Notes under the pieces: model-generated
Told to the model about the DNA's origin: nothing
Seen by the model: the letters and a program-made list of their open reading frames with translations, nothing else
Database searches by the model: none
Source of the DNA: an uncultured Alphaproteobacteria bacterium
Lineage (GTDB): Bacteria; Pseudomonadota; Alphaproteobacteria; VGEJ01
Assembly: GCA_913041535.1 (NCBI GenBank)
Contig: CAJWJK010000009.1
Span: 1-59,411, forward strand
Direction: 5' to 3'
Length of the DNA: 59,411 nucleotides
Shown here: positions 1 to 59,411 of the stretch, piece by piece
Numbering within the stretch: position 1 is the first letter of the stretch
How the letters are laid out: each line of letters begins with the position of its first letter
Translations under genes and position numbers: made by a program

Positions 1-52
1 ACAAGAGTTGCCAATACTAATACAACGGCAGCTTTGCGCGAAGTAGCAGCTT

Positions 53-358
53 TGGCCAGAAAGCGTAGCACCATTTCATGTGGGTTTGATAAACCTTAAG
101 TCTGATCACGAAAACTGTAGAAAGGTTTGCGATGGTGCATACAGTAAGCTGACTAGGGGTGGAGTTGAAGTTCTCTATGACGATACAGAAGATCGTGCGG
201 GAGCAAAGTTTGCGAAGATGGATCTAATAGGGCTTCCCTGGCAGCTCATCATCGGCCCAAAGGGTCTTGCAAATGATAAGGTCGAATTGAGGTCGAGGGC
301 GGGTGAAGTTAACAAGGACATGTCGTTGGATAACGCCCTAGCAAGTATTGGTATCTGA
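53..358 (+). CDS. proS: Prolyl-tRNA synthetase, C-terminal fragment
   Basis: This is the last ~100 codons of ProRS, the enzyme that charges tRNA-Pro in the cytoplasm. The readable part is the C-terminal anticodon-binding domain: it opens with WPESVAPFHVGLINLK and continues through VLYDDTEDRAGAKFAKMDLIG, PWQLIIGPKGL and KVELRSRAGE, all typical of the short bacterial/alphaproteobacterial ProRS. The frame ends at TGA 356-358. The catalytic part is not in the window. Reading upstream in this frame meets a TAG at 44-46, and bases 1-52 do not encode the expected preceding ProRS sequence, so the joint near 50 looks artificial or frameshifted. proS upstream of lolC is common in Alphaproteobacteria, which supports the identification. 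Confidence 0.85.
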   Translation, partial: WPESVAPFHVGLINLKSDHENCRKVCDGAYSKLTRGGVEVLYDDTEDRAGAKFAKMDLIGLPWQLIIGPKGLANDKVELRSRAGEVNKDMSLDNALASIGI

Positions 359-383
359 TAGGTGTGCTTTATAATTGTGACAG

Positions 384-1628
384 ATGTTATTGACCTTTGA
401 GTTTACAGTAGCAAAACGCTATTTGCGATCACGCCGCCGCAAAAGCTTTATATCGATAATTGCTGGGTTTTCTCTGTTGGGTGTCACGTTGGGCGTTGCA
501 ACACTAATTGTAGTGTTATCGGTTATGAACGGTTTCCGTTCAGAGCTTCTTGGGCGAGTTTTAGGTATTAATGGACATATTATTGTGCAAGACGCACGTG
601 GTCCTTTTGTGGACTTCGATGTCACTGCCGAAGCGGTTCGTCAGGTTGCTTCTGTTCGACGGGTTACCCCTATTATTGAAGCGCAGGTTATGGCGACTAG
701 CGCTAATAATGTCTCAGGTGCGCTTGTTCGCGGAATCCGACCCACGGATTTGGTTGCCCATAATTTGATATCCCAAGGAATTTTGCAAGGGTCTCTACAG
801 GAGTTTGTCGGTGGTGGGAACGTTGTTGTTGGTGGCCGACTTGCTAGTTTATTGAGGTTAAAAGTGGGTGATTCTATCAGGCTTATCTCAGCTAAGGGGA
901 CATCGACCGCTGTTGGAACTGTGCCGCGTGGGCGTATTTACACAATTGTGGCAACGTTTGATGTTGGTATGTACGAGTACGATTCAACCTTTATCTTTAT
1001 GCCATTAAATGATGCTCAGAAGCTTTTTAGGCTAGACAACGCAGTAGCGGCACTGGAAGTGGTACTTGATCACCCCGAAGCGGTTGAGGAAGTGGGCCCT
1101 AACATATCAAAGGTAGTTGGGGATGGTCGAATAGTAAGGGATTGGCGAGACCTAAACTCACACTACTTTACAGCCTTAGAAGTGGAACGAAGCGTTATGC
1201 TTTTGATCCTAACGCTAATAGTTTTGGTTGCAGCGTTCAATATAGTCTCCAGTCTGATCATGTTGGTTAACGATAAGCGACGTGACATTGCTATACTGCG
1301 GACTATGGGAGCTACACCAGGTATGATAATGCGGCTATTTTTTATTGTTGGTGCAAGTATAGGAGTGATTGGCACGGGAGTTGGTTTGGTGCTTGGAATA
1401 TTTATTGCGCAAAATATCCAGACGTTGCGTGGTTTGATTGAGGGACTTACTCATGCTGATCTATTTGCTGCTGAAATATATTTTTTAGCCCATCTTCCCT
1501 CTGAAGTCGTTGTTGAGGAGGTTGTTCTCGTAGCTCTAATAGCGCTAGGGCTTTCTCTTTTAGCTACTGTATATCCTTCATTACGTGCTTCTAAAATTGA
1601 TCCAGTGGAAGCATTACGCAATGATTGA
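384..1628 (+). CDS. lolC: Lipoprotein-releasing ABC transporter permease LolC/LolE
   Basis: Inner-membrane permease of the Lol system, which extracts outer-membrane lipoproteins and hands them to LolA. The 414-residue protein has the MacB/FtsX-type layout: a cytoplasmic start with KRYLRSRRRKSFISIIAGFS, a first membrane helix at about 23-46, a large periplasmic domain, and three C-terminal helices at about 272-295, 318-345 and 375-397, ending in SLRASKIDPVEALR. The stop overlaps the lolD start by 8 bases, so the two are translationally coupled. Alphaproteobacteria usually have one LolC/E-type permease that acts as a homodimer, and only one is seen here. A TATAAT at 370-375 lies just upstream but would leave almost no leader, so I do not call a promoter. 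Confidence 0.93.
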   Translation: MLLTFEFTVAKRYLRSRRRKSFISIIAGFSLLGVTLGVATLIVVLSVMNGFRSELLGRVLGINGHIIVQDARGPFVDFDVTAEAVRQVASVRRVTPIIEAQVMATSANNVSGALVRGIRPTDLVAHNLISQGILQGSLQEFVGGGNVVVGGRLASLLRLKVGDSIRLISAKGTSTAVGTVPRGRIYTIVATFDVGMYEYDSTFIFMPLNDAQKLFRLDNAVAALEVVLDHPEAVEEVGPNISKVVGDGRIVRDWRDLNSHYFTALEVERSVMLLILTLIVLVAAFNIVSSLIMLVNDKRRDIAILRTMGATPGMIMRLFFIVGASIGVIGTGVGLVLGIFIAQNIQTLRGLIEGLTHADLFAAEIYFLAHLPSEVVVEEVVLVALIALGLSLLATVYPSLRASKIDPVEALRND

Positions 1629-2328
1629 TGCAGATACGGATAAAAAGTTCTGTAACGCTTCCCTTCACCTCGACCGAGTCCATAGGACCTTTGTACAGGG
1701 GTATCGGGAGATTAAGGTGCTTTGTGGTGCCTCATTGATTGCGGAGGCCGGTGAGATAGTAGCAGTTGTAGGACCATCAGGTTCTGGCAAATCAACCTTA
1801 CTTCAGATTGCGGGTCTTCTAGAACCACCAACTTCGGGAAAAGTATTTATTTCAGGTACTCAGTGTGATCTGTTGCCAGAAAACCAGCGTGCTGCATTGA
1901 GACGAAACTCAATAGGGTTTGTTTATCAATCTCACAATCTGTTGCCCGAATTCTCCGCACTGGAAAATGTTGTTATGCCTCAGATCATTGCTGGACGCTC
2001 TCGATCAATTGCCAATCGCTGTGCTAAGGATTTACTTACCAGGCTTGGCCTTTCTGACCGACTAACGCATCTTCCTTCACGACTCTCTGGAGGGGAGCAA
2101 CAGCGGACGGCAATTGCTAGGGCTATCGCAAACGTTCCCCAGGTACTGTTGGCAGATGAACCGACGGGAAATCTTGATGTAGAGACATCTAAAAAAGTTT
2201 TTGAGGAACTTGTATCTTTAGTTCGTGGTGATGGATTGGCGGCTATCATAGCAACACATGATAGGGAGCTGGCTTCGGCTGCGGATCGCACATTTCTTTT
2301 GCACGAAGGAAATCTCATTTCACAATGA
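1621..2328 (+). CDS. lolD: Lipoprotein-releasing ABC transporter ATPase LolD
   Basis: ATPase subunit that powers lipoprotein release with the LolC/E permease. The 235-residue protein shows every ABC motif in order: Walker A GPSGSGKST at 51-59, Q-loop glutamine at 103, signature LSGGEQQR from 155, Walker B VLLADEPTGNLD from 175, and the H-loop histidine at 213. I chose the ATG at 1621, which overlaps the lolC stop (ATGATTGA), over a longer reading from 1585 that would run back inside lolC. Length and motifs are normal for LolD. A macrolide-export type MacB ATPase is the main alternative, but the tight pairing with a LolC permease and the proS/dnaE context favour LolD. Confidence 0.93.
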   Translation: MIDADTDKKFCNASLHLDRVHRTFVQGYREIKVLCGASLIAEAGEIVAVVGPSGSGKSTLLQIAGLLEPPTSGKVFISGTQCDLLPENQRAALRRNSIGFVYQSHNLLPEFSALENVVMPQIIAGRSRSIANRCAKDLLTRLGLSDRLTHLPSRLSGGEQQRTAIARAIANVPQVLLADEPTGNLDVETSKKVFEELVSLVRGDGLAAIIATHDRELASAADRTFLLHEGNLISQ

Positions 2329-2428
2329 TAGAAAGAAATTACTAATAATTGGGGAAAATATTTAATGACTATGTCAGCACGTCTGTTTGAGACTGCCTTG
2401 GATAATCAGAATTGCAGTGTGTCTACAT

Positions 2429-5400
2429 ATGCCTCACGCTGATTGCGTTCATCTTAGGGTACATACGGCTTACTCTCTTTTAGAGGGAGCGATGCAGATC
2501 GAGAGGCTTGTCCAAATGTGTTGTGAACACCAAATGCCGGCTGTCGCTATCACAGATACCGGCAATATGTTTGGTGCTCTAGAATTTTCTGAGGAATGTG
2601 CTCGTTCGGGCGTGCAGCCCATTATTGGTTCCGCTATCGGAGTCGACTTTATGCCTGACGAGGTTAACGGGTCGGATGCGTCACGGCAGCGTGATTCGGG
2701 CCACCTTGTACTGTTGGCGAAGGATCGAATTGGATACCAAAATCTTATGTCCTTATCTAGTCATTCCTTCATGGATACTGAAGTTGGCATCCCCCCGAGG
2801 GTTAGCATCGAGAAACTAAGAACGTGTTCTGCCGGTTTAATAGCTCTCACTGGCGGCCCACGGGGAATAATCGGCATACCGATACTCGAGAATCAGCTTA
2901 ACGTTGCTGAACGATTTCTCAGTGATCTCCAGTCAGTATTTGCAGATCGCCTATACATCGAAATTCAAAGGCACGGTATGCAAGATGAGATCAATAGCGA
3001 GGCAGCGTTTCTTCACATGGCCTATTCTCGTGATATACCATTAGTTGCAACTAACGAAGTGTACTTTCCTGATGAGTCTATGTATGAAGCCCATGATGCA
3101 TTACTTTGTATTGAACAGAGAACTACTTTAAGCGCTCCCGAACGAAGCCGTATGACCCCGGAGCATCGGTTTAAGTCGGCTCCTGAGATGCGCCAGGTAT
3201 TTAATGATTTACCTGAGGCGTTGGACAATACAAATGTAATTGCTCAGCGTTGCGCATACCGACCACGATCCCATGAACCAATACTACCGGCATATCAGGC
3301 AGTCAGTGGACGTAGCCCTGAGGATGAATTACGTGCTTTAGCTCGCGAAGGCCTGAAGGCACGACTAAAGTCAGACAACGCCACCAATCCAACAGTGAAG
3401 TACGACGAACGCCTTGAGTTTGAGTTGGATGTTATCGTTTCGATGGGATATGCGGGTTATTTTTTAATTGTTGCTGACTTCATCCGATTTGCACGTGAAG
3501 CGGATATTCCAGTAGGGCCCGGACGTGGTTCTGGAGCGGGCTCACTGGTCGCCTGGGCTCTGAGAATAACAAGTTTGGACCCGTTGCGGTTCGGTCTTCT
3601 TTTTGAACGTTTTCTAAATCCTGATCGAATTTCGATGCCAGACTTTGATATTGACTTTTGCCAAGAGCGTCGGGACGAAGTGATTCGATATGTTCAATGC
3701 AAATACGGTAGGGAGAAGGTCGCACAAATCATCACTTTTGGCACGCTGCAGGCAAGAGCTGCACTTCGAGATGTTGGCCGTGTTTTGGAACTACCTTATG
3801 GCCATGTAGACCGAATATGTAAAATGGTTCCTTATAACCCAGCTAATCCTATCACTTTGTCTGAAGCAGTTGATGCAGAACCACGACTTAGCCAGGAAAG
3901 GGATGAGGATCCAGATGTTGGTCGAATGCTTAAAATTGCATCTAAGCTTGAAGGTCTCTATAGGCATGCTTCGACTCATGCTGCGGGTGTGGTTATTGGT
4001 GATAGGCCGATTGACGAACTAGTGCCACTGTATCTTGATCCTCGGTCAGGAATGCCTGCCACTCAGTTCTCTATGAAATTTGTTGAAATGGCAGGACTCA
4101 TCAAGTTTGATTTTTTAGGGTTAAAAACGCTGACAGTTATTGATTACGCGCGGCGTATGCTGGAGAAACAGCGTATCAGTGTTGATATCGAAAATATTGC
4201 ATTGGACGATACGGCTACGTACGAGATGTTGCAGCGGGGAGAGACCGTTGGTGTATTTCAGTTTGAAAGTTCAGGAATGCGAGATTTGATTCGTGAAGCA
4301 ATTCCGACCCATATTGAAGATCTGATTGCGTTGGTGGCTTTGTACCGACCTGGTCCGATGGAAAACATTCCTAAGTACGTTGCTTGTAAACACGGTCGTG
4401 AAGATCCTGAGCACTTGCATGATACAATTTCGCCGGTAGTTTCTGATACGTATGGCGTAATTATATATCAAGAACAGGTTATGCAGATTGCACAAGTGTT
4501 TGCCGGATTCTCTCTTGCCCAGGCTGATCTACTGCGGCGTGCAATGGGTAAGAAGATTAAATCAGAAATGGCAGCGCAACGCGAAAGCTTTGTTGAAGGA
4601 GCGATAGCGCGCTCGGTATCCAGGGAGAGGGCCGCTCATGTTTTTGATCTAGTTGACAAGTTTGCTGGGTATGGATTTAACAAGGCCCATTCGGCTGGCT
4701 ATGCTCTTATTGCGTATCAAACTGCTTGGCTTAAGGCAAATTACCCGGTTCAATTTCTAGCGGCATCTATGAGCCTTGATATTGGAAATACTGACAAGTT
4801 AGATATTTTTCGGCGCGAGGCCATTCGCCTAGGGATTGAGATCAAACCTCCCGATATCAACCATTCTGGGGTTCTATTTACAGTCGAAATGAGTACTGCG
4901 AATGAAGGCTCTTCAAATCCTCCTAACGCATCGATTCGTTACGCCCTTGCTGCAATTCGTAATGTCGGAGAGCAGGCTATGGCAGGAATAGTAGAGGAAA
5001 GGAAAAAGAATGGGCCCTTCAAAGATCTATTTGATTTTGCCCATCGCTTTGATTCTAGCTCTGTAAATAAGCGACAATTAGAGAGTTTGACCTGGGCAGG
5101 CGCTTTTGACTCACTGTCTGAAAATCGAGAGCAGGCCTACACCGCGTTGGACATCATTTTACGCCTTGCGAATAGCAGACAGAATGCAGACAACGATCAG
5201 ACATCGCTTTTTGAGGTGGGATTAGAAGCAGAAGAGAAAAGTATCGACCTTCCAGACGTTGAGCGGTTATCCCCATCTGAATTGCTAAACCGGGAGTTCG
5301 ATTCCATCGGTTTTTGGTTGTCCGCGCATCCTTTAGAAGTCTATTCAAGTTCTCTCAAAAGGCTTGGGGCACGGCCTTCCCTTGAGCTTTTGGAGGCAAC

Positions 5401-5896
5401 CAATAGATCAGAACAAAGGTGGCGGTTAGCTGGAATGGTGCAACGGGTTCAGGAACGTCGCTCCGCTCGTGGCAACAGGTATGCCTTTGTTTTGCTTTCT
5501 GATCCAACTGGGCCTTTTGAAGTAAGTGTTTTTTCAGATCTTTTGAACTCAACACGTACTCTTCTCGAACCAGGTAGAGCTCTATTAGTCGAGGCAGAAG
5601 TGCGAGTGGACAATGATAACTCGCGTCTCGTAGCAACAGCGATTAGAGACCTGGAGCTTGCAGCTTCACGATTCGCTAGCCGATTACTAATACAATTAGA
5701 TAGCACTGATAAACTCAACCTCCTAAAGAATATCCTTGATCGTAGCGGCCCCGGCCATAGTAAAATCAGGGTAGCTGTCAGCCTTGATAGAGACCAAAGT
5801 GTATATATTGCGCTCCCTGGACAGTTCACTATATCACCAGAGACCCGCGAGACAATTTCTGAGATGACCGGTTATGACTGTGTGGAGGATGCATAA
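2429..5896 (+). CDS. dnaE: DNA polymerase III alpha subunit
   Basis: Catalytic subunit of the replicative DNA polymerase. From the ATG at 2429 the protein has 1155 residues, close to E. coli DnaE (1160). It starts with a PHP domain (HLRVHTAYSLLEGA, DTGNMFGALEFS). The polymerase palm has GRGSGAGSLVAWAL, then PDFDIDF with the catalytic aspartates D405 and D407, and the third aspartate D561 in KFDFLGLKTL. A clamp-binding motif QTSLF is at 924-928, followed by the OB-fold and tail domain. The longer frame from 2387 would add 14 residues without homology. The 100 bases between lolD and dnaE show no clear promoter. The lolD-dnaE-rpsB order is a common alphaproteobacterial arrangement. DnaE2 is unlikely because of the length and the absence of imuAB neighbours. 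Confidence 0.96.
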   Translation: MPHADCVHLRVHTAYSLLEGAMQIERLVQMCCEHQMPAVAITDTGNMFGALEFSEECARSGVQPIIGSAIGVDFMPDEVNGSDASRQRDSGHLVLLAKDRIGYQNLMSLSSHSFMDTEVGIPPRVSIEKLRTCSAGLIALTGGPRGIIGIPILENQLNVAERFLSDLQSVFADRLYIEIQRHGMQDEINSEAAFLHMAYSRDIPLVATNEVYFPDESMYEAHDALLCIEQRTTLSAPERSRMTPEHRFKSAPEMRQVFNDLPEALDNTNVIAQRCAYRPRSHEPILPAYQAVSGRSPEDELRALAREGLKARLKSDNATNPTVKYDERLEFELDVIVSMGYAGYFLIVADFIRFAREADIPVGPGRGSGAGSLVAWALRITSLDPLRFGLLFERFLNPDRISMPDFDIDFCQERRDEVIRYVQCKYGREKVAQIITFGTLQARAALRDVGRVLELPYGHVDRICKMVPYNPANPITLSEAVDAEPRLSQERDEDPDVGRMLKIASKLEGLYRHASTHAAGVVIGDRPIDELVPLYLDPRSGMPATQFSMKFVEMAGLIKFDFLGLKTLTVIDYARRMLEKQRISVDIENIALDDTATYEMLQRGETVGVFQFESSGMRDLIREAIPTHIEDLIALVALYRPGPMENIPKYVACKHGREDPEHLHDTISPVVSDTYGVIIYQEQVMQIAQVFAGFSLAQADLLRRAMGKKIKSEMAAQRESFVEGAIARSVSRERAAHVFDLVDKFAGYGFNKAHSAGYALIAYQTAWLKANYPVQFLAASMSLDIGNTDKLDIFRREAIRLGIEIKPPDINHSGVLFTVEMSTANEGSSNPPNASIRYALAAIRNVGEQAMAGIVEERKKNGPFKDLFDFAHRFDSSSVNKRQLESLTWAGAFDSLSENREQAYTALDIILRLANSRQNADNDQTSLFEVGLEAEEKSIDLPDVERLSPSELLNREFDSIGFWLSAHPLEVYSSSLKRLGARPSLELLEATNRSEQRWRLAGMVQRVQERRSARGNRYAFVLLSDPTGPFEVSVFSDLLNSTRTLLEPGRALLVEAEVRVDNDNSRLVATAIRDLELAASRFASRLLIQLDSTDKLNLLKNILDRSGPGHSKIRVAVSLDRDQSVYIALPGQFTISPETRETISEMTGYDCVEDA

Positions 5897-6092
5897 CAAT
5901 GTTATTCATTGTTGATAAAACTCCTTTTTCTTTATCTTGCAAACTCTGGCTTACGGCTGTATCAACTAACTGAGTATTATGGAATAGATCACACACGTAG
6001 GATATCGATTGTCTCGACAAGGGATGTATCGTTCCGGTCTCCAATGTTTACGGGAGTGATATTGGGGCGAATTGCCTGCGGTGGAATTAACC

Positions 6093-6096
6093 GGAG
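6093..6096 (+). promoter_or_regulatory. Ribosome binding site that sets the rpsB start
   Basis: GGAG eight bases ahead of the ATG at 6105. It favours this start over the in-frame upstream ATG at 6072, which would add 11 residues not found on ribosomal protein S2. Confidence 0.6.
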
Positions 6097-6104
6097 AACT
6101 AGAC

Positions 6105-6962
6105 ATGACAATGCCTACATTTACTATGCGCCAGCTGTTGGAAGCCGGTGTGCATTTCGGACATCAAACGAGACGATGGAATCCGAAGATGGAGAGCTAT
6201 CTATATGGCTCAAGGAACCATATTCATATTATTGATTTGCAGCAGACTGTGCCATTACTTCATCAGGCACTGGAGGGGGTTCGGGATATTGCTAGTAGCG
6301 GTGGTCGCGTGTTGTTCGTTTCTACAAAACGTCAAGCTTCAGAGACTGTTTCTGACGCAGCTAAACGTTGCGGACAATATTACGTTAATCATCGATGGTT
6401 AGGTGGAACTCTGACTAACTGGCAGACTATATCTCAATCGATACGCAGGTTGCGTCAACTAGAAGAACGGATGTCGGAAGAATCGATTGGTTTGACGAAG
6501 AAGGAATTGCTAAACCTCACTCGACAAAGGGATAAATTAGAGCGCTCCTTAGGTGGAATTAAAGATATGGGAGGACTCCCCGATCTTCTTTTTGTTATCG
6601 ACACAAATAAGGAGAGCATCGCTATAAGTGAAGCACGTAGGCTAAAGATACCGGTAGCCGCAATATTGGATAGCAATAGTGATCCGGCAGGAATTACTTT
6701 TCCAATTCCAGGCAACGATGACGCGCTGAGAGCCATCCATCTCTACTGTGACCTTTTCTCTAAAGCGGTTCTTGATGGTCTTAAGACTGAGTTGTCAGGT
6801 GATGAAGAAAATTTTGACTCTGCAGAAGGGGTTGCAGATCCTGAAAAGATTATAGAGGAAGAAGGAGAAGAAGAAGCTCTTACACGTCCAGCCGTAAATG
6901 GAACAGATGAAACTTCTATAAGTGATGAAGAGAAAAACTCTGATCCAGGGGTGGTTCCGTAA
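6105..6962 (+). CDS. rpsB: 30S ribosomal protein S2
   Basis: Ribosomal protein S2 of the small subunit. The 285-residue protein begins [20 protein letters not shown], the family start, and contains [48 protein letters not shown] and [11 protein letters not shown]. After about residue 225 it carries an acidic tail rich in Glu and Asp, an extension often seen in alphaproteobacterial S2. The start is fixed by homology and by GGAG at 6093-6096. It is followed by tsf after 188 bases, the usual rpsB-tsf pairing. The 208-base stretch upstream (5897-6104) probably holds the promoter and leader, but I see no clean -35/-10 pair or named riboregulator in it. Confidence 0.96.
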
Positions 6963-7150
6963 GAGAATGTGGAGCCTATAAGCTTGTATAGATGAGGCGC
7001 TTTAGAATAGATGGCTTATGAGATTGAAGTTGCATTGGTTTAGCAGTGCAACGTAGAAGCTGCAGTTTGCATAACGACCTCCTTACGTGGACGATGAAAA
7101 TAAATATTAAAGCAATGGTTATTATTAATGAATGAGGTGGAATAGTAGGT

Positions 7151-8080
7151 ATGGTGGAGGTGTCAGCCAGTCAAGTTAAAGAGCTACGTGAACGAACTGG
7201 TGCGGGTATGATGGATTGTAAACGTGCCCTCACTGATTCCGGAGGAGACTTTGATTCGGCCGTAGAATCTCTTCGTTCTAAGGGGCTGGCTGCGGCAGCA
7301 AAGAAAGGCAGTCGAGTTGCCTCGGATGGACTTGTAGGGATGTTGTTAGATGGGAACAAGGGTGTTCTGGTTGAGGTAAACTCTGAGACAGACTTTGTCG
7401 CACGTAACAGCGAATTTCAAAAGTTTGTAGAGGTGCTCACATCAACTGCCATGAGTGAACATGGTGACATGGAAATGATTAGGGCAGCAACTTTTCCTGG
7501 GTCGGACCATAGTGTTGAAGCGGAGCTAAATCATAAGATTGCCACTCTCGGTGAGAAACTTGATTTTCGCCGTGCTAGTTACCTTTCAATTTCTCCCGGA
7601 ATAGTCGCGGGGTATGTGCATGCGCAGGCAACTCCGGGTCTAGGGCGTATTGGAGTACTGGTCTCCCTCCGATCTGAGACTGTTAGCGAATCACTAAGAG
7701 ACTTTGGCCATAATCTTGCAATGCATATAGCAGCGTCAAATCCACTCTCGGTAACCGTGGAAGAGGTGCCCTCCGAAGTTCTTGATGTTGAGCGTAGAGT
7801 GTTTGGGGAGCAAGCGCGGGAGTTAGGAAAACCGGATGACGTTATTGAAAAAATTGTAGAGGGAAGAGTTCGTAAATTTTTGGAAGAGTCTGTACTTTTG
7901 CAGCAACCGTATGTAATGGATCCGGAGCGATCGGTTGCTTCAATAATTGCAAGCCTTTCCTCGGAACTTGGGTCAGAGATTGAGGTGGCTGGGTTCACTC
8001 GTTACAGCAGGGGTGAAGGTATAGAACAAAAGAGTGAGGATGATTCCACACCTGAGACTCCAGGAAACCCTGAAAGTTAA
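7151..8080 (+). CDS. tsf: Translation elongation factor Ts
   Basis: Nucleotide exchange factor that regenerates EF-Tu-GTP. The 309-residue protein has the N-terminal UBA-like segment (VKELRERTGAGMMDCKRAL), the EF-Tu contact motif TDFVARNSEF, and the dimerization domain ending in QQPYVMDPERSV and VAGFTRYSRGEGIE. A Glu/Asp/Pro-rich tail follows the normal end. The ATG at 7151 gives the expected start; a GTG two codons on is a minor alternative. The 188-base rpsB-tsf gap contains a weak inverted repeat (GTTGCA 7029-7034, TGCAAC 7047-7052) without a T tract, so I do not call a terminator. The 163-base gap to pyrH holds no recognizable feature. Confidence 0.96.
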   Translation: MVEVSASQVKELRERTGAGMMDCKRALTDSGGDFDSAVESLRSKGLAAAAKKGSRVASDGLVGMLLDGNKGVLVEVNSETDFVARNSEFQKFVEVLTSTAMSEHGDMEMIRAATFPGSDHSVEAELNHKIATLGEKLDFRRASYLSISPGIVAGYVHAQATPGLGRIGVLVSLRSETVSESLRDFGHNLAMHIAASNPLSVTVEEVPSEVLDVERRVFGEQARELGKPDDVIEKIVEGRVRKFLEESVLLQQPYVMDPERSVASIIASLSSELGSEIEVAGFTRYSRGEGIEQKSEDDSTPETPGNPES

Positions 8081-8243
8081 AACATTAACATAACCATTCG
8101 GCTTATTTGCGCCTTGGGTTAAACAAAACCGGCGTGTCGTTTTAAAGTGAGAAAACCCGTGGTTCACCATTTACGAAGCTGTTGCAGCGGTTTACTTTAC
8201 GGTGATTTCGTTAAATTGGTCTTGGGGTGTAGCATTAATCATA

Positions 8244-8972
8244 ATGACAATTGAAGACCTCAGGTATCGCCGAATTCTTCTAAAAATTTCCGGCGAAGCG
8301 TTAATTGGGAACCAAGGGTTCGGCATAGATTGGGATTTTGTGGAGCAATTAGCTTCTGATTTGTATGCAATACAGAAGCTTGGCGTACAACTGTGCGTAG
8401 TTATTGGAGGGGGTAACCTTTTTCGCGGTGCCGGAACGGCGGAAAGAGGAATTGAACGGGCTAGTGCCGATTATATGGGCATGCTAGCGACGGTTATAAA
8501 CGCACTGGCAGTGCAAGATGGATTGGAGAGAGTGGGAGCGCAAACCAGAGTTTTGTCCGCTTTGCCCATCCAATCAGTTTGTGAACCTTATATTCGTCGG
8601 CGAGCCGTCCGTCACCTTGAGCATGGGCGTATCGTTGTTTTTGCAGCTGGTACAGGCAATCCATTTTTTTCTACTGATACAGCTGCTGCTTTACGTGCTG
8701 CAGAAATGGGTTGCGATGCGTTGCTAAAGGCAACGCAGGTGGATGGTGTTTATTCGGCGGATCCAAATATGGCACAGGATGCTAAAAGGTACGACTCCCT
8801 AACATACATGGAGGTTTTATCGAAAGACCTAAAAGTCATGGATGCTGCCGCCATTAGTCTTGCACGCGAGAATCGAATTCCAATTATAGTTTTTTCGATC
8901 CAGACTCGTGGGGGGTTAGCCGATGTGTTAATGGGGCGGGGGAAAGGAACTATAATTAGTGGAGGTGAATGA
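8244..8972 (+). CDS. pyrH: Uridylate kinase (UMP kinase)
   Basis: Hexameric bacterial UMP kinase, which makes UDP from UMP and ATP for RNA, CTP and cell-wall precursors. The 242-residue protein matches the family length. Key segments are [71 protein letters not shown] and the C-terminal GTII. The ATG at 8244 is chosen because the sequence before it in the longer frame from 8202 is not conserved. Its stop lies just before frr, giving the common tsf-pyrH-frr cluster that couples translation factors with nucleotide supply. Confidence 0.95.
8961..8965 (+). promoter_or_regulatory. Ribosome binding site for frr
   Basis: GGAGG inside the end of pyrH. It stands 9 bases before the ATG at 8975 but only 3 before the in-frame ATG at 8969, so it favours 8975 as the frr start. 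Confidence 0.6.
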
Positions 8973-8974
8973 AA

Positions 8975-9532
8975 ATGGCTGAGCTTGATGAAGCTGACTT
9001 GCAGCGAAGGATGAATGGTGCGCTTGAATCCCTGAAGAAGGAGTTTGCTGGACTTCGCACGGGTAGAGCTTCTGTTTCACTTTTGGATTCGGTAGTGGTT
9101 GAGGCCTATAATACCCAGACGCCATTGAATCAAGTAGCTAACGTAAATGCACCCGAACCGCGGCTTCTTACTGTTCAAGTGTGGGATAAGAGTCTGGTGG
9201 GGTCAGTTGTAAGAGCCATACAGAGTTCTGAATTAGGTCTTAATCCTGCTGCTGACGGACAGCTAATTAGAGTCCCAATTCCTGAACTTAACGAGGAACG
9301 GCGTGTTGAGCTTTCGCGAGTGGCAAGCAGATACGCAGAACAGGCCCGAGTGGCAGTTCGCAATGTGAGGAGAGACGGTATAGAGACATTGCGGCAGATG
9401 GAAAAGACGGGAGAGATATCAAAAGATTCTCACCACAAGTCAAATCATAGGATTCAGGAAATGACGGATGAGATGGTAAAATCAATCGATGAGGCATTTA
9501 ACGCCAAACAAGATGAAATTATGCAGGTGTAA
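8975..9532 (+). CDS. frr: Ribosome recycling factor
   Basis: Splits post-termination ribosomes together with EF-G. From the ATG at 8975 it has 185 residues, exactly the usual size. Conserved segments are [72 protein letters not shown] and the helical [13 protein letters not shown]. An ATG at 8969 overlapping the pyrH stop would add two residues; the Shine-Dalgarno spacing favours 8975. It is co-directional with pyrH and uppS and probably co-transcribed. One unusual stretch is [16 protein letters not shown], where most relatives have acidic residues. Confidence 0.95.
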
Positions 9533-9548
9533 CAAACCACATAATGTG

Positions 9549-10277
9549 ATGAGCGAGCTTATACAAAACGCTGCTCCGGTGCCGAGACACGTAGCAATTA
9601 TCATGGATGGTAATGGGCGATGGGCAGAAGCAAGGGGACTTCGACGCATTGCTGGCCATAGACGTGGAGCTGATGCTGTCCGTACAGCGGTCCGCGGGTG
9701 TCAAGATCTTGGCGTACGTTGTCTCACAATTTATGCGTTCTCATCAGAGAATTGGAAGCGGCCTGCGGTGGAAATTGAATATCTAATGGGGTTACTTCGA
9801 CTATACATTGAAAGTGAGATTGAAGAGCTTCACAGTGCTAACGTAAAGCTACGTTTTATTGGTAACCGAACCCAATTACAAGATGATATCGTGGCACTGA
9901 TTGGTCAGGCTGAAGCTCTAACTATTAAGAATACAGGGTTGGCCCTTTCAGTTGCGATGAATTATGGAGGGCGAGATGAAATAGTACGTGCTTGCCAACG
10001 GATTGCCACGAAAGTTGAATTGGGTGAAATGACTCCAGTAGAGTTAAATGAAGACAGATTTGCTGAGGAACTTGAAACCTTTGGCTTGCCTGACCCTGAC
10101 CTCCTTATACGTACTAGTGGCGAACAGAGATTGAGTAACTTTCTTCTGTGGCAACTTGCGTATGCGGAATTAGTGTTTATTGACACCTTATGGCCCGACT
10201 TTACGCTGGATACACTTAGGGGTGCTATAGCTGAATATCAGAGTCGTGATCGACGGTATGGTGCATCCAGTGCTTAG
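9549..10277 (+). CDS. uppS: Undecaprenyl diphosphate synthase
   Basis: Cis-prenyltransferase that builds the C55 lipid carrier for peptidoglycan and O-antigen from farnesyl diphosphate and IPP. The 242-residue protein has HVAIIMDGNGRWA with the catalytic aspartate D20, GHRRGADAVR, YAFSSENWKRP, the AMNYGGRDEI motif and the C-terminal PDLLIRTSGEQRLSNFLLWQ and TLWPDF blocks. The start at 9549 (MSELIQNAAPVPRH) is preferred over 9489, which would lie inside frr. Spacing to frr is 16 bases. The next gene cdsA starts within its end, which implies coupling. Confidence 0.95.
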   Translation: MSELIQNAAPVPRHVAIIMDGNGRWAEARGLRRIAGHRRGADAVRTAVRGCQDLGVRCLTIYAFSSENWKRPAVEIEYLMGLLRLYIESEIEELHSANVKLRFIGNRTQLQDDIVALIGQAEALTIKNTGLALSVAMNYGGRDEIVRACQRIATKVELGEMTPVELNEDRFAEELETFGLPDPDLLIRTSGEQRLSNFLLWQLAYAELVFIDTLWPDFTLDTLRGAIAEYQSRDRRYGASSA

Positions 10278-11085
10278 AACCTCAGATTTGAAAATGAGGC
10301 TTGTTTCGGCAGCTATCCTTGCTCCCCTTTCTGTAGGCTTTGCCTTTGGTGGCACTTGGTATTTTGGGGTACTAGTTGCTGTTATTTCCTGTCTTGCGCT
10401 TTATGAGTGGTTGTCAATGGTAGGAGCAGGCCATGCTACTTTGATACCTTTGATGGGGTTGATGGTGGTTTCACTGATAACGATAATTTCAGGTAGTTTT
10501 TTGGTATCGATATTGCTCTTACTTATGATTTCTTTTTTATTCCTGGTATTGTCCACTACCGTAAATCCGAAAAATGCGTGGATTGCTTTAGGCATTGTCT
10601 ATATAGGCATGCCGTGTATGTCGTTGGTTTGGCTGCGTACCAATGAACCGTATGGTTTTGAGTCAGTCTTAATGGTACTTAGCATAGTGTGGGCAACTGA
10701 CGTGGGTGCCTTCGTGGTAGGGAGCATTTTGGGAGGTCCAAAGCTAGCACCAAGAGTTAGTCCTCTAAAGACCTGGTCAGGGGCTGTTGGAGGTGTAATC
10801 TGTGGTGTTTCTATCGGTGTTTTGATGGGTCTTTTATTGGGTCTCTCACCTATTCGGACTGCATTTATAGCATTCTTTGGTATATGCGTTTGTCTTTCAG
10901 TATTTGGACAACTCGGTGATCTTTTCGAATCAGTATTGAAGCGTAAGTTTAATGTAAAAAATAGTGGAGTAGTGATTCCTGGTCATGGTGGGGTACTCGA
11001 CCGAATCGATTCTTTACTTTTTGTTGCACCCTCAGCAGCATGCATTGCGTTAATTCGGGGAGATGGCGGCGCGCTGTGGCGGTAG
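10258..11085 (+). CDS. cdsA: Phosphatidate cytidylyltransferase
   Basis: Integral membrane enzyme that makes CDP-diacylglycerol from phosphatidate and CTP, the branch point of phospholipid synthesis. The 275-residue protein has many hydrophobic helices and the C-terminal family signature: QLGDLFESVLKRKFNVKN, then PGHGGVLDRID. The metal-binding aspartates (GD and DRxD) are kept. The KD pair of the signature reads KN here (AAA AAT), an unusual change. I chose the ATG at 10258, which overlaps uppS by 20 bases; an ATG at 10294 is a possible shorter start, and neither has a clear ribosome binding site. The following dxr overlaps by about 10 bases. Confidence 0.92.
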   Translation: MVHPVLRTSDLKMRLVSAAILAPLSVGFAFGGTWYFGVLVAVISCLALYEWLSMVGAGHATLIPLMGLMVVSLITIISGSFLVSILLLLMISFLFLVLSTTVNPKNAWIALGIVYIGMPCMSLVWLRTNEPYGFESVLMVLSIVWATDVGAFVVGSILGGPKLAPRVSPLKTWSGAVGGVICGVSIGVLMGLLLGLSPIRTAFIAFFGICVCLSVFGQLGDLFESVLKRKFNVKNSGVVIPGHGGVLDRIDSLLFVAPSAACIALIRGDGGALWR

Positions 11086-12260
11086 AAGAACGAAACCCCC
11101 AAATTATTCCGCGTAGCGTTAGCATTCTTGGTTCTACGGGTTCTATAGGATGTAATACGCTAGAGATCATTCAGCATCACGCCGATATTTTTACGATTGA
11201 GGCACTAACAGCGTACAGCAATGTTGAAAGGTTGGTGGGCCAGGTAAAACGTTTCAAGCCAAAACTAGCGGTCATTGGTGATCACAAAAAATACCAAACA
11301 CTTAAGGAGGCTCTTTCTGGCACTACCACATGTGTTGCTGCTGGGAGAGAGGCAATAGTAGAGGCAGCTAGTAGACCGGCTGACTGGACGATGGCTGCAA
11401 TTGTTGGGGCTGCCGGATTGGAGCCGACATTTGCAGCTATTCGTAGAGGTAAGGTGGTGGCTCTTGCTAATAAAGAATGTCTAGTCAGTGCTGGTAATAT
11501 CATGATGGAGGAGGTTCGAGCGGCGGGCACCACATTGCTCCCGGTAGATTCAGAGCATAATGCTATATTTCAGGTATTTGATTTTGAAAGTCCTGAGTCC
11601 ATAGAAAAAATTATCTTAACTGCTTCCGGGGGACCCTTCAGAGATATGGATCGTTTGGTTATGGCGCATGTTACGCCTGCACAGGCCGTAGCCCATCCCA
11701 ATTGGAACATGGGAGCGAAAATATCGGTGGATTCTGCCACACTTATGAATAAAGGATTAGAACTAATTGAGGCACACTATCTTTTTGGATTAGGAACCGC
11801 ACAAATCGAGATTTTGATTCATCCACAATCTGTGATCCACAGCATGGTAGCGTACGTTGACGGCTCGGTTTTGGCACAATTGGGGGCGCCGGATATGCGG
11901 ACTCCAATCGCGCATGTGCTAGGTTGGCCGGCACGCATTTCAGCTCCAACTACAAAACTTGACTTTGCAAAAATTGGCCAACTCACATTTGAGCCACCCG
12001 ACCTTAACCGCTTTCCAGCGATGCGCCTTGCAAGCCAGGCATTGGCGTCTGGGGGAGGCGCTCCAACCATTTTGAACGCTGCGAATGAAGTTGCTGTTCA
12101 AGGGTTTTTATCTGGAGCAATAGGCTTTCTTGATATTGCTCTGGTGGTTGAGAAGACGCTCGATAAATTGCAAGGTGATAGTGTAGGTAGCTTGTGTGAT
12201 GTACGTAGGGTTGATTTGCTATCTCGGTGTACCGCTCAGGGATTTGTAGAAACTGCCTGA
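11076..12260 (+). CDS. dxr: 1-deoxy-D-xylulose 5-phosphate reductoisomerase
   Basis: Second step of the MEP isoprenoid pathway: NADPH-dependent conversion of DXP to MEP. The protein shows the NADPH-binding SILGSTGSIGCNTLEI, then ALANKECLVSAG, the metal site LLPVDSEHNAIFQ, TASGGPFRD, HPNWNMGAKISVDSATLMNK and EAHYLFG, and a C-terminal ILNAANEVAVQ. From GTG 11076 it has 394 residues, near normal; an ATG at 11040 would give 406 with a longer overlap into cdsA. GGGGAG at 11057-11062 could serve the GTG but is rather far. ispDF at 46687-47907 supplies three later functions of the same pathway and uppS uses its products. Confidence 0.95.
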   Translation: MAVEERNPQIIPRSVSILGSTGSIGCNTLEIIQHHADIFTIEALTAYSNVERLVGQVKRFKPKLAVIGDHKKYQTLKEALSGTTTCVAAGREAIVEAASRPADWTMAAIVGAAGLEPTFAAIRRGKVVALANKECLVSAGNIMMEEVRAAGTTLLPVDSEHNAIFQVFDFESPESIEKIILTASGGPFRDMDRLVMAHVTPAQAVAHPNWNMGAKISVDSATLMNKGLELIEAHYLFGLGTAQIEILIHPQSVIHSMVAYVDGSVLAQLGAPDMRTPIAHVLGWPARISAPTTKLDFAKIGQLTFEPPDLNRFPAMRLASQALASGGGAPTILNAANEVAVQGFLSGAIGFLDIALVVEKTLDKLQGDSVGSLCDVRRVDLLSRCTAQGFVETA

Positions 12261-12295
12261 GTGACAACGAAAATGGCTCATGGGTGAAAGGGACC

Positions 12296-13429
12296 ATGGA
12301 GATTATAAATCTATTGTGGAACTATATTGTACCGTTTTTGATCGTGTTGACGTTACTGGTTTTCGTTCATGAGATGGGCCACTACTGGGTAGCACGTCGC
12401 AATAGAGTGCGAGTTGAGGTGTTTTCTGTTGGCTTTGGTGGGGAGCTATTTGGATGGACCGATAAGCACGATACACGATGGCGTATCAGCTGGATTCCTT
12501 TGGGGGGATACGTACGGTTCTTTGGTGATGCGAATGCAGCATCTACCACATCTCAAGGCCTAGATTCTCTGTCCCCCGCTGAGCGGTCCGTATGTTTTCA
12601 TCACAAGACACTTGCCCAGAGGGCTGCGATAATTGTTGCAGGTCCAGCTGCTAACTTTATTCTTGCAATTGTTTTGTATGCGGGTCTTTTCGTCTTTGTT
12701 GGTCAGGTACACACCCCTCCAGTGGTTGGCTCGGTTATTGATAAGAGTGCTGCTGCCAATGCGGGTTTTATTGCTGGGGATCGCGTGATTAGTATGGACG
12801 GGGCATCTATAAAACGTTTCCAGGACATGCAACGTATTGTCAGTATGAATCCTGGCAAAGAAATCCTAACAGTTGTTCAAAGGGATGGGGTTGAAATTAT
12901 TGTCACTCCAGTTCCTGACCTAGTTGAAGCAGTTGACCGGTTTGGCAATAGGTATGAGTTGGGGAGACTAGGCATAACGGGAAGCGGGGTTGAGTATATA
13001 AGGTACTCTCCTGCAACTGCTTTGTGGCGAGCTACAGAGGAGACAGTGTCGATTAGTCTCGCCACTCTTGATTACGTAGGGCAGATGATTACTGGGCGCA
13101 GGTCGACTCAGGAACTTGGTGGGCCGGTACGTATTGCCCAGTTGTCTGGGCAGATGTGGCAGCTTGGTATCGTAGCGCTAATATCGTTCGCAGCGATATT
13201 GTCAATAAACCTGGGCCTAATCAATCTTTTTCCCATACCAATGTTAGATGGTGGACATCTGCTTTTTTACGTGATTGAGGCACTGAGAGGACGCCCACTT
13301 GCTGAGCGTCTTAGAGAATACGCTTTTCGTGTTGGGCTACTACTAGTGCTAGGCCTCTTTGTTTTTGTAACTTGGAATGATCTTAAGAATATGAATATGT
13401 TCAGTTATTTTGTTAATGCACTTTACTAA
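12296..13429 (+). CDS. rseP: Site-2 intramembrane zinc protease RseP
   Basis: Inner-membrane metalloprotease that cuts membrane-bound substrates such as anti-sigma factors after a first periplasmic cut. The 377-residue protein has the zinc motif HEMGH at 25-29 in the first helix, a periplasmic PDZ domain around residues 130-215 (VGSVIDKSAAANAGFIAGDR), and the LDGGH motif with D318 supplying the third ligand, followed by the last helix. The ATG at 12296 is preceded by an AAAGG-type ribosome binding site and excludes a non-conserved extension from 12227. The dxr-rseP-bamA order is widespread in Proteobacteria. Only one PDZ domain is evident to me, where E. coli RseP has two; the length (377 against 450) is consistent with that. 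Confidence 0.93.
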   Translation: MEIINLLWNYIVPFLIVLTLLVFVHEMGHYWVARRNRVRVEVFSVGFGGELFGWTDKHDTRWRISWIPLGGYVRFFGDANAASTTSQGLDSLSPAERSVCFHHKTLAQRAAIIVAGPAANFILAIVLYAGLFVFVGQVHTPPVVGSVIDKSAAANAGFIAGDRVISMDGASIKRFQDMQRIVSMNPGKEILTVVQRDGVEIIVTPVPDLVEAVDRFGNRYELGRLGITGSGVEYIRYSPATALWRATEETVSISLATLDYVGQMITGRRSTQELGGPVRIAQLSGQMWQLGIVALISFAAILSINLGLINLFPIPMLDGGHLLFYVIEALRGRPLAERLREYAFRVGLLLVLGLFVFVTWNDLKNMNMFSYFVNALY

Positions 13430-13492
13430 GTTTTCGCGTGGAACGTTAACGCTGTGTTGTTTGCAAATAGGTTTGTACTTCTAGGGGCAGAT

Positions 13493-15775
13493 ATGTATGG
13501 GTTGAAAAATCCGACAAGGTTATTTCCAATTCTTATTTTCCTGGTTGCTCTGGTAATTCATATGAATGCCACAGTTGCACTAGCGCAATCTCGCATAACT
13601 GAGATAACTGTTGCCGGGAATTTGCGTATTGAGGCTCAAACTGTTCTTTCCTATATGCTTGTAAAGCCTGGTGATAAATTGGAGGCGTCGCGTATTGATG
13701 AGTCATTGAAGGCGTTATTCTCTACAGGCCTCTTTGCGGATGTGGCAATTCGCCGAGATGGTACGCGTCTCATAGTAAACGTTATTGAAAACCCGATCAT
13801 TAACCAACTTGTGTTTGAGGGTAATGATCGGATTGATGATGAGACGTTGACATCGGAGGTTAGACTTCGCCCACGACAGGTATATACACAAACACGCATC
13901 CAAAACGATGTGCAGACTGTCATCCAACTCTATAGGCGTAGCGGATGGTTTGCGGCAACAGTCGAACCAAAAGTTATTCAGCTTCCCCAAAATCGGGTGG
14001 ATTTAGTATTTGAAATTCAGGAAGGACCACCGACTGCAATCCGCAGAATAGGCTTTATTGGTAACCGTCAATACTCTGATTCAAAACTTCGTTCCCAAAT
14101 TACCACAAGGGAAACTCGTTGGTATCGTTTCCTTACAAGCGACGATACGTATGATCCTGACCGATTGACGCTTGATAGGGAACTTCTCCATCGATTTTAC
14201 CGAAAAAATGGATACGCCGACTTTAGAATAAATTCGGCGGTCGCAGAATTGACGAAAGATCGTAAGGAGTTTTTTGTTACTTTTTCTATAGAGGAAGGTG
14301 AACAGTATAGTTTTGGCGTGATCGATGTTACTTCATCACTTAAAGATTTAGATCCATCGCAATTGCTGAGTTACGTTATTACGGAGAAAGGAAGTATTTT
14401 TAACGCGGAAGATGTTGAGTCCTCTGTACAAAACATTAATGCAGCTCTTGGAGAGCTCGGTTATGCGTTTGTAGATGTAAACCCGCAACTTAATCGAGAT
14501 CGTGAAAATCTGATTATTGAACTGACATACGAGATTAAGGAGGGGCCAAGGGTTTATATTGACCGCATAGATATAGATGGCAATGTACGAACATTGGATA
14601 AAGTTATAAGACGAGAGTTTAGAGTTGTTGAAGGTGATGCGTTTAATACGGCGAAGCTCCGCCGCTCCCAGCAGAGGTTGCGTGCACTAGGGTTCTTTGA
14701 CTCAATTAACATGCGGGAGGAGAGAACAAGCGAAGATAGGACGGTCATCAAAGTGGAGGTCGAGGAGCAATCAACGGGAGCTTTAGAAATTGGGGCAGGA
14801 TTTTCCTCCAGTGATGCTATTCTTGGAGATCTTCGCGTCAGTGAAAAAAACCTTCTTGGTAAAGGCCAGCACCTTGAAGCTTCTATGAATGTGTCTGCTC
14901 GTCAGCAGTTTATTGATTTATCTTTCACCGAGCCTTACTTTCTCGGTCGTGATGTTTCGGCTGGTTTTGACGTATTTCGCCGGCGAAGGGAACTGCAAGA
15001 TGAAAGTTCCTTTGATTTGAATTCAGTAGGGTTTAAACTTCGGTTGGGCTTTCCATTCTCTGAACATTTTAGACAATCCGTTACATATGGATTTGACGTT
15101 ACAGACATAGATAATGTGGATTCTGCCGCGTCTCGATTCGTTAGGGACCAACAGGGTAGGGCAACGACGTCCTCACTCGGATATACACTCACGTACGATG
15201 TTCGTGACGACAGATTCCAGCCAACAAGCGGATGGATTGCTAAGTTAGGTCAGGAATTGGCTGGTTTGGGTGGTAACGTTCGTTATATCCGCACAGTGGT
15301 GGAGTATGGTCATTACTTTCCTGTTTTTTCAGATGTAACTGCCTTGTTGGGTGTAGAGCAGGGTTATATCGTGGGGCTGGGTGAGGATGTGAGAATAGAT
15401 GACAGGTTTTTCGTCGGAGGTGATAATTTCCGCGGCTTCAGCGTAGGTGGGATTGGGCCACGGGATACTTCGACTGGTGATGCGTTGGGTGGTAATATTT
15501 ACTATGTAGGCGTTGCAGAGTTGAGCTTTCCTCTCGGACTACCGAAAGAGTATGGTATTCTAGGTCGCGCATTTAGTGAGGTGGGGTCGTTAGCAGCTGT
15601 TGATGACGAAGGTTCAGGAATATTTGATGTCGGTTCGCCGAGATCCTCTGCAGGCATTGGTTTTGCGTGGCGGTCACCTTTCGGACCAGTACAGGTGGAT
15701 CTCGCCTATCCCATTGTTGCTGAAGATGTTGATCTGACAGAAGTGTTTCGATTCAGTTTTGGTACGAGGTTTTGA
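13493..15775 (+). CDS. bamA: Outer membrane protein assembly factor BamA
   Basis: Central outer-membrane component that inserts beta-barrel proteins. The 760-residue protein has a signal peptide ending ATVALA before QSRITEI, then five POTRA domains (first ITEITVAGNLRIEAQTVLSY, later PPTAIRRIGFIGN and GPRVYIDRIDIDGN), and a C-terminal Omp85 barrel with the VGGDNFRGF lid-lock type motif and final strand VFRFSFGTRF ending in phenylalanine. The ATG at 13493 has AGGGG at 13483-13487 with ideal spacing, which decides it over the frame start at 13454. The stop is followed immediately by the skp start. The context rseP-bamA-skp-lpxD joins protein and LPS assembly of the outer membrane. Confidence 0.96.
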   Translation: MYGLKNPTRLFPILIFLVALVIHMNATVALAQSRITEITVAGNLRIEAQTVLSYMLVKPGDKLEASRIDESLKALFSTGLFADVAIRRDGTRLIVNVIENPIINQLVFEGNDRIDDETLTSEVRLRPRQVYTQTRIQNDVQTVIQLYRRSGWFAATVEPKVIQLPQNRVDLVFEIQEGPPTAIRRIGFIGNRQYSDSKLRSQITTRETRWYRFLTSDDTYDPDRLTLDRELLHRFYRKNGYADFRINSAVAELTKDRKEFFVTFSIEEGEQYSFGVIDVTSSLKDLDPSQLLSYVITEKGSIFNAEDVESSVQNINAALGELGYAFVDVNPQLNRDRENLIIELTYEIKEGPRVYIDRIDIDGNVRTLDKVIRREFRVVEGDAFNTAKLRRSQQRLRALGFFDSINMREERTSEDRTVIKVEVEEQSTGALEIGAGFSSSDAILGDLRVSEKNLLGKGQHLEASMNVSARQQFIDLSFTEPYFLGRDVSAGFDVFRRRRELQDESSFDLNSVGFKLRLGFPFSEHFRQSVTYGFDVTDIDNVDSAASRFVRDQQGRATTSSLGYTLTYDVRDDRFQPTSGWIAKLGQELAGLGGNVRYIRTVVEYGHYFPVFSDVTALLGVEQGYIVGLGEDVRIDDRFFVGGDNFRGFSVGGIGPRDTSTGDALGGNIYYVGVAELSFPLGLPKEYGILGRAFSEVGSLAAVDDEGSGIFDVGSPRSSAGIGFAWRSPFGPVQVDLAYPIVAEDVDLTEVFRFSFGTRF

Positions 15776-16330
15776 ATGGTAGCTCAACTCAAGTGGATCA
15801 TCACATCGTTTTGTCTGGCCATTGTATGTGTTGTGGCTCAAGCAGAGCCTCTTCCCCCTGCCGTTATTGCAATCATAGATTATAGGGCTTTGGAACTGGA
15901 GTCTGATGCGGCGTTAGATGTTATCCGCCAAGTGAATAGCTACCGAGATAAGTACCAGGCCGAGATTGTCGAGCACGAAGACGCTTTGCGGTCTGAAGCT
16001 CAGGAACTGGAACGGCAACAGACGATACTGGCGCCAGAAGTTTTTAAAGAGAAAAGGCTTTCTTTTGAACAGCGAACACAAACCTTTCAGCAAGAAGTTA
16101 TGGAAAGGAACAGACGATTTGATCGTGCATTAGGGAATGCGCGAAACGAGATTCTGCGTACCGTTTTAGTGATAGTAACTAAGATTGCTGAAGATCGTAA
16201 GTTTAATATTGTTCTAGATAATTCCCAGGCATTATTCGTTGCTACTGCACTCGATATAACGGCACAGGTTATGGAAGAGTTGAACGAAAAACTTCCAACG
16301 GTAGCGGTTAAATTACCGCCGGAGCAGTAG
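15776..16330 (+). CDS. skp: Skp/OmpH-family periplasmic chaperone
   Basis: Periplasmic holdase for unfolded outer-membrane proteins on their way to BamA. The 184-residue protein starts with a signal peptide (helix ITSFCLAIVCVVAQA, likely cut near AQA). The mature part begins with a strand PPAVIAIIDYRALELES and is mostly long charged helices with coiled-coil character (about residues 60-120), as in Skp trimers. It ends with a strand FNIVLDNSQALFVA and ALDIT, typical of OmpH proteins. Its ATG directly abuts the bamA stop and its TAG overlaps the lpxD GTG by one base, so it sits in a tight translational relay. Sequence identity in this family is low, but the layout and neighbours make the call firm. 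Confidence 0.88.
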   Translation: MVAQLKWIITSFCLAIVCVVAQAEPLPPAVIAIIDYRALELESDAALDVIRQVNSYRDKYQAEIVEHEDALRSEAQELERQQTILAPEVFKEKRLSFEQRTQTFQQEVMERNRRFDRALGNARNEILRTVLVIVTKIAEDRKFNIVLDNSQALFVATALDITAQVMEELNEKLPTVAVKLPPEQ

Positions 16331-17358
16331 TGCCGGATAGTCGATTTCATAATCGGTCAGGGCCATTTACGCTCGCAACGCTTGCCGAAATTGGATCTGC
16401 AACTCTGGAATCCCGCGCCGATCCGAAGTCGTTGATTGACGATGTCGCTCCTCTTGATGTCGCAGGTAAATCAAACATTAGTTTTCTTGACAATCCCAAG
16501 TACCTGAATGCGTTTGAGACAAGTGAAGCTGGTGCATGCGTGGTATCCCCACGACATAGCGGGCGTGCGCCTTCAGAGATGGCATTGCTTCTTAGCGATC
16601 TTCCCTATCATTCATATGCCCTAATCGCACAATTATTTTATCCACGTTCTATACCTCGGGAAGGTGTTGCCACCAATGCCATGATATCTCCTGAAGCAAC
16701 AATTGGTGAAGGAAGCCAAATAGGTGCCTTTGTCGTCGTGGAAAAAGGTGCGGAAATTGGACGTAGATGTAACATTATGCCTAATGCCGTTATTGGTCCT
16801 TCGGTAAAGCTGGGCGATGACGTGTCTATCGGAGCATGCACTGTGATAAGCCATTGCATCATCGGTAATCGTGTCAGCATTCATCATGGATCCTCTATTG
16901 GACAAGAAGGTTTCGGTGTTGCTCCTTCGTCTGTCAAACACGTTGCAGTTCCTCAACTTGGTAGAGTCACTATAGGTGACGATGTTCGTATTGGTTCAAA
17001 TACGACGATTGATAGGGGCAGTGGAAGAGATACAGTTATTGGAGCTGGCTGCTGGATTGATAATTCGGTCCATATTGCACACAACGTAGAGGTTGGCCGT
17101 AGCGCAATCCTTGCTGCTCAAGTTGGGATCGCTGGGAGTTCCAGTATTGGTGAATTCGCAATGTTGGGTGGGCAGGTGGGTGTTTCAGGTCATTTAACTA
17201 TTGGTGCTAGCTCACGAATAGCTGGCAAGAGTGGCGTGATTAGAGATGTTCCACCTGGCGAAACATGGGGTGGAACGCCGGCCACGCGAATTAGTGACTG
17301 GCATCGGAGTACAGTCTTGCTTAGTCATATGGTACGAGAGAGGAATCGTGGCAGTTAA
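16330..17358 (+). CDS. lpxD: UDP-3-O-acylglucosamine N-acyltransferase
   Basis: Third enzyme of lipid A synthesis; adds the second hydroxyacyl chain to UDP-GlcN. The 342-residue protein has an N-terminal uridine-binding domain with NISFLDNPKYLNAF and then about ten left-handed beta-helix hexapeptide repeats (for example VIGPSVKLGDDVSIGACTVI and IGSNTTIDRGSGRDTVIGAG). The catalytic histidine lies in SVHIAHNVEVG, and the C-terminal part has GEFAMLGGQVGVSGHLTIG and GTPATRI. The GTG start at 16330 overlaps the skp stop by one base. Downstream fabZ follows after 20 bases, giving the classic lpxD-fabZ-lpxA run. Confidence 0.95.
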   Translation: MPDSRFHNRSGPFTLATLAEIGSATLESRADPKSLIDDVAPLDVAGKSNISFLDNPKYLNAFETSEAGACVVSPRHSGRAPSEMALLLSDLPYHSYALIAQLFYPRSIPREGVATNAMISPEATIGEGSQIGAFVVVEKGAEIGRRCNIMPNAVIGPSVKLGDDVSIGACTVISHCIIGNRVSIHHGSSIGQEGFGVAPSSVKHVAVPQLGRVTIGDDVRIGSNTTIDRGSGRDTVIGAGCWIDNSVHIAHNVEVGRSAILAAQVGIAGSSSIGEFAMLGGQVGVSGHLTIGASSRIAGKSGVIRDVPPGETWGGTPATRISDWHRSTVLLSHMVRERNRGS

Positions 17359-17378
17359 TTAGTTCACGGGAAAGCGTT

Positions 17379-17816
17379 ATGGATAGTGTAAACATACTGC
17401 AAATTATGGAAATGATTCCACATCGATATCCAATGCTTATGGTGGATAAGGTGGTGGATCTTGTAGCAGATGAAAGTGCTACTGGTATTAAGAACGTTAC
17501 TGCTAATGAGTCATATTTTCAGGGCCATTTTCCAGAAGGTCCGGTTATGCCCGGAGTAATGATCATAGAATCTATGGCTCAGACAGCAGCTGTTTTGGTT
17601 GTGCACACACTCGGTGCTGGAGCGAAGGGTAAGTTGGTTTATTTTATGTCAATCGATAATTCTCGATTTCGAAAACCAGTGATTCCAGGAGATCGCATGC
17701 TTGTGGATGTTATGAAGTTGCGGAGTCGAGGTCCTGTTTGGAAATTCAGCGGGAAAGCTCGTGTATCAGATGAAGTCGTGGCGGAGGCAACATTTACGGC
17801 AATGATTAGAGATTGA
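17379..17816 (+). CDS. fabZ: 3-hydroxyacyl-ACP dehydratase FabZ
   Basis: Hot-dog fold dehydratase of fatty acid synthesis; it removes water from hydroxyacyl-ACP, competing with lipid A enzymes for the same precursor. The 145-residue protein has MIPHRYPMLMVDKV, the catalytic H50 in YFQGHFPEGPVMPGV, and E64 in MIIESMAQTAA, with the closing GKARVSDEVVAEATFTAM. An upstream GGGAAAG supports the ATG at 17379. Sitting between lpxD and lpxA is the usual arrangement that balances membrane phospholipid against LPS. Confidence 0.96.
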   Translation: MDSVNILQIMEMIPHRYPMLMVDKVVDLVADESATGIKNVTANESYFQGHFPEGPVMPGVMIIESMAQTAAVLVVHTLGAGAKGKLVYFMSIDNSRFRKPVIPGDRMLVDVMKLRSRGPVWKFSGKARVSDEVVAEATFTAMIRD

Positions 17817-17834
17817 TTAGGTGCGAGATATTTT

Positions 17835-18656
17835 ATGAACCAGAGTAAACATAAAAGGGGAGAGTCTAAAATTCATCCAACAGCGATTGTCGATGATGGC
17901 GCGAAGATTGGTGACAACGTGCAGATTGGACCATATTGCTGTGTAGGCCCCAATGTTGTCCTCGAAGAAGGGGCAATCCTTGAAGCGCACGTTGTGGTGA
18001 CCGGGTTTACCAAAGTCGGTCGAGAGACCAGAATCTTTCCTTTTGCTTCGATTGGTTATCGCCCTCAGGATCTAAAGTATAAAGGGGAACCCTCAGAGCT
18101 AGTGATTGGTGCGCGTAATATTATACGAGAGCATGTCACGATGAATCCGGGTACTGAAGGTGGAGGCATGATCACCAGCACGGGGGACGACTGCCTGTTC
18201 ATGGCTGGGTCTCACGTAGCGCATGACTGCGTGATTGGTGAACACGTGATATTAGTCAATGATGCTACTTTGGGAGGGCATGTAAAGATTAATGACTACG
18301 CGATTATTGGTGGTCTTTCAGCAGTGCATCAGTTCGTACGCATAGGCGAGCACGCGATGATAGGTGGCATGAGTGGTGTGGAACAAGACGTTATACCCTT
18401 TGGTTCTGTAACGGGGAATCGGGCTCATTTAGTTGGCCTTAATATTGTAGGACTTAAGAGACGTGGATTTGACAGAACGGCTATACATGATTTGCGTGCG
18501 GCATACCGCCTTTTGTTTGCTCAGGAGGGCACTCTGCAAGAGCGATTAGATGATGTGTCAGTTCTCTTTGAAAGTAATAGCTTGGTTATGGATATCATTG
18601 AGTTTATTCGCATGGATTCATCTCGTTCCTTATGCCAACCAAAATCAGGCCCGTGA
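17835..18656 (+). CDS. lpxA: UDP-N-acetylglucosamine O-acyltransferase
   Basis: First enzyme of lipid A synthesis. The 273-residue protein is a left-handed beta-helix with hexapeptide repeats from IHPTAIVDDGAKIGDNVQIG onward, the catalytic histidine H130 in GSHVAHDCVIG, NDATLGGHV, the HQFVRIG block and a helical C-terminal domain starting GLNIVGLKRRGF. All family hallmarks are present. Its end overlaps the lpxI start by 25 bases. fabZ ends 18 bases upstream. Confidence 0.96.
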   Translation: MNQSKHKRGESKIHPTAIVDDGAKIGDNVQIGPYCCVGPNVVLEEGAILEAHVVVTGFTKVGRETRIFPFASIGYRPQDLKYKGEPSELVIGARNIIREHVTMNPGTEGGGMITSTGDDCLFMAGSHVAHDCVIGEHVILVNDATLGGHVKINDYAIIGGLSAVHQFVRIGEHAMIGGMSGVEQDVIPFGSVTGNRAHLVGLNIVGLKRRGFDRTAIHDLRAAYRLLFAQEGTLQERLDDVSVLFESNSLVMDIIEFIRMDSSRSLCQPKSGP

Positions 18657-19477
18657 CGGGTAAACTTGGAATCATTGCTGGTGGAGGTTCACTTCCCAGT
18701 AAACTGGTTCATGCCTGTAGCGCAGTTGGTCGGCCGGTCTTCGTCGTTGGAATAGAAGGAGAGGCCGACCTGGAAATGCTTGATAGGGTTCCCATAGAGT
18801 ATGCACCTCTTGGTGCAGCGGGAAAAATATTGCAGCTGTTGCATAAAAATTGCTGCAAAGAAGTGGTATTAGCAGGTCCAATCAATCGCCCTTCTTTGGC
18901 GGCACTGCGACCCGACGCTCGCGGTGCTAAGATTGTCGCACGTCTTGTAACAGCGCTCGGCGGTGATAATTCACTTTTAACAATAATTATTGACGAACTT
19001 GAGAAGGAAGGATTCAAAGTCGTGGGTGCCGAAGAAGTATTGGCTGACCTGTTAGCACCGAGTGGCTGTTGGGGCCAGCATGCTCCGTCAGATACTAGCT
19101 TGGCGGATATTCGTCACGGAATTGAGGTTATTAAAGTACTTGGGCATTTAGATATAGGTCAAGCAACCATTGTTCAACAGTGCCGCGTTATCGGAGTGGA
19201 AGCGGCTGAAGGAACAGACGCATTGATTTCGAGGTGTGCGACGCTTTGCATGAAGAACGGGCCGCGTGGTGTTCTCATTAAGATTAAGAAACCTGGACAA
19301 CAACAACGTGCTGATTTGCCATCAATCGGCGTAGATACTGTGAATCAAGCTGCTAAGTCCGGATTGGCTGGTATCGCCGTTGAATCGGGAGCAACTCTAA
19401 CCTATGACCGTTCTGATGCAATATCAGTTGCTGATAGAAAAGGGTTGTTTCTTTATGGCATTGACGGTCTGCAGTAG
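18632..19477 (+). CDS. lpxI: UDP-2,3-diacylglucosamine pyrophosphatase LpxI
   Basis: Fourth step of lipid A synthesis: cleaves UDP-diacylglucosamine to lipid X and UMP. LpxI is the unrelated replacement of LpxH used in most Alphaproteobacteria. The 281-residue protein has KLGIIAGGGSLPSKL, YAPLGAAGKILQLL, VVLAGPINRPSL, GGDNSLLTIIIDELEKEGF and the C-terminal DUF1009 core (GQATIVQQCRVIGVEAAEGTD, MKNGPRGVLIKI, PSIGVDTVNQAAKSGLAGIA). Its ATG lies inside the lpxA end and its own end overlaps lpxB by 23 bases, so lpxA, lpxI and lpxB are translationally chained. LpxI directly between lpxA and lpxB is diagnostic. Confidence 0.94.
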   Translation: MPTKIRPVTGKLGIIAGGGSLPSKLVHACSAVGRPVFVVGIEGEADLEMLDRVPIEYAPLGAAGKILQLLHKNCCKEVVLAGPINRPSLAALRPDARGAKIVARLVTALGGDNSLLTIIIDELEKEGFKVVGAEEVLADLLAPSGCWGQHAPSDTSLADIRHGIEVIKVLGHLDIGQATIVQQCRVIGVEAAEGTDALISRCATLCMKNGPRGVLIKIKKPGQQQRADLPSIGVDTVNQAAKSGLAGIAVESGATLTYDRSDAISVADRKGLFLYGIDGLQ

Positions 19478-20645
19478 AGCCGTGGCAGATCGTTTTGAGA
19501 TTATGATAATTGCGGGCGAGCCTTCCGGGGATATTATTGGCCAGCGGTTAATGGACGCGCTAAGCGAGCAGTCTGATACTGATGTCCGCTTCTGGGGTGT
19601 TGGCGGGGACAACATGTTGTCCAGCGGCTTGAAGAGTCTTTTTCCTATGCAAGAGCTTTCGGTAATGGGGCTGACTGAAGTGCTGCCGCGTTTGCCTAGG
19701 TTGTTATGGAGGGTGCGGGAAGCAACCGCTGAAGTTTTAAAACAACGACCTGATATGGTCGTTACTATAGATGCTCCCGGTTTTAATTTTAGAGTCGGTA
19801 AGAACCTTGGGAACTCAGGAATTCCAATTGTTCATTATGTTGCTCCTACAGTCTGGGCTTGGCGTCCGGAACGCGCACAGAAGGTAGCAAGTTTTCTTGA
19901 TCACCTCTTAGCGATTTTGCCTTTTGAGCCTCCGTACTTTGAGAAAGTCGGTCTGCCCTGCACTTATGTGGGACATCCTGTCATGGAACAAGGTTTGAGG
20001 GGAAATGGGTCACTCTTTCGTCAAAAACATTTGATTGCCTTGGATTCTCCGTTACTAGCATTGCTTCCGGGAAGCCGTCGAAACGAAGTCAAACAGTTAA
20101 TGCCAATATTTTTGGATACCGTAGCCCGTTTGGTAAAGAGATATCCTTCAATGAGAATTGTGATTCCCACTGTATCAAATGTTACTAATCTCGTTCAACG
20201 CCAACTCTTAGAGCGTGGTATGGATCGGGTTATTGTTGTAGGGCGGGAGGAGAAAGCATCAGCGCTTGATGCCAGTAACATAGGGCTTACGGCATCTGGT
20301 ACAGCTACATTGGAGCTTTCCATGGCAAAGGTCCCTATGGTCGTTGCCTATAGAATGCAGCCTATTACTATGGCAATAGTGCGACGAATGGTCCATGTAG
20401 AGAAGGTGTGCCTTGTAAACCTCATTGCTAACAGTAGCGTTATTCCCGAGTTTCTACAGGAACGATGTACATCTGCCAATTTGTCCAAAGCTATTGATGA
20501 GATTATTGCTGATAGTGCCGCACGTAAGAGTCAGATTCAGGTCTTCAGTGAAGTGCGCGAAAAATTGCGATGTGGGGAAATCCCACCCAGCCACCGTGCA
20601 GCACAGGTGGTACTGTCTATCCTGAAGAAAAAGAGAAAGGTTTAA
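19455..20645 (+). CDS. lpxB: Lipid A disaccharide synthase
   Basis: Glycosyltransferase that joins UDP-diacylglucosamine and lipid X to the lipid A disaccharide. The 396-residue protein has FEIMIIAGEPSGDIIGQRLM, GVGGDNM, ELSVMGLTEVLP, VTIDAPGFNFRV, IVHYVAPTVWAWRPERAQKV, LLALLPGSRRNEVKQLMP and LTASGTATLELSMAKVPMVV, all family signatures. The ATG at 19455 lies inside the lpxI end; the longer frame from 19404 would overlap more with no conserved residues. This closes the long forward cell-envelope block; 42 bases later the reverse gene pyrF ends, and no clear terminator hairpin is visible in the gap. Confidence 0.95.
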   Translation: MALTVCSRAVADRFEIMIIAGEPSGDIIGQRLMDALSEQSDTDVRFWGVGGDNMLSSGLKSLFPMQELSVMGLTEVLPRLPRLLWRVREATAEVLKQRPDMVVTIDAPGFNFRVGKNLGNSGIPIVHYVAPTVWAWRPERAQKVASFLDHLLAILPFEPPYFEKVGLPCTYVGHPVMEQGLRGNGSLFRQKHLIALDSPLLALLPGSRRNEVKQLMPIFLDTVARLVKRYPSMRIVIPTVSNVTNLVQRQLLERGMDRVIVVGREEKASALDASNIGLTASGTATLELSMAKVPMVVAYRMQPITMAIVRRMVHVEKVCLVNLIANSSVIPEFLQERCTSANLSKAIDEIIADSAARKSQIQVFSEVREKLRCGEIPPSHRAAQVVLSILKKKRKV

Positions 20646-20687
20646 GCAGCCAAACAAAGACTAAAGCACCGCATCTTGAGTTTAAAA

Positions 20688-21455
20688 TCAACTGCTATGT
20701 TTTATGCGGTCGTCAAATGCTTCCTGCATTTCTTCAATAATACTATTAGCGGCACTTTTTCTGTCAGGGTGAGAAACAATCGGGCGGCCAACGACCAGGT
20801 AATCCGCGCCTGAAATAATCGCATTTGCAGGTGTTATAACACGCCTCTGATCTCCAGATTCGGCTCCTTTTGGCCGCACCCCAGGGGTTATCGCCAATAG
20901 ATCAGTGCACACATTATTCTTTATAGAAGCTACTTCCCAGCCAGAACAAATCACTCCGTCGCACCCCCATTTGGCGGCTTTTCGCGCCCTTTCAAGAACC
21001 ATTTCAGATACGGTTTTTCCACCATGAAGCCGAGCAAGTTGATCATCGTCTATGCTGGTTAGCACTGTAACGCAAAATATCTTTGGGCTGCCATCTATCC
21101 TTCCATCCAATGCATCTCTCATTATCTCATCAGTCAAATCAGCGCCACCCTGTATAGTCATGAAGGAGATTCCTCTTAATGCAGACGATCTAATATTCGC
21201 CTTCATACTGGCACCTATGTCACCAATTTTGTAATCCAGAAAGACCTGTTTCCCAGAATCAATGATGTCAGTGATTAACTGGTCAACACCGGTTACTACC
21301 TGGAGTTGAATGCCAATTTTGTAGAAGTTAGCATCATCACCTAAGGTCTCAATAATAGACCGAGCTTCCTCTACTGAAGGGACGTCAAGAGCAACAATCA
21401 AACGTGTTGATGCACAAATCGGAGTTACATCTGATTCATTACCGCTAGAGGACAT
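20688..21455 (-). CDS. pyrF: Orotidine 5'-phosphate decarboxylase
   Basis: Last step of UMP synthesis. The 255-residue protein is a TIM barrel with LIVALDVPSVEEA, KIGIQL, the catalytic DxKxxD motif (D74, K76, D79 in LDYKIGDIG), VTVLTSIDD, GVICSGWEVASIK, LLAITPGVRPKGAESGDQRRV and ADYLVVGRPIV. The segment after the lysine (IGDIGAS) differs from the common FHDIPNT form, but the acidic and lysine residues are kept. It is the only reverse gene between the lpx block and gltA and ends convergent with lpxB. A 420-base gap separates its start from gltA. Confidence 0.93.
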   Translation of the reverse strand: MSSSGNESDVTPICASTRLIVALDVPSVEEARSIIETLGDDANFYKIGIQLQVVTGVDQLITDIIDSGKQVFLDYKIGDIGASMKANIRSSALRGISFMTIQGGADLTDEIMRDALDGRIDGSPKIFCVTVLTSIDDDQLARLHGGKTVSEMVLERARKAAKWGCDGVICSGWEVASIKNNVCTDLLAITPGVRPKGAESGDQRRVITPANAIISGADYLVVGRPIVSHPDRKSAANSIIEEMQEAFDDRIKHSS

Positions 21456-21637
21456 TTACGAATCTCCCAACATAATATTGTAGTTTACAATGTTGAAGTG
21501 GCGAACGCATCCGTTAGCATATCTCCCAAAAAAAGACTGAATGATATCTTTTGCTTAAACCAACACCAATAAATTTGACGTAACATTCACAGACACTTAG
21601 CGTTGTGTCTTGTGCAAAATATAAAAACGCACGTTTA

Positions 21638-21643
21638 TATAAT
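21638..21643 (+). promoter_or_regulatory. Candidate -10 box upstream of gltA
   Basis: TATAAT matches the sigma-70 consensus, about 230 bases before the gltA start. The nearest -35-like hexamer (TTGTGC 21610-21615) is 22 bases away, which is too far for a standard promoter, so the call is weak. Confidence 0.25.
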
Positions 21644-21863
21644 GGTCCAGTCAACAAGCACAGTGTCTACTTGGTGCATTTGCCTTGTACTGCTTTCATA
21701 CAGCATGTGTACTTTTTTTAGGTAGCGTTAACAGGAAATGTGGTAAGTTACCCAAACCATTATCGCCATGAATTTAATGCGCTTTGGTGGTACTATTTGA
21801 GTGATAATGGACTCAAGGGGTGGCAGAAGGTACTTGTATTTGGCTGATGTTAGTGACTTTGGC

Positions 21864-21869
21864 GGAAAG
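21864..21869 (+). promoter_or_regulatory. Ribosome binding site for gltA
   Basis: GGAAAG six bases before the ATG at 21876. It selects [10 protein letters not shown] as the protein start over an in-frame codon at 21801. Confidence 0.5.
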
Positions 21870-21875
21870 AAATGT

Positions 21876-23201
21876 ATGACTGAGTCGGGACAAGAGAAAA
21901 CAGAGAATGCGGCTGCACTTCATTTAGAGGTCGATGACGCCGCTGATTCACTCTCTCTGCCGTTGATGCATGGTAGCCTAGGGCCCTCAGTAATCGATAT
22001 TCGAGAACTATATAGCAGAACGGGGCACTTTACCTATGATCCCGGCTTCATGTCGACGGCTAGCTGTGAGAGCACGATAACGTATATTGATGGGAATGAT
22101 GGCGTGCTCCTATACAGGGGTTATCCAATAGAACAGTTAGCGGATAGAGGAGATTTTCTGGAGACTTGTTTTCTATTGTTGTATGGAGAGCTTCCAAAAC
22201 TCTCGGAAGCAGATCGCTTTCGGCAAGCCGTGATTCGCCACACTATGCTTCATGAACAGCTCAGTTATTTTTATCGAGGTTTCCGTCGCGACGCTCATCC
22301 CATGGCAATTATGGTGGGTGTGGTGGGTGCGCTATCGGCATTTTATCACGATAGCACAGACATTAACGATCCAGAGCAACGCCGCATAGCCTCTATACGT
22401 CTAATTGCGAAAATGCCGACAATTGCTGCTCAAGCGTATAAGTTTTCGATTGGTCAACCATTTACTTATCCAAGAAACGATCTTGGCTTTGTGGAGAACT
22501 TTCTCCACATGACCTTTGCGGTGCCTTGCGAAGATTATCTTGTTAATCCCGTTCTCGCGCGAGCGCTCGCTAGGGTCTTTATTTTACATGCTGATCACGA
22601 ACAGAACGCTTCAACCTCAACGGTTAGAATTGCAGGATCATCGGGCGCAAATCCATTTGCTTGCATAGCAGCTGGAATTGCCTGTTTGTGGGGTCCTGCA
22701 CATGGAGGAGCTAACGAAGCTGTATTGAATATGTTGGGGGAGATTAGGACTGTTGAACGAATACCAGGGTTTATTAAGCGTGCGAAAGATAAAGATGATC
22801 CTTTCCGTTTGATGGGGTTTGGGCACAGAGTCTATAAGAATTATGATCCTAGGGCTGCTGTTTTAAGAAGAACGTGTAGAGATGTACTTGAGCAATTAGA
22901 TGTAAATGACGAACCTTTACTTAAACTAGCAGTTGAACTTGAACGAATTGCTCTTGAAGACGAGTACTTTGTCGAACGAAACCTCTATCCAAACGTTGAT
23001 TTTTATTCGGGCATCATTTTAAGAGCCATGGGGTTTCCCAGCAGTATGTTCACTGTTCTTTTTGCTGTAGCAAGGACTGTTGGTTGGGTGGCACAATGGA
23101 ACGAAATGATTGAGGATCCATTGCAAAAAATTGGTCGACCTCGTCAGATTTATACTGGTGAATCTAAGCGCGATTATGTTGGAATGGAACACCGAAACTA
23201 A
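21876..23201 (+). CDS. gltA: Citrate synthase
   Basis: Type II hexameric citrate synthase, the entry enzyme of the TCA cycle, joining acetyl-CoA and oxaloacetate. The 441-residue protein starts like other alphaproteobacterial GltA and contains [48 protein letters not shown], the catalytic H276 ([10 protein letters not shown]), H317 ([14 protein letters not shown]) and D375 (PNVDFYSG). It ends with [14 protein letters not shown]. Acetyl-CoA comes from the PDH complex encoded at 39481-44330. gltA close to gltX and lexA is a known alphaproteobacterial neighbourhood, here interrupted by two small-family genes. Confidence 0.96.
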
Positions 23202-23315
23202 GTTGATTCACCGTCAAAGGTAATAACAAAACTAACTTCTCACTAGCCTGAACTACGGAATGCTTGACCACAGTTTCTTGTATTTAACTTATATAGAGCG
23301 GAATATCCTATAATC

Positions 23316-23714
23316 TTATGCGTCGTGAGCGGAAGTTGCAGGCAAAGTATCAAAATCAGCGGGCAACGTGATTTCAATTAGCTCCAGGTCTTCCGAATGT
23401 GAGATCTCTCGGTGTGGTATGTTTGGAGGTTGATGGACACAATCCCCCGGCCTCAAACAAATTTCTCCCACTCCCTCATATTCAAATCGGACCCAGCCAC
23501 TAAGTATATATATAAGCTGCAGATTCAAAACATGCTTGTGCCAACCAGCCCGCAATTTTGAACCTTTTTTAGCTCGGATCACTTGCGCATGAGCTGCTCC
23601 CCCAGTTGCTTTTTTTATCCCCAAATCACGATATTCAAAGAACTCTCTTAATCCTCCCGTTTCAAACATGGCATTTTTAGCGCGTGATACGTTAAATTTC
23701 ATTCTTTGAGTCAT
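23316..23714 (-). CDS. Small cupin-domain protein of unknown function
   Basis: A single-domain cupin of 132 residues. The first cupin motif is seen as GWHKHVLNLQLIYILSG with H59 and H61, and the second as LRPGDCVHQPPNIPHREI with H101, so a metal site is likely. The turn RFEYEGVGEICLRPGD is typical of the fold. No signal peptide or membrane helix is seen. It is convergent with gltA and divergent from the membrane-protein gene at 23787, with 72 bases between their starts. Cupins have many functions (isomerases, dioxygenases, sensors), and nothing here picks one. Either ATG 23714 or ATG 23702 could be the start. Confidence 0.75.
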   Translation of the reverse strand: MTQRMKFNVSRAKNAMFETGGLREFFEYRDLGIKKATGGAAHAQVIRAKKGSKLRAGWHKHVLNLQLIYILSGWVRFEYEGVGEICLRPGDCVHQPPNIPHREISHSEDLELIEITLPADFDTLPATSAHDA

Positions 23715-23786
23715 GCATCATTTCCCTGTTGTACAAAATTTTCCGATAATAGCAGAGTTTCCTGGTCTCTTTACATTGTTGGTTTT

Positions 23787-24590
23787 ATGGAACTTATGAT
23801 TGAACTTGTCTGGAAGATTGGAGCTACAGCTTTTTTGTTGGTTGGTGTGGTGAGGATTGCCGAACGTACTGGGGCTTTTTTAGCTAGCACTCTTTTGACG
23901 CTTCCACTTAATGCGGGACCTGGATATCTCTTTTTAGCGCTAGATCAATCACCCGCGTATATTTCTAATGGAGCATTGGTTAGTTTTGCTGCCACTGCGG
24001 GAGTATTAATTTTCTCAGTTGCATATATTAATCTTGCACGACATTTCGATTTCGGTGTGTGCCTCGTTGGTGCAATTGTATCCTGGTTTGGAGTGGCTCT
24101 ACTGATTTTGGTTATTGATATTGACTTAACTAAAGCCTTAATACTTATAGCAGTCGGGGCTCTGATTGCCTTTTTTTCACGTAGACATCTTGATATGTAT
24201 ACCCCCCCATCAAAACGGAGAAGTCCATTCCAAATGTTATTATTTAGAGGACTTATAGCCGGTGGATGGGCAGCAGGAATTGCGTCAATCGGACACTTTA
24301 TTGGTGCAAAATACGCAGGTTTGGCTCTAGGTTTTCCAATAATATTCTGTACTGCTGCATGGGCTGTTCACCGACACTTTGGCAGTGATTTTGCGTCAGC
24401 ATTACTTAGTTCAGCCCAACGTTCGTTAGTAACTTATACTAGTTTTTGTTTGGCTCTTCACCTTCTTGCCTCATTGGCTTCACCAATCTACGCATTTGTT
24501 GGAGCAGTTTTAATCATGATGGCGGTTGGAGGTGGAGTTGTATATGTAGGATTGATTTTACGGCGAAACGCAATTAGTAGCGATACATAG
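23787..24590 (+). CDS. Multi-pass integral membrane protein of unknown function
   Basis: I do not recognize the family. From the ATG at 23787 it is 267 residues and nearly all hydrophobic, with about eight predicted membrane helices: for example LVWKIGATAFLLVGVVRIA, GALVSFAATAGVLIFSVAYI, a pair around LVGAIVSWFGVALLILVI, and GAVLIMMAVGGGVVYVGLIL near the end. A basic cytoplasmic loop (RRHLDMYTPPSKRRSPFQ) divides it into two halves. Motifs such as TLPLNAGPGYLFLALDQ and KYAGLALGFPIIFCTAAW might reflect a duplicated small-transporter fold, which is a guess. The frame extends back to 23706 but that part is not hydrophobic and lies opposite the cupin gene. It ends 22 bases from the convergent gltX. 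Confidence 0.7.
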   Translation: MELMIELVWKIGATAFLLVGVVRIAERTGAFLASTLLTLPLNAGPGYLFLALDQSPAYISNGALVSFAATAGVLIFSVAYINLARHFDFGVCLVGAIVSWFGVALLILVIDIDLTKALILIAVGALIAFFSRRHLDMYTPPSKRRSPFQMLLFRGLIAGGWAAGIASIGHFIGAKYAGLALGFPIIFCTAAWAVHRHFGSDFASALLSSAQRSLVTYTSFCLALHLLASLASPIYAFVGAVLIMMAVGGGVVYVGLILRRNAISSDT

Positions 24591-24612
24591 TCGACATATC
24601 GCCATATGAATC

Positions 24613-26022
24613 CTAATTCCCATTTTTTGTAGCCGTGGTTGCCACGTCGGATAGTCTTTCAAGCGTTTCAGTTTTACCAAGAGCCGCCAGCACTTCAAAT
24701 ATTCCAGGAGATATCTTTCGACCAGTTACTGCTGCCCTCAAAGGCTGTGCGATGGAGCCAAGCTTGAGCTCCTCAGTAACCGCAAATTCCCGTAATGCAC
24801 TTTCTACTGAGGTGGGGGACCAAGTGGGTATGCTGTCTAGCTTGCTATGCAAACGCTCCAGCATAGATAACGAGTCTGATGAGAGAAATTTCTGCGCGTC
24901 CTCGTCAATATCTAACGGCCGTTTAGATAATAAAAAAGACATGTTTTCAATAAGTTCAACAAGTGTTTTAGAGCGCTCCTTTAGTTGAGGCATGAGAGTT
25001 TTTACGGAATCAGGTGGCGTATGATCAATGTTTTTAGTTAAGAGTGGTAGGACTTCCTCGTATAGGCGTTCATCATCGGCAATCCGCATGTAGTGGGCGT
25101 TCATGCTCATTAGGCGTGAAATATCAAAGCGTGCTGGGGAACGGCCTACGCTACCGAGGTCAAACCAGTTTATGGCTTGTTGTATAGAGATTATTTCATC
25201 GTCACCATGGGCCCATCCCAAGCGCAGTAAGTAATTGTTGACCGCTTCGGGTAGGTAGCCGCTGTGTCGAAATGACTCCACACTATCTGCGCCATGCCTT
25301 TTAGATAAACGCGCGCCGTCTACTCCATGGATAAGAGGAATATGCGCATAGATGGGAACTGGCCAACCTAGAGCGGAATATATCTGAATTTGCCTTGCTG
25401 CATTATTAAGGTGATCGTCACCACGAATGATATGACTGATATTCATATCGTGGTCATCAACGACAGCAGCCAACATGTATGTGGGAGTGCCGTTGGAGCG
25501 CAGTAGAACCATGTCATCTAGTTCAGAATTATCAATGCAAACCTCGCCCTGAACCTCATCTCGTATCACTGTTTTTCCAGTGCGTGGCGCCTTCAATCGG
25601 ATTGTTGGAGAAACGTTGCTAGGAGCATCGGATGAAGGCCTGTCACGCCAACGGCCATCATATATTATAGGTCGTCCTGCTAAACGAGCCTCTTCTCGCA
25701 TTAAGCGCAGTTCTTCCGGTGAACAATAACATCGGTACGCATGGTCAGCACTTAAAAGAGTATTAGCTACCTCTATGTGGCGCTCACAGCGGCTTGATTG
25801 AGAAACAACGTTGCCGTCCCAGTCAATATTTAGCCATTCTAGTCCCGAAACAATAGCTTTTACTGCCTCATCAGTAGAACGATTAGTATCGGTATCCTCT
25901 ATGCGTAGGATGAACTGGCCATTGTTGCGGCGTGCGAAAAGCCAGTTGAAGAGAGCCGTGCGGGCTCCTCCAATGTGTAATACGCCGGTGGGAGAGGGTG
26001 CGAAGCGTGTGACGACAGACAT
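24613..26022 (-). CDS. gltX: Glutamyl-tRNA synthetase
   Basis: Class I aminoacyl-tRNA synthetase. The 469-residue protein has VTRFAPSPTGVLHIGGARTA with the HIGH-like HIGG at 16-19, RIEDTDTNRS, the YRCYCSPEEL segment, DDMVLLRSNGTPTYMLA, HIIRGDDHLNN and the KMSKS-like ARLSKRHG at about 236-243. The helical anticodon-binding domain follows. Many Alphaproteobacteria carry two GltX proteins; which type this is (discriminating or not) cannot be read with confidence. It follows lexA in the same direction after 222 bases, a place where comEC is often found in relatives but is missing here. Confidence 0.95.
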   Translation of the reverse strand: MSVVTRFAPSPTGVLHIGGARTALFNWLFARRNNGQFILRIEDTDTNRSTDEAVKAIVSGLEWLNIDWDGNVVSQSSRCERHIEVANTLLSADHAYRCYCSPEELRLMREEARLAGRPIIYDGRWRDRPSSDAPSNVSPTIRLKAPRTGKTVIRDEVQGEVCIDNSELDDMVLLRSNGTPTYMLAAVVDDHDMNISHIIRGDDHLNNAARQIQIYSALGWPVPIYAHIPLIHGVDGARLSKRHGADSVESFRHSGYLPEAVNNYLLRLGWAHGDDEIISIQQAINWFDLGSVGRSPARFDISRLMSMNAHYMRIADDERLYEEVLPLLTKNIDHTPPDSVKTLMPQLKERSKTLVELIENMSFLLSKRPLDIDEDAQKFLSSDSLSMLERLHSKLDSIPTWSPTSVESALREFAVTEELKLGSIAQPLRAAVTGRKISPGIFEVLAALGKTETLERLSDVATTATKNGN

Positions 26023-26135
26023 TTTTTTGGCTCAAGTGCTATGGACATTGGTTGATCGGCATCTCAGCGGGAAGCATAAGCTTGGTACTGAATATACTGA
26101 CCGAAAATACTACCTTTGTTGATAATCTAGCTTAT

Positions 26136-26218
26136 TGCAAGGAACTGCATCTCAAACCGTGTAGTTGGCTCGCTCGTTAACCGCAATTGCAGTAGCTTGC
26201 ACATCAGCGATCCTTGCA
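26136..26218. repeat. Nested inverted repeats in the lexA-gltX gap
   Basis: TGCAAGGA at 26136-26143 is the exact inverse of TCCTTGCA at 26211-26218, and directly inside it ACTGCA at 26144-26149 pairs with TGCAGT at 26188-26193. The word TTGCA occurs four times in the stretch. It lies in the leader region of gltX. It could fold as RNA, be a binding region, or be chance; there is no T tract to make it an obvious terminator. Confidence 0.35.
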
Positions 26219-26244
26219 CTACGACCAGCAATTTCTTTCTTAAA

Positions 26245-26955
26245 CTAGTAGTGACGAATTAGGCCTACGAGTCGTCCCTGAATTTGGATCCGTTCAGGAC
26301 CAAAAATACGCGTCTCATAAAGAGAGTTAGCAGGCTCAAGAGCTACTGAGTTTCCTTTTTGCCTAAAACGCTTAAGAGTGACCTCCTGACTGTCCACTAA
26401 AGCCACTACAATCGCGCCATTCACGGGTGTTTCTATATTTTCAATAATTGCAGTATCGCCATCAAAAATACCGGCTTCTGACATGGAGTCGCCCTTTACT
26501 ACTAATGCGTAATGGTCTCCACGTCCCAACATAGATGCTGGAACATCGATTGTACTTGAGGGATCACTCAGTGCCTCGATCGGAGTGCCAGCCGCAATCT
26601 GACCATAAAGTGGCAGAATTACTGCCTCTGCATCATGAGCTTTACCTACTCCATTAAGATGTTTTGGAAAACTTCCCTCAACAACACTTGGTAAAAATTT
26701 AGATGAAGCTGCCTGATTGCTAGATTCGCGATAAGTATCTGGCGAAGGATACTTTAGCAGCTCTAAAGCACGGGCGCGATGGGGCAATCGCCGTATAAAA
26801 CCACGTTCTTCAAGCGCAGTAATTAAACGATGAATTCCAGATTTTGATTTAAGGTTTAGTGCATCCTTCATTTCCTCAAATGAGGGAGACACACCTGTAT
26901 GATCCAATTGTTCACGAATATAAGACAGAAGCTGGTACTGTTTAGAAGTCAGCAT
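26245..26955 (-). CDS. lexA: SOS repressor LexA
   Basis: Repressor of the DNA-damage response. From ATG 26955 ([10 protein letters not shown]) it has 236 residues. The N-terminal winged helix contains [20 protein letters not shown]; the autocleavage site is A122-G123 in [12 protein letters not shown]; the catalytic dyad is S157 ([14 protein letters not shown]) and K195 (EVTLKRF). A GTG at 26979 in frame is a poor alternative. A perfect GTTC-N7-GTTC box at 27011-27025, 56 bases before the start, implies autoregulation. The alphaproteobacterial form and the neighbour moeA agree with the typical locus. Confidence 0.96.
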
Positions 26956-27010
26956 TATATCATCACTTTCGTGTTCCACTGGTCAGCTAACAGAAATAAA
27001 AGGTTTAAAT

Positions 27011-27025
27011 GTTCTAGTTTAGTTC
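27011..27025 (-). promoter_or_regulatory. LexA (SOS) box upstream of lexA
   Basis: GTTC at 27011-27014 and GTTC at 27022-27025 are separated by exactly 7 bases (TAGTTTA). This is the established alphaproteobacterial LexA operator GTTC-N7-GTTC. Its place between moeA and lexA fits negative autoregulation of lexA. The match is exact, and I saw no second copy near another promoter of this window. Confidence 0.85.
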
Positions 27026-27109
27026 TTCTCTACGGTCAAGGGCAAAACTAAGCGTTTTGGTATTGATTAAATGGCAACACAGTTTTTTTTATGGCCCGCA
27101 GAAATGGAT

Positions 27110-28321
27110 CTAATAACCAACTAGATTTGGCTTAAGCCTAATTATGTCAACTGTTTCCCCAACTCTTGCAAATGGAGCATGAGGTCTACGTAGGAGAAGA
27201 CAATCAGCATTAGCGAGAACGGTTAGCATGGATGAATCCTGCGTGGGAAATGGTGTCACAACTAGTTCGCTGTTTACCTCTGAAAGCTTTGCGCGAAGGT
27301 AATCCTCTCGATTGTCATTGGTAGCCACTTCACGGCCCAATATGGCACTTTCAAGTTGTGGGGCTTTATTTGACTGGCCTAAAAGTGTTTGGATTGCTGG
27401 TAAAACAAAAATCAATCCGCACACCAAAGATGACACCGGGTTACCGGGAAGCCCAAGCATAGGAACTGAGTTAAATGTGCCAAACATCAGAGGTTTTCCG
27501 GGCCGCATTGCAACTTGCCAAAAATTGGTTTTAAGCCCGCACTGTTCGAAAACTGTTTGTACCATGTCATACTCACCAACCGAAGCCCCTCCCATGGTAA
27601 CTAGCAAGTCAGATCCTTTCACCATATTTGCAACGCCCAGAAGCGATTCTCTGGTATCCATTGCTATTCCAAGGTCTGTTGGATCAGCGCCATTATTTGA
27701 AAGTAAGGCTGCCATTGCCAAAGTGTTAGAACTGACAATTTGATTCTGGCCCACTGGTTCACCCGGACGAACGACTTCATCACCCGTAGCCAGTAGCGAT
27801 ACACGAGGTCGCTTTTTTACACAGACCCACGGACGGTTCATCGCAGCTGCAAGGCCAATTTCTCGCGCACCTAAGCAGGTCCCGGCACGAATGCCTAGAT
27901 CTCCGGTTTTGAAATCAAGTCCAGCTACCCTAATATAATGACCACGTGGTGGCTTTTCGGAGACTGTTATTGTCGAGGCGTCGCGACGGACATTTTCTTG
28001 TATGACAATAGCGTCCGCACCTGTCGGAACAGGGCCACCGGTAAAAATTTGGACCGCTTGGTCCTTTTCAATAGCTCCGTTAAATGCTCCGCCAGCTGGC
28101 GCCTCTCCAATTACCTTTAAAACGGCAGGGAGTGTCTCGAGATCCTGGTAACGCACGGCGTAACCATCCATAGCAGAAAATGCGACAGGTGGTTGTGTCA
28201 GGGAAGCATGGAGGTCTTCCGCAAGTGTTCTGCCATTAGCTTGAGGGAGAGCTACAATTTCATTGGCAACTGGAGTCAAGCTGCTGATAATCCGGGTTCG
28301 AGCTTCAGAAACTGATATCAT
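27110..28321 (-). CDS. moeA: Molybdopterin molybdenumtransferase MoeA
   Basis: Inserts molybdate into adenylated molybdopterin, the last step of Moco synthesis. The 403-residue protein has the MoeA domain order: PPVAFSAMDGYAVR, IFTGGPVPTGADAIVIQENV, RVSLLATGDEVVRPGE with QIVSSNTLAM, the MoCF-type core VTMGGASVGEYDMV, QVAMRPGKPLMFG and the LGLPGNPVSSLVC motif, then a C-terminal beta domain. It is the last gene of a tight reverse group trpD-trpC-moaC-moeA with 3-base gaps, so it is probably made from one transcript. lexA follows after about 150 bases with its own operator. Confidence 0.95.
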   Translation of the reverse strand: MISVSEARTRIISSLTPVANEIVALPQANGRTLAEDLHASLTQPPVAFSAMDGYAVRYQDLETLPAVLKVIGEAPAGGAFNGAIEKDQAVQIFTGGPVPTGADAIVIQENVRRDASTITVSEKPPRGHYIRVAGLDFKTGDLGIRAGTCLGAREIGLAAAMNRPWVCVKKRPRVSLLATGDEVVRPGEPVGQNQIVSSNTLAMAALLSNNGADPTDLGIAMDTRESLLGVANMVKGSDLLVTMGGASVGEYDMVQTVFEQCGLKTNFWQVAMRPGKPLMFGTFNSVPMLGLPGNPVSSLVCGLIFVLPAIQTLLGQSNKAPQLESAILGREVATNDNREDYLRAKLSEVNSELVVTPFPTQDSSMLTVLANADCLLLRRPHAPFARVGETVDIIRLKPNLVGY

Positions 28322-28324
28322 TGA

Positions 28325-28801
28325 TTAATCAGAATTATATTCACCTGACCGGCCGCCAGATTTGTGCAAAAGACGGACTTCAGTAATCCTCATGTCTCGA
28401 TCAACGGCCTTACACATGTCATACAGCGTAAGAGAGGCTATTGAGACAGCTGCTAACGCCTCCATTTCGACGCCTGTCTTGTCACTAGTCTTGCATGTGG
28501 CTGTCACACAAACGGCATTTGAATTTGGATCGCATTCCAAATCTACGGTCACGGCAGTTAAAGGTAAGGGGTGACATAACGGGATGAGGTCAGCTGTACG
28601 TTTAGCAGCTAGTATTCCTGCAATCCGTGCAGCTGCCAGCACATCGCCCTTTGGCAGAGACTCCTCTTGAATAAGTTGCAATGTTTCCGGGCGCATATCG
28701 ATACGACCACTTGCCACAGCGATGCGCTCTGTCTTAGTTTTGTGCGTAACGTCGACCATTTTTGCATGGCCGCTTGCATCGAGATGGGTCAGTTTTGCCA
28801 A
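28325..28801 (-). CDS. moaC: Cyclic pyranopterin monophosphate synthase MoaC
   Basis: Second enzyme in the first step of Moco synthesis; it turns the MoaA product into cyclic pyranopterin monophosphate. The 158-residue protein has [53 protein letters not shown] and [14 protein letters not shown], all family blocks including the active-site histidine and lysine. It sits between trpC and moeA with 3-base gaps on both sides. moaA is not in the window. Confidence 0.96.
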
Positions 28802-28804
28802 TTA

Positions 28805-29620
28805 TCACCTCGTCACGTTCTGAGTTGCGGAAATGGAGAGTAACATACGAGTTGCGCGCTCTACATCAGGTGAGCTCATCAAGGATTCTCCCACAAGAAA
28901 ACAGCTAACCCCTTTATCGTTTAAGCGCTTAAGGTCTGCGGCAGACTGCAGGCCACTTTCACTTATGACTAGCTTGTTGGGCTCTAGCAATTTTATTAGC
29001 CTCTCCGTAGTTGATAAATCCACCTCAAGCGTTGCTAGATCACGATTATTGATACCAATAAGGTTAGATTTAAGTTTGCTGGCTCTCTCAAGCTCTGTTT
29101 CGTTATGGATTTCTATAAGTACATCTAGACCAATATCTGTTGCAGCATATTCAATCTCGGCAGCTGCAATATCATCAACTGCAGCAAGAATTAATAAAAG
29201 ACAATCTGCACCGATTGCTCGAGTTTCCAAGGCTTGATAAGGATTTAGAATAAAGTCTTTACGAAGTATGGGTAACAATGAAGCGGAGCGCACTGCACGT
29301 AGATGGGAATCACAACCCTGGAAATATGGCTCATCAGTTAGAACAGATAAACACGTGGCACCACCAGCGGTGTAAGCTTCAGCAAGTATGGTTGGATTAA
29401 AATCCTTCCTTATTAGCCCTTTGCTAGGTGAGGCACGTTTAATTTCAGCTATTAAGCCATAATCACCGCCAGCCCGAGCATTACGCAGAGTCGATTCGAA
29501 TCCGCGCGATGGATCCACGTGAGATATCAATCGCTCAAGGTCACTTAGCGATACTCTTGCCATACGTTCAGAAACAAAACGTTGCTTATCCGCACAGATT
29601 TTGGAGAGCAAATCACTCAT
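28805..29620 (-). CDS. trpC: Indole-3-glycerol phosphate synthase
   Basis: Fourth step of tryptophan synthesis. The 271-residue TIM barrel has LIAEIKRASPSKGLI, GGATCLSVLTDEPYFQG, PILRKDFILNPYQ with the catalytic lysine, ADCLLLILAA, LIEIHNETELERA, IGINNRDLATLEVD and VISESGLQS. It follows trpD by 3 bases, so the two are coupled. This is monofunctional TrpC without a fused TrpF. Confidence 0.95.
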   Translation of the reverse strand: MSDLLSKICADKQRFVSERMARVSLSDLERLISHVDPSRGFESTLRNARAGGDYGLIAEIKRASPSKGLIRKDFNPTILAEAYTAGGATCLSVLTDEPYFQGCDSHLRAVRSASLLPILRKDFILNPYQALETRAIGADCLLLILAAVDDIAAAEIEYAATDIGLDVLIEIHNETELERASKLKSNLIGINNRDLATLEVDLSTTERLIKLLEPNKLVISESGLQSAADLKRLNDKGVSCFLVGESLMSSPDVERATRMLLSISATQNVTR

Positions 29621-29623
29621 CTT

Positions 29624-30670
29624 CTATGGCTCCGTCGCGGCGCTTGTTTCGTTTGAGATTTCAATCAGTTTCTCAAGTGCCCTACGAGCACGTCCGTCGT
29701 CTATCGCCCGAGAAGCAAGTTCAACCCCCTTCTTAGGACAGTCAACTTGACCCGCTACAACTAAAGCTGCTCCAGCGTTAGCTAGCGCAATATCGCGGAA
29801 TGGATTCTTGAGACCTGATAACATGTCCGTAATTGCGCGTGCGTTTTCATCAGCATCAGAGCCCTTAAGGTCCTCTATATTAGATTTCGGCAGACCAAAA
29901 TCTTCGTTGGTAAGTTCAAATGTACGCACTTTGCCATTCTTCAACTCCGCAATTTGTGTAGTTCCTGTAGTAGTTATTTCGTCGAGACCATCAGATCCAT
30001 GTGCTATCCAAACGTGGGTTGAGCCAAGATTTCTGAGAACCTCTGCCATTGGCACTAGCCACTGCGGCGAATATACACCTATGAGCTGCCTTTTAGCGGA
30101 AGCTGGGCTTGAAAGCGGACCGAGTAGGTTGAAAATCGTCCTGGTGCCAAGCTCAACACGTGTGCTCGCTACGTGTCGCATTGCACCATGGTGTCGAGGC
30201 GCCATCAGAAAGCCAATACCCGCTTTCTGAATACACTTTTCAACAAGTTCAACTGCCGTATCAATCTTTACACCAAGCGCTAACAGTACATCTGCTGATC
30301 CACAACGAGATGAGAGGGCTTTATTCCCATGTTTTGCGACTGGAACGCCACAGCCGGCCGCGATCAAACTTGCAGCAGTAGAAATATTGTATGTGCCAGA
30401 TGAGTCTCCACCAGTACCGCAAGTATCAATTGTTCCATTTGGCGCAGTTACAGCTAATGCTTTATCTCGCATAATGCTGGCGCCTCCAGTTATCTCTTCG
30501 ACAGTCTCACCGCGTACCCTCATTCCCATAAGAAAGGCTCCCATTTGGGAATTAGTAGCATTTCCGGTCATCATGATATCAAACGCGTTCCGGGCGTCCT
30601 CTGTGTTCAGAGTATCGCCGGATGCTATTCGTTCAATATAGGGTTTTAGATCGTTGTTACCATTTGACAC
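29624..30670 (-). CDS. trpD: Anthranilate phosphoribosyltransferase
   Basis: Joins anthranilate and PRPP in tryptophan synthesis. The 348-residue protein has AFLMGMRVRGETVEE, the PRPP loop DTCGTGGDSSGTYNIST, VAKHGNKALSSRCGSADVL, FLMAPRHHGAMRHV, RTIFNLLGPLSSPA and IAHGSDGLDEIT. It is the first gene of the reverse group trpD-trpC-moaC-moeA. In many Alphaproteobacteria trpE and trpG sit immediately before trpD; here the next gene upstream is a divergent deacetylase, so trpEG must be elsewhere or absent. The 226 bases upstream are AT-rich and probably hold the promoter, but no clean boxes are seen. Confidence 0.95.
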   Translation of the reverse strand: MSNGNNDLKPYIERIASGDTLNTEDARNAFDIMMTGNATNSQMGAFLMGMRVRGETVEEITGGASIMRDKALAVTAPNGTIDTCGTGGDSSGTYNISTAASLIAAGCGVPVAKHGNKALSSRCGSADVLLALGVKIDTAVELVEKCIQKAGIGFLMAPRHHGAMRHVASTRVELGTRTIFNLLGPLSSPASAKRQLIGVYSPQWLVPMAEVLRNLGSTHVWIAHGSDGLDEITTTGTTQIAELKNGKVRTFELTNEDFGLPKSNIEDLKGSDADENARAITDMLSGLKNPFRDIALANAGAALVVAGQVDCPKKGVELASRAIDDGRARRALEKLIEISNETSAATEP

Positions 30671-30896
30671 GGCAAGCTCACCATATATCTCATTTGCACG
30701 TTATCAACTTAACTGGGAAAGTAAGCAGTCTAGACCGCTCTCCGTCAAGCAACACGGTCATTCAATGTTGCCAGTAGAGCAATTATTTTAGCATCTTGTA
30801 GCAGATATTAAATATAACGACTTATACCAGAATATATAAAAAGATGAATATAGGGAAAGCATTTGTAAGCGGATGTAATAGATTGCCTGGCAGCTA

Positions 30897-31901
30897 ATGA
30901 ACTTTGGTCGCTGGATTACAAAAAAGCATTCTTGGTGGTTACGGCTACTTTTGTTGTTAGCGCTTGTAGCACTTTTGGCTGTGTTATATTTAAGCTTGTC
31001 TCCGTGGAGTACTAGTGTTCAACAAATAGATGCAATATCTGGATTGGCGCACAAATCTTCGTTGGATGAAGCCATTCCAATTCCAGCCGAGAGAAAAGCA
31101 TCGACCAAAAATAATATTGACGAAAAATCAGAGTCAGCAACTCTGGATTTCGAACCACAGGTTGAGGAGACGTTTGGACAAACCAGTCATCAAGCTATTG
31201 GTGAAGATAGTCCTGTCGCGCATAAACCGTTAATAGCTATTGTAATAGATGACCTCGGGCTAAATGAAAGTAATACCGAGGCTGCTATTGCACTTCCTTC
31301 ATACGTAACATTATCCTTTTTACCTTACTCTCGTTCGTTGAGTGTGCATACATCAAGTGCCAGGGCGGCTGGACACGAACTTTTGGCTCATATTCCGATG
31401 GAGCCGATGAGCTCTGTTTTTGACCCAGGCCCTAATGCACTCCTAACCAGTCACGAGGAATCAGAAATAACGAAGCGGTTACGATGGCATCTCGCCCAGT
31501 TTAGTGGTTACGTGGGGGTAAACAACCATATGGGCAGCCGATTCACCGCTTGGGCTATTGGCATGCGCGCGGTTATGGGTGAACTAAAAAAGAGAGATCT
31601 TTTCTTTTTGGATTCACGTACAACCGCTGCCACTATTGGCAAACCAGTAGCTCATGAAATTGGAGTGCCTTACTTGTACCGTAATGTCTTTCTTGATAAT
31701 GACCCAGACCCAGACGCGATTGCTCAACAATTGCTTTTAACCGAGGAGATAGCAAAGAATAATGGTTTTGTCGTTGCAATCGGTCATCCAAAGAAGGTAA
31801 CGCTCAACGCTCTTAAAACGTGGCTTCCAAGCCTAAGCGATCGCGGCTTCAATCCAGTCTCTCTAACACATGTTTTAGAATATGAGACATCACGAAGGTA
31901 G
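30897..31901 (+). CDS. Divergent polysaccharide deacetylase family protein (YibQ-like)
   Basis: A 334-residue envelope protein of the divergent polysaccharide deacetylase family. A basic start (RWITKKHSWW) precedes one membrane helix at about 17-35, followed by a low-complexity linker of about 70 residues and then the deacetylase-like barrel from PLIAIVIDDLGLNESNTEAA. Other blocks are VTLSFLPYSRS, AGHELLAHIPMEPM, VGVNNHMGSRFT, FFLDSRTTAAT and FVVAIGHPKKVTLNALK. The double aspartate (IDD) and the histidine of NNHMGS correspond to deacetylase metal positions. The substrate is not known; a role in cell-wall or envelope maintenance is inferred from the family and its single N-terminal anchor. It faces the ppiD-like gene 13 bases away. 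Confidence 0.82.
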   Translation: MNFGRWITKKHSWWLRLLLLLALVALLAVLYLSLSPWSTSVQQIDAISGLAHKSSLDEAIPIPAERKASTKNNIDEKSESATLDFEPQVEETFGQTSHQAIGEDSPVAHKPLIAIVIDDLGLNESNTEAAIALPSYVTLSFLPYSRSLSVHTSSARAAGHELLAHIPMEPMSSVFDPGPNALLTSHEESEITKRLRWHLAQFSGYVGVNNHMGSRFTAWAIGMRAVMGELKKRDLFFLDSRTTAATIGKPVAHEIGVPYLYRNVFLDNDPDPDAIAQQLLLTEEIAKNNGFVVAIGHPKKVTLNALKTWLPSLSDRGFNPVSLTHVLEYETSRR

Positions 31902-31914
31902 CCCGTTTAGAAGA

Positions 31915-33798
31915 TTAGAATGATGTTTCCAGTGTCTCCTGGTCTATTTCAACGCCAAGGTTAGTAATCAGAAACGTACGATATTGGCGCCAAATATCAT
32001 CTGCAATGCTTTCTTTTAAAGCATCGTAGATATTTAGGTAATCATTGGATTTTCTGTCTACCGAAACCGAAAGAACATCGCTGATGCGAGCAATAGTTAT
32101 ACCATTCCCTTCACTCATAGGGGCTATGACAATTTCACCAATTGGGAGAGAAAACAAAAGCTGAGCTAATTCACGCGATATAAACTCATCTTCGGCTCCG
32201 AAACGAGAAAATGGTTTGCTTGTTACTAATGTTAGACCTTGTTCATTAGCTAATTCTGTGAAGTTTCGACCTCCTTTGACCATACTTACTATTTCAGCCG
32301 CTGTCTTTTTCGTAACTGATTCCCTCTGAGCGCGCGACCAGTCTTTGGAAACTATTTCTACAATTTTCTCAAATGGAAAAGGTTCTGTTGGAATAACTCG
32401 CTCGACGCGAAGGACATATGTAAGACCTTCGTTAGATTCGGTAATAGGGGTCTCCATACCTTCCACGGAAGTAAAAATAGTATCGAGGAACTCTGGGTCT
32501 GTTGGTATGTTTTGGACCCGCTCACCCTCCTGATTAAGTCCGTTTCTATCGATGAGATCAATGTAATGTGCCGTAAGGTCAACTCGCGCTGCGGCTTCAG
32601 CAAGTGATGCCCCTCCTGCTAATTCATCGTCGATGGTGTTCGAAATTTCGTATAGAGAATCTGCTGCCTTACTTAAGGCAACTTCTGCGAGAATTTCTGA
32701 CCGAACATCTTCAAACTCTGGTTCATAACCGGGAATAATTTTTACGAGATGGTATATATGCCAGCCGAATTCAGTTTGTATAACGGGGCTGATATCGTTT
32801 TCAAATAAGGCAAAAACGATATCGCGAGCTTCTTGAGGCAAATCCATGCGTTTGAGTGTGCCCAAGGATAGTGAGTCTGCATTGGTAGCCATTAGTTCTT
32901 GTGCGACAAGAGAGAACTCCTTCCCGCTCTGGAGTTGTCTAAGCGCGGAATTTGCTATGTCTACTTGGGCAAAGAGCATTTGTTTAATCTTTCGCGTTTC
33001 GGGCTCATGCAGTTCCTCGAATCGGTGCTCAAATTCCTCGCGCAACTCTATTTCACTAACTTTAACCTCGTTAATTAAATCCTCTGGCGTCAAAGTAATA
33101 TATGTTACTGATCTGTACTCAGGGGCATAAAACTTCTTAATGTTGTCAGCATAGTGACCAGCCAATGTCGTTGAACTGGGTTTTTCTATCCTGCCAGATG
33201 GTACCAGAGGAATTGTCACCGTCTCAGCGATCCGACGCTCGGTGCGGCGTTGGTAAAACGTATCGACGAGACTTCGAGGCACTCCTACTCCTGCAGAGAT
33301 GCTTGTCAGAATTTGTTGGCGTCTTATCTCTATACGGTGCTGTTCTTCGTACGCATCCGTTGTTAGCCCAGCGTTTTGGAGCGCAAAATTGTATATATTT
33401 GCATCAAATAAACCATGTGTATTCTGAAAGGCGGGGTTGGAGCGAATCGATTTAGCCACCACACTGTCCGATACAAGGAGATTCATCGTGCGTCCGGTCT
33501 CATCAAGCAGCGCCGTATCAACCAGTTGGTTTGTTGTAATGTCAACCAACCCCAGTCGTTTGGCTTCTTCTGGTGTTATTGTTCGAGATAGGCGGGTGGA
33601 TGCTTGTTGGTGGTTTCGTTGGTAGGCGTTATAAAATTCGCCTATGGATATTTCGCGTTCACCAACTTTTATCACAGCGGCGTTGGGATCAGGCGTGAAG
33701 ATATCATTCACTCCCCAGCCGGCAAAACTTGCCGCTAATAATATGAGAAAGCCTTTTACAACCCAGCTGCCGGCCGATTTTCGTAAATTAATAAGCAT
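31915..33798 (-). CDS. ppiD: PpiD-like membrane-anchored peptidyl-prolyl isomerase/chaperone
   Basis: Inner-membrane foldase that helps newly secreted proteins in the periplasm. The 627-residue protein has one N-terminal helix (VVKGFLILLAASFAGWGVND), a SurA/PpiD-type chaperone segment with AAVIKVGEREISIGEFYNAYQR, then a central parvulin domain at about residues 265-360 (EPETRKIKQMLFAQ, QLQSGKEFSLVAQEL, LGTLKRMDLPQEARDIVF, TEFGWHIYHLVKI) and a long helical end. Length and order match PpiD. The same position next to tpiA is standard for this gene in Alphaproteobacteria. Whether the parvulin domain is active cannot be told by eye. Confidence 0.88.
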   Translation of the reverse strand: MLINLRKSAGSWVVKGFLILLAASFAGWGVNDIFTPDPNAAVIKVGEREISIGEFYNAYQRNHQQASTRLSRTITPEEAKRLGLVDITTNQLVDTALLDETGRTMNLLVSDSVVAKSIRSNPAFQNTHGLFDANIYNFALQNAGLTTDAYEEQHRIEIRRQQILTSISAGVGVPRSLVDTFYQRRTERRIAETVTIPLVPSGRIEKPSSTTLAGHYADNIKKFYAPEYRSVTYITLTPEDLINEVKVSEIELREEFEHRFEELHEPETRKIKQMLFAQVDIANSALRQLQSGKEFSLVAQELMATNADSLSLGTLKRMDLPQEARDIVFALFENDISPVIQTEFGWHIYHLVKIIPGYEPEFEDVRSEILAEVALSKAADSLYEISNTIDDELAGGASLAEAAARVDLTAHYIDLIDRNGLNQEGERVQNIPTDPEFLDTIFTSVEGMETPITESNEGLTYVLRVERVIPTEPFPFEKIVEIVSKDWSRAQRESVTKKTAAEIVSMVKGGRNFTELANEQGLTLVTSKPFSRFGAEDEFISRELAQLLFSLPIGEIVIAPMSEGNGITIARISDVLSVSVDRKSNDYLNIYDALKESIADDIWRQYRTFLITNLGVEIDQETLETSF

Positions 33799-33885
33799 TA
33801 GATGATGATAGGGGGGGTTGTGCCATCACTACAAGTAAAGATGTGTGGCTGGTAAGACCGTTATCTTTCTGGTAAATGGCATAAC

Positions 33886-34680
33886 GTGAGTAGACCTGCA
33901 TCTTTTGTCTCGAGTTCCATAAGCACGCCACTAGTGGTGGCCAACTGGAAGATGAATCATTTGCGTGATTCTGCTAGTGGTGTGATTACATCACTTACTG
34001 AGATGGTTGGTAGCAATAACGTATTATGTGACATTGTTATCTGCCCACCTGCTACATTACTTATAGAAATCTCAAAGAGCCTTACTAAAAGTTCGGTTCT
34101 TCTTGGGGCGCAGGACTGTCATACTGAAAGCAGTGGGGCTTACACTGGTGATATAAGCGCTGAGATGTTGGTGGATGCTGGATGTGAATACGTTATAGTA
34201 GGTCACTCCGAACGGCGGATTGGGTGTGGCGAGACAGATACGCAAATTAAGGCCAAGGCAGAAGCAGCTCATAGTGTTGGCTTGATACCAATAATTTGTG
34301 TAGGGGAAACAGCTGAAGAGCGTCAAAAGGGTCATACTCTCGATACTGTAAAGAGGCAGCTTGCTGATTCACTGCCATCCGATTACAACAAAAATAATAC
34401 TGTGGTTGCCTACGAGCCAGTATGGGCTATTGGTAGCGGGAAAACTCCCACGGTAACCGAAATTGTAGATGTGCATAGGTATATACGTGGTTGCTTAGAA
34501 ACCAACCAACATGATGACTTGGGGTCGGTGCGCGTACTTTATGGCGGTTCAGTCAATCCTGAAACGGCGCCTTCATTGGCTGATATTGAGAGCGTAAATG
34601 GTGCTCTAGTAGGTGGAGCCAGCCTGTCCGCCGAACCTTTCTGGCGTATTGTTGAAATATTTGCATCGTCAAAGCATTAA
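33886..34680 (+). CDS. tpiA: Triosephosphate isomerase
   Basis: Glycolytic enzyme that interconverts DHAP and glyceraldehyde 3-phosphate. The 264-residue TIM barrel has VVANWKMN with the catalytic K22, VIVGHSERR with H107, VVAYEPVWAIGSGKTPT with E177 (the first part of the flexible loop), and VLYGGSVNPE. The GTG at 33886 gives a start about 12 residues longer than E. coli TpiA; it is the best start codon in frame. It diverges from ppiD with 87 bases between starts, and secG follows after 99 bases. Confidence 0.95.
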   Translation: MSRPASFVSSSISTPLVVANWKMNHLRDSASGVITSLTEMVGSNNVLCDIVICPPATLLIEISKSLTKSSVLLGAQDCHTESSGAYTGDISAEMLVDAGCEYVIVGHSERRIGCGETDTQIKAKAEAAHSVGLIPIICVGETAEERQKGHTLDTVKRQLADSLPSDYNKNNTVVAYEPVWAIGSGKTPTVTEIVDVHRYIRGCLETNQHDDLGSVRVLYGGSVNPETAPSLADIESVNGALVGGASLSAEPFWRIVEIFASSKH

Positions 34681-34779
34681 TGTTGCTAGGTAATGAATTA
34701 GGTATTCTGTTGGCACAGAGCCATCAGGTTGGTATATGAGTGTTAGGTATTGGCCATTTAGTAACTGGCTTGTGGAACT

Positions 34780-35118
34780 ATGGAAACTATTCTTTTAGTC
34801 ATTCATCTTTTACTAGCTCTCACTCTTGTCATAGTCGTTCTTCTGCAAAAGAGTGAAGGTGGGGGATTGGGCATCGGTGGTCCAAGCGGTGGCGGTCCAG
34901 GAAATATGATGAGTGGCCGCACTGCAGCTGACGTACTCACGCGCACCACCGCTGTTCTTGCTGGTTTGTTTATTGCGACCAGTTTAGCGCTTGCGATAAT
35001 GGCCGGCGGAACACCGTCCACTAGCTCTGTAATAGAGACTGAGCCAGAGAAATTAGAGGTCGAATCTATGGTTAAGTCTCCAGAACCTGCTGAACGATCA
35101 GTACCGCTATCAGAATAG
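34780..35118 (+). CDS. secG: Preprotein translocase subunit SecG
   Basis: Small membrane subunit of the SecYEG translocon. The 112-residue protein has two helices, LLVIHLLLALTLVIVVLLQ and AVLAGLFIATSLALAIMAGG, with the conserved loop between them (GGGLGIGG, then GRTAADVLTRTTAVL). A Glu/Pro-rich tail of about 35 residues follows. The tpiA-secG-pyrG order is typical. In E. coli a tRNA-Leu gene follows secG; none is present here. Confidence 0.93.
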   Translation: METILLVIHLLLALTLVIVVLLQKSEGGGLGIGGPSGGGPGNMMSGRTAADVLTRTTAVLAGLFIATSLALAIMAGGTPSTSSVIETEPEKLEVESMVKSPEPAERSVPLSE

Positions 35119-35180
35119 AATCACTCAAATGCTAATTTCGCGTTGAGGCAGCAGCCCACCTTGATGTATGCTGTCGGTCC

Positions 35181-36809
35181 ATGACGCGGTTTGTGTTTAT
35201 TACTGGCGGTGTGGTTTCGTCATTAGGCAAGGGTTTGGCATCAGCGGCACTTGGCGCGCTCTTGCAAGCGCGCGGTTATTCGGTGCGACTTCGCAAGTTT
35301 GATCCTTATCTAAACGTAGACCCAGGCACAATGAGTCCTTATCAACATGGGGAAGTTTACGTTACAGATGACGGCGCTGAGACTGACCTTGATCTTGGGC
35401 ATTATGAACGATTCACTGGTGTGCCGTCGCGACGCAGCGATAGCGTAACGGCCGGCCGGCTGTATCAGAGCTTAATTGCTCAAGAGAGACGTGGCGACTT
35501 TCTTGGGGGCACAGTGCAGGTTATTCCACATCTTACCGATGCTATTAACGATGTAATCTCTGCAGATTCGGACAATGCTGACTTTGTGCTTTGTGAAATA
35601 GGTGGCACGGTGGGTGACATTGAAGGTCTGCCTTTTTTGGAAGCAATTCGGCAGTTTGGAAATCGAGTCGGACGTGATCATGCAATATTCATTCATCTAA
35701 CGCTGGTTCCGTATATTCCTTCTGCAGCCGAACTTAAAACAAAACCCACACAACACTCGGTCAAAGAGCTTAGAAGTATTGGAATTCAACCCGATATTGT
35801 ACTTTGTCGCTGTGATCGTCCGATTCCAGAACTTGAAAAAAATAAAATAGCCCTGTTCTGTAATGTGAGCCGTTCAGCGGTTATCCCAGCGATTGACGTA
35901 GACACAATATATGAGGTTCCTTTGCGTTATCATGAAGAGGGCTTCGACACACAGGTGTTGGAGGCATTTGGTATTAGAGATTCAAACGAACCTGAGCTAA
36001 AGCGCTGGGAGAAAATTGTCAATAATATTAGATCACCTGAAGGTGACGTAAAGATTGCTATAGTGGGCAAATACACAGGCCTTAAAGACGCATATAAATC
36101 GCTCACTGAAGCACTGGCCCACGGTGGAATCGCAAACCGTGTACGTGTACACCTACAGTGGTTTGAATCTGAGATTTTTGAATCCGAAGATCGCTTGCAA
36201 CATCTGGCTGGGGTAAATGGCGTATTGGTTCCTGGTGGTTTTGGGGAGCGAGGTTCTGAGGGTAAGATTGCGGCAGTGACATTTGCCCGACAACATAATG
36301 TTCCATATTTTGGAATTTGCTTTGGTATGCAGCTCGCTGTAATTGAAGTGGCACGAAACTTGGGCGACATGCCCGAAGCGGGTTCAACAGAGTTTGGACC
36401 GTGTAACGAACCAATTGTTGGGGAGTTGACAGAGTGGCTTCATGGTCAAGAGTTGGAGATTCGGGAGCAAGGGGGCAACCTTGGTGGAACAATGAGGCTT
36501 GGGGCATACGAATGTATAGTGGCCGATGATACCATGGCGCGACGCGTATATGATTCAGAAACGGTATTTGAACGCCACCGTCATCGCTATGAAGTAAACA
36601 TTGGGTACCGGGATCAGCTAGAGAAGTCAGGGCTACTGATATCAGGTATATCACCGGACGGCATGTTGCCAGAAATTGTTGAGCTTTCCGAACACCCCTG
36701 GTTTATGGGAGTACAGTTTCACCCTGAGTTGCGATCCAAGCCATTTTCACCACATCCATTGTTTTCATCCTTTATTAAGGCAGCAGTTAAACAATCGAGG
36801 TTGGTGTAA
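35181..36809 (+). CDS. pyrG: CTP synthase
   Basis: Makes CTP from UTP, ATP and glutamine; CTP is also used by the CdsA at 10258. The 542-residue protein has the N-terminal synthetase domain ([69 protein letters not shown]) and a class I glutaminase domain with the nucleophile C380 in [12 protein letters not shown] and the closing [12 protein letters not shown]. All catalytic blocks are in place. kdsA follows with a 2-base gap. Confidence 0.97.
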
Positions 36810-36811
36810 AG

Positions 36812-37675
36812 GTGGAAGAAAACAGGCATGTACCAGTAGGCTCACTGAAGTTTGGAAATGACAGGCCTTTGATACTTATAGCAGGCCCATGTGCCATGGA
36901 AAGTCGTTCGCATGCAATGGAAATGGCACTCGGTTTATCGGAGATCTGCAGCTCTCTTGAGATTGGTTTTCTCTATAAAACATCATTTGATAAGGCGAAT
37001 CGAACGAGTTGGAACAGCCCGCGTGGCGTTGGCCTTGATAAGGCGCTGGAGATCTTTGCAGACATAAGAAGAGAGGTCGCTTGCCCAGTGATAACAGACG
37101 TTCACGAGCCAGCTCAGTGCGAAATAGTATCGAACGCAGTAGATGTATTGCAGATACCAGCTTTTCTTTGTCGCCAAACAGATTTATTGATGGCGGCTGC
37201 GGCTACAGGTAAGCCAATTAATGTAAAAAAAGGCCAATTCTTGGCCCCATGGGACATGAAAAACGTAGTATCTAAACTTGATGATGCAGGCAATTCAAAT
37301 GTGCTGATCTGTGAACGTGGCGCGAGTTTTGGCTATAACACGCTCGTTAGCGATATGCGTTCCCTTGACATCATGGCAGCTGAGACTGGATGTCCAGTAG
37401 TTTTTGATGCCACACATTCAGTACAACAACCGGGCGGCCAAGGTGGGAGAAGTGGGGGGGAGAGGCGTTTTATCCCAGTACTGGCGCGTGCTGCTGTTGC
37501 TGTTGGTGTGGCGGCACTGTTTATAGAGACTCATCAGGATCCTGATGCTGCACCATCCGATGGTCCCAATATGCTTCCTCTTTCAATGATGAGGGACCTG
37601 CTGAAATCTCTGATCAATATTGACGAAGTTTCGAAAAAATACTGGGTCACAAGGGGAGCCTCATGCCTGCCATAA
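36812..37675 (+). CDS. kdsA: 3-deoxy-D-manno-octulosonate 8-phosphate synthase
   Basis: Makes KDO 8-phosphate from PEP and arabinose 5-phosphate for the LPS inner core. The 287-residue protein has [88 protein letters not shown] and [12 protein letters not shown], all standard. Start is GTG at 36812. The stop overlaps the eno ATG by 13 bases, so PEP-using kdsA and PEP-producing eno are coupled. It links with the lpx genes to complete LPS precursor supply. Confidence 0.95.
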
Positions 37676-38931
37676 TCGACATTGTCGGCCGAGAGATACT
37701 CGATAGTCGGGGCAATCCGACCGTTGAGGTAGAAGTAACTCTTAACGGAGGTTATAAGGGAAGAGCTGCTGTGCCAGCCGGTGCATCAAAGGGCTCACAT
37801 GAAGCAGTAGAACTCCGTGATGGTGGAAAGAGATACCAAGGTAGGGGTGTGTCTAAAGCAGTTGAAATAATCAACGGGGAGATATTTGATGCGCTCTCTG
37901 GACTCGATGCAACTGATCAACTTTCTGTTGATAGAACTATGATCTCTTTAGACAGCACTGACGACAAATCAAGGTTAGGCGCTAATTCTCTTTTGGGTGT
38001 GAGCTTGGCCACGGCGAAGGCTGCATCTGCAGCATTAGGAGTGCCGCTGTATAGATATGTTGGTGGCATTCATGCGAATGTTTTGCCTGTACCTATGATG
38101 AATCTACTTAACGGGGGGGTTCATGCAGATAACAAACTTGATGTTCAAGAACTCATGATTGTTCCTGTAGGAGCTCGAACTTTTGCCGAATCTATGCACT
38201 TTGGTTTTTGTGTAAAGAGCGCGCTTGGTGAACGGCTCTCAGAAAAAGGGCTAAGCACTAATACAGGTGATGAGGGAGGGTACGCTCCGGAGATTGATAA
38301 TATTTCCGAAGCGCTCGATTTTCTTTTGCGTGCTATAGAGTCGGCCGGTTTTCAACCAGGAAAGGAAGTGGCTCTTGCCATTGACATGGCGGCTAGCGAG
38401 CTATTTGACTCAGGTACATACCATTTTAGGGGTGAACAGCGGACCTTTTCCAGTAGTGAGCTCATAACATGGTACAAAGATTTAGTTAAACTCTACCCAA
38501 TAGTCTCAATAGAGGACGGCATGGATGAGGATGACTGGGAAGGCTGGAAGGAATTGACTCAGGCCATAGGTTCCACCGTCCAATTGGTAGGGGACGACTT
38601 GTTCGCTACCAATAGTAAGCGTCTGGAATTGGGGGTCAAACACAGAGCCGCAAATGCCCTGCTTGTAAAGCTTAACCAGATTGGAACACTCAGCGAAGCA
38701 CTTTCCGCAACGCACCAGGCGCACGGCTGTGGTTATCGTACCATCATGTCACATCGATCTGGTGAGACTGAAGATGTTACGATTGCGGACATCGCAATTG
38801 CCACAAATTGTGGGCAAATCAAGACTGGCGGTCTTGGAGGTTCTGAACGTTTAGCTAAGTACAATCAATTGCTTCGGCTGGAAGAGGAGCTTGGCAGTAA
38901 TGCAAGGTACAATGGACAATTTGACCTATAG
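37663..38931 (+). CDS. eno: Enolase
   Basis: Converts 2-phosphoglycerate to PEP. The 422-residue protein has the usual length and catalytic segments: [32 protein letters not shown] with the active-site histidine, [64 protein letters not shown] and IKTGG. Some conserved spots deviate: the mobile loop reads [10 protein letters not shown] where relatives have PSGASTG, and the segment after IKTG is [13 protein letters not shown] instead of AP-R-SDR. The acid/base and metal residues I can identify are kept, so it should be active. It is coupled to kdsA; ftsB follows after 42 bases. Confidence 0.96.
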
Positions 38932-38973
38932 AGAGCTTGACGGACTCCAACAATACATGATTCGATAACCTGT

Positions 38974-39285
38974 ATGAGACAATCCGTAGATACGCGTTGG
39001 AGACCTCGCTATGTGCTAATGACCCTCCTTTGGGTGTGTACGGCAGCATATCTTGGTTACCATGTCGTGCAGGGTGACCGTGGGCTTTTGGCTTGGATGC
39101 GCCTAACTAGCGAGGTGCATGAAACCAAATCCCGTCTTCAGACCGCGCAGGATGAACGAACGTATCTGTCCCATCAAGTGAGCCTCTTGAGGGCTGATAG
39201 CCTCGATGTGGATCTTTTAGAGGAGCGTGTTCGTATTTTGCTTAATCTGGCGCATCCTCGTGACATAGTTATCATTGATAATTGA
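38974..39285 (+). CDS. ftsB: Cell division protein FtsB/DivIC family
   Basis: Septum formation initiator, a small bitopic protein of the divisome that pairs with FtsL and FtsQ. The 103-residue protein has a short basic start (RWRPRYVLM), one membrane helix at about 14-33, a coiled-coil region (LTSEVHETKSRLQTAQDERTYLSHQVSLL) and the C-terminal family block LDVDLLEERVRILLNLAHPRDIVII. Position between eno and pdhA is the standard alphaproteobacterial place. Its stop codon lies within a short tandem repeat. Confidence 0.9.
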   Translation: MRQSVDTRWRPRYVLMTLLWVCTAAYLGYHVVQGDRGLLAWMRLTSEVHETKSRLQTAQDERTYLSHQVSLLRADSLDVDLLEERVRILLNLAHPRDIVIIDN

Positions 39286-39298
39286 TAATTGATAATTG
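39274..39298. repeat. Tandem 7-base repeat across the ftsB stop codon
   Basis: ATTGATA is repeated three times in perfect register plus four bases of a fourth copy. The first copies encode the last residues of FtsB and supply its TGA. Because 7 is not a multiple of 3, a copy-number change would alter the last residues or the stop position. Confidence 0.85.
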
Positions 39299-39480
39299 TA
39301 TTTACTTGATATGGTTTGTCGACCGTAGAGTCTTGTGAAAAATAGCAGTCTATTAAGCGAGGATTGTAACTGTCTAACATGGCGCTAACACTCGGGCCAT
39401 GTATTGGGCCTCGCCAGTTGTAAGGTTCAGGGTTATCCTATCAAAGATTGTCAGGGAACTGACTTTAGGGTTAGTACGTT

Positions 39481-40509
39481 ATGTCAGATGCAGCTTCCTA
39501 TAAACGACGGAGGTCTCGAAAGAAAAAACTCAACAAAGCGGCCGATCGCAAGCCATTGGAGCTACTAAAATATTACCGTCAGATGCTACTAATTCGCCGT
39601 TTTGAAGAAAAGGCGGGCCAATTGTATGGAATGGGTTTGATCGGGGGCTTTTGCCATCTTTACATTGGACAGGAGGCAGTGGTAGTTGGCCTTCAGGCTG
39701 CTGCCGGATCGAACGACTGTGTTATTACCACCTATAGGGACCATGCGCACATGTTGGTGTGTGGTATGGAACCTGGTCGGGTAATGGCGGAATTAACTGG
39801 ACGAGTAAATGGATACTCCAAAGGAAAAGGTGGTTCCATGCACATGTTCAGCAAAGAGAGTAATTTCTTTGGTGGTCACGGCATAGTGGGAGCTAATGTT
39901 CCGTTAGGGACTGGTCTTGCATTTTCATTGAAGTACCGAAAGAGTGACGCCGTAGCACTTATCTATTTTGGAGATGGCGCGGCAAATCAAGGGCAGGTGT
40001 ACGAAGCATTCAATATGGCTGCGCTTTGGCAATTGCCAGCACTATACGTTATAGAGAATAACCAATACGCTATGGGGACATCTTTGAAACGCTCAAGCGC
40101 CCAGACGCGATTATCAAAACGCGGTGTAAGTTTTGGCATACTTGGCGAACAAGTAAATGGAATGGACGTTCTTGCCGTCAAGAAGGCAGGCGCAGAAGCA
40201 CTTAAACGGATTCGAGAGGGTAAAGGACCGTTTATTCTTGAGATGATGACATACCGTTACCGAGGCCATTCGATGTCAGATCCAGCAAAATATCGCTCAC
40301 GTCAAGAAGTCGATGATGTCAGAGCTGGCCATGACCCGATAGACAATATTCGTGAAGTCTTGCTCAAAAGGAGCATGGCAGATGAAGATGAGCTCTTGTC
40401 TATTGATAAGGAGGTTAAATTAGTGATTTCCGAGGCAGCTAAAGTTGCACAGAATAGTGATACTCCAGGTCGCAGCGAACTCTTTAGAGATGTTTATCTT
40501 TCCGACTAG
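39481..40509 (+). CDS. pdhA: Pyruvate dehydrogenase E1 component, alpha subunit
   Basis: Thiamin diphosphate enzyme that decarboxylates pyruvate as an alpha2beta2 tetramer with PdhB. The 342-residue protein has a basic start (SYKRRRSRKKKLNK), then YRQMLLIRRFEEKAGQLYGMG, GFCHLYIGQEAVVVGL, YRDHAHML, GKGGSMHMFS, FFGGHGIVGA, the ThDP motif GDGAANQGQVYEAFNMAALW and ENNQYAMGTS, and the phosphorylation-loop-like YRYRGHSMSDP. Genes pdhA-pdhB-pdhC-lpdA-lipA are consecutive and form one functional unit. The 195-base leader probably carries the promoter, but no clean boxes are seen. Confidence 0.96.
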   Translation: MSDAASYKRRRSRKKKLNKAADRKPLELLKYYRQMLLIRRFEEKAGQLYGMGLIGGFCHLYIGQEAVVVGLQAAAGSNDCVITTYRDHAHMLVCGMEPGRVMAELTGRVNGYSKGKGGSMHMFSKESNFFGGHGIVGANVPLGTGLAFSLKYRKSDAVALIYFGDGAANQGQVYEAFNMAALWQLPALYVIENNQYAMGTSLKRSSAQTRLSKRGVSFGILGEQVNGMDVLAVKKAGAEALKRIREGKGPFILEMMTYRYRGHSMSDPAKYRSRQEVDDVRAGHDPIDNIREVLLKRSMADEDELLSIDKEVKLVISEAAKVAQNSDTPGRSELFRDVYLSD

Positions 40510-40556
40510 AGTCTACTATGAGCGCCACCTTTAGAGTGATTCTTCAGGCAATGTAA

Positions 40557-41564
40557 ATGGGTAACTCATTTAGTACAGATGTGACTAAGATGACGGTTCG
40601 TGAGGCACTCCGCGACGCTATTGCGGAAGAGATGCGTCTCGATCCTGATGTGTTTCTTATGGGAGAGGAAGTTGCTGAGTATCAGGGAGCGTACAAAGTA
40701 AGTCAGGGGCTTCTGGACGAATTTGGGAAAGGGCGGGTAATAGATACACCAATAACTGAACATGCGTTTACGGGTATTGGTATTGGTGCAGCGTATCAAG
40801 GGTTGAAACCAATTGTTGAATTCATGACATTTAATTTTGCAATGCAAGCGATTGACCAAATTGTAAATTCTGCGGCTAAGACTCTTTACATGTCTGGAGG
40901 TCAAATGTCAGTCCCTATTGTATTTCGAGGGCCCAACGGTTCAGCTTCGCGTGTTGCAGCTCAGCATTCACAAAATTTTGCATCTTGGTATGCCCATGTT
41001 CCTGGTTTAAAGGTCGTTGCGCCATACACGGCAGCAGACGCTAAGGGATTATTGAAATCAGCAGTAAGGGATCCCAATCCCGTGATGTTTCTTGAGAATG
41101 AGATTCTGTATGGTCACACCTTTGACGTTCCAAATGCCGAGGACTGGACAGTGCAACTTGGAAAAGCAAACGTAGTTCGAACAGGTAAAGATGTCACCAT
41201 TGTTGCATATTCAATTACTGTGGCGCGCGCGTTGGAGGCAGCTCATAAACTTTCAAATCAAGGGATTGAAGCGGAGGTTATCGATCTGAGAAGTCTACGT
41301 CCCTTGGACGTGGAGGCCATAGTCGAATCCGTATCAAGAACCCATCGCCTCGTAGCAGTCGATGAGTGCTGGCCAGTATGCAGTATTGCTTCCGAAATAT
41401 GTGCGATTGTTATGGAGAGAGCATTTGATGATTTGGATGCTCCAGTGGCGCGCGTTAATGGAAAAGATGTACCAATGCCATATGCTGAAGATCTAGAGCG
41501 TATGGCCCAACCGCAATCTGAAGATATTGTAGAGGCTGTAAAGTCCACTTGCTACTTTAATTAG
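40557..41564 (+). CDS. pdhB: Pyruvate dehydrogenase E1 component, beta subunit
   Basis: Partner of PdhA. The 335-residue protein has [104 protein letters not shown] and [13 protein letters not shown]. Some Alphaproteobacteria fuse a lipoyl domain to the start of PdhB; here there are only about 11 residues before MTVREAL, so this is the plain form and the only lipoyl domain in the cluster is on PdhC. Confidence 0.96.
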
Positions 41565-41592
41565 ACGTGCCAGATTAAGGAGAAGGACAGTA

Positions 41593-42921
41593 ATGCCAAC
41601 ATCTATCACCATGCCTGCATTGTCACCAACAATGACGGAGGGAAATTTGGCGCGTTGGTTAAAGGCAGAAGGCGATTCAGTCAACGCAGGAGACCCCATT
41701 GCTGAGATAGAGACCGATAAGGCCATGATGGAGGTGGAAGCTGTATGTGATGGAGTTTTGGGAAGGATCTTAGTGCCTGACGGAACCGAAAATGTTGAGG
41801 TTAACACAATAATTGGGGTGATGTTGCTTGATGGTGAAGACTCTAGCGACTTGAATAATGTTGATGATGGTTCCTCTAAAGGTAAGGTGACATCTGATCA
41901 AAGTGATTCTCAGGGAGAATGGACTGATGTAGACACCAAGGATATTGCAGATGAACTTACGGACCAAGCGTCATCAAATACAGTCCAAAGCAGTCCTCCC
42001 ACTTCCAGCCAGCCGCTTATTGACAGCGAAACGGACCGTATAGGAGAGAGAGTCATGGCCAGCCCTCTAGCAAGGCGCATGGCTGAACAGACAAATATCG
42101 ATCTTAAGTCAATAGAGGGTAGCGGTCCGGGTGGGCGGATTGTAAAAGTTGATATTGAGGCAATCCAAGCACAGATGAGTGTGCAAACTGCCGATAGGAT
42201 TGAAGATTCCCACACAGACAAGCCACGCCATGATGCGGACGGTGTGAAGGAAATTCGTCTTTCTAATATGCGCAAAGTCATCGCAAAGAGACTGACTGAG
42301 TCGAAACAATCTATACCGCACTTCTACATGACTGTGGAGTGTGAAATTGACCAACTATTGAGCTATCGGAAAAAGCTTAATGCTAGACGTACCGAACATG
42401 ACCTAACGATCAATGATTTTGTGGTTAAGGCTGCTGCATTGGCATTGCAGGAGGTTCCGGAAGCTAACTGTACGTGGAACGAACAAAGTATTGTTCGTTA
42501 CGATAATATAGATATTGCTGTTGCTGTTTCTCTTGAAGAAGGATTGATTACGCCGATAGTAAGAGATGCTAACAAGAAGGGCCTATCGAGAATCTCGGCT
42601 GAAGTTCGTGACATGGCAGGGCGAGGTCGAGAAGGGAAGTTGATGCCTAATGAATATCAAGGTGGCACTTTAACAATTTCCAATCTTGGTATGCACGGTG
42701 TTCGAGAATTTGTAGCAATCATTAATCCACCGCAGAGTGCAATATTGGCTGTAGGTTCAGGTGAACAACGAGCTATCGTTAAGGATGGTGCGCTAGCTAT
42801 AGCTACGACAATTAATGTTACGCTGTCAGCGGATCATCGCGTCGTTGATGGTACCACAGGCGCTAAACTGCTAGGTGCGTTTAGATCGTTGGTAGAAGAT
42901 CCACTGACCATGTTGCTGTAA
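41593..42921 (+). CDS. pdhC: Dihydrolipoamide acetyltransferase E2 of pyruvate dehydrogenase
   Basis: Core of the PDH complex; it moves the acetyl group to CoA. The 442-residue protein has one lipoyl domain with the lipoylated K43 in ETDKAMMEVEA, an acidic Ser/Asp-rich linker, a peripheral subunit-binding domain (MASPLARRMAEQTNIDLKS, GSGPGGRIVKVDI), a second short linker, and the catalytic domain (IRLSNMRKVIAKRLTESKQS, PHFYMTVECEI, ITPIVRDANKKGLSRIS, GTLTISNLGMHGV) ending with the SADHRVVDGTTGA catalytic histidine motif. Upstream GGAGAAGGA is a good ribosome binding site. lipA at 44335 can supply its cofactor. Confidence 0.96.
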   Translation: MPTSITMPALSPTMTEGNLARWLKAEGDSVNAGDPIAEIETDKAMMEVEAVCDGVLGRILVPDGTENVEVNTIIGVMLLDGEDSSDLNNVDDGSSKGKVTSDQSDSQGEWTDVDTKDIADELTDQASSNTVQSSPPTSSQPLIDSETDRIGERVMASPLARRMAEQTNIDLKSIEGSGPGGRIVKVDIEAIQAQMSVQTADRIEDSHTDKPRHDADGVKEIRLSNMRKVIAKRLTESKQSIPHFYMTVECEIDQLLSYRKKLNARRTEHDLTINDFVVKAAALALQEVPEANCTWNEQSIVRYDNIDIAVAVSLEEGLITPIVRDANKKGLSRISAEVRDMAGRGREGKLMPNEYQGGTLTISNLGMHGVREFVAIINPPQSAILAVGSGEQRAIVKDGALAIATTINVTLSADHRVVDGTTGAKLLGAFRSLVEDPLTMLL

Positions 42922-42923
42922 CT

Positions 42924-44330
42924 ATGGGAAACCACAATTTCGATGTAGTAGTAGTAGGGGGAGGCCCGGGTGGATATGTTGCAGCGATCCGGGCGTCTCA
43001 GCTTGGTTTTAATACTGCTTTAATCGAACGTGACAGTTTGGGTGGGATTTGTCTCAACTGGGGGTGCATCCCAACAAAATCACTTTTACACGCCGCTAAT
43101 ATACAGAGGCTTTTAGGCCGCATTGATGAATTTGGATTTTCGGCCAAGGAGCTCCACTTTGATCTTCCAAAGATTGTGGCGCGCAGCCGAAAAATAGCTA
43201 GTGGTTTGTCCGACGGAATTAGTCACTTGATGAAAAAGCACAAGGTGACGGTGATTAAGGGGGAAGCGAGGCTTGATGGATCAGATTCGCTAATTGTCAA
43301 AGGGGATAATCAGGACAGTAAAAGGATCACACCGAATAATATCATATTTGCTACGGGCGCGCACGCTATGGAGTTACCGGGTACCGATGTTGATGACGAG
43401 TACGTCTGGACATACAAGGAGGCTATGGTCCCGGAAGTTCTGCCAGAGTCTTTAATTGTCATTGGGTCTGGGGCGATAGGGGTAGAGTTTGCAAGTTTTT
43501 ACAATGCTTTTGGGACTAACGTAACAATGGTTGAAAAACTTGATTATATACTTCCTTCTGAGGATGAAGAGATATCCAGATTTGCCCGTAAAACCTTTGA
43601 AGAACAGGGTGTATCTATCCGTACGGGGTGCAGTGTGAATGGCATCAAATGCGAAGACGGCCTCGTGACTGTGAAGCTTGAGAGTCTTGATGGAAGGTCG
43701 TCTGAAATAATATCGGCTAGTCGTGCAATCGTCGCAATTGGCATCTCTGGCAACACACAAGGAATTGGATTAGAAGAAAACGGCGTCCAAATTGATAAAG
43801 GCCATGTAGTAGTTGACCAATGGCTACACACAGGCGTTGGTAATCTGTATGCGATAGGTGACCTGGTAGGACCTCCTTGGCTGGCCCATAAAGCCATGCA
43901 TGAAGCGGTGATTTGTGTTGAGCGTATGGCTGGGGTTGAGAATTTGATACCAATCAATCAATACAATATTCCATCGTGTATTTATAGTTCACCGCAAGTG
44001 GCAAGTGTGGGGCTTACAGAGGAGGCAGCTCGCCAAAATGGTTATAAAGTTAATGTTGGGAGATTTCCACTTGCAGCGAATGGTAAAGCTCTTGCGCAAG
44101 GAGAAGGCGATGGGTTAGTTAAGACCATATTTGACACCACCACTGGCGAATTGTTGGGTGCACATATGATAGGGGCCGAGGTTACGGAATTGATATATGG
44201 GTATGGGCTTGCTAAAGAATTAGAAACAACAGAATTGGACCTTATTAGGACTGTATTTCCTCATCCGACCATTTCAGAGGCCATGCACGAGTCAGTGCTC
44301 AACGCGTACTCTCGCGCCATACATATATAG
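42924..44330 (+). CDS. lpdA: Dihydrolipoamide dehydrogenase E3
   Basis: Flavoprotein that re-oxidizes dihydrolipoamide. The 468-residue protein has the FAD motif [17 protein letters not shown], the redox disulfide C43/C48 in [13 protein letters not shown], the NAD motif [40 protein letters not shown], and the C-terminal dimer/active-site part [13 protein letters not shown]. The NWGCIPTK form is the one usually encoded in pdh clusters. It starts 2 bases after pdhC, so the two are coupled. Confidence 0.96.
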
Positions 44331-44334
44331 GTTG

Positions 44335-45258
44335 ATGCCAGATAATAGAGAATTATCCTCCCGCAATACGAGGGCACCACGAAGGAAGCCGCCGTGGATC
44401 CGTGTCAAAGCACCAACCTCGACTGCGTACAATAAAACACGTGGATTGATGAGGAGGTTAAACCTAAACACAGTGTGTGAGGAGGCGAGTTGCCCCAATA
44501 TCGGTGAATGTTGGGCGGATGGTCATGCAACGGTAATGATTTTGGGAGATACATGTACTCGTGCATGTACTTTTTGCAATGTAAAAACAGGTTTGCCGCA
44601 ACCTATTAATTTGCAGGAACCACAGAACGTTGCAGATTCTGTACGGGAACTTGGGCTCAAACACGTAGTTATAACGTCCGTTGACCGAGACGATTTAGAA
44701 GATGGTGGAGCTCAACAATTTGTTCGTGTTATCAATGCAATACGGAATAAATCTAGTGCAAGCATTGAAGTTCTCACTCCCGATTTTTTGAGAAAGCCAG
44801 GTGCGGTTGAGGCCATAGTCGAAGCTAAGCCCGATGTTTACAATCACAATCTTGAGACGGTACCGAGACTATATGCAGAAGTTCGTCCTGGTGCTCGCTA
44901 CTTTCATTCCCTTAAATTGCTATCTTCAGTTAAAGAGATGGAGCCACAGATTTTCACAAAATCTGGTATTATGGTGGGGCTGGGAGAATCTCGAAATGAG
45001 GTACATCAAGTATTGGATGATCTTCGAGCGGCTGATGTGGACTTTGTTACAATGGGCCAATACCTCCAACCTACACCAAATCACCGTGTTGTTGATCGTT
45101 ATATTGAACCGGATGAGTTTGCTCTTTATGGGGCGGCGGCCCGTGGCAAGGGGTTTCTGATGGTGTCCGCCACGCCACTGACTCGGTCATCATATCATGC
45201 AGGATCCGATTTTGAGCGTCTGAAAGCAAACCGTGCTGCCCACTTTAAGGCTCACTAG
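44335..45258 (+). CDS. lipA: Lipoyl synthase
   Basis: Radical-SAM enzyme that inserts two sulfurs into octanoyl-protein to make lipoate, needed by PdhC. The 307-residue protein has the auxiliary cluster cysteines C48, C53 and C59 ([14 protein letters not shown]) and the radical-SAM triad C74, C78, C81 (CTRACTFC). Other blocks are [49 protein letters not shown] and [20 protein letters not shown] 44335 is preferred to TTG 44332 one codon earlier. lipA after lpdA is the usual order; lipB is not in the window. Confidence 0.96.
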
Positions 45259-45272
45259 ACTAACGTCTCAAT

Positions 45273-45704
45273 ATGCCAATCCATGAGGAGAAACGTCTAT
45301 TACCATATACACCAAAACAGATGTTTGATCTTGTTGCGGCAGTTGAAGATTATCCAAAGTTTTTGCCTTGGTGTATTGAAAGTCACATTCATCAACGCAA
45401 CGATGAAATGATAACTGCCGACTTGGTGATAGGATTCAAGGTATTTAGTGAAAGTTTTACCTCGGAAGTTGCTCTAGACCATCCTCGGTTGATCGAGGTA
45501 AAATATACAAAAGGCCCTATGCGATACTTGAACAATAGGTGGGAATTTATCCCCGCTGATAATGACCAGTGCCTGATCGATTTCTATGTTGATTTTGAAT
45601 TTCGATCATTGCTCTTACAGAGAATGATCGGTGTTGTATTTAAAGATGCCGTGCATCGCATGGTTGATTCCTTCGAAAATCGTGCCCAGGAAATATATGC
45701 TTAA
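45273..45704 (+). CDS. ratA: RatA/Coq10-like START-domain protein
   Basis: A 143-residue START-fold protein of the Coq10/RatA family. It has the family opening HEEKRLLPYTPKQMFDLVAAVEDYPKFLPWC, the middle VIGFKVFSESFTSEVALD and the closing FEFRSLLLQRMIGVVFKDAVHRMVDSFENRA. In mitochondria and many bacteria the family helps coenzyme Q function; in E. coli the homolog RatA was described as a ribosome-association toxin. The alphaproteobacterial position after lipA favours a quinone-related or housekeeping role, which is inference. It is convergent with pncC, one base apart. Confidence 0.88.
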   Translation: MPIHEEKRLLPYTPKQMFDLVAAVEDYPKFLPWCIESHIHQRNDEMITADLVIGFKVFSESFTSEVALDHPRLIEVKYTKGPMRYLNNRWEFIPADNDQCLIDFYVDFEFRSLLLQRMIGVVFKDAVHRMVDSFENRAQEIYA

Positions 45705-45705
45705 T

Positions 45706-46203
45706 CTACAACGAATCGGCAGCGGTGGTAATTAGACGCATGGCGTCAGCTACGGCAGCCAGCCTGATCTCAGATCTTCCAATATTTCCATAATCAGACT
45801 TAAGATGCTGACTTTCTCCATTTCTAAGTGCGCAACAGAGGTGTACGCGGCCAATTGGTTTCGTGCTCGAATCGCTATTAGGGCCAGCGATTCCCGTGCA
45901 GGAGATTGAGAGGCTAGCTGGAGATTGCAAAAGAGCCCCCTCTGCCATTGCGCGAGCCACTTGCTCACTCACCGCGCCATATCGCTCTATAAGATAATTG
46001 GAAACGCCTAAAACTTCGGTTTTCGCTTCGTTGGAATAGACTACGTATCCCTGAATAAAAACGTGCGAAGCTCCCGATATCTCTGTTAGGCAACTAGAAA
46101 TAAGCCCCCCTGTACATGACTCTGCCGTAACGATCGTGATTTGCGAATCTCTACATCGGGATAGTGCATCGGATACGTTAGTCAGTAATTGGGTTGGAAA
46201 CAT
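45706..46203 (-). CDS. pncC: Nicotinamide-nucleotide amidase (CinA C-terminal family)
   Basis: A 165-residue CinA C-terminal domain protein, which deamidates NMN to NaMN in NAD recycling. Family blocks are TIVTAESCTGGLISSCLTEISG with the nucleophilic serine, GYVVYSNEAKTEVLGVSNYLIE, GAVSEQVARAMAEGAL, SISCTGIAGP and KPIGRVHLCCAL. It is the stand-alone form without the N-terminal molybdopterin-binding domain. ATG 46203 is chosen: it has GGTGA just upstream and starts after the pgpA stop, while the frame from 46236 would overlap pgpA. Confidence 0.92.
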   Translation of the reverse strand: MFPTQLLTNVSDALSRCRDSQITIVTAESCTGGLISSCLTEISGASHVFIQGYVVYSNEAKTEVLGVSNYLIERYGAVSEQVARAMAEGALLQSPASLSISCTGIAGPNSDSSTKPIGRVHLCCALRNGESQHLKSDYGNIGRSEIRLAAVADAMRLITTAADSL

Positions 46204-46208
46204 TTCAC

Positions 46209-46694
46209 CTATACCACTGTCAGTGAAATGAGCCACAGAATAAACGCAGAATAGATAGCGGCAATTACATCATCCAACATTATTCCTAGGCCTCCCTTAA
46301 GGTGGCGATCAATTGCATTGGCGGGCCACGTTTTGACAATGTCAAAGAAACGAAAGAGAAAAAAACCGATCAAAAATAATACCAGATCAGGTGGTACTGT
46401 CGATATCACAAGCCACTGACCTACAACTTCGTCCACTACAACTTTCTTTGGGTCCTTGTTGTGATCGTAAAGAGCACACACTTTGGACGCCCAGATGCCT
46501 ATCCCAAAAAGCAATCCTGCTGCAATTACGAGATTCCACTGACCAAGAGCTGTTGATATTGCCCATCCAAAAGGTAATGCGGCGAGGGAACCCCACGTGC
46601 CCGGCGCGTACGGCAATAATCCGACGCCAAACCAGGTTCCAATTATGCTTGCTGGGTGCCAAAAAGAAAGCTGTGAACTTTGTCGGTCAGTCAA
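46209..46694 (-). CDS. pgpA: Phosphatidylglycerophosphatase A
   Basis: Membrane phosphatase that makes phosphatidylglycerol from PGP. Family blocks are ASIIGTWFGVGLLPYAPGTW, GSLAALPFGW, VVVDEVVGQWL, FFLFRFFDIVKTWPANAID and GGLGIMLDDVIAAIYSA, with about four membrane helices. The usual KPWP reads KTWP. The reading frame runs back to 46757, inside ispDF. A TTG at 46694 with GGAG at 46704-46707 nine bases ahead gives a normal length (161 residues) and minimal overlap with the ispDF stop; GTG 46709 is the alternative. Confidence 0.88.
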   Translation of the reverse strand: MTDRQSSQLSFWHPASIIGTWFGVGLLPYAPGTWGSLAALPFGWAISTALGQWNLVIAAGLLFGIGIWASKVCALYDHNKDPKKVVVDEVVGQWLVISTVPPDLVLFLIGFFLFRFFDIVKTWPANAIDRHLKGGLGIMLDDVIAAIYSAFILWLISLTVV

Positions 46695-47907
46695 ATGAAA
46701 TATCTCCACTCGTGGGTAGGTAGAGTGTGACAATTGCTTGAGCCGCGATGCCTTCACTTCGACCGGTAAAACCCAGGCGATCAGTTGTTGTTGCTTTAAC
46801 GCTCACCCGATCGTTACGTAACTCTAAAGTTTCCGCTATCTTTTCAGTCATTGCACTACGATAGAGGGCTAGCTTTGGGCTTTCGCAGATCAGTGTAACA
46901 TCTACGTTACCTATTCTAGCCCCACGTTTGTGCACGAGTTCTTTGGCAAAAAACAGGAATCGCTCCGATGCCATGTTTTTCCACCGCGAATCACTCGATG
47001 CAAAGTGTTCGCCAATATCCCCCTCTGCCAGGGCACCAAGGATAGCATCCGTTAATGCGTGTAGACCTACATCAGCGTCAGAATGTCCGACAAGGCCCTG
47101 CTTGAAGGGAATAGTGATGCCGCACAATGTAATATCTGTTCCAGGTCCAAAGCGGTGTGCATCAAAACCAGTTCCCACGACCGTTTCGCTGACAGACTCT
47201 TGGTGCCCGGTAATTCCTAAAATCCTCTCTGCGGTACCCAAGTCCTCAGAAGTAGTAACCTTAATGTTCAGCTCGTCTCCACGAATCGTGCCGAGCATCA
47301 TTTCTGCGGCCTCAGCTACAGCGTAATCATCGGTCATAGCCGAATCGGAAAAACGTTGATGAGCGGTCAATATCTCAGAAAAGGAGAATATTTGAGGTGT
47401 TTGTGATCGCCAGAGATTTGATCGAGAGACCGTTTCGAATTTACGGTCATCTTTACTAAATTTAAGAGAATCAGTAACAGGTAGAACTGGTATTACACCC
47501 TGGCCTGCTACCAGTTCTTCTACCAGACGATCGATAAGTTCGTTCGAAACAAAAGGGCGAGCTGCATCATGAATTAGCACAAAGTCTGGTCTGTGATCGG
47601 GCGTGGTGCGGCTTGCGATCGTTTCGAGGCCATTATACACAGAACCTTGGCGTTCTGAATCTCCAATGATAGAGGGGGTCACCATTAATCCTTCGATTGC
47701 CTTCATGTATAGTGGCTGATCCTCGGCGTTAATCACTACTGACACATTATCCACAGCAGGATGAGATGATAGTGTCTCAACGCTGTATCGAAGAATTGGC
47801 TTTCCGGCCAACGGGAAATATTGTTTAGGAATACCACCGCCGAATCTTTTACCCCGTCCAGCAGCTACAATTAGGGCCCAGAGCTTTATCACATTATTGT
47901 CAGTCAT
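46687..47907 (-). CDS. ispDF: Bifunctional MEP cytidylyltransferase / MEcPP synthase IspDF
   Basis: Fused enzyme for steps three and five of the MEP isoprenoid pathway, after Dxr (11076). The 406-residue protein has an IspD domain at 1-235 (ALIVAAGRGKRFGGGIPKQY, DFVLIHDAARPFVS, LWRSQTPQIFSF, TDDYAVAE, IKVTTSEDL) and an IspF domain from about 243 (VGTGFDAHRFGPG, LVGHSDADVGLHALTDAILGA, GDIGEHFASSD, VSVKATTTDRLGFTGRSEGIA). The fusion is established in Alphaproteobacteria and Epsilonproteobacteria. It diverges from dusB with 82 bases between starts and heads the reverse group ispDF-pgpA-pncC. Confidence 0.95.
   Translation of the reverse strand: MTDNNVIKLWALIVAAGRGKRFGGGIPKQYFPLAGKPILRYSVETLSSHPAVDNVSVVINAEDQPLYMKAIEGLMVTPSIIGDSERQGSVYNGLETIASRTTPDHRPDFVLIHDAARPFVSNELIDRLVEELVAGQGVIPVLPVTDSLKFSKDDRKFETVSRSNLWRSQTPQIFSFSEILTAHQRFSDSAMTDDYAVAEAAEMMLGTIRGDELNIKVTTSEDLGTAERILGITGHQESVSETVVGTGFDAHRFGPGTDITLCGITIPFKQGLVGHSDADVGLHALTDAILGALAEGDIGEHFASSDSRWKNMASERFLFFAKELVHKRGARIGNVDVTLICESPKLALYRSAMTEKIAETLELRNDRVSVKATTTDRLGFTGRSEGIAAQAIVTLYLPTSGDISFD
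46704..46707 (-). promoter_or_regulatory. Ribosome binding site suggesting the pgpA TTG start
   Basis: GGAG on the minus strand, nine bases before TTG 46694. It lies inside the end of ispDF and supports translational coupling of the two genes. Confidence 0.4.
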
Positions 47908-47989
47908 AGTTTAGTAGCAGAATATGCACTGGTATTACCTCACGGAATACTATAGAGCTAGCATCTACCGCTTCTTAAACAATACTTTG

Positions 47990-48955
47990 ATGACCATAGC
48001 AATCGGACCTATAAAACTTACTGATCCGGTAATTCTCGCTCCACTGAGCGGTATTACGGATAAGGCATTCCGTCGGATCGTGAAAAACCTTCGTGCCCCC
48101 CTTGTGGTATCCGAGATGATTGCGAGCCAAGCGATGATACGTAAGACCCGTCACGCGATGAAGCAATGTCTAACTGATCCGGAGGCTTTTCCGTCGGCGG
48201 TACAGCTAGCAGGTCGTGAACCTAAGGTAATGGCTGAAGCAGCTCGTTTGGTGGAAGATTTTGGAGCATCTATTATTGACATCAATATGGGCTGTCCTGC
48301 CAAAAAGGTTGTCAACGGATACGCTGGATCAGCGCTTATGCGTGATGAAACTTTGGCAGCGAATCTTATCGAAGCAACCGTAAAAGCGGTAAAAGTGCCA
48401 GTAACACTAAAAATGAGGACTGGTTGGAGCGATGAAAATCGGAACGCTCCCCGTTTGGCTGCAATAGCCGAAGGATGCGGAGTTCGCATGGTGTCCATCC
48501 ATGGTAGAACTAGATGCCAGATGTATAAGGGAAAATCAGACTGGAACTTTGTTCGAAGAGTAAAACATTCTGTGAAAATACCCGTTATAGTGAACGGCGA
48601 TATCACTACGTTCGAAGATGCAGAAGAGAGTCTCTCTGCATCACACGCGGATGGAGTTATGATTGGGCGTGGAGCATGTGGCCGCCCTTGGTTCATAAAT
48701 CAAGTCGCGCACTATCTTCGCACAGGCGTTCGTTTGCCAGATCCAAAACCGTGTGAGAAGGCAGCCATTATTGAGGAACACTATGAAGGTTTGCTATGCC
48801 TATACGGCAAGGATATCGGGGTACGTAGCGCCCGGAAACATTTGGCATGGTATTCTCGGAATATGCCGAATGCGACGGAATTTAGAAGAGATATCAATAA
48901 CCTTTGTGAACCAGATCTAGTTCGCGCAAAGATTCGTGCGTTCTTTTTGGTGTAG
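47990..48955 (+). CDS. dusB: tRNA-dihydrouridine synthase (DusB/NifR3)
   Basis: FMN enzyme that reduces specific uridines in the tRNA D-loop. From ATG 47990 it has 321 residues with [39 protein letters not shown], the active cysteine C102 in [50 protein letters not shown] and [12 protein letters not shown]. The frame from 47924 adds 22 unconserved residues. nifR3 as the first gene of an ntr cluster (nifR3-ntrB-ntrC) is a classic alphaproteobacterial arrangement. Here the next gene is a reduced ntrC and ntrB is absent. Confidence 0.95.
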
Positions 48956-48974
48956 GCGGAAATAGCTATGGATC

Positions 48975-50042
48975 ATGAGTAAAAACCCAACTGGCAATAA
49001 CCAATTCGGCAATGAGGCTTCGGGCTGTCAGCAGTCATTGGTTGGTCGGTCAGCGCCAATGCAAGCGTTGCGGCAGCAGATTAAGGAGCTAAGCCGCAGG
49101 TCGTTTGCCGTTGTGCTTGTTGGCGAACCAGGAACTGGAAAAGAGCTTGTTGCTCGTATGTTGCACCAACAAAGTGGAAGAGCGTCACGTCCTTTTGTAG
49201 TGGTGGACATCGCTGATATTCCGCAGAGATTAATCGATGCCACACTTTTTGGTCACAAGGCAGAATCAACGTTATTACCCCATCTCAGCAGTGAGGGGAG
49301 GTTCTTTCAGGCAAGAGGAGGCACTTTGTACCTTAATGGTATTTCAAATTTGCCACTTCATGCGCAAGAAAGGTTCCTTCGTGTTCTTAACGGTGATGCT
49401 GGGGCACGGCGCATTAAAGTAAAACCTCGTATTATTGTTTCCACTAATCATAATCTTCGAAGGAGTGTTGATAGTGGAAGTTTCAGGGAAGACCTGTTTA
49501 ATCGGGTCTGTTCCCTTCCTGTGTACGTGCCATCTTTACGTGATCATATTTCTGACCTTGATAGCTTGATTGACTTTTTTGCTAAATTTTCTCTAAGCGA
49601 AAAGCGCCCGTCAGTGAGGTTTGACCAAAGCGCTATGGAAATACTTAGAAGCTACGAATGGCCGGGTAATGTAGATGAACTGATTACTATTATTGATCGC
49701 TGCTCAACTTTTTACCCTAACAGTACCGTACAAGGTGAAACTATAAAGATCCAACTAACGTGCAGTGCTAAGGATCATGCAGAACCAAAACCGCCTCATA
49801 GTCTATCAGAAGCCGTCGAGCATCATCTTAGTCGCTACTTTTCTTTACATGGAAGTGCTCTGCCCCCTGATGGACTGCATACAAGAGTTTTGCGGGAGAT
49901 TGAGCGACCTTTGATTACGCTGAGTTTATCGGCGACTGGGGGTAATCAGCAAAAGACTGCTCGCCTTTTGGGGATTAACCGCAATACTTTGCGGAAGAAG
50001 ATTCGTGAAATGGACATTACCACTTTTCGCCTTCGCCGCTGA
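48975..50042 (+). CDS. Degenerate NtrC-like protein without receiver domain
   Basis: A 355-residue homolog of the NtrC central and DNA-binding domains, placed where ntrC normally follows dusB. There is no N-terminal receiver domain: the protein starts about 20 residues before the AAA+ core. Walker A GEPGTGKE is intact (50-57). The segment replacing the GAFTGA sigma-54 loop reads FGHKAESTLLPHL. The Walker B DE pair is N121 G122 (GGTLYLNGIS). The sensor II arginine in WPGNVREL is aspartate (D234 in WPGNVDEL). Residues in REDLFNR are kept. The C-terminal part (EREIERPLITLSL-like and NQQKTARLLGINRNTLRKKI) is a well-conserved Fis-type helix-turn-helix. It likely binds NtrC-type sites but probably cannot hydrolyse ATP or activate sigma-54 polymerase; the reading frame is intact, so it may still be used. 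Confidence 0.85.
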   Translation: MSKNPTGNNQFGNEASGCQQSLVGRSAPMQALRQQIKELSRRSFAVVLVGEPGTGKELVARMLHQQSGRASRPFVVVDIADIPQRLIDATLFGHKAESTLLPHLSSEGRFFQARGGTLYLNGISNLPLHAQERFLRVLNGDAGARRIKVKPRIIVSTNHNLRRSVDSGSFREDLFNRVCSLPVYVPSLRDHISDLDSLIDFFAKFSLSEKRPSVRFDQSAMEILRSYEWPGNVDELITIIDRCSTFYPNSTVQGETIKIQLTCSAKDHAEPKPPHSLSEAVEHHLSRYFSLHGSALPPDGLHTRVLREIERPLITLSLSATGGNQQKTARLLGINRNTLRKKIREMDITTFRLRR

Positions 50043-50086
50043 ATTGTGACTCCACTATTAGTGCAACGCAGCAACAATTTGCTAAT

Positions 50087-52360
50087 ATGGTGCCAACTCG
50101 TACGCTGGGTCACCGTAAGGATGCTGCTTCCGTGGTAAGCGATACTCCACACACTGCGACAATTGATCGTTTAATGCAGTTACGGGACTGGGCTCGACGT
50201 GTTGGTATGGCGCGAAAAGTGGCTATTGGCCTAGCGTTGGCAGCACTCGTTGCAGGTGTCACAACCTATGCTCTTTTAACTGGAAACCCGCCTTATGGAC
50301 CAGAGCCCCGCACTATTGTCATTATTTTGCTGGTTGATTTGGTATTGTTGCTTTGTCTGGGAGCTCTTATTGCGCGACGGCTGGTGCGCCTTTGGGCTGA
50401 AAGGAGGCGTGGTTCTGCTGGATCAAAGTTGCATATACAACTTGTTGCTTGGTTCAGCATAGTAGCTGTTGCGCCAGCAATAATCGTTGCCGTATTTTCC
50501 GCATTATTCTTTAACTTAGGTGTGCAAAGCTGGTTCAGTGAGCGAGTGAGGACAGCATTACAGGAGTCCTTGGCCGTTGCAGTAGCTTACACAAACGAGC
50601 ATCGTAAAGTTATCCAGGGTGACGTACTTGCAATGGCTACAGATCTGAATAGGCAAGCTCCAAGGCTTGCTAGTAATCCCTATGTATTAAGTCAAGTGGT
50701 AACGGCCCAAGCAAGGGTTAGGTCTTTGTCTGAGGCAATTATCTTTCGAGGTGATGGAGAGATTGTTGCACGAACACCACTCAGCCTAGGACTCGATTCG
50801 GATGCTGTTGGCACAAAGGCTCTCGGCAAGGCTAAACAAGGACAAATTGTATTTCTACAAAGTAGGAATGAGGACCGCATACGAGCTCTAATTCGCCTTG
50901 ACCGTTTCATTGATAGCTATCTTTACGTTAGTCGCTTTGTTGAGCCTCAAGTCCTTCTGCACGTTGAACAGACTAAGAGAGCTGTCGCAGCGTATGAGAG
51001 TTTAGAGGGCGAGAGGTCTGTTTTAGAGATAACTTTTGCCATCGTTTTTATAGTCGTAGCCGTATTGTTGTTACTTGTTGCGGTCTGGCTGGGGCTTACC
51101 TTTGCTACACGGATGTTTCGACCAATTGGTGCGTTAATTGGCGCTGCAGAAAAGGTTAGTGAAGGTGATTTAACAGTGCGAGTGCTGGAAAGTAGTGATG
51201 AGAATGAAATTAGCAGTTTGAGTCGTGCCTTTAATCGCATGACTAGTCAGCTTGAGAATCAACGTCAAGAATTGGTAGTAGCTAACCGAGAACTGGAAGA
51301 TCGACAACGTTTCACTTCTGCCGTGCTGGAAGGAGTCTCGGCTGGAGTTATTGGTGTAGACTCTAATCGCAACATTAACTTGCCTAATCGAACTGCTAGC
51401 GTGCTTCTTGGTGTTGATGTTGATGGCTTAATTGGTCGCCCTGTAAGCGCATTAATGCCTGAGATGGCCTCATTGCTGGACTCTGCCCAGAGGCGTCCTA
51501 GACGTCTTGTGCAGGATGAACTAAGTATTGAACGACTTGGTGAATCTCGGAGGCTACTCGTGCGCGTGACAGTAGAATTAGCTAACTCCAATATTGTAGG
51601 TTTTATTATTACTTTTGATGATGTCACTGAACTTGTGACAGCACAACGGACCGCTGCTTGGGCTGATGTGGCCAGACGTGTTGCTCATGAAATCAAAAAT
51701 CCTCTTACACCAATCCGACTTTCAGCAGAACGGCTTAAGCGACGTTATGGGGATGAAATTCAAACTGAGCCAGATGTCTTTGCCCGATGTACAGATACGA
51801 TAATCCGGCAGGTAGTGGCCATAGGCCGAATGGTGGACGAATTCTCTGCCTTTGCTCGAATGCCGTCACCAGTTATCAAGAGAGAGAACGTGACTGAGCT
51901 CGTGCGACAATCTCTTTTTCTTCAGCGTGAAGCGCATCCTGAGATCAACTTTCTTGGTGATCTACCTCAAAAACCTATTTGGTTACGTTGTGATGAGCGC
52001 CAGATTGGTCAAGTAATGACTAATTTGTTACAGAACGCTATCCAGTCGATTGAGGCTCGAGAGGAACCTAAAACGGGAGAGTTGATTAAGGGCTGCATTG
52101 AAGTGCGAGTTAGGCAATTTGAAACTACCGTTGAACTTCAGGTTTTAGACAATGGGCGTGGCTTGCCTGTGGCAGAGAGAGATCGTTTATTGGAACCCTA
52201 TGTAAGCACAAGACCTAAAGGCGCCGGTCTTGGATTAGCTATTGTGAAAAAGATTGCAGAAGACCATGGGGCACGTTTAACGCTTGGAGATAGAGAAGAG
52301 GAGGGGGCTATTGTGTGTCTTTCGTTTCCCAAAAACACTGTGGACACTTCTGACGGTTGA
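50087..52360 (+). CDS. ntrY: Sensor histidine kinase NtrY
   Basis: Membrane sensor kinase of the NtrY/NtrX pair, linked to nitrogen, redox and envelope control in Alphaproteobacteria. The 757-residue protein has two helices near 43-62 and 75-96, a third near 122-143, a periplasmic sensor region at about 145-300, a further helix near 308-335, a HAMP domain (FRPIGALIGAAEKVSEGDLTVRV), a PAS-like region (about 400-520), the phosphoacceptor H534 in VAHEIKNPLTPIRLS, and ATP-binding boxes (MTNLLQNAIQSIEAR, LDNGRGLP, PKGAGLGLAIVKKIAEDHGA). Its partner ntrX follows after 48 bases. With ntrB missing it is the only nitrogen-type kinase in the cluster. Confidence 0.94.
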   Translation: MVPTRTLGHRKDAASVVSDTPHTATIDRLMQLRDWARRVGMARKVAIGLALAALVAGVTTYALLTGNPPYGPEPRTIVIILLVDLVLLLCLGALIARRLVRLWAERRRGSAGSKLHIQLVAWFSIVAVAPAIIVAVFSALFFNLGVQSWFSERVRTALQESLAVAVAYTNEHRKVIQGDVLAMATDLNRQAPRLASNPYVLSQVVTAQARVRSLSEAIIFRGDGEIVARTPLSLGLDSDAVGTKALGKAKQGQIVFLQSRNEDRIRALIRLDRFIDSYLYVSRFVEPQVLLHVEQTKRAVAAYESLEGERSVLEITFAIVFIVVAVLLLLVAVWLGLTFATRMFRPIGALIGAAEKVSEGDLTVRVLESSDENEISSLSRAFNRMTSQLENQRQELVVANRELEDRQRFTSAVLEGVSAGVIGVDSNRNINLPNRTASVLLGVDVDGLIGRPVSALMPEMASLLDSAQRRPRRLVQDELSIERLGESRRLLVRVTVELANSNIVGFIITFDDVTELVTAQRTAAWADVARRVAHEIKNPLTPIRLSAERLKRRYGDEIQTEPDVFARCTDTIIRQVVAIGRMVDEFSAFARMPSPVIKRENVTELVRQSLFLQREAHPEINFLGDLPQKPIWLRCDERQIGQVMTNLLQNAIQSIEAREEPKTGELIKGCIEVRVRQFETTVELQVLDNGRGLPVAERDRLLEPYVSTRPKGAGLGLAIVKKIAEDHGARLTLGDREEEGAIVCLSFPKNTVDTSDG

Positions 52361-52408
52361 CCCGAAAGTACATGTATAGAAATAAATGGCAATGCTAGGT
52401 AATTAACT

Positions 52409-53803
52409 GTGGCTCATGAAATTCTAATAATCGATGACGAGGAGGATATACGTGAGCTTGTATCCGGAATTCTAGTTGATGAGGGTTACGAGACACGTTT
52501 GGCTCGAAATAGCGAGGAAGCACTGGCTGAAATAAAACATCGTTGTCCAGCTCTTATAATTCTTGATATCTGGCTCGACGGAAGTGCTTTAGACGGCTTG
52601 GGTTTAATTGAGGTTATTCTTCAGGAATACCCCAATCTTCCAGTTGTTATGATTAGTGGACATGGCAACATAGAGACCGCGGTCTCTGCCATAAAACGGG
52701 GGGCATATGACTTTATTGAAAAACCATTTGAAGCTGATCGGCTTCTAGTAGTTGTTCAAAGGGCCATTGATGCTGCGCGGCTACGCAGAGATTATATGGA
52801 CCTAAAACAGAGAACAGGCGATGATGTAAAATTGATTGGAAAATCACCAGTCATGGTCGCCCTTAGACTAGCCATCGACAAAGTGGCTCCAACGTCAAGT
52901 CGTGTGTTGATCACGGGCCCTCCAGGCTGTGGTAAAGAAGTTGCAGCGCGAGTTATTCATGCGCAGTCAAAACGTGCCCAAGGGCCTTTTGTTGCAGTTA
53001 ATGCGGCATCAATGGCTCCAGAGCGTATGGAAGTTGAGCTTTTTGGTGTCGAAGAAGTTGGCGCTTCCCATAAAATTGGTACTTTTGAGAGAGCTCATGG
53101 CGGAACCCTTTTTCTCGATGAAGTTGCGGATATGCCAAAGGAAACGCAGGCTAAAATATTGCGTGTTCTTACGGACCAAGAGTTTACTCGGGTGAATGGC
53201 GTGAAAAGGATAGAGGTTGATGTCCGCGTTGTAACTGGTTCTAGTCGACACCTTAAATCAGAAATTGGATCTGGACGATTGCGTGAGGACCTCTATCACA
53301 GATTAAACGTTGTTCCTATACGTGTTCCTGCATTGAAGGAAAGGCGTGAGGATATACCTGACCTGATTGAATACTTTATGTGTCAAATTGCTGTTATTAC
53401 AGGAATGTCTACGAGGAGAATTTCGGAAGACGCAATGGCGTCCCTACAAGCGAGTGAATGGCCAGGTAACGTGCGGGAACTGCGCAATGCAGTTGAACGC
53501 TTGCTTATAATGGTTCCTGGCGATGAAGAATCCATAATCGGTTGTGATATGTTACCGACAGACTTGGGCGCGCCTACTTTTGCTGCCTTCCGACCTAACG
53601 GAGATGATGCAATAATGGCTATGCCTTTACGCCAGGCACGAGAACAATTTGAAAGGGAGTATTTGCTAGCTCAGATTGCGCGCTTTGGTGGAAATATTTC
53701 ACGTACTGCATCCTTTGTAGGGATGGAGAGGTCTGCACTTCACCGCAAGCTAAAGTCACTAGGTGTCACGAATGCTGATAAACAAGTAGTTATCAATACG
53801 TAA
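52409..53803 (+). CDS. ntrX: Response regulator NtrX
   Basis: Partner regulator of NtrY. The 464-residue protein has a receiver domain with phospho-acceptor D53 (IILDIWLDGSALDGLG) and the conserved K105 (FIEKPFE), an AAA+ domain with Walker A GPPGCGKE (170-177), Walker B GGTLFLDEVADMP with D237/E238, REDLYHRLNVVP and an intact sensor II WPGNVRELRNAVER, and a Fis-type DNA-binding end (GGNISRTASFVGMERSALHRKLKSLGV). The GAFTGA loop is missing (FGVEEVGASHKIGTFERA), a change known in alphaproteobacterial NtrX, so sigma-54 activation is doubtful. The start is GTG at 52409. Confidence 0.94.
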   Translation: MAHEILIIDDEEDIRELVSGILVDEGYETRLARNSEEALAEIKHRCPALIILDIWLDGSALDGLGLIEVILQEYPNLPVVMISGHGNIETAVSAIKRGAYDFIEKPFEADRLLVVVQRAIDAARLRRDYMDLKQRTGDDVKLIGKSPVMVALRLAIDKVAPTSSRVLITGPPGCGKEVAARVIHAQSKRAQGPFVAVNAASMAPERMEVELFGVEEVGASHKIGTFERAHGGTLFLDEVADMPKETQAKILRVLTDQEFTRVNGVKRIEVDVRVVTGSSRHLKSEIGSGRLREDLYHRLNVVPIRVPALKERREDIPDLIEYFMCQIAVITGMSTRRISEDAMASLQASEWPGNVRELRNAVERLLIMVPGDEESIIGCDMLPTDLGAPTFAAFRPNGDDAIMAMPLRQAREQFEREYLLAQIARFGGNISRTASFVGMERSALHRKLKSLGVTNADKQVVINT

Positions 53804-53835
53804 GGTTTAACCCGCAGCTGGGACTGATTTTAATT

Positions 53836-55212
53836 ATGAAAGTTATAATCTGTGGTGCTGGCCAAGTTGGTTTTAATATCGCTAGGCAACTGGCTCGTGA
53901 GCGAAACGACGTTATAGTTATAGATCAATCTACTGATCTTGTTCGGCGGGTTAACGAGTTGCTAGATGTTCAAGGAATGGTTGGGCATGCTTCTCACCCC
54001 GATATGTTAGAAGCTGCGGACGCTTCTAGTGCTGATATGATCATAGCTGTTACCCATACAGACGAAGTTAATATGATAGCGTGCCAGGTGGCCCACTCGC
54101 TTTTTGAGGTGCCGACCAAGATAGCGCGCGTTCGTAATCAAAACTATTTGCAGGCCATGTGGGCAAATCTGTTTGCTAGAGATAATCTTCCTATCGACGT
54201 GACTATATCCCCGGAAATCGAAGTGGCACGGGCAATTAGTCGAAGACTTGATGTCCCAGGTGCTAGCGACATGATGCCCTTTGCTGATGACAGGGTGCGC
54301 GTAATTAGTGTTTTAACTGATAATTCTTGCCCGATCGTTGATACGCCACTAAGGCAACTTACGGAGCTGTTTTCTGGTTTAAGTATAAGAGTGCTCGGGA
54401 TTCTACGAGATCAGTTAATTTTAACGCCAAGTGGAGACGAATTTATTAATGCGGGAGACGAGGTGTACTTTGCGGCAGACGCGGATCACGTTCGTCGAGC
54501 AATGGCCGCGTTTGGGCACGAGGAACGAGAAGCCAGGAGGGTTATTGTTGTGGGGGGCGGTAATATTGGCTTCTATCTAGCAGAGCTCCTCGAATCTGAA
54601 CATCCTTCTGTGAATGTAAAAATTATTGAATCAAGTCGAGAACGAGCTGAAGTTGCAGCTGACCGTTTGGGTCAAGCTATTGTTTTAAATGGCGATGCGC
54701 TCGATAGGGAAATTCTTCGTGAAGCTAACATAGAGGCCACTGAGACGTTCGTTGCGGTAACAAACGACGATCAAGTTAATGTGCTCGCCTGCCTTCTTGC
54801 AAAAAGGCACGGGTGTCAACGCACTATCGCCTTAGTGAATAATATGAGTTATTCACAGCTGGTTGTATCTCTAGGTGTTGATGTCGTTGTAAGTCCGCGG
54901 GCCACTACGGTGTCAACGATTCTTCAACATGTGCGCCGAGGTCGAATTATAAAAGTTCATAGCGTACATGATGGACGTGCGGAAATCATTGAGGGTGAAG
55001 CCCTAGAAACTTCGCCATTGGTTGGGATGGCGCTTCGTGAAAGCCAAATACCCAGAGGTATAATTGTTGGTGCGTTGTTGCGAAAAAATGAAGTGATTAT
55101 TCCGCGTGGCGATACTGTTATTGAAGCAGGTGACCGAGTAATAGTTTTTGCTGCTGCCAACATGGTCACGAAAGTCGAGCAGATATTTTCTGTTCGTTCT
55201 GACTATTTTTAG
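53836..55212 (+). CDS. trkA: Trk potassium uptake NAD-binding protein TrkA
   Basis: Cytoplasmic gating subunit of the Trk K+ transporter. The 458-residue protein has two RCK halves: first Rossmann domain MKVIICGAGQVGFNIARQLA with a TrkA-C domain near 150-230, and second RRVIVVGGGNIGFYLAELLE with its own TrkA-C domain ending AGDRVIVFAAANMVTKVEQIF. trkH follows after 9 bases. The ntrYX-trkAH order is conserved in many Alphaproteobacteria. Confidence 0.95.
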   Translation: MKVIICGAGQVGFNIARQLARERNDVIVIDQSTDLVRRVNELLDVQGMVGHASHPDMLEAADASSADMIIAVTHTDEVNMIACQVAHSLFEVPTKIARVRNQNYLQAMWANLFARDNLPIDVTISPEIEVARAISRRLDVPGASDMMPFADDRVRVISVLTDNSCPIVDTPLRQLTELFSGLSIRVLGILRDQLILTPSGDEFINAGDEVYFAADADHVRRAMAAFGHEEREARRVIVVGGGNIGFYLAELLESEHPSVNVKIIESSRERAEVAADRLGQAIVLNGDALDREILREANIEATETFVAVTNDDQVNVLACLLAKRHGCQRTIALVNNMSYSQLVVSLGVDVVVSPRATTVSTILQHVRRGRIIKVHSVHDGRAEIIEGEALETSPLVGMALRESQIPRGIIVGALLRKNEVIIPRGDTVIEAGDRVIVFAAANMVTKVEQIFSVRSDYF

Positions 55213-55221
55213 CGTCGATTA

Positions 55222-56676
55222 ATGGCGTATCCCGCAGTTCTGTGGGTTTTGGGCTGGGCATTGCTTGCCTTTTCCATAGCAATGTTGGTGCCAGCCTTTG
55301 TAGGTCTGGGTTATGGTGAGTTTAATTTGGCGCAGACCTTTGTGGTGGCCGCCGGAATCACTGCATTTATCGGGGGTGCGTTAACGATTGCAACAAAAGG
55401 GACATCGTCCCTTGTTTCCCGCCGTGAAGGATTTCTTCTGGCCGTCCTGATCTGGAGTGTAATTCCGGTTTTCGGAGCTTTACCATTCTATTTTGGTGAA
55501 ATAGGGCTCACGGCCACGGATGCCTATTTTGAATCAGTATCAGCGCTAACTACAACGGGAGCAACTGTGGTGAGCGACCTTGATAACGCGGCAAAGGCCA
55601 TACTATTGTGGCGGTCGTTGATGCAATGGATTGGCGGCTTAGGTGTAATTATACTCGCAATAGGGCTGCTTTCGCTTCACGAACTTGGTGGCACTCAGCT
55701 TTATAGAAGGGCACTGCCTCTTGGTGAATATGATTCACTGCCAATTCGCCTCAAGTCATCAGTAGCAGCGTTATGGTGGATTTACGCTAGCCTAACCGTG
55801 CTATGTGCCGTAATGCTTTGGGTGGTTGAGATTCCAGCGTTCGAGGCTGTTTGTATAGCATTTAGCACATTATCAACCGGAGGATTTACAACACGGGATG
55901 GTTCAATTGCGGCATTTGACAATCCGATAGCGGAATTAATTTTAATTGTATTTATGTTGGCGGCGGCAGTAAATTTTACTCTCCATTGGGCAGCTGCACA
56001 TGGTCGGTGGCGTTTTTACCGAGAAGACCCCGAAATAAAGGGTGTGTTTATCGTTGTGGCAGTGTCTGTCGCTATACTGATGATTCTGATGGCGTTCCTA
56101 TCTGAGGAGCAAGTTGTAGACTCATTAAGAAGCACCTTGTTTCTTGCTGTCTCGTTTATCACAACAACCGGTTATACCGGCAGTAATGCAACAATTCTAT
56201 GGGCCACCTTTGTCCCGGTTCTTCTGTTTGCTTTAATGTTAGTTGGTGGTTCGACGGGGTCTACAGCCGGTGGGCTTAAGATCATGCGGTTTTCTCTACT
56301 TTTTAAAGAGGCTTGGAGTGAGCTCGCAAGACTTTCGCATCCACATGTCATTACTAAGGTTAGGTATGGCCAGTATACAGTAACGGACGAGGCAATTAGA
56401 GCCACTTGGAGTTATTTCATTTTTTTCATGTTTTTCCTTATAGCCATAATGCTCGCCCTTGCTGCGTCGGGACTTGATATTCGTTTTGCTTTAACTGCGT
56501 CTGCCGCAGCGTTAAGTAATACGGGGCCAGCTCTAGACCTTGTGTCAGGAATGAATGCAAGCTACAGCTCGTTTACGGATTTGTCGAAGTGGGTGTTATG
56601 TTTAGCAATGATTGTTGGACGTTTAGAACTTTTGGCTTTTGTGGTTCTTGTCCGTTTAATCGCGTGGCACCGCTAA
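55222..56676 (+). CDS. trkH: Trk potassium uptake channel subunit TrkH
   Basis: Membrane K+ channel subunit driven by TrkA. The 484-residue protein has about ten or more hydrophobic helices and four selectivity filter motifs: ALTTTGATVVSDL, FSTLSTGGFTTRDG, FITTTGYTGSN and ALSNTGPAL. WRSLMQWIGGLGVIILAI and GGSTGSTAGGLKIMRF are further family blocks. It is coupled to trkA; the aminotransferase gene follows after 15 bases. Confidence 0.95.
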   Translation: MAYPAVLWVLGWALLAFSIAMLVPAFVGLGYGEFNLAQTFVVAAGITAFIGGALTIATKGTSSLVSRREGFLLAVLIWSVIPVFGALPFYFGEIGLTATDAYFESVSALTTTGATVVSDLDNAAKAILLWRSLMQWIGGLGVIILAIGLLSLHELGGTQLYRRALPLGEYDSLPIRLKSSVAALWWIYASLTVLCAVMLWVVEIPAFEAVCIAFSTLSTGGFTTRDGSIAAFDNPIAELILIVFMLAAAVNFTLHWAAAHGRWRFYREDPEIKGVFIVVAVSVAILMILMAFLSEEQVVDSLRSTLFLAVSFITTTGYTGSNATILWATFVPVLLFALMLVGGSTGSTAGGLKIMRFSLLFKEAWSELARLSHPHVITKVRYGQYTVTDEAIRATWSYFIFFMFFLIAIMLALAASGLDIRFALTASAAALSNTGPALDLVSGMNASYSSFTDLSKWVLCLAMIVGRLELLAFVVLVRLIAWHR

Positions 56677-56691
56677 GCAAAGGGGAGGAAC

Positions 56692-57546
56692 ATGTCTCGA
56701 ACGGCATATGTAAATGGCAGTTACGTTTCACATGCAAACGCTCATGTCCATATTGAAGATAGAGGATATCAGTTTGCTGATGGTGTTTACGAGGTTATTG
56801 CGGTTCAGGGCGGGCGACTTATCGATTCTGCTCCGCATCACGAACGACTAGAGAGGTCACTTGATGAACTAAAGATTGCTAGGCCGATGTCACGTACTGC
56901 TCTTGACATTGTCCTGAATGAAACCGTTCGGCGCAATCGTGTGAAAGAGGGAATCGTCTATTTACAGGTCACACGGGGCGTGGCAAAGCGTGACCATGCA
57001 TTTCCTAAGACGAGTGTACGACCAGCTATCGTTGTAACAGCCCGACCTATGAAGGCGCACGCGCCTGAAGTTATCTCTAAAGGAGTTAGTGTAATAACAA
57101 CGCCTGATATTAGGTGGTCACGCTGCGATATCAAGTCTGTATCCTTGTTGCCAAATTGCCTAGCTAAGCAACTAGCTAAAGATGCGGGTGCATTCGAGGC
57201 ATGGCAAGTGGATCAGGATGGTTTTATCACTGAGGGCACCTCAACTAATGCATGGATTGTTGATGAGCACGGGAACCTAATTACGAGGCAGCTTGAAAAT
57301 GCGATTCTAAGTGGCATAACGCGGTTAGTTCTTATTGATTTTGCTCACCAGCACCAGATTGCTGTGATCGAACGCAAATTTTCGGTTAGTGAAGCGGTTG
57401 CGGCGAGTGAAGCATTCCTAACTAGCACAACATCCTTTGTAATGCCGGTGGTTGCTATCGACGGCCGACAGATAGGTGAAGGCATTCCCGGGCCAACCAC
57501 TGAAAAACTTCGGGAAATATACGATAAGCATCTGAATGCGGAATAA
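56692..57546 (+). CDS. dat: Class IV PLP aminotransferase, D-amino acid transaminase type
   Basis: PLP enzyme of the class IV fold. The 284-residue protein has VNGSYVSHANAHVHIEDRGYQFADGVYEVIAV, YLQVTRGVAKRDHAFP, the PLP lysine K148 in RCDIKSVSLLPNCLAKQ, and FITEGTSTNAWIVD with E181. The short form with CDIKS-LLPN is most like D-alanine transaminase; branched-chain aminotransferase or aminodeoxychorismate lyase are less likely. A D-amino acid aminotransferase gene before hfq occurs in Alphaproteobacteria. A good GGGGAGGA ribosome binding site precedes the ATG. Confidence 0.87.
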   Translation: MSRTAYVNGSYVSHANAHVHIEDRGYQFADGVYEVIAVQGGRLIDSAPHHERLERSLDELKIARPMSRTALDIVLNETVRRNRVKEGIVYLQVTRGVAKRDHAFPKTSVRPAIVVTARPMKAHAPEVISKGVSVITTPDIRWSRCDIKSVSLLPNCLAKQLAKDAGAFEAWQVDQDGFITEGTSTNAWIVDEHGNLITRQLENAILSGITRLVLIDFAHQHQIAVIERKFSVSEAVAASEAFLTSTTSFVMPVVAIDGRQIGEGIPGPTTEKLREIYDKHLNAE

Positions 57547-57575
57547 ATTATGGGTTCGTTTCTCTTGCATAGATG

Positions 57576-57599
57576 GATAACGCTAATAGCTTTGTTATC
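57576..57599. terminator. Weak hairpin between dat and hfq
   Basis: GATAAC (57576-57581) pairs with GTTATC (57594-57599) and an inner GC/GC pairing is possible. There is no T tract directly after it, so it may be only a weak terminator of the upstream gene or part of the hfq leader. Confidence 0.25.
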
Positions 57600-57711
57600 T
57601 AATTCACTAATTTTCGTGGTAGTATTTGGACGTAACAAGAGGTTATGTGCCTCTACGACCGTTGCAAATGTCAAAGACTTATATTGACAAAAATAATAAC
57701 AGAAAGGTGCA

Positions 57712-57978
57712 ATGGCTATGCCGTCTGGAAAAAATCAGAATGTTCAGGACGTATTTCTTAATAACATTCGTAAGAACAAGTTTGCGGTAACCGTGTTTTT
57801 GACAAATGGCGTTAAGCTGCAAGGAGTAGTCACGTGGTTCGATAATTTTTGCGTTTTACTGCGCCGTGATGGACATGCTCAGCTTGTTTATAAACACGCG
57901 ATATCTACCATAATGCCTGTTGAGCCCATCCAACTTTACGAACCGGAGGACGATGAGCCAATATCTAACGAAGAGTAA
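57712..57978 (+). CDS. hfq: RNA chaperone Hfq
   Basis: Sm-like hexamer that pairs small RNAs with mRNAs. The 88-residue protein has [58 protein letters not shown], with Sm1 ([13 protein letters not shown]) and Sm2 (YKHAIST). An acidic tail ([12 protein letters not shown]) follows. The ATG at 57712 has AAAGG at 57703-57707. hflX overlaps its end by 26 bases, the usual hfq-hflX pair. The 165-base leader likely contains its promoter, which I cannot define. Confidence 0.97.
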
Positions 57979-59008
57979 TGAAAAACTCATCCCGCAAATA
58001 GCATTGGTAATACGGCCGTGTTTGCGCTCAGAAGCAAAACAATTGCAGGAGCTACGCCTGGCTGAAACGAAGTCCTTAGTTTCGACTATTGGACTAAAGG
58101 TATCAGCATGTGAGGCAGTGCGAATGGATCGATTCACAGCCTCCAGCCTCTTAGGAACTGGTAAGATAGCAGAAATCGGTATCCGGATTTCAAATGACAA
58201 AGTCGTTCTGGTTGTTGTTGATGGAACACTAACACCTCTTCAACAACGAACTCTTGAAAAACATTGGTCGTGCAAGGTGATTGATCGAACTGGTTTGATT
58301 TTAGAAATATTTGGGGCACGTGCAAAAACAAGCGAAGGTAAACTTCAGGTGGAATTGGCTGCACTAACTTACCAACGCAGCCGCTTAGTTCGTTCTTGGA
58401 CTCACCTTGAACGACAGCGCGGAGGAGTTGGCTTTCTTGGTGGCCCGGGAGAAGCGCAGCTTGAATCTGATCGACGTCAAATAGATGTTCGAATCAAAGG
58501 CTTAAAACAGTCACTTAGTGCCGTAAAGCGCACCCGCTCACTTCACCGCAAAGGACGAAAGAGGGTGCCTTATCCTATAATTGCTTTGGTTGGATATACC
58601 AATGCAGGAAAATCTACCTTATTTAATCAACTTACTGGTGCAGATGTGCTAGTGGCAGACAAGTTATTTGCGACACTTGATCCCAAAATGCGGGCTGCTC
58701 GTTTGCCCAGTGGTCGTGAGGTGATTTATTCGGATACTGTTGGTTTTGTATCAGAACTACCGACTACATTAATCGCAGCGTTTCGTGCAACCCTGGAAGA
58801 GGTGGTTGAGGCCGACCTGATAGTTCATGTTCGAGATATGGCCCATACTGATAACCAAACCCAACGTTCCGATGTTTTAACCGTGCTTAGTGAGATGTTG
58901 AGTTTGTCCGCCAACGATTTAGAAGAGTGGCCATGCAAAATACACTTCACTACTTCTTGCTCCCGGCTGGTAAGAATAGATTTACCAAAAGAGTCGAAAA
59001 ATGAGTGA
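57953..59008 (+). CDS. hflX: GTPase HflX, truncated at its 3' end
   Basis: Ribosome-associated GTPase that rescues stalled or heat-damaged ribosomes. The N-terminal domain (about 15-195) includes [41 protein letters not shown] and the [19 protein letters not shown] block. The G domain has G1 GYTNAGKST (214-222), [16 protein letters not shown] and G3 [16 protein letters not shown]. It stops making sense after [21 protein letters not shown]: the G4 NKxD motif and the C-terminal domain are missing. From about 58873 the plus strand is the antisense of a LuxR-type gene. The frame end at 59008 is thus not the natural end. ATG 57953 with GGAGG upstream is preferred over TTG 57920. Confidence 0.88.
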
Positions 59009-59411
59009 TAGTGTGGGGTGTAGGTGCTTTGCGCTGATTGTCGGGAGGTCTTTTCCTGATTTTGCCAGTGTGTCTCGATGAGATAACAAATCATCGGCGC
59101 AATAGCCGTTAAAGCGGCTTTGTCGGCCGCTGAGAATTCGCCGCCCAGGCGGTTGAGGTAAAAGTCCAGATAACGGTTATTAATGTTAATGATAAAATCG
59201 AATTCATCAGTGATGCCAACCGGTTTAACAAATGATTCGTAATATTTGCTCTCGTGGAAACAGTCAGGCGCAATATCCCGGAAACGATAGATCCCGGTTT
59301 CAACCCCATTGGATAAAAAACTGTAATGTGGGTCAAGCAAATACATGCCCTGCAGATATTGCTTCAGGTATTCACTGTACTCCGGCGACAAATTGCCCTC
59401 GAACACGTTGG
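58825..59411 (-). pseudogene. Partial LuxR-type transcriptional regulator, broken at both ends
   Basis: Reverse-strand frame with a LuxR-family C-terminal helix-turn-helix: [36 protein letters not shown], which stops at about 58873, in the middle of the motif (relatives continue with H-R-x-x-IYxKLGI). The following SERWVW is simply the antisense of hflX. Upstream there is a sensor-like region of about 130 residues (for example ITDEFDFIININNRYLDFYL and AIAPMICYLIETHW) seen in some gammaproteobacterial LuxR regulators. The frame is open to the window end (GTG at 59406 need not be the start). Base and codon use look less AT-rich than the neighbours. It is most likely foreign sequence joined to hflX. 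Confidence 0.75.
58865..58890. other. Junction between hflX and foreign LuxR-type sequence
   Basis: HflX homology ends and antisense LuxR homology begins within these bases. The two reading frames overlap on opposite strands in a way neither family shows elsewhere. The joint may be a chimeric assembly or a genuine rearrangement. Confidence 0.65.

Follow-up and report, generated by a model that had tools for sequence, protein, structure and literature searches.

The question raised by this locus is what an NtrC that has been stripped of most of its working parts is retained for. The window, meaning the whole 59,411-nucleotide stretch of DNA that was analysed, carries at 48975-50042 (+) a single frame from ATG to TGA that encodes 355 aa with 0 internal stops, in agreement with the one intact frame described in the first-pass annotation. 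Pfam assigned Sigma54_activat (137.9 bits), AAA_lid_14, and HTH_8 to this ORF and returned no match to Response_reg. NCBIfam ranked it as ntrC (TIGR01818, 280 bits, under the full-length cut-off of 558.6) ahead of nifA (214) and NtrX (193). NtrC is single copy in this genome, whose one further full bEBP is NtrX. The gene order is dusB/nifR3, receiver-less ntrC, ntrY, ntrX, trkA, and trkH, and the site between dusB and ntrY-ntrX is the classical alphaproteobacterial nitrogen-regulation locus. As the sole NtrC of the genome, standing at its classical ntrBC-ntrYX locus, the gene is therefore an orthologue and not the paralogue it had been called; a pre-existing paralogue was rejected as its origin, a second NtrC being absent from the genome. 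The features of the locus, some compared with the relative G001, are as follows.

47990 to 48955, + strand (longer ORF from 47924): dusB/nifR3, the upstream neighbour, 62% identical to G001 dusB; its stop at 48953-48955 is the left border of the ntrB-receiver loss
48956 to 48974, + strand: 19-nt junction, site of the missing ntrB and receiver-coding part of ntrC, by comparison with G001
48975 to 50042, + strand: receiver-less NtrC orthologue, by best NCBIfam match (ntrC) and synteny
50087 to 52360, + strand: ntrY sensor kinase, intact, 62% identical to G001 NtrY
52409 to 53803, + strand: ntrX, intact (NCBIfam 719.9 bits, cut-off 600)

The codon usage of the receiver-less ntrC agrees with that of the neighbour genes, and a sigma-70 promoter scan of the operon gave fewer matches than were found in shuffles. 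It was also noted that the window NtrX lacks GAFTGA, as does the NtrX of the RpoN-containing G001; the absence of this motif is ordinary among alphaproteobacterial NtrX proteins.

G001 is the only relative of the same family and order in the genome set, the family and the order comprising two genomes each, and it belongs to a different genus (protein identity to the window genome about 62-66%). Its locus reads dusB, ntrB (377 aa), ntrC (479 aa), ntrY, and ntrX, its full-length ntrC has the receiver, GAFTGA, the Walker B DE, and the sensor II Arg all present, and RpoN is found in the genome. A relative with a normal Walker B and receiver had been proposed as a sign of sequence error; G001 has such a gene, yet, being of a different genus with sigma-54 and ntrB, it shows how the locus looked ancestrally and does not point to a sequencing error. 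The last base of the window dusB is 48955 and the ATG of NtrC is at 48975, and it follows from the 19-nt gap that ntrB and the receiver are both gone. When the G001 NtrB was used to query the window's own genome, only weak histidine-kinase matches were obtained, the strongest being NtrY. Most simply, a single deletion accounts for the joint loss, this number of events being one that we infer. A contig search for close relatives of the window NtrC recovered only a distant deltaproteobacterial bEBP, and the gene in this exact form comes from one genome whose only family relative stands at about 62% identity.

RpoN (PF04552) was not found in the window's own genome, which has a stated completeness of 100% and in which the positive controls were detected, and the loss of RpoN is the likely cause of the losses in the window NtrC. 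P-II (GlnB) is present there, adjoining an ORF recognised by eye as glutamine synthetase. Approximately 60-100 nt upstream of position 4890 of locus L094, upstream of glnB, the stretch TGGCACATTTTCTTGAA resembles a -24/-12 promoter with the wrong spacing; it is possibly a decayed sigma-54 promoter, or it may have arisen by chance.

Lesions were called on an alignment with 64 GAFTGA-bearing NtrCs, by which all four losses previously claimed (receiver, GAFTGA, Walker B DE, and sensor II Arg) were confirmed, as was the retention of Walker A, which carries S52P, the REDLFNR stretch, and the Fis helix-turn-helix. Coordinates are as follows.

49038 to 49538, + strand: AAA+ alpha/beta core, degenerate, residues 22-188 (43% identity to GAFTGA-bearing NtrCs, 33/88 invariant columns changed)
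49122 to 49145, + strand: Walker A GEPGTGKE, kept (S52P)
49206 to 49208, + strand: D78 replacing the invariant Asn of the Walker B glutamate switch (N78D; PspF N64 by motif position)
49248 to 49286, + strand: L1 loop, FGHKAESTLLPHL where GAFTGA-bearing NtrCs have FGHE(K/R)GAFTGA, GAFTGA lost
49335 to 49340, + strand: N121 G122 replacing the Walker B Asp-Glu (GGTLYLNG against GGTLFLDE)
49386 to 49415, + strand: loop-2 region with approximately 7 residues (EYTxVG) deleted, reading RVLNGD-------AGARR
49485 to 49505, + strand: arginine-finger stretch REDLFNR, kept, within FREDLFNR
49674 to 49676, + strand: D234 replacing the sensor II Arg (WPGNVDEL against WPGNVREL)
49890 to 50012, + strand: Fis-type helix-turn-helix GGNQQKTARLLGINRNTLRKKI, conserved (71% identity to other NtrCs, 1/18 invariant columns changed)

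Beyond those four losses, we found N78D, the deletion of the approximately 7 loop-2 residues, the absence of the NVV that follows the arginine fingers, and the loss of the adjacent ntrB gene. The recognition helix GINRNTLRKKI matches that of other alphaproteobacterial NtrCs. In the active site of PspF, a single hydrogen-bond network links E108, N64, and the sensor II R227 with R162' and D164' of the neighbour (PMC4132715). By motif position the window NtrC has lost the first three of these, while the arginine-finger side of the network is kept (R171, D173) and both arginine fingers are retained.

Despite the lost residues, a bEBP-type AAA+ fold is still predicted. The AlphaFold2 model has a mean pLDDT of 84; most of the AAA+ core lies at 90-97, whereas the L1 and L2 regions reach 67-69. 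In Foldseek the closest solved folds were bEBPs such as NtrX and FleQ, with TMt up to about 0.87-0.89 against the FleQ and FlrC AAA+ domains. Since the 28 sequences of the input alignment are themselves bEBPs, the model shows fold compatibility rather than proof of the fold.

The conservation of the protein differed sharply between its domains. Mean identity of the window NtrC to the 64 GAFTGA-bearing NtrCs was 43% in the AAA+ core and 32% in the lid, compared with 80% and 60% among those 64, whereas the Fis domain stood at 71% against 73%; the selective conservation of the DNA-binding end noticed earlier is thus borne out. Invariant columns were changed at 33/88 positions in the core, 6/18 in the lid, and 1/18 in the Fis domain. 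On a fixed tree, the terminal branches of the window and G001 were 1.72 and 0.19 for the AAA+ core (an approximately ninefold acceleration), 2.01 and 0.22 for the lid, 0.34 and 0.16 for the Fis domain, and 0.40 and 0.36 for NtrY+NtrX. The acceleration is therefore domain-specific, and no acceleration was seen in DusB, NtrY, or NtrX (1-2 points of identity, compared with 17 points in NtrC). By branch length the Fis domain may be evolving about twice as fast, and with 51 residues its description as normal in rate is approximate. Uniform relaxation that includes the Fis domain, which the first-pass annotation had named as the pattern of a decaying pseudogene, is not what these values show. At positions where G001 has the consensus residue, invariant AAA+ columns were retained more often than variable ones (54/87 vs 13/48, p = 1.4e-4). 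The AAA+ domain is relaxed yet still under constraint, and this persistence of constraint argues against reading the gene as a simple pseudogene.

Across 385 genomes sampled from the whole class, the presence of NtrC was compared by hand with the absence of RpoN, and 18 of them, including the window's, carried NtrC without a detected RpoN (G330 among them had a marginal RpoN match). GAFTGA was lost in 9 of these 18, and these 9 fall into five families (f1, f23, f27, f46, and f167), the window's family being one of the five. The other 9 kept it, and several of these are incomplete genomes, so that RpoN may merely be missing from the assembly. The NtrCs extracted from RpoN-containing genomes, mostly as best-scoring matches, all had the loop, to which Caulobacter is a published counterexample. 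All 8 other GAFTGA-less NtrCs keep the Walker B DE and the sensor II Arg. Seven loci of families f23, f27, and f46 (L063, L064, L070, and L112-L115) show differing lesions of the GAFTGA loop, with receiver, NtrB, Walker B, and sensor II kept. In L070, from a genome with no detected RpoN (G046), the Walker A has an S-to-P change (GEPGTGKE) in common with the window, apparently by convergence. The RpoN-less f23 family has a loop deletion like that of Rhodobacter capsulatus and, unlike the window, keeps the receiver, NtrB, Walker B DE, and sensor II Arg. R. capsulatus NtrC likewise retains its receiver and NtrB.

One genome of a different family, G348 (f167, completeness 98%), has no detected RpoN and carries a comparable gene (locus L111:7222-9481), given below.

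L111:7222-8370, - strand: G348 receiver-less NtrC, 382 aa

The order there is dusB, 19 nt, a receiver-less and GAFTGA-less NtrC, ntrY, ntrX, and trkA, and ntrB was not found at the locus. Similar to the window's, this NtrC has lost ntrB, the receiver, and GAFTGA, has an intact Fis domain, and lies 19 nt from dusB. It differs in keeping Walker B (IDEIG) and the sensor II Arg (WRGNVREL) and in having Gln as its second arginine finger. In a tree of NtrY+NtrX the window and G001 were joined with full support and G348 was placed elsewhere, from which it follows that the same ntrB-receiver loss happened twice, independently.

Several GAFTGA-less bEBPs are already known. Caulobacter crescentus NtrC acts at sigma-70 promoters as an activator of some genes and a repressor of others, with the repression in places close to CtrA sites, and its growth on ammonium needs the receiver, Walker A K178, and Walker B D235 (PMC10274813). 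GAFTGA is lost both there and in the window, but Caulobacter keeps the receiver, NtrB, and Walker A and B, and also encodes sigma-54 regulators that carry GAFTGA. The earlier statement that R. capsulatus NtrC lacks GAFTGA, works with sigma-70, and keeps its ATPase holds in its first two parts; the loop is deleted and sigma-70 promoters are served, and, for the ATPase, ATP binding, not hydrolysis, is reported as essential (PMC10274813). The window NtrC shares the GAFTGA loss and Walker A with these sigma-70 NtrCs, and receiver and Walker B are lost only in the window. TyrR, HupR, DhaR, and VpsR are GAFTGA-less bEBPs without sigma-54 dependence, some of which repress (PMC3162934); they belong to other bEBP families, which have sensory domains or receivers of their own, whereas the window gene is an ntrYX-locus NtrC without a sensory domain. 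PspF resembles it in being an AAA+ and DNA-binding domain without a receiver, but is an active sigma-54 ATPase with GAFTGA and Walker B intact that is controlled by PspA. GAFTGA loss in sigma-54-less organisms has been noted before for Jannaschia and Fusobacterium (PMC3162934). No report of an NtrC without receiver, NtrB, and catalytic residues but with the Fis domain was found in the open-access literature.

From these comparisons, we consider it fairly probable that the NtrC of a sigma-54-less lineage was kept as a DNA-binding regulator that acts constitutively and without ATP hydrolysis, most likely by repression or competition at sigma-70 promoters. Once RpoN was gone, NtrC would no longer have been able to remodel sigma-54 RNA polymerase, and the loop that touches sigma-54 would have decayed. 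ntrB and the receiver would have gone through at least one deletion between dusB and the NtrC linker, and Walker B, the switch Asn, and sensor II, which make up the catalytic network, would also have been lost. Selection would still preserve the Fis-type DNA-binding domain, carried by an AAA+ scaffold that folds but does not hydrolyse ATP, and the protein, assembled constitutively into dimers or higher oligomers, would most likely bind DNA and either repress sigma-70 promoters or compete with another regulator there. The absence of receiver and kinase means that there is no phosphorylation input, the absence of the DE, the switch Asn, and the sensor II Arg makes ATP hydrolysis very unlikely, and the absence of GAFTGA and RpoN excludes classical sigma-54 activation. 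In this explanation we infer the order of events, the lack of ATPase activity, the DNA binding, and the repression.

The main rival is an activator of sigma-70 promoters that depends on ATP binding, in which ATP-bound oligomers activate without hydrolysis, as PMC10274813 reports for R. capsulatus NtrC. The retained Walker A and arginine fingers would suit such an activator, and the PspF Walker B mutant E108Q binds ATP approximately 30-fold tighter and is hexameric without nucleotide (PMC4132715). However, the window NtrC has lost the Walker B Asp, the switch Asn, and the sensor II Arg as well, neither a receiver nor NtrB is left to regulate its activity, and in Caulobacter the D235A mutant showed no growth on ammonium and the receiver was required for proper ammonium assimilation (PMC10274813). 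We regard this activator as unlikely.

An early pseudogene, from which selection was lifted so recently that the Fis domain is intact only for lack of time, would explain the strong AAA+ acceleration and the missing partners NtrB and RpoN. Scored by BLOSUM62, the AAA+ substitutions were only a little more conservative than expected under neutrality (P = 0.014), and by hydrophobic class the changed residues were close to neutral (P = 0.20). However, the AAA+ divergence amounts to approximately 185 neutral substitutions' worth while the Fis domain has kept 17/18 invariant columns, and the preferential retention of invariant AAA+ columns and the neighbour-like codon usage also speak against decay. 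In a neutral simulation an AAA+ core at the same divergence stayed open with P = 0.02, frameshifts not counted, a value that we discounted because translation of the Fis domain needs an open frame; retention of the ORF was rejected as proof of AAA+ function on the same grounds. Recent decay therefore appears rather improbable.

A partner subunit of NtrX, which would co-assemble or share operators with NtrX and so modulate NtrY-NtrX output, is consistent with the intact ntrY-ntrX at the same locus, the residual AAA+ constraint, and the position of NtrX as the only other full bEBP, but NtrX conservation is about equal in the window and G001 lineages, and we hold this account to be quite doubtful. 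An artefact of assembly or sequencing (a chimeric deletion or consensus errors) is scarcely credible, for although the data come from one assembly of 39 contigs with 4.25% contamination, the 355 codons are clean and the neighbours normal, 39 changes are scattered over invariant positions of the AAA+ domain and lid against 1 in the Fis domain, and G348 shows the same layout.

We assessed whether the DNA-binding regulator favoured here could act at old NtrC sites, as had been supposed, and this was not borne out. TGCAC-N7-GTGCA with up to one mismatch occurred 53 times in the window's own genome compared with 38 for a reversed-pattern control, consensus-like sites lay inside ORFs at 14 of 15 inspected loci, and the 700 bp preceding glnBA contained no TGC-N11-GCA. 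Classical NtrC operators were rejected as targets on these three results; matches within the window were at chance level.

It appears an evenly balanced proposition that sigma-54 loss repeatedly starts a stepwise dismantling of NtrC, first of the loop, then of ntrB and the receiver, and then of the ATPase, until a selected, autonomous AAA+ pseudo-ATPase DNA-binding regulator is left, with the window as the furthest stage seen and G348 as an independent intermediate. GAFTGA-less NtrCs on sigma-70 promoters were known; the window gene bears on how far an NtrC can be stripped and yet be retained. Such genes would be misannotated as nitrogen two-component activators. Together, the window gene, the full system of G001, and the independent G348 form a natural deletion series after sigma-54 loss, and this series predicts that NtrC DNA occupancy and repression would be independent of phosphorylation, ATP hydrolysis, and sigma-54.
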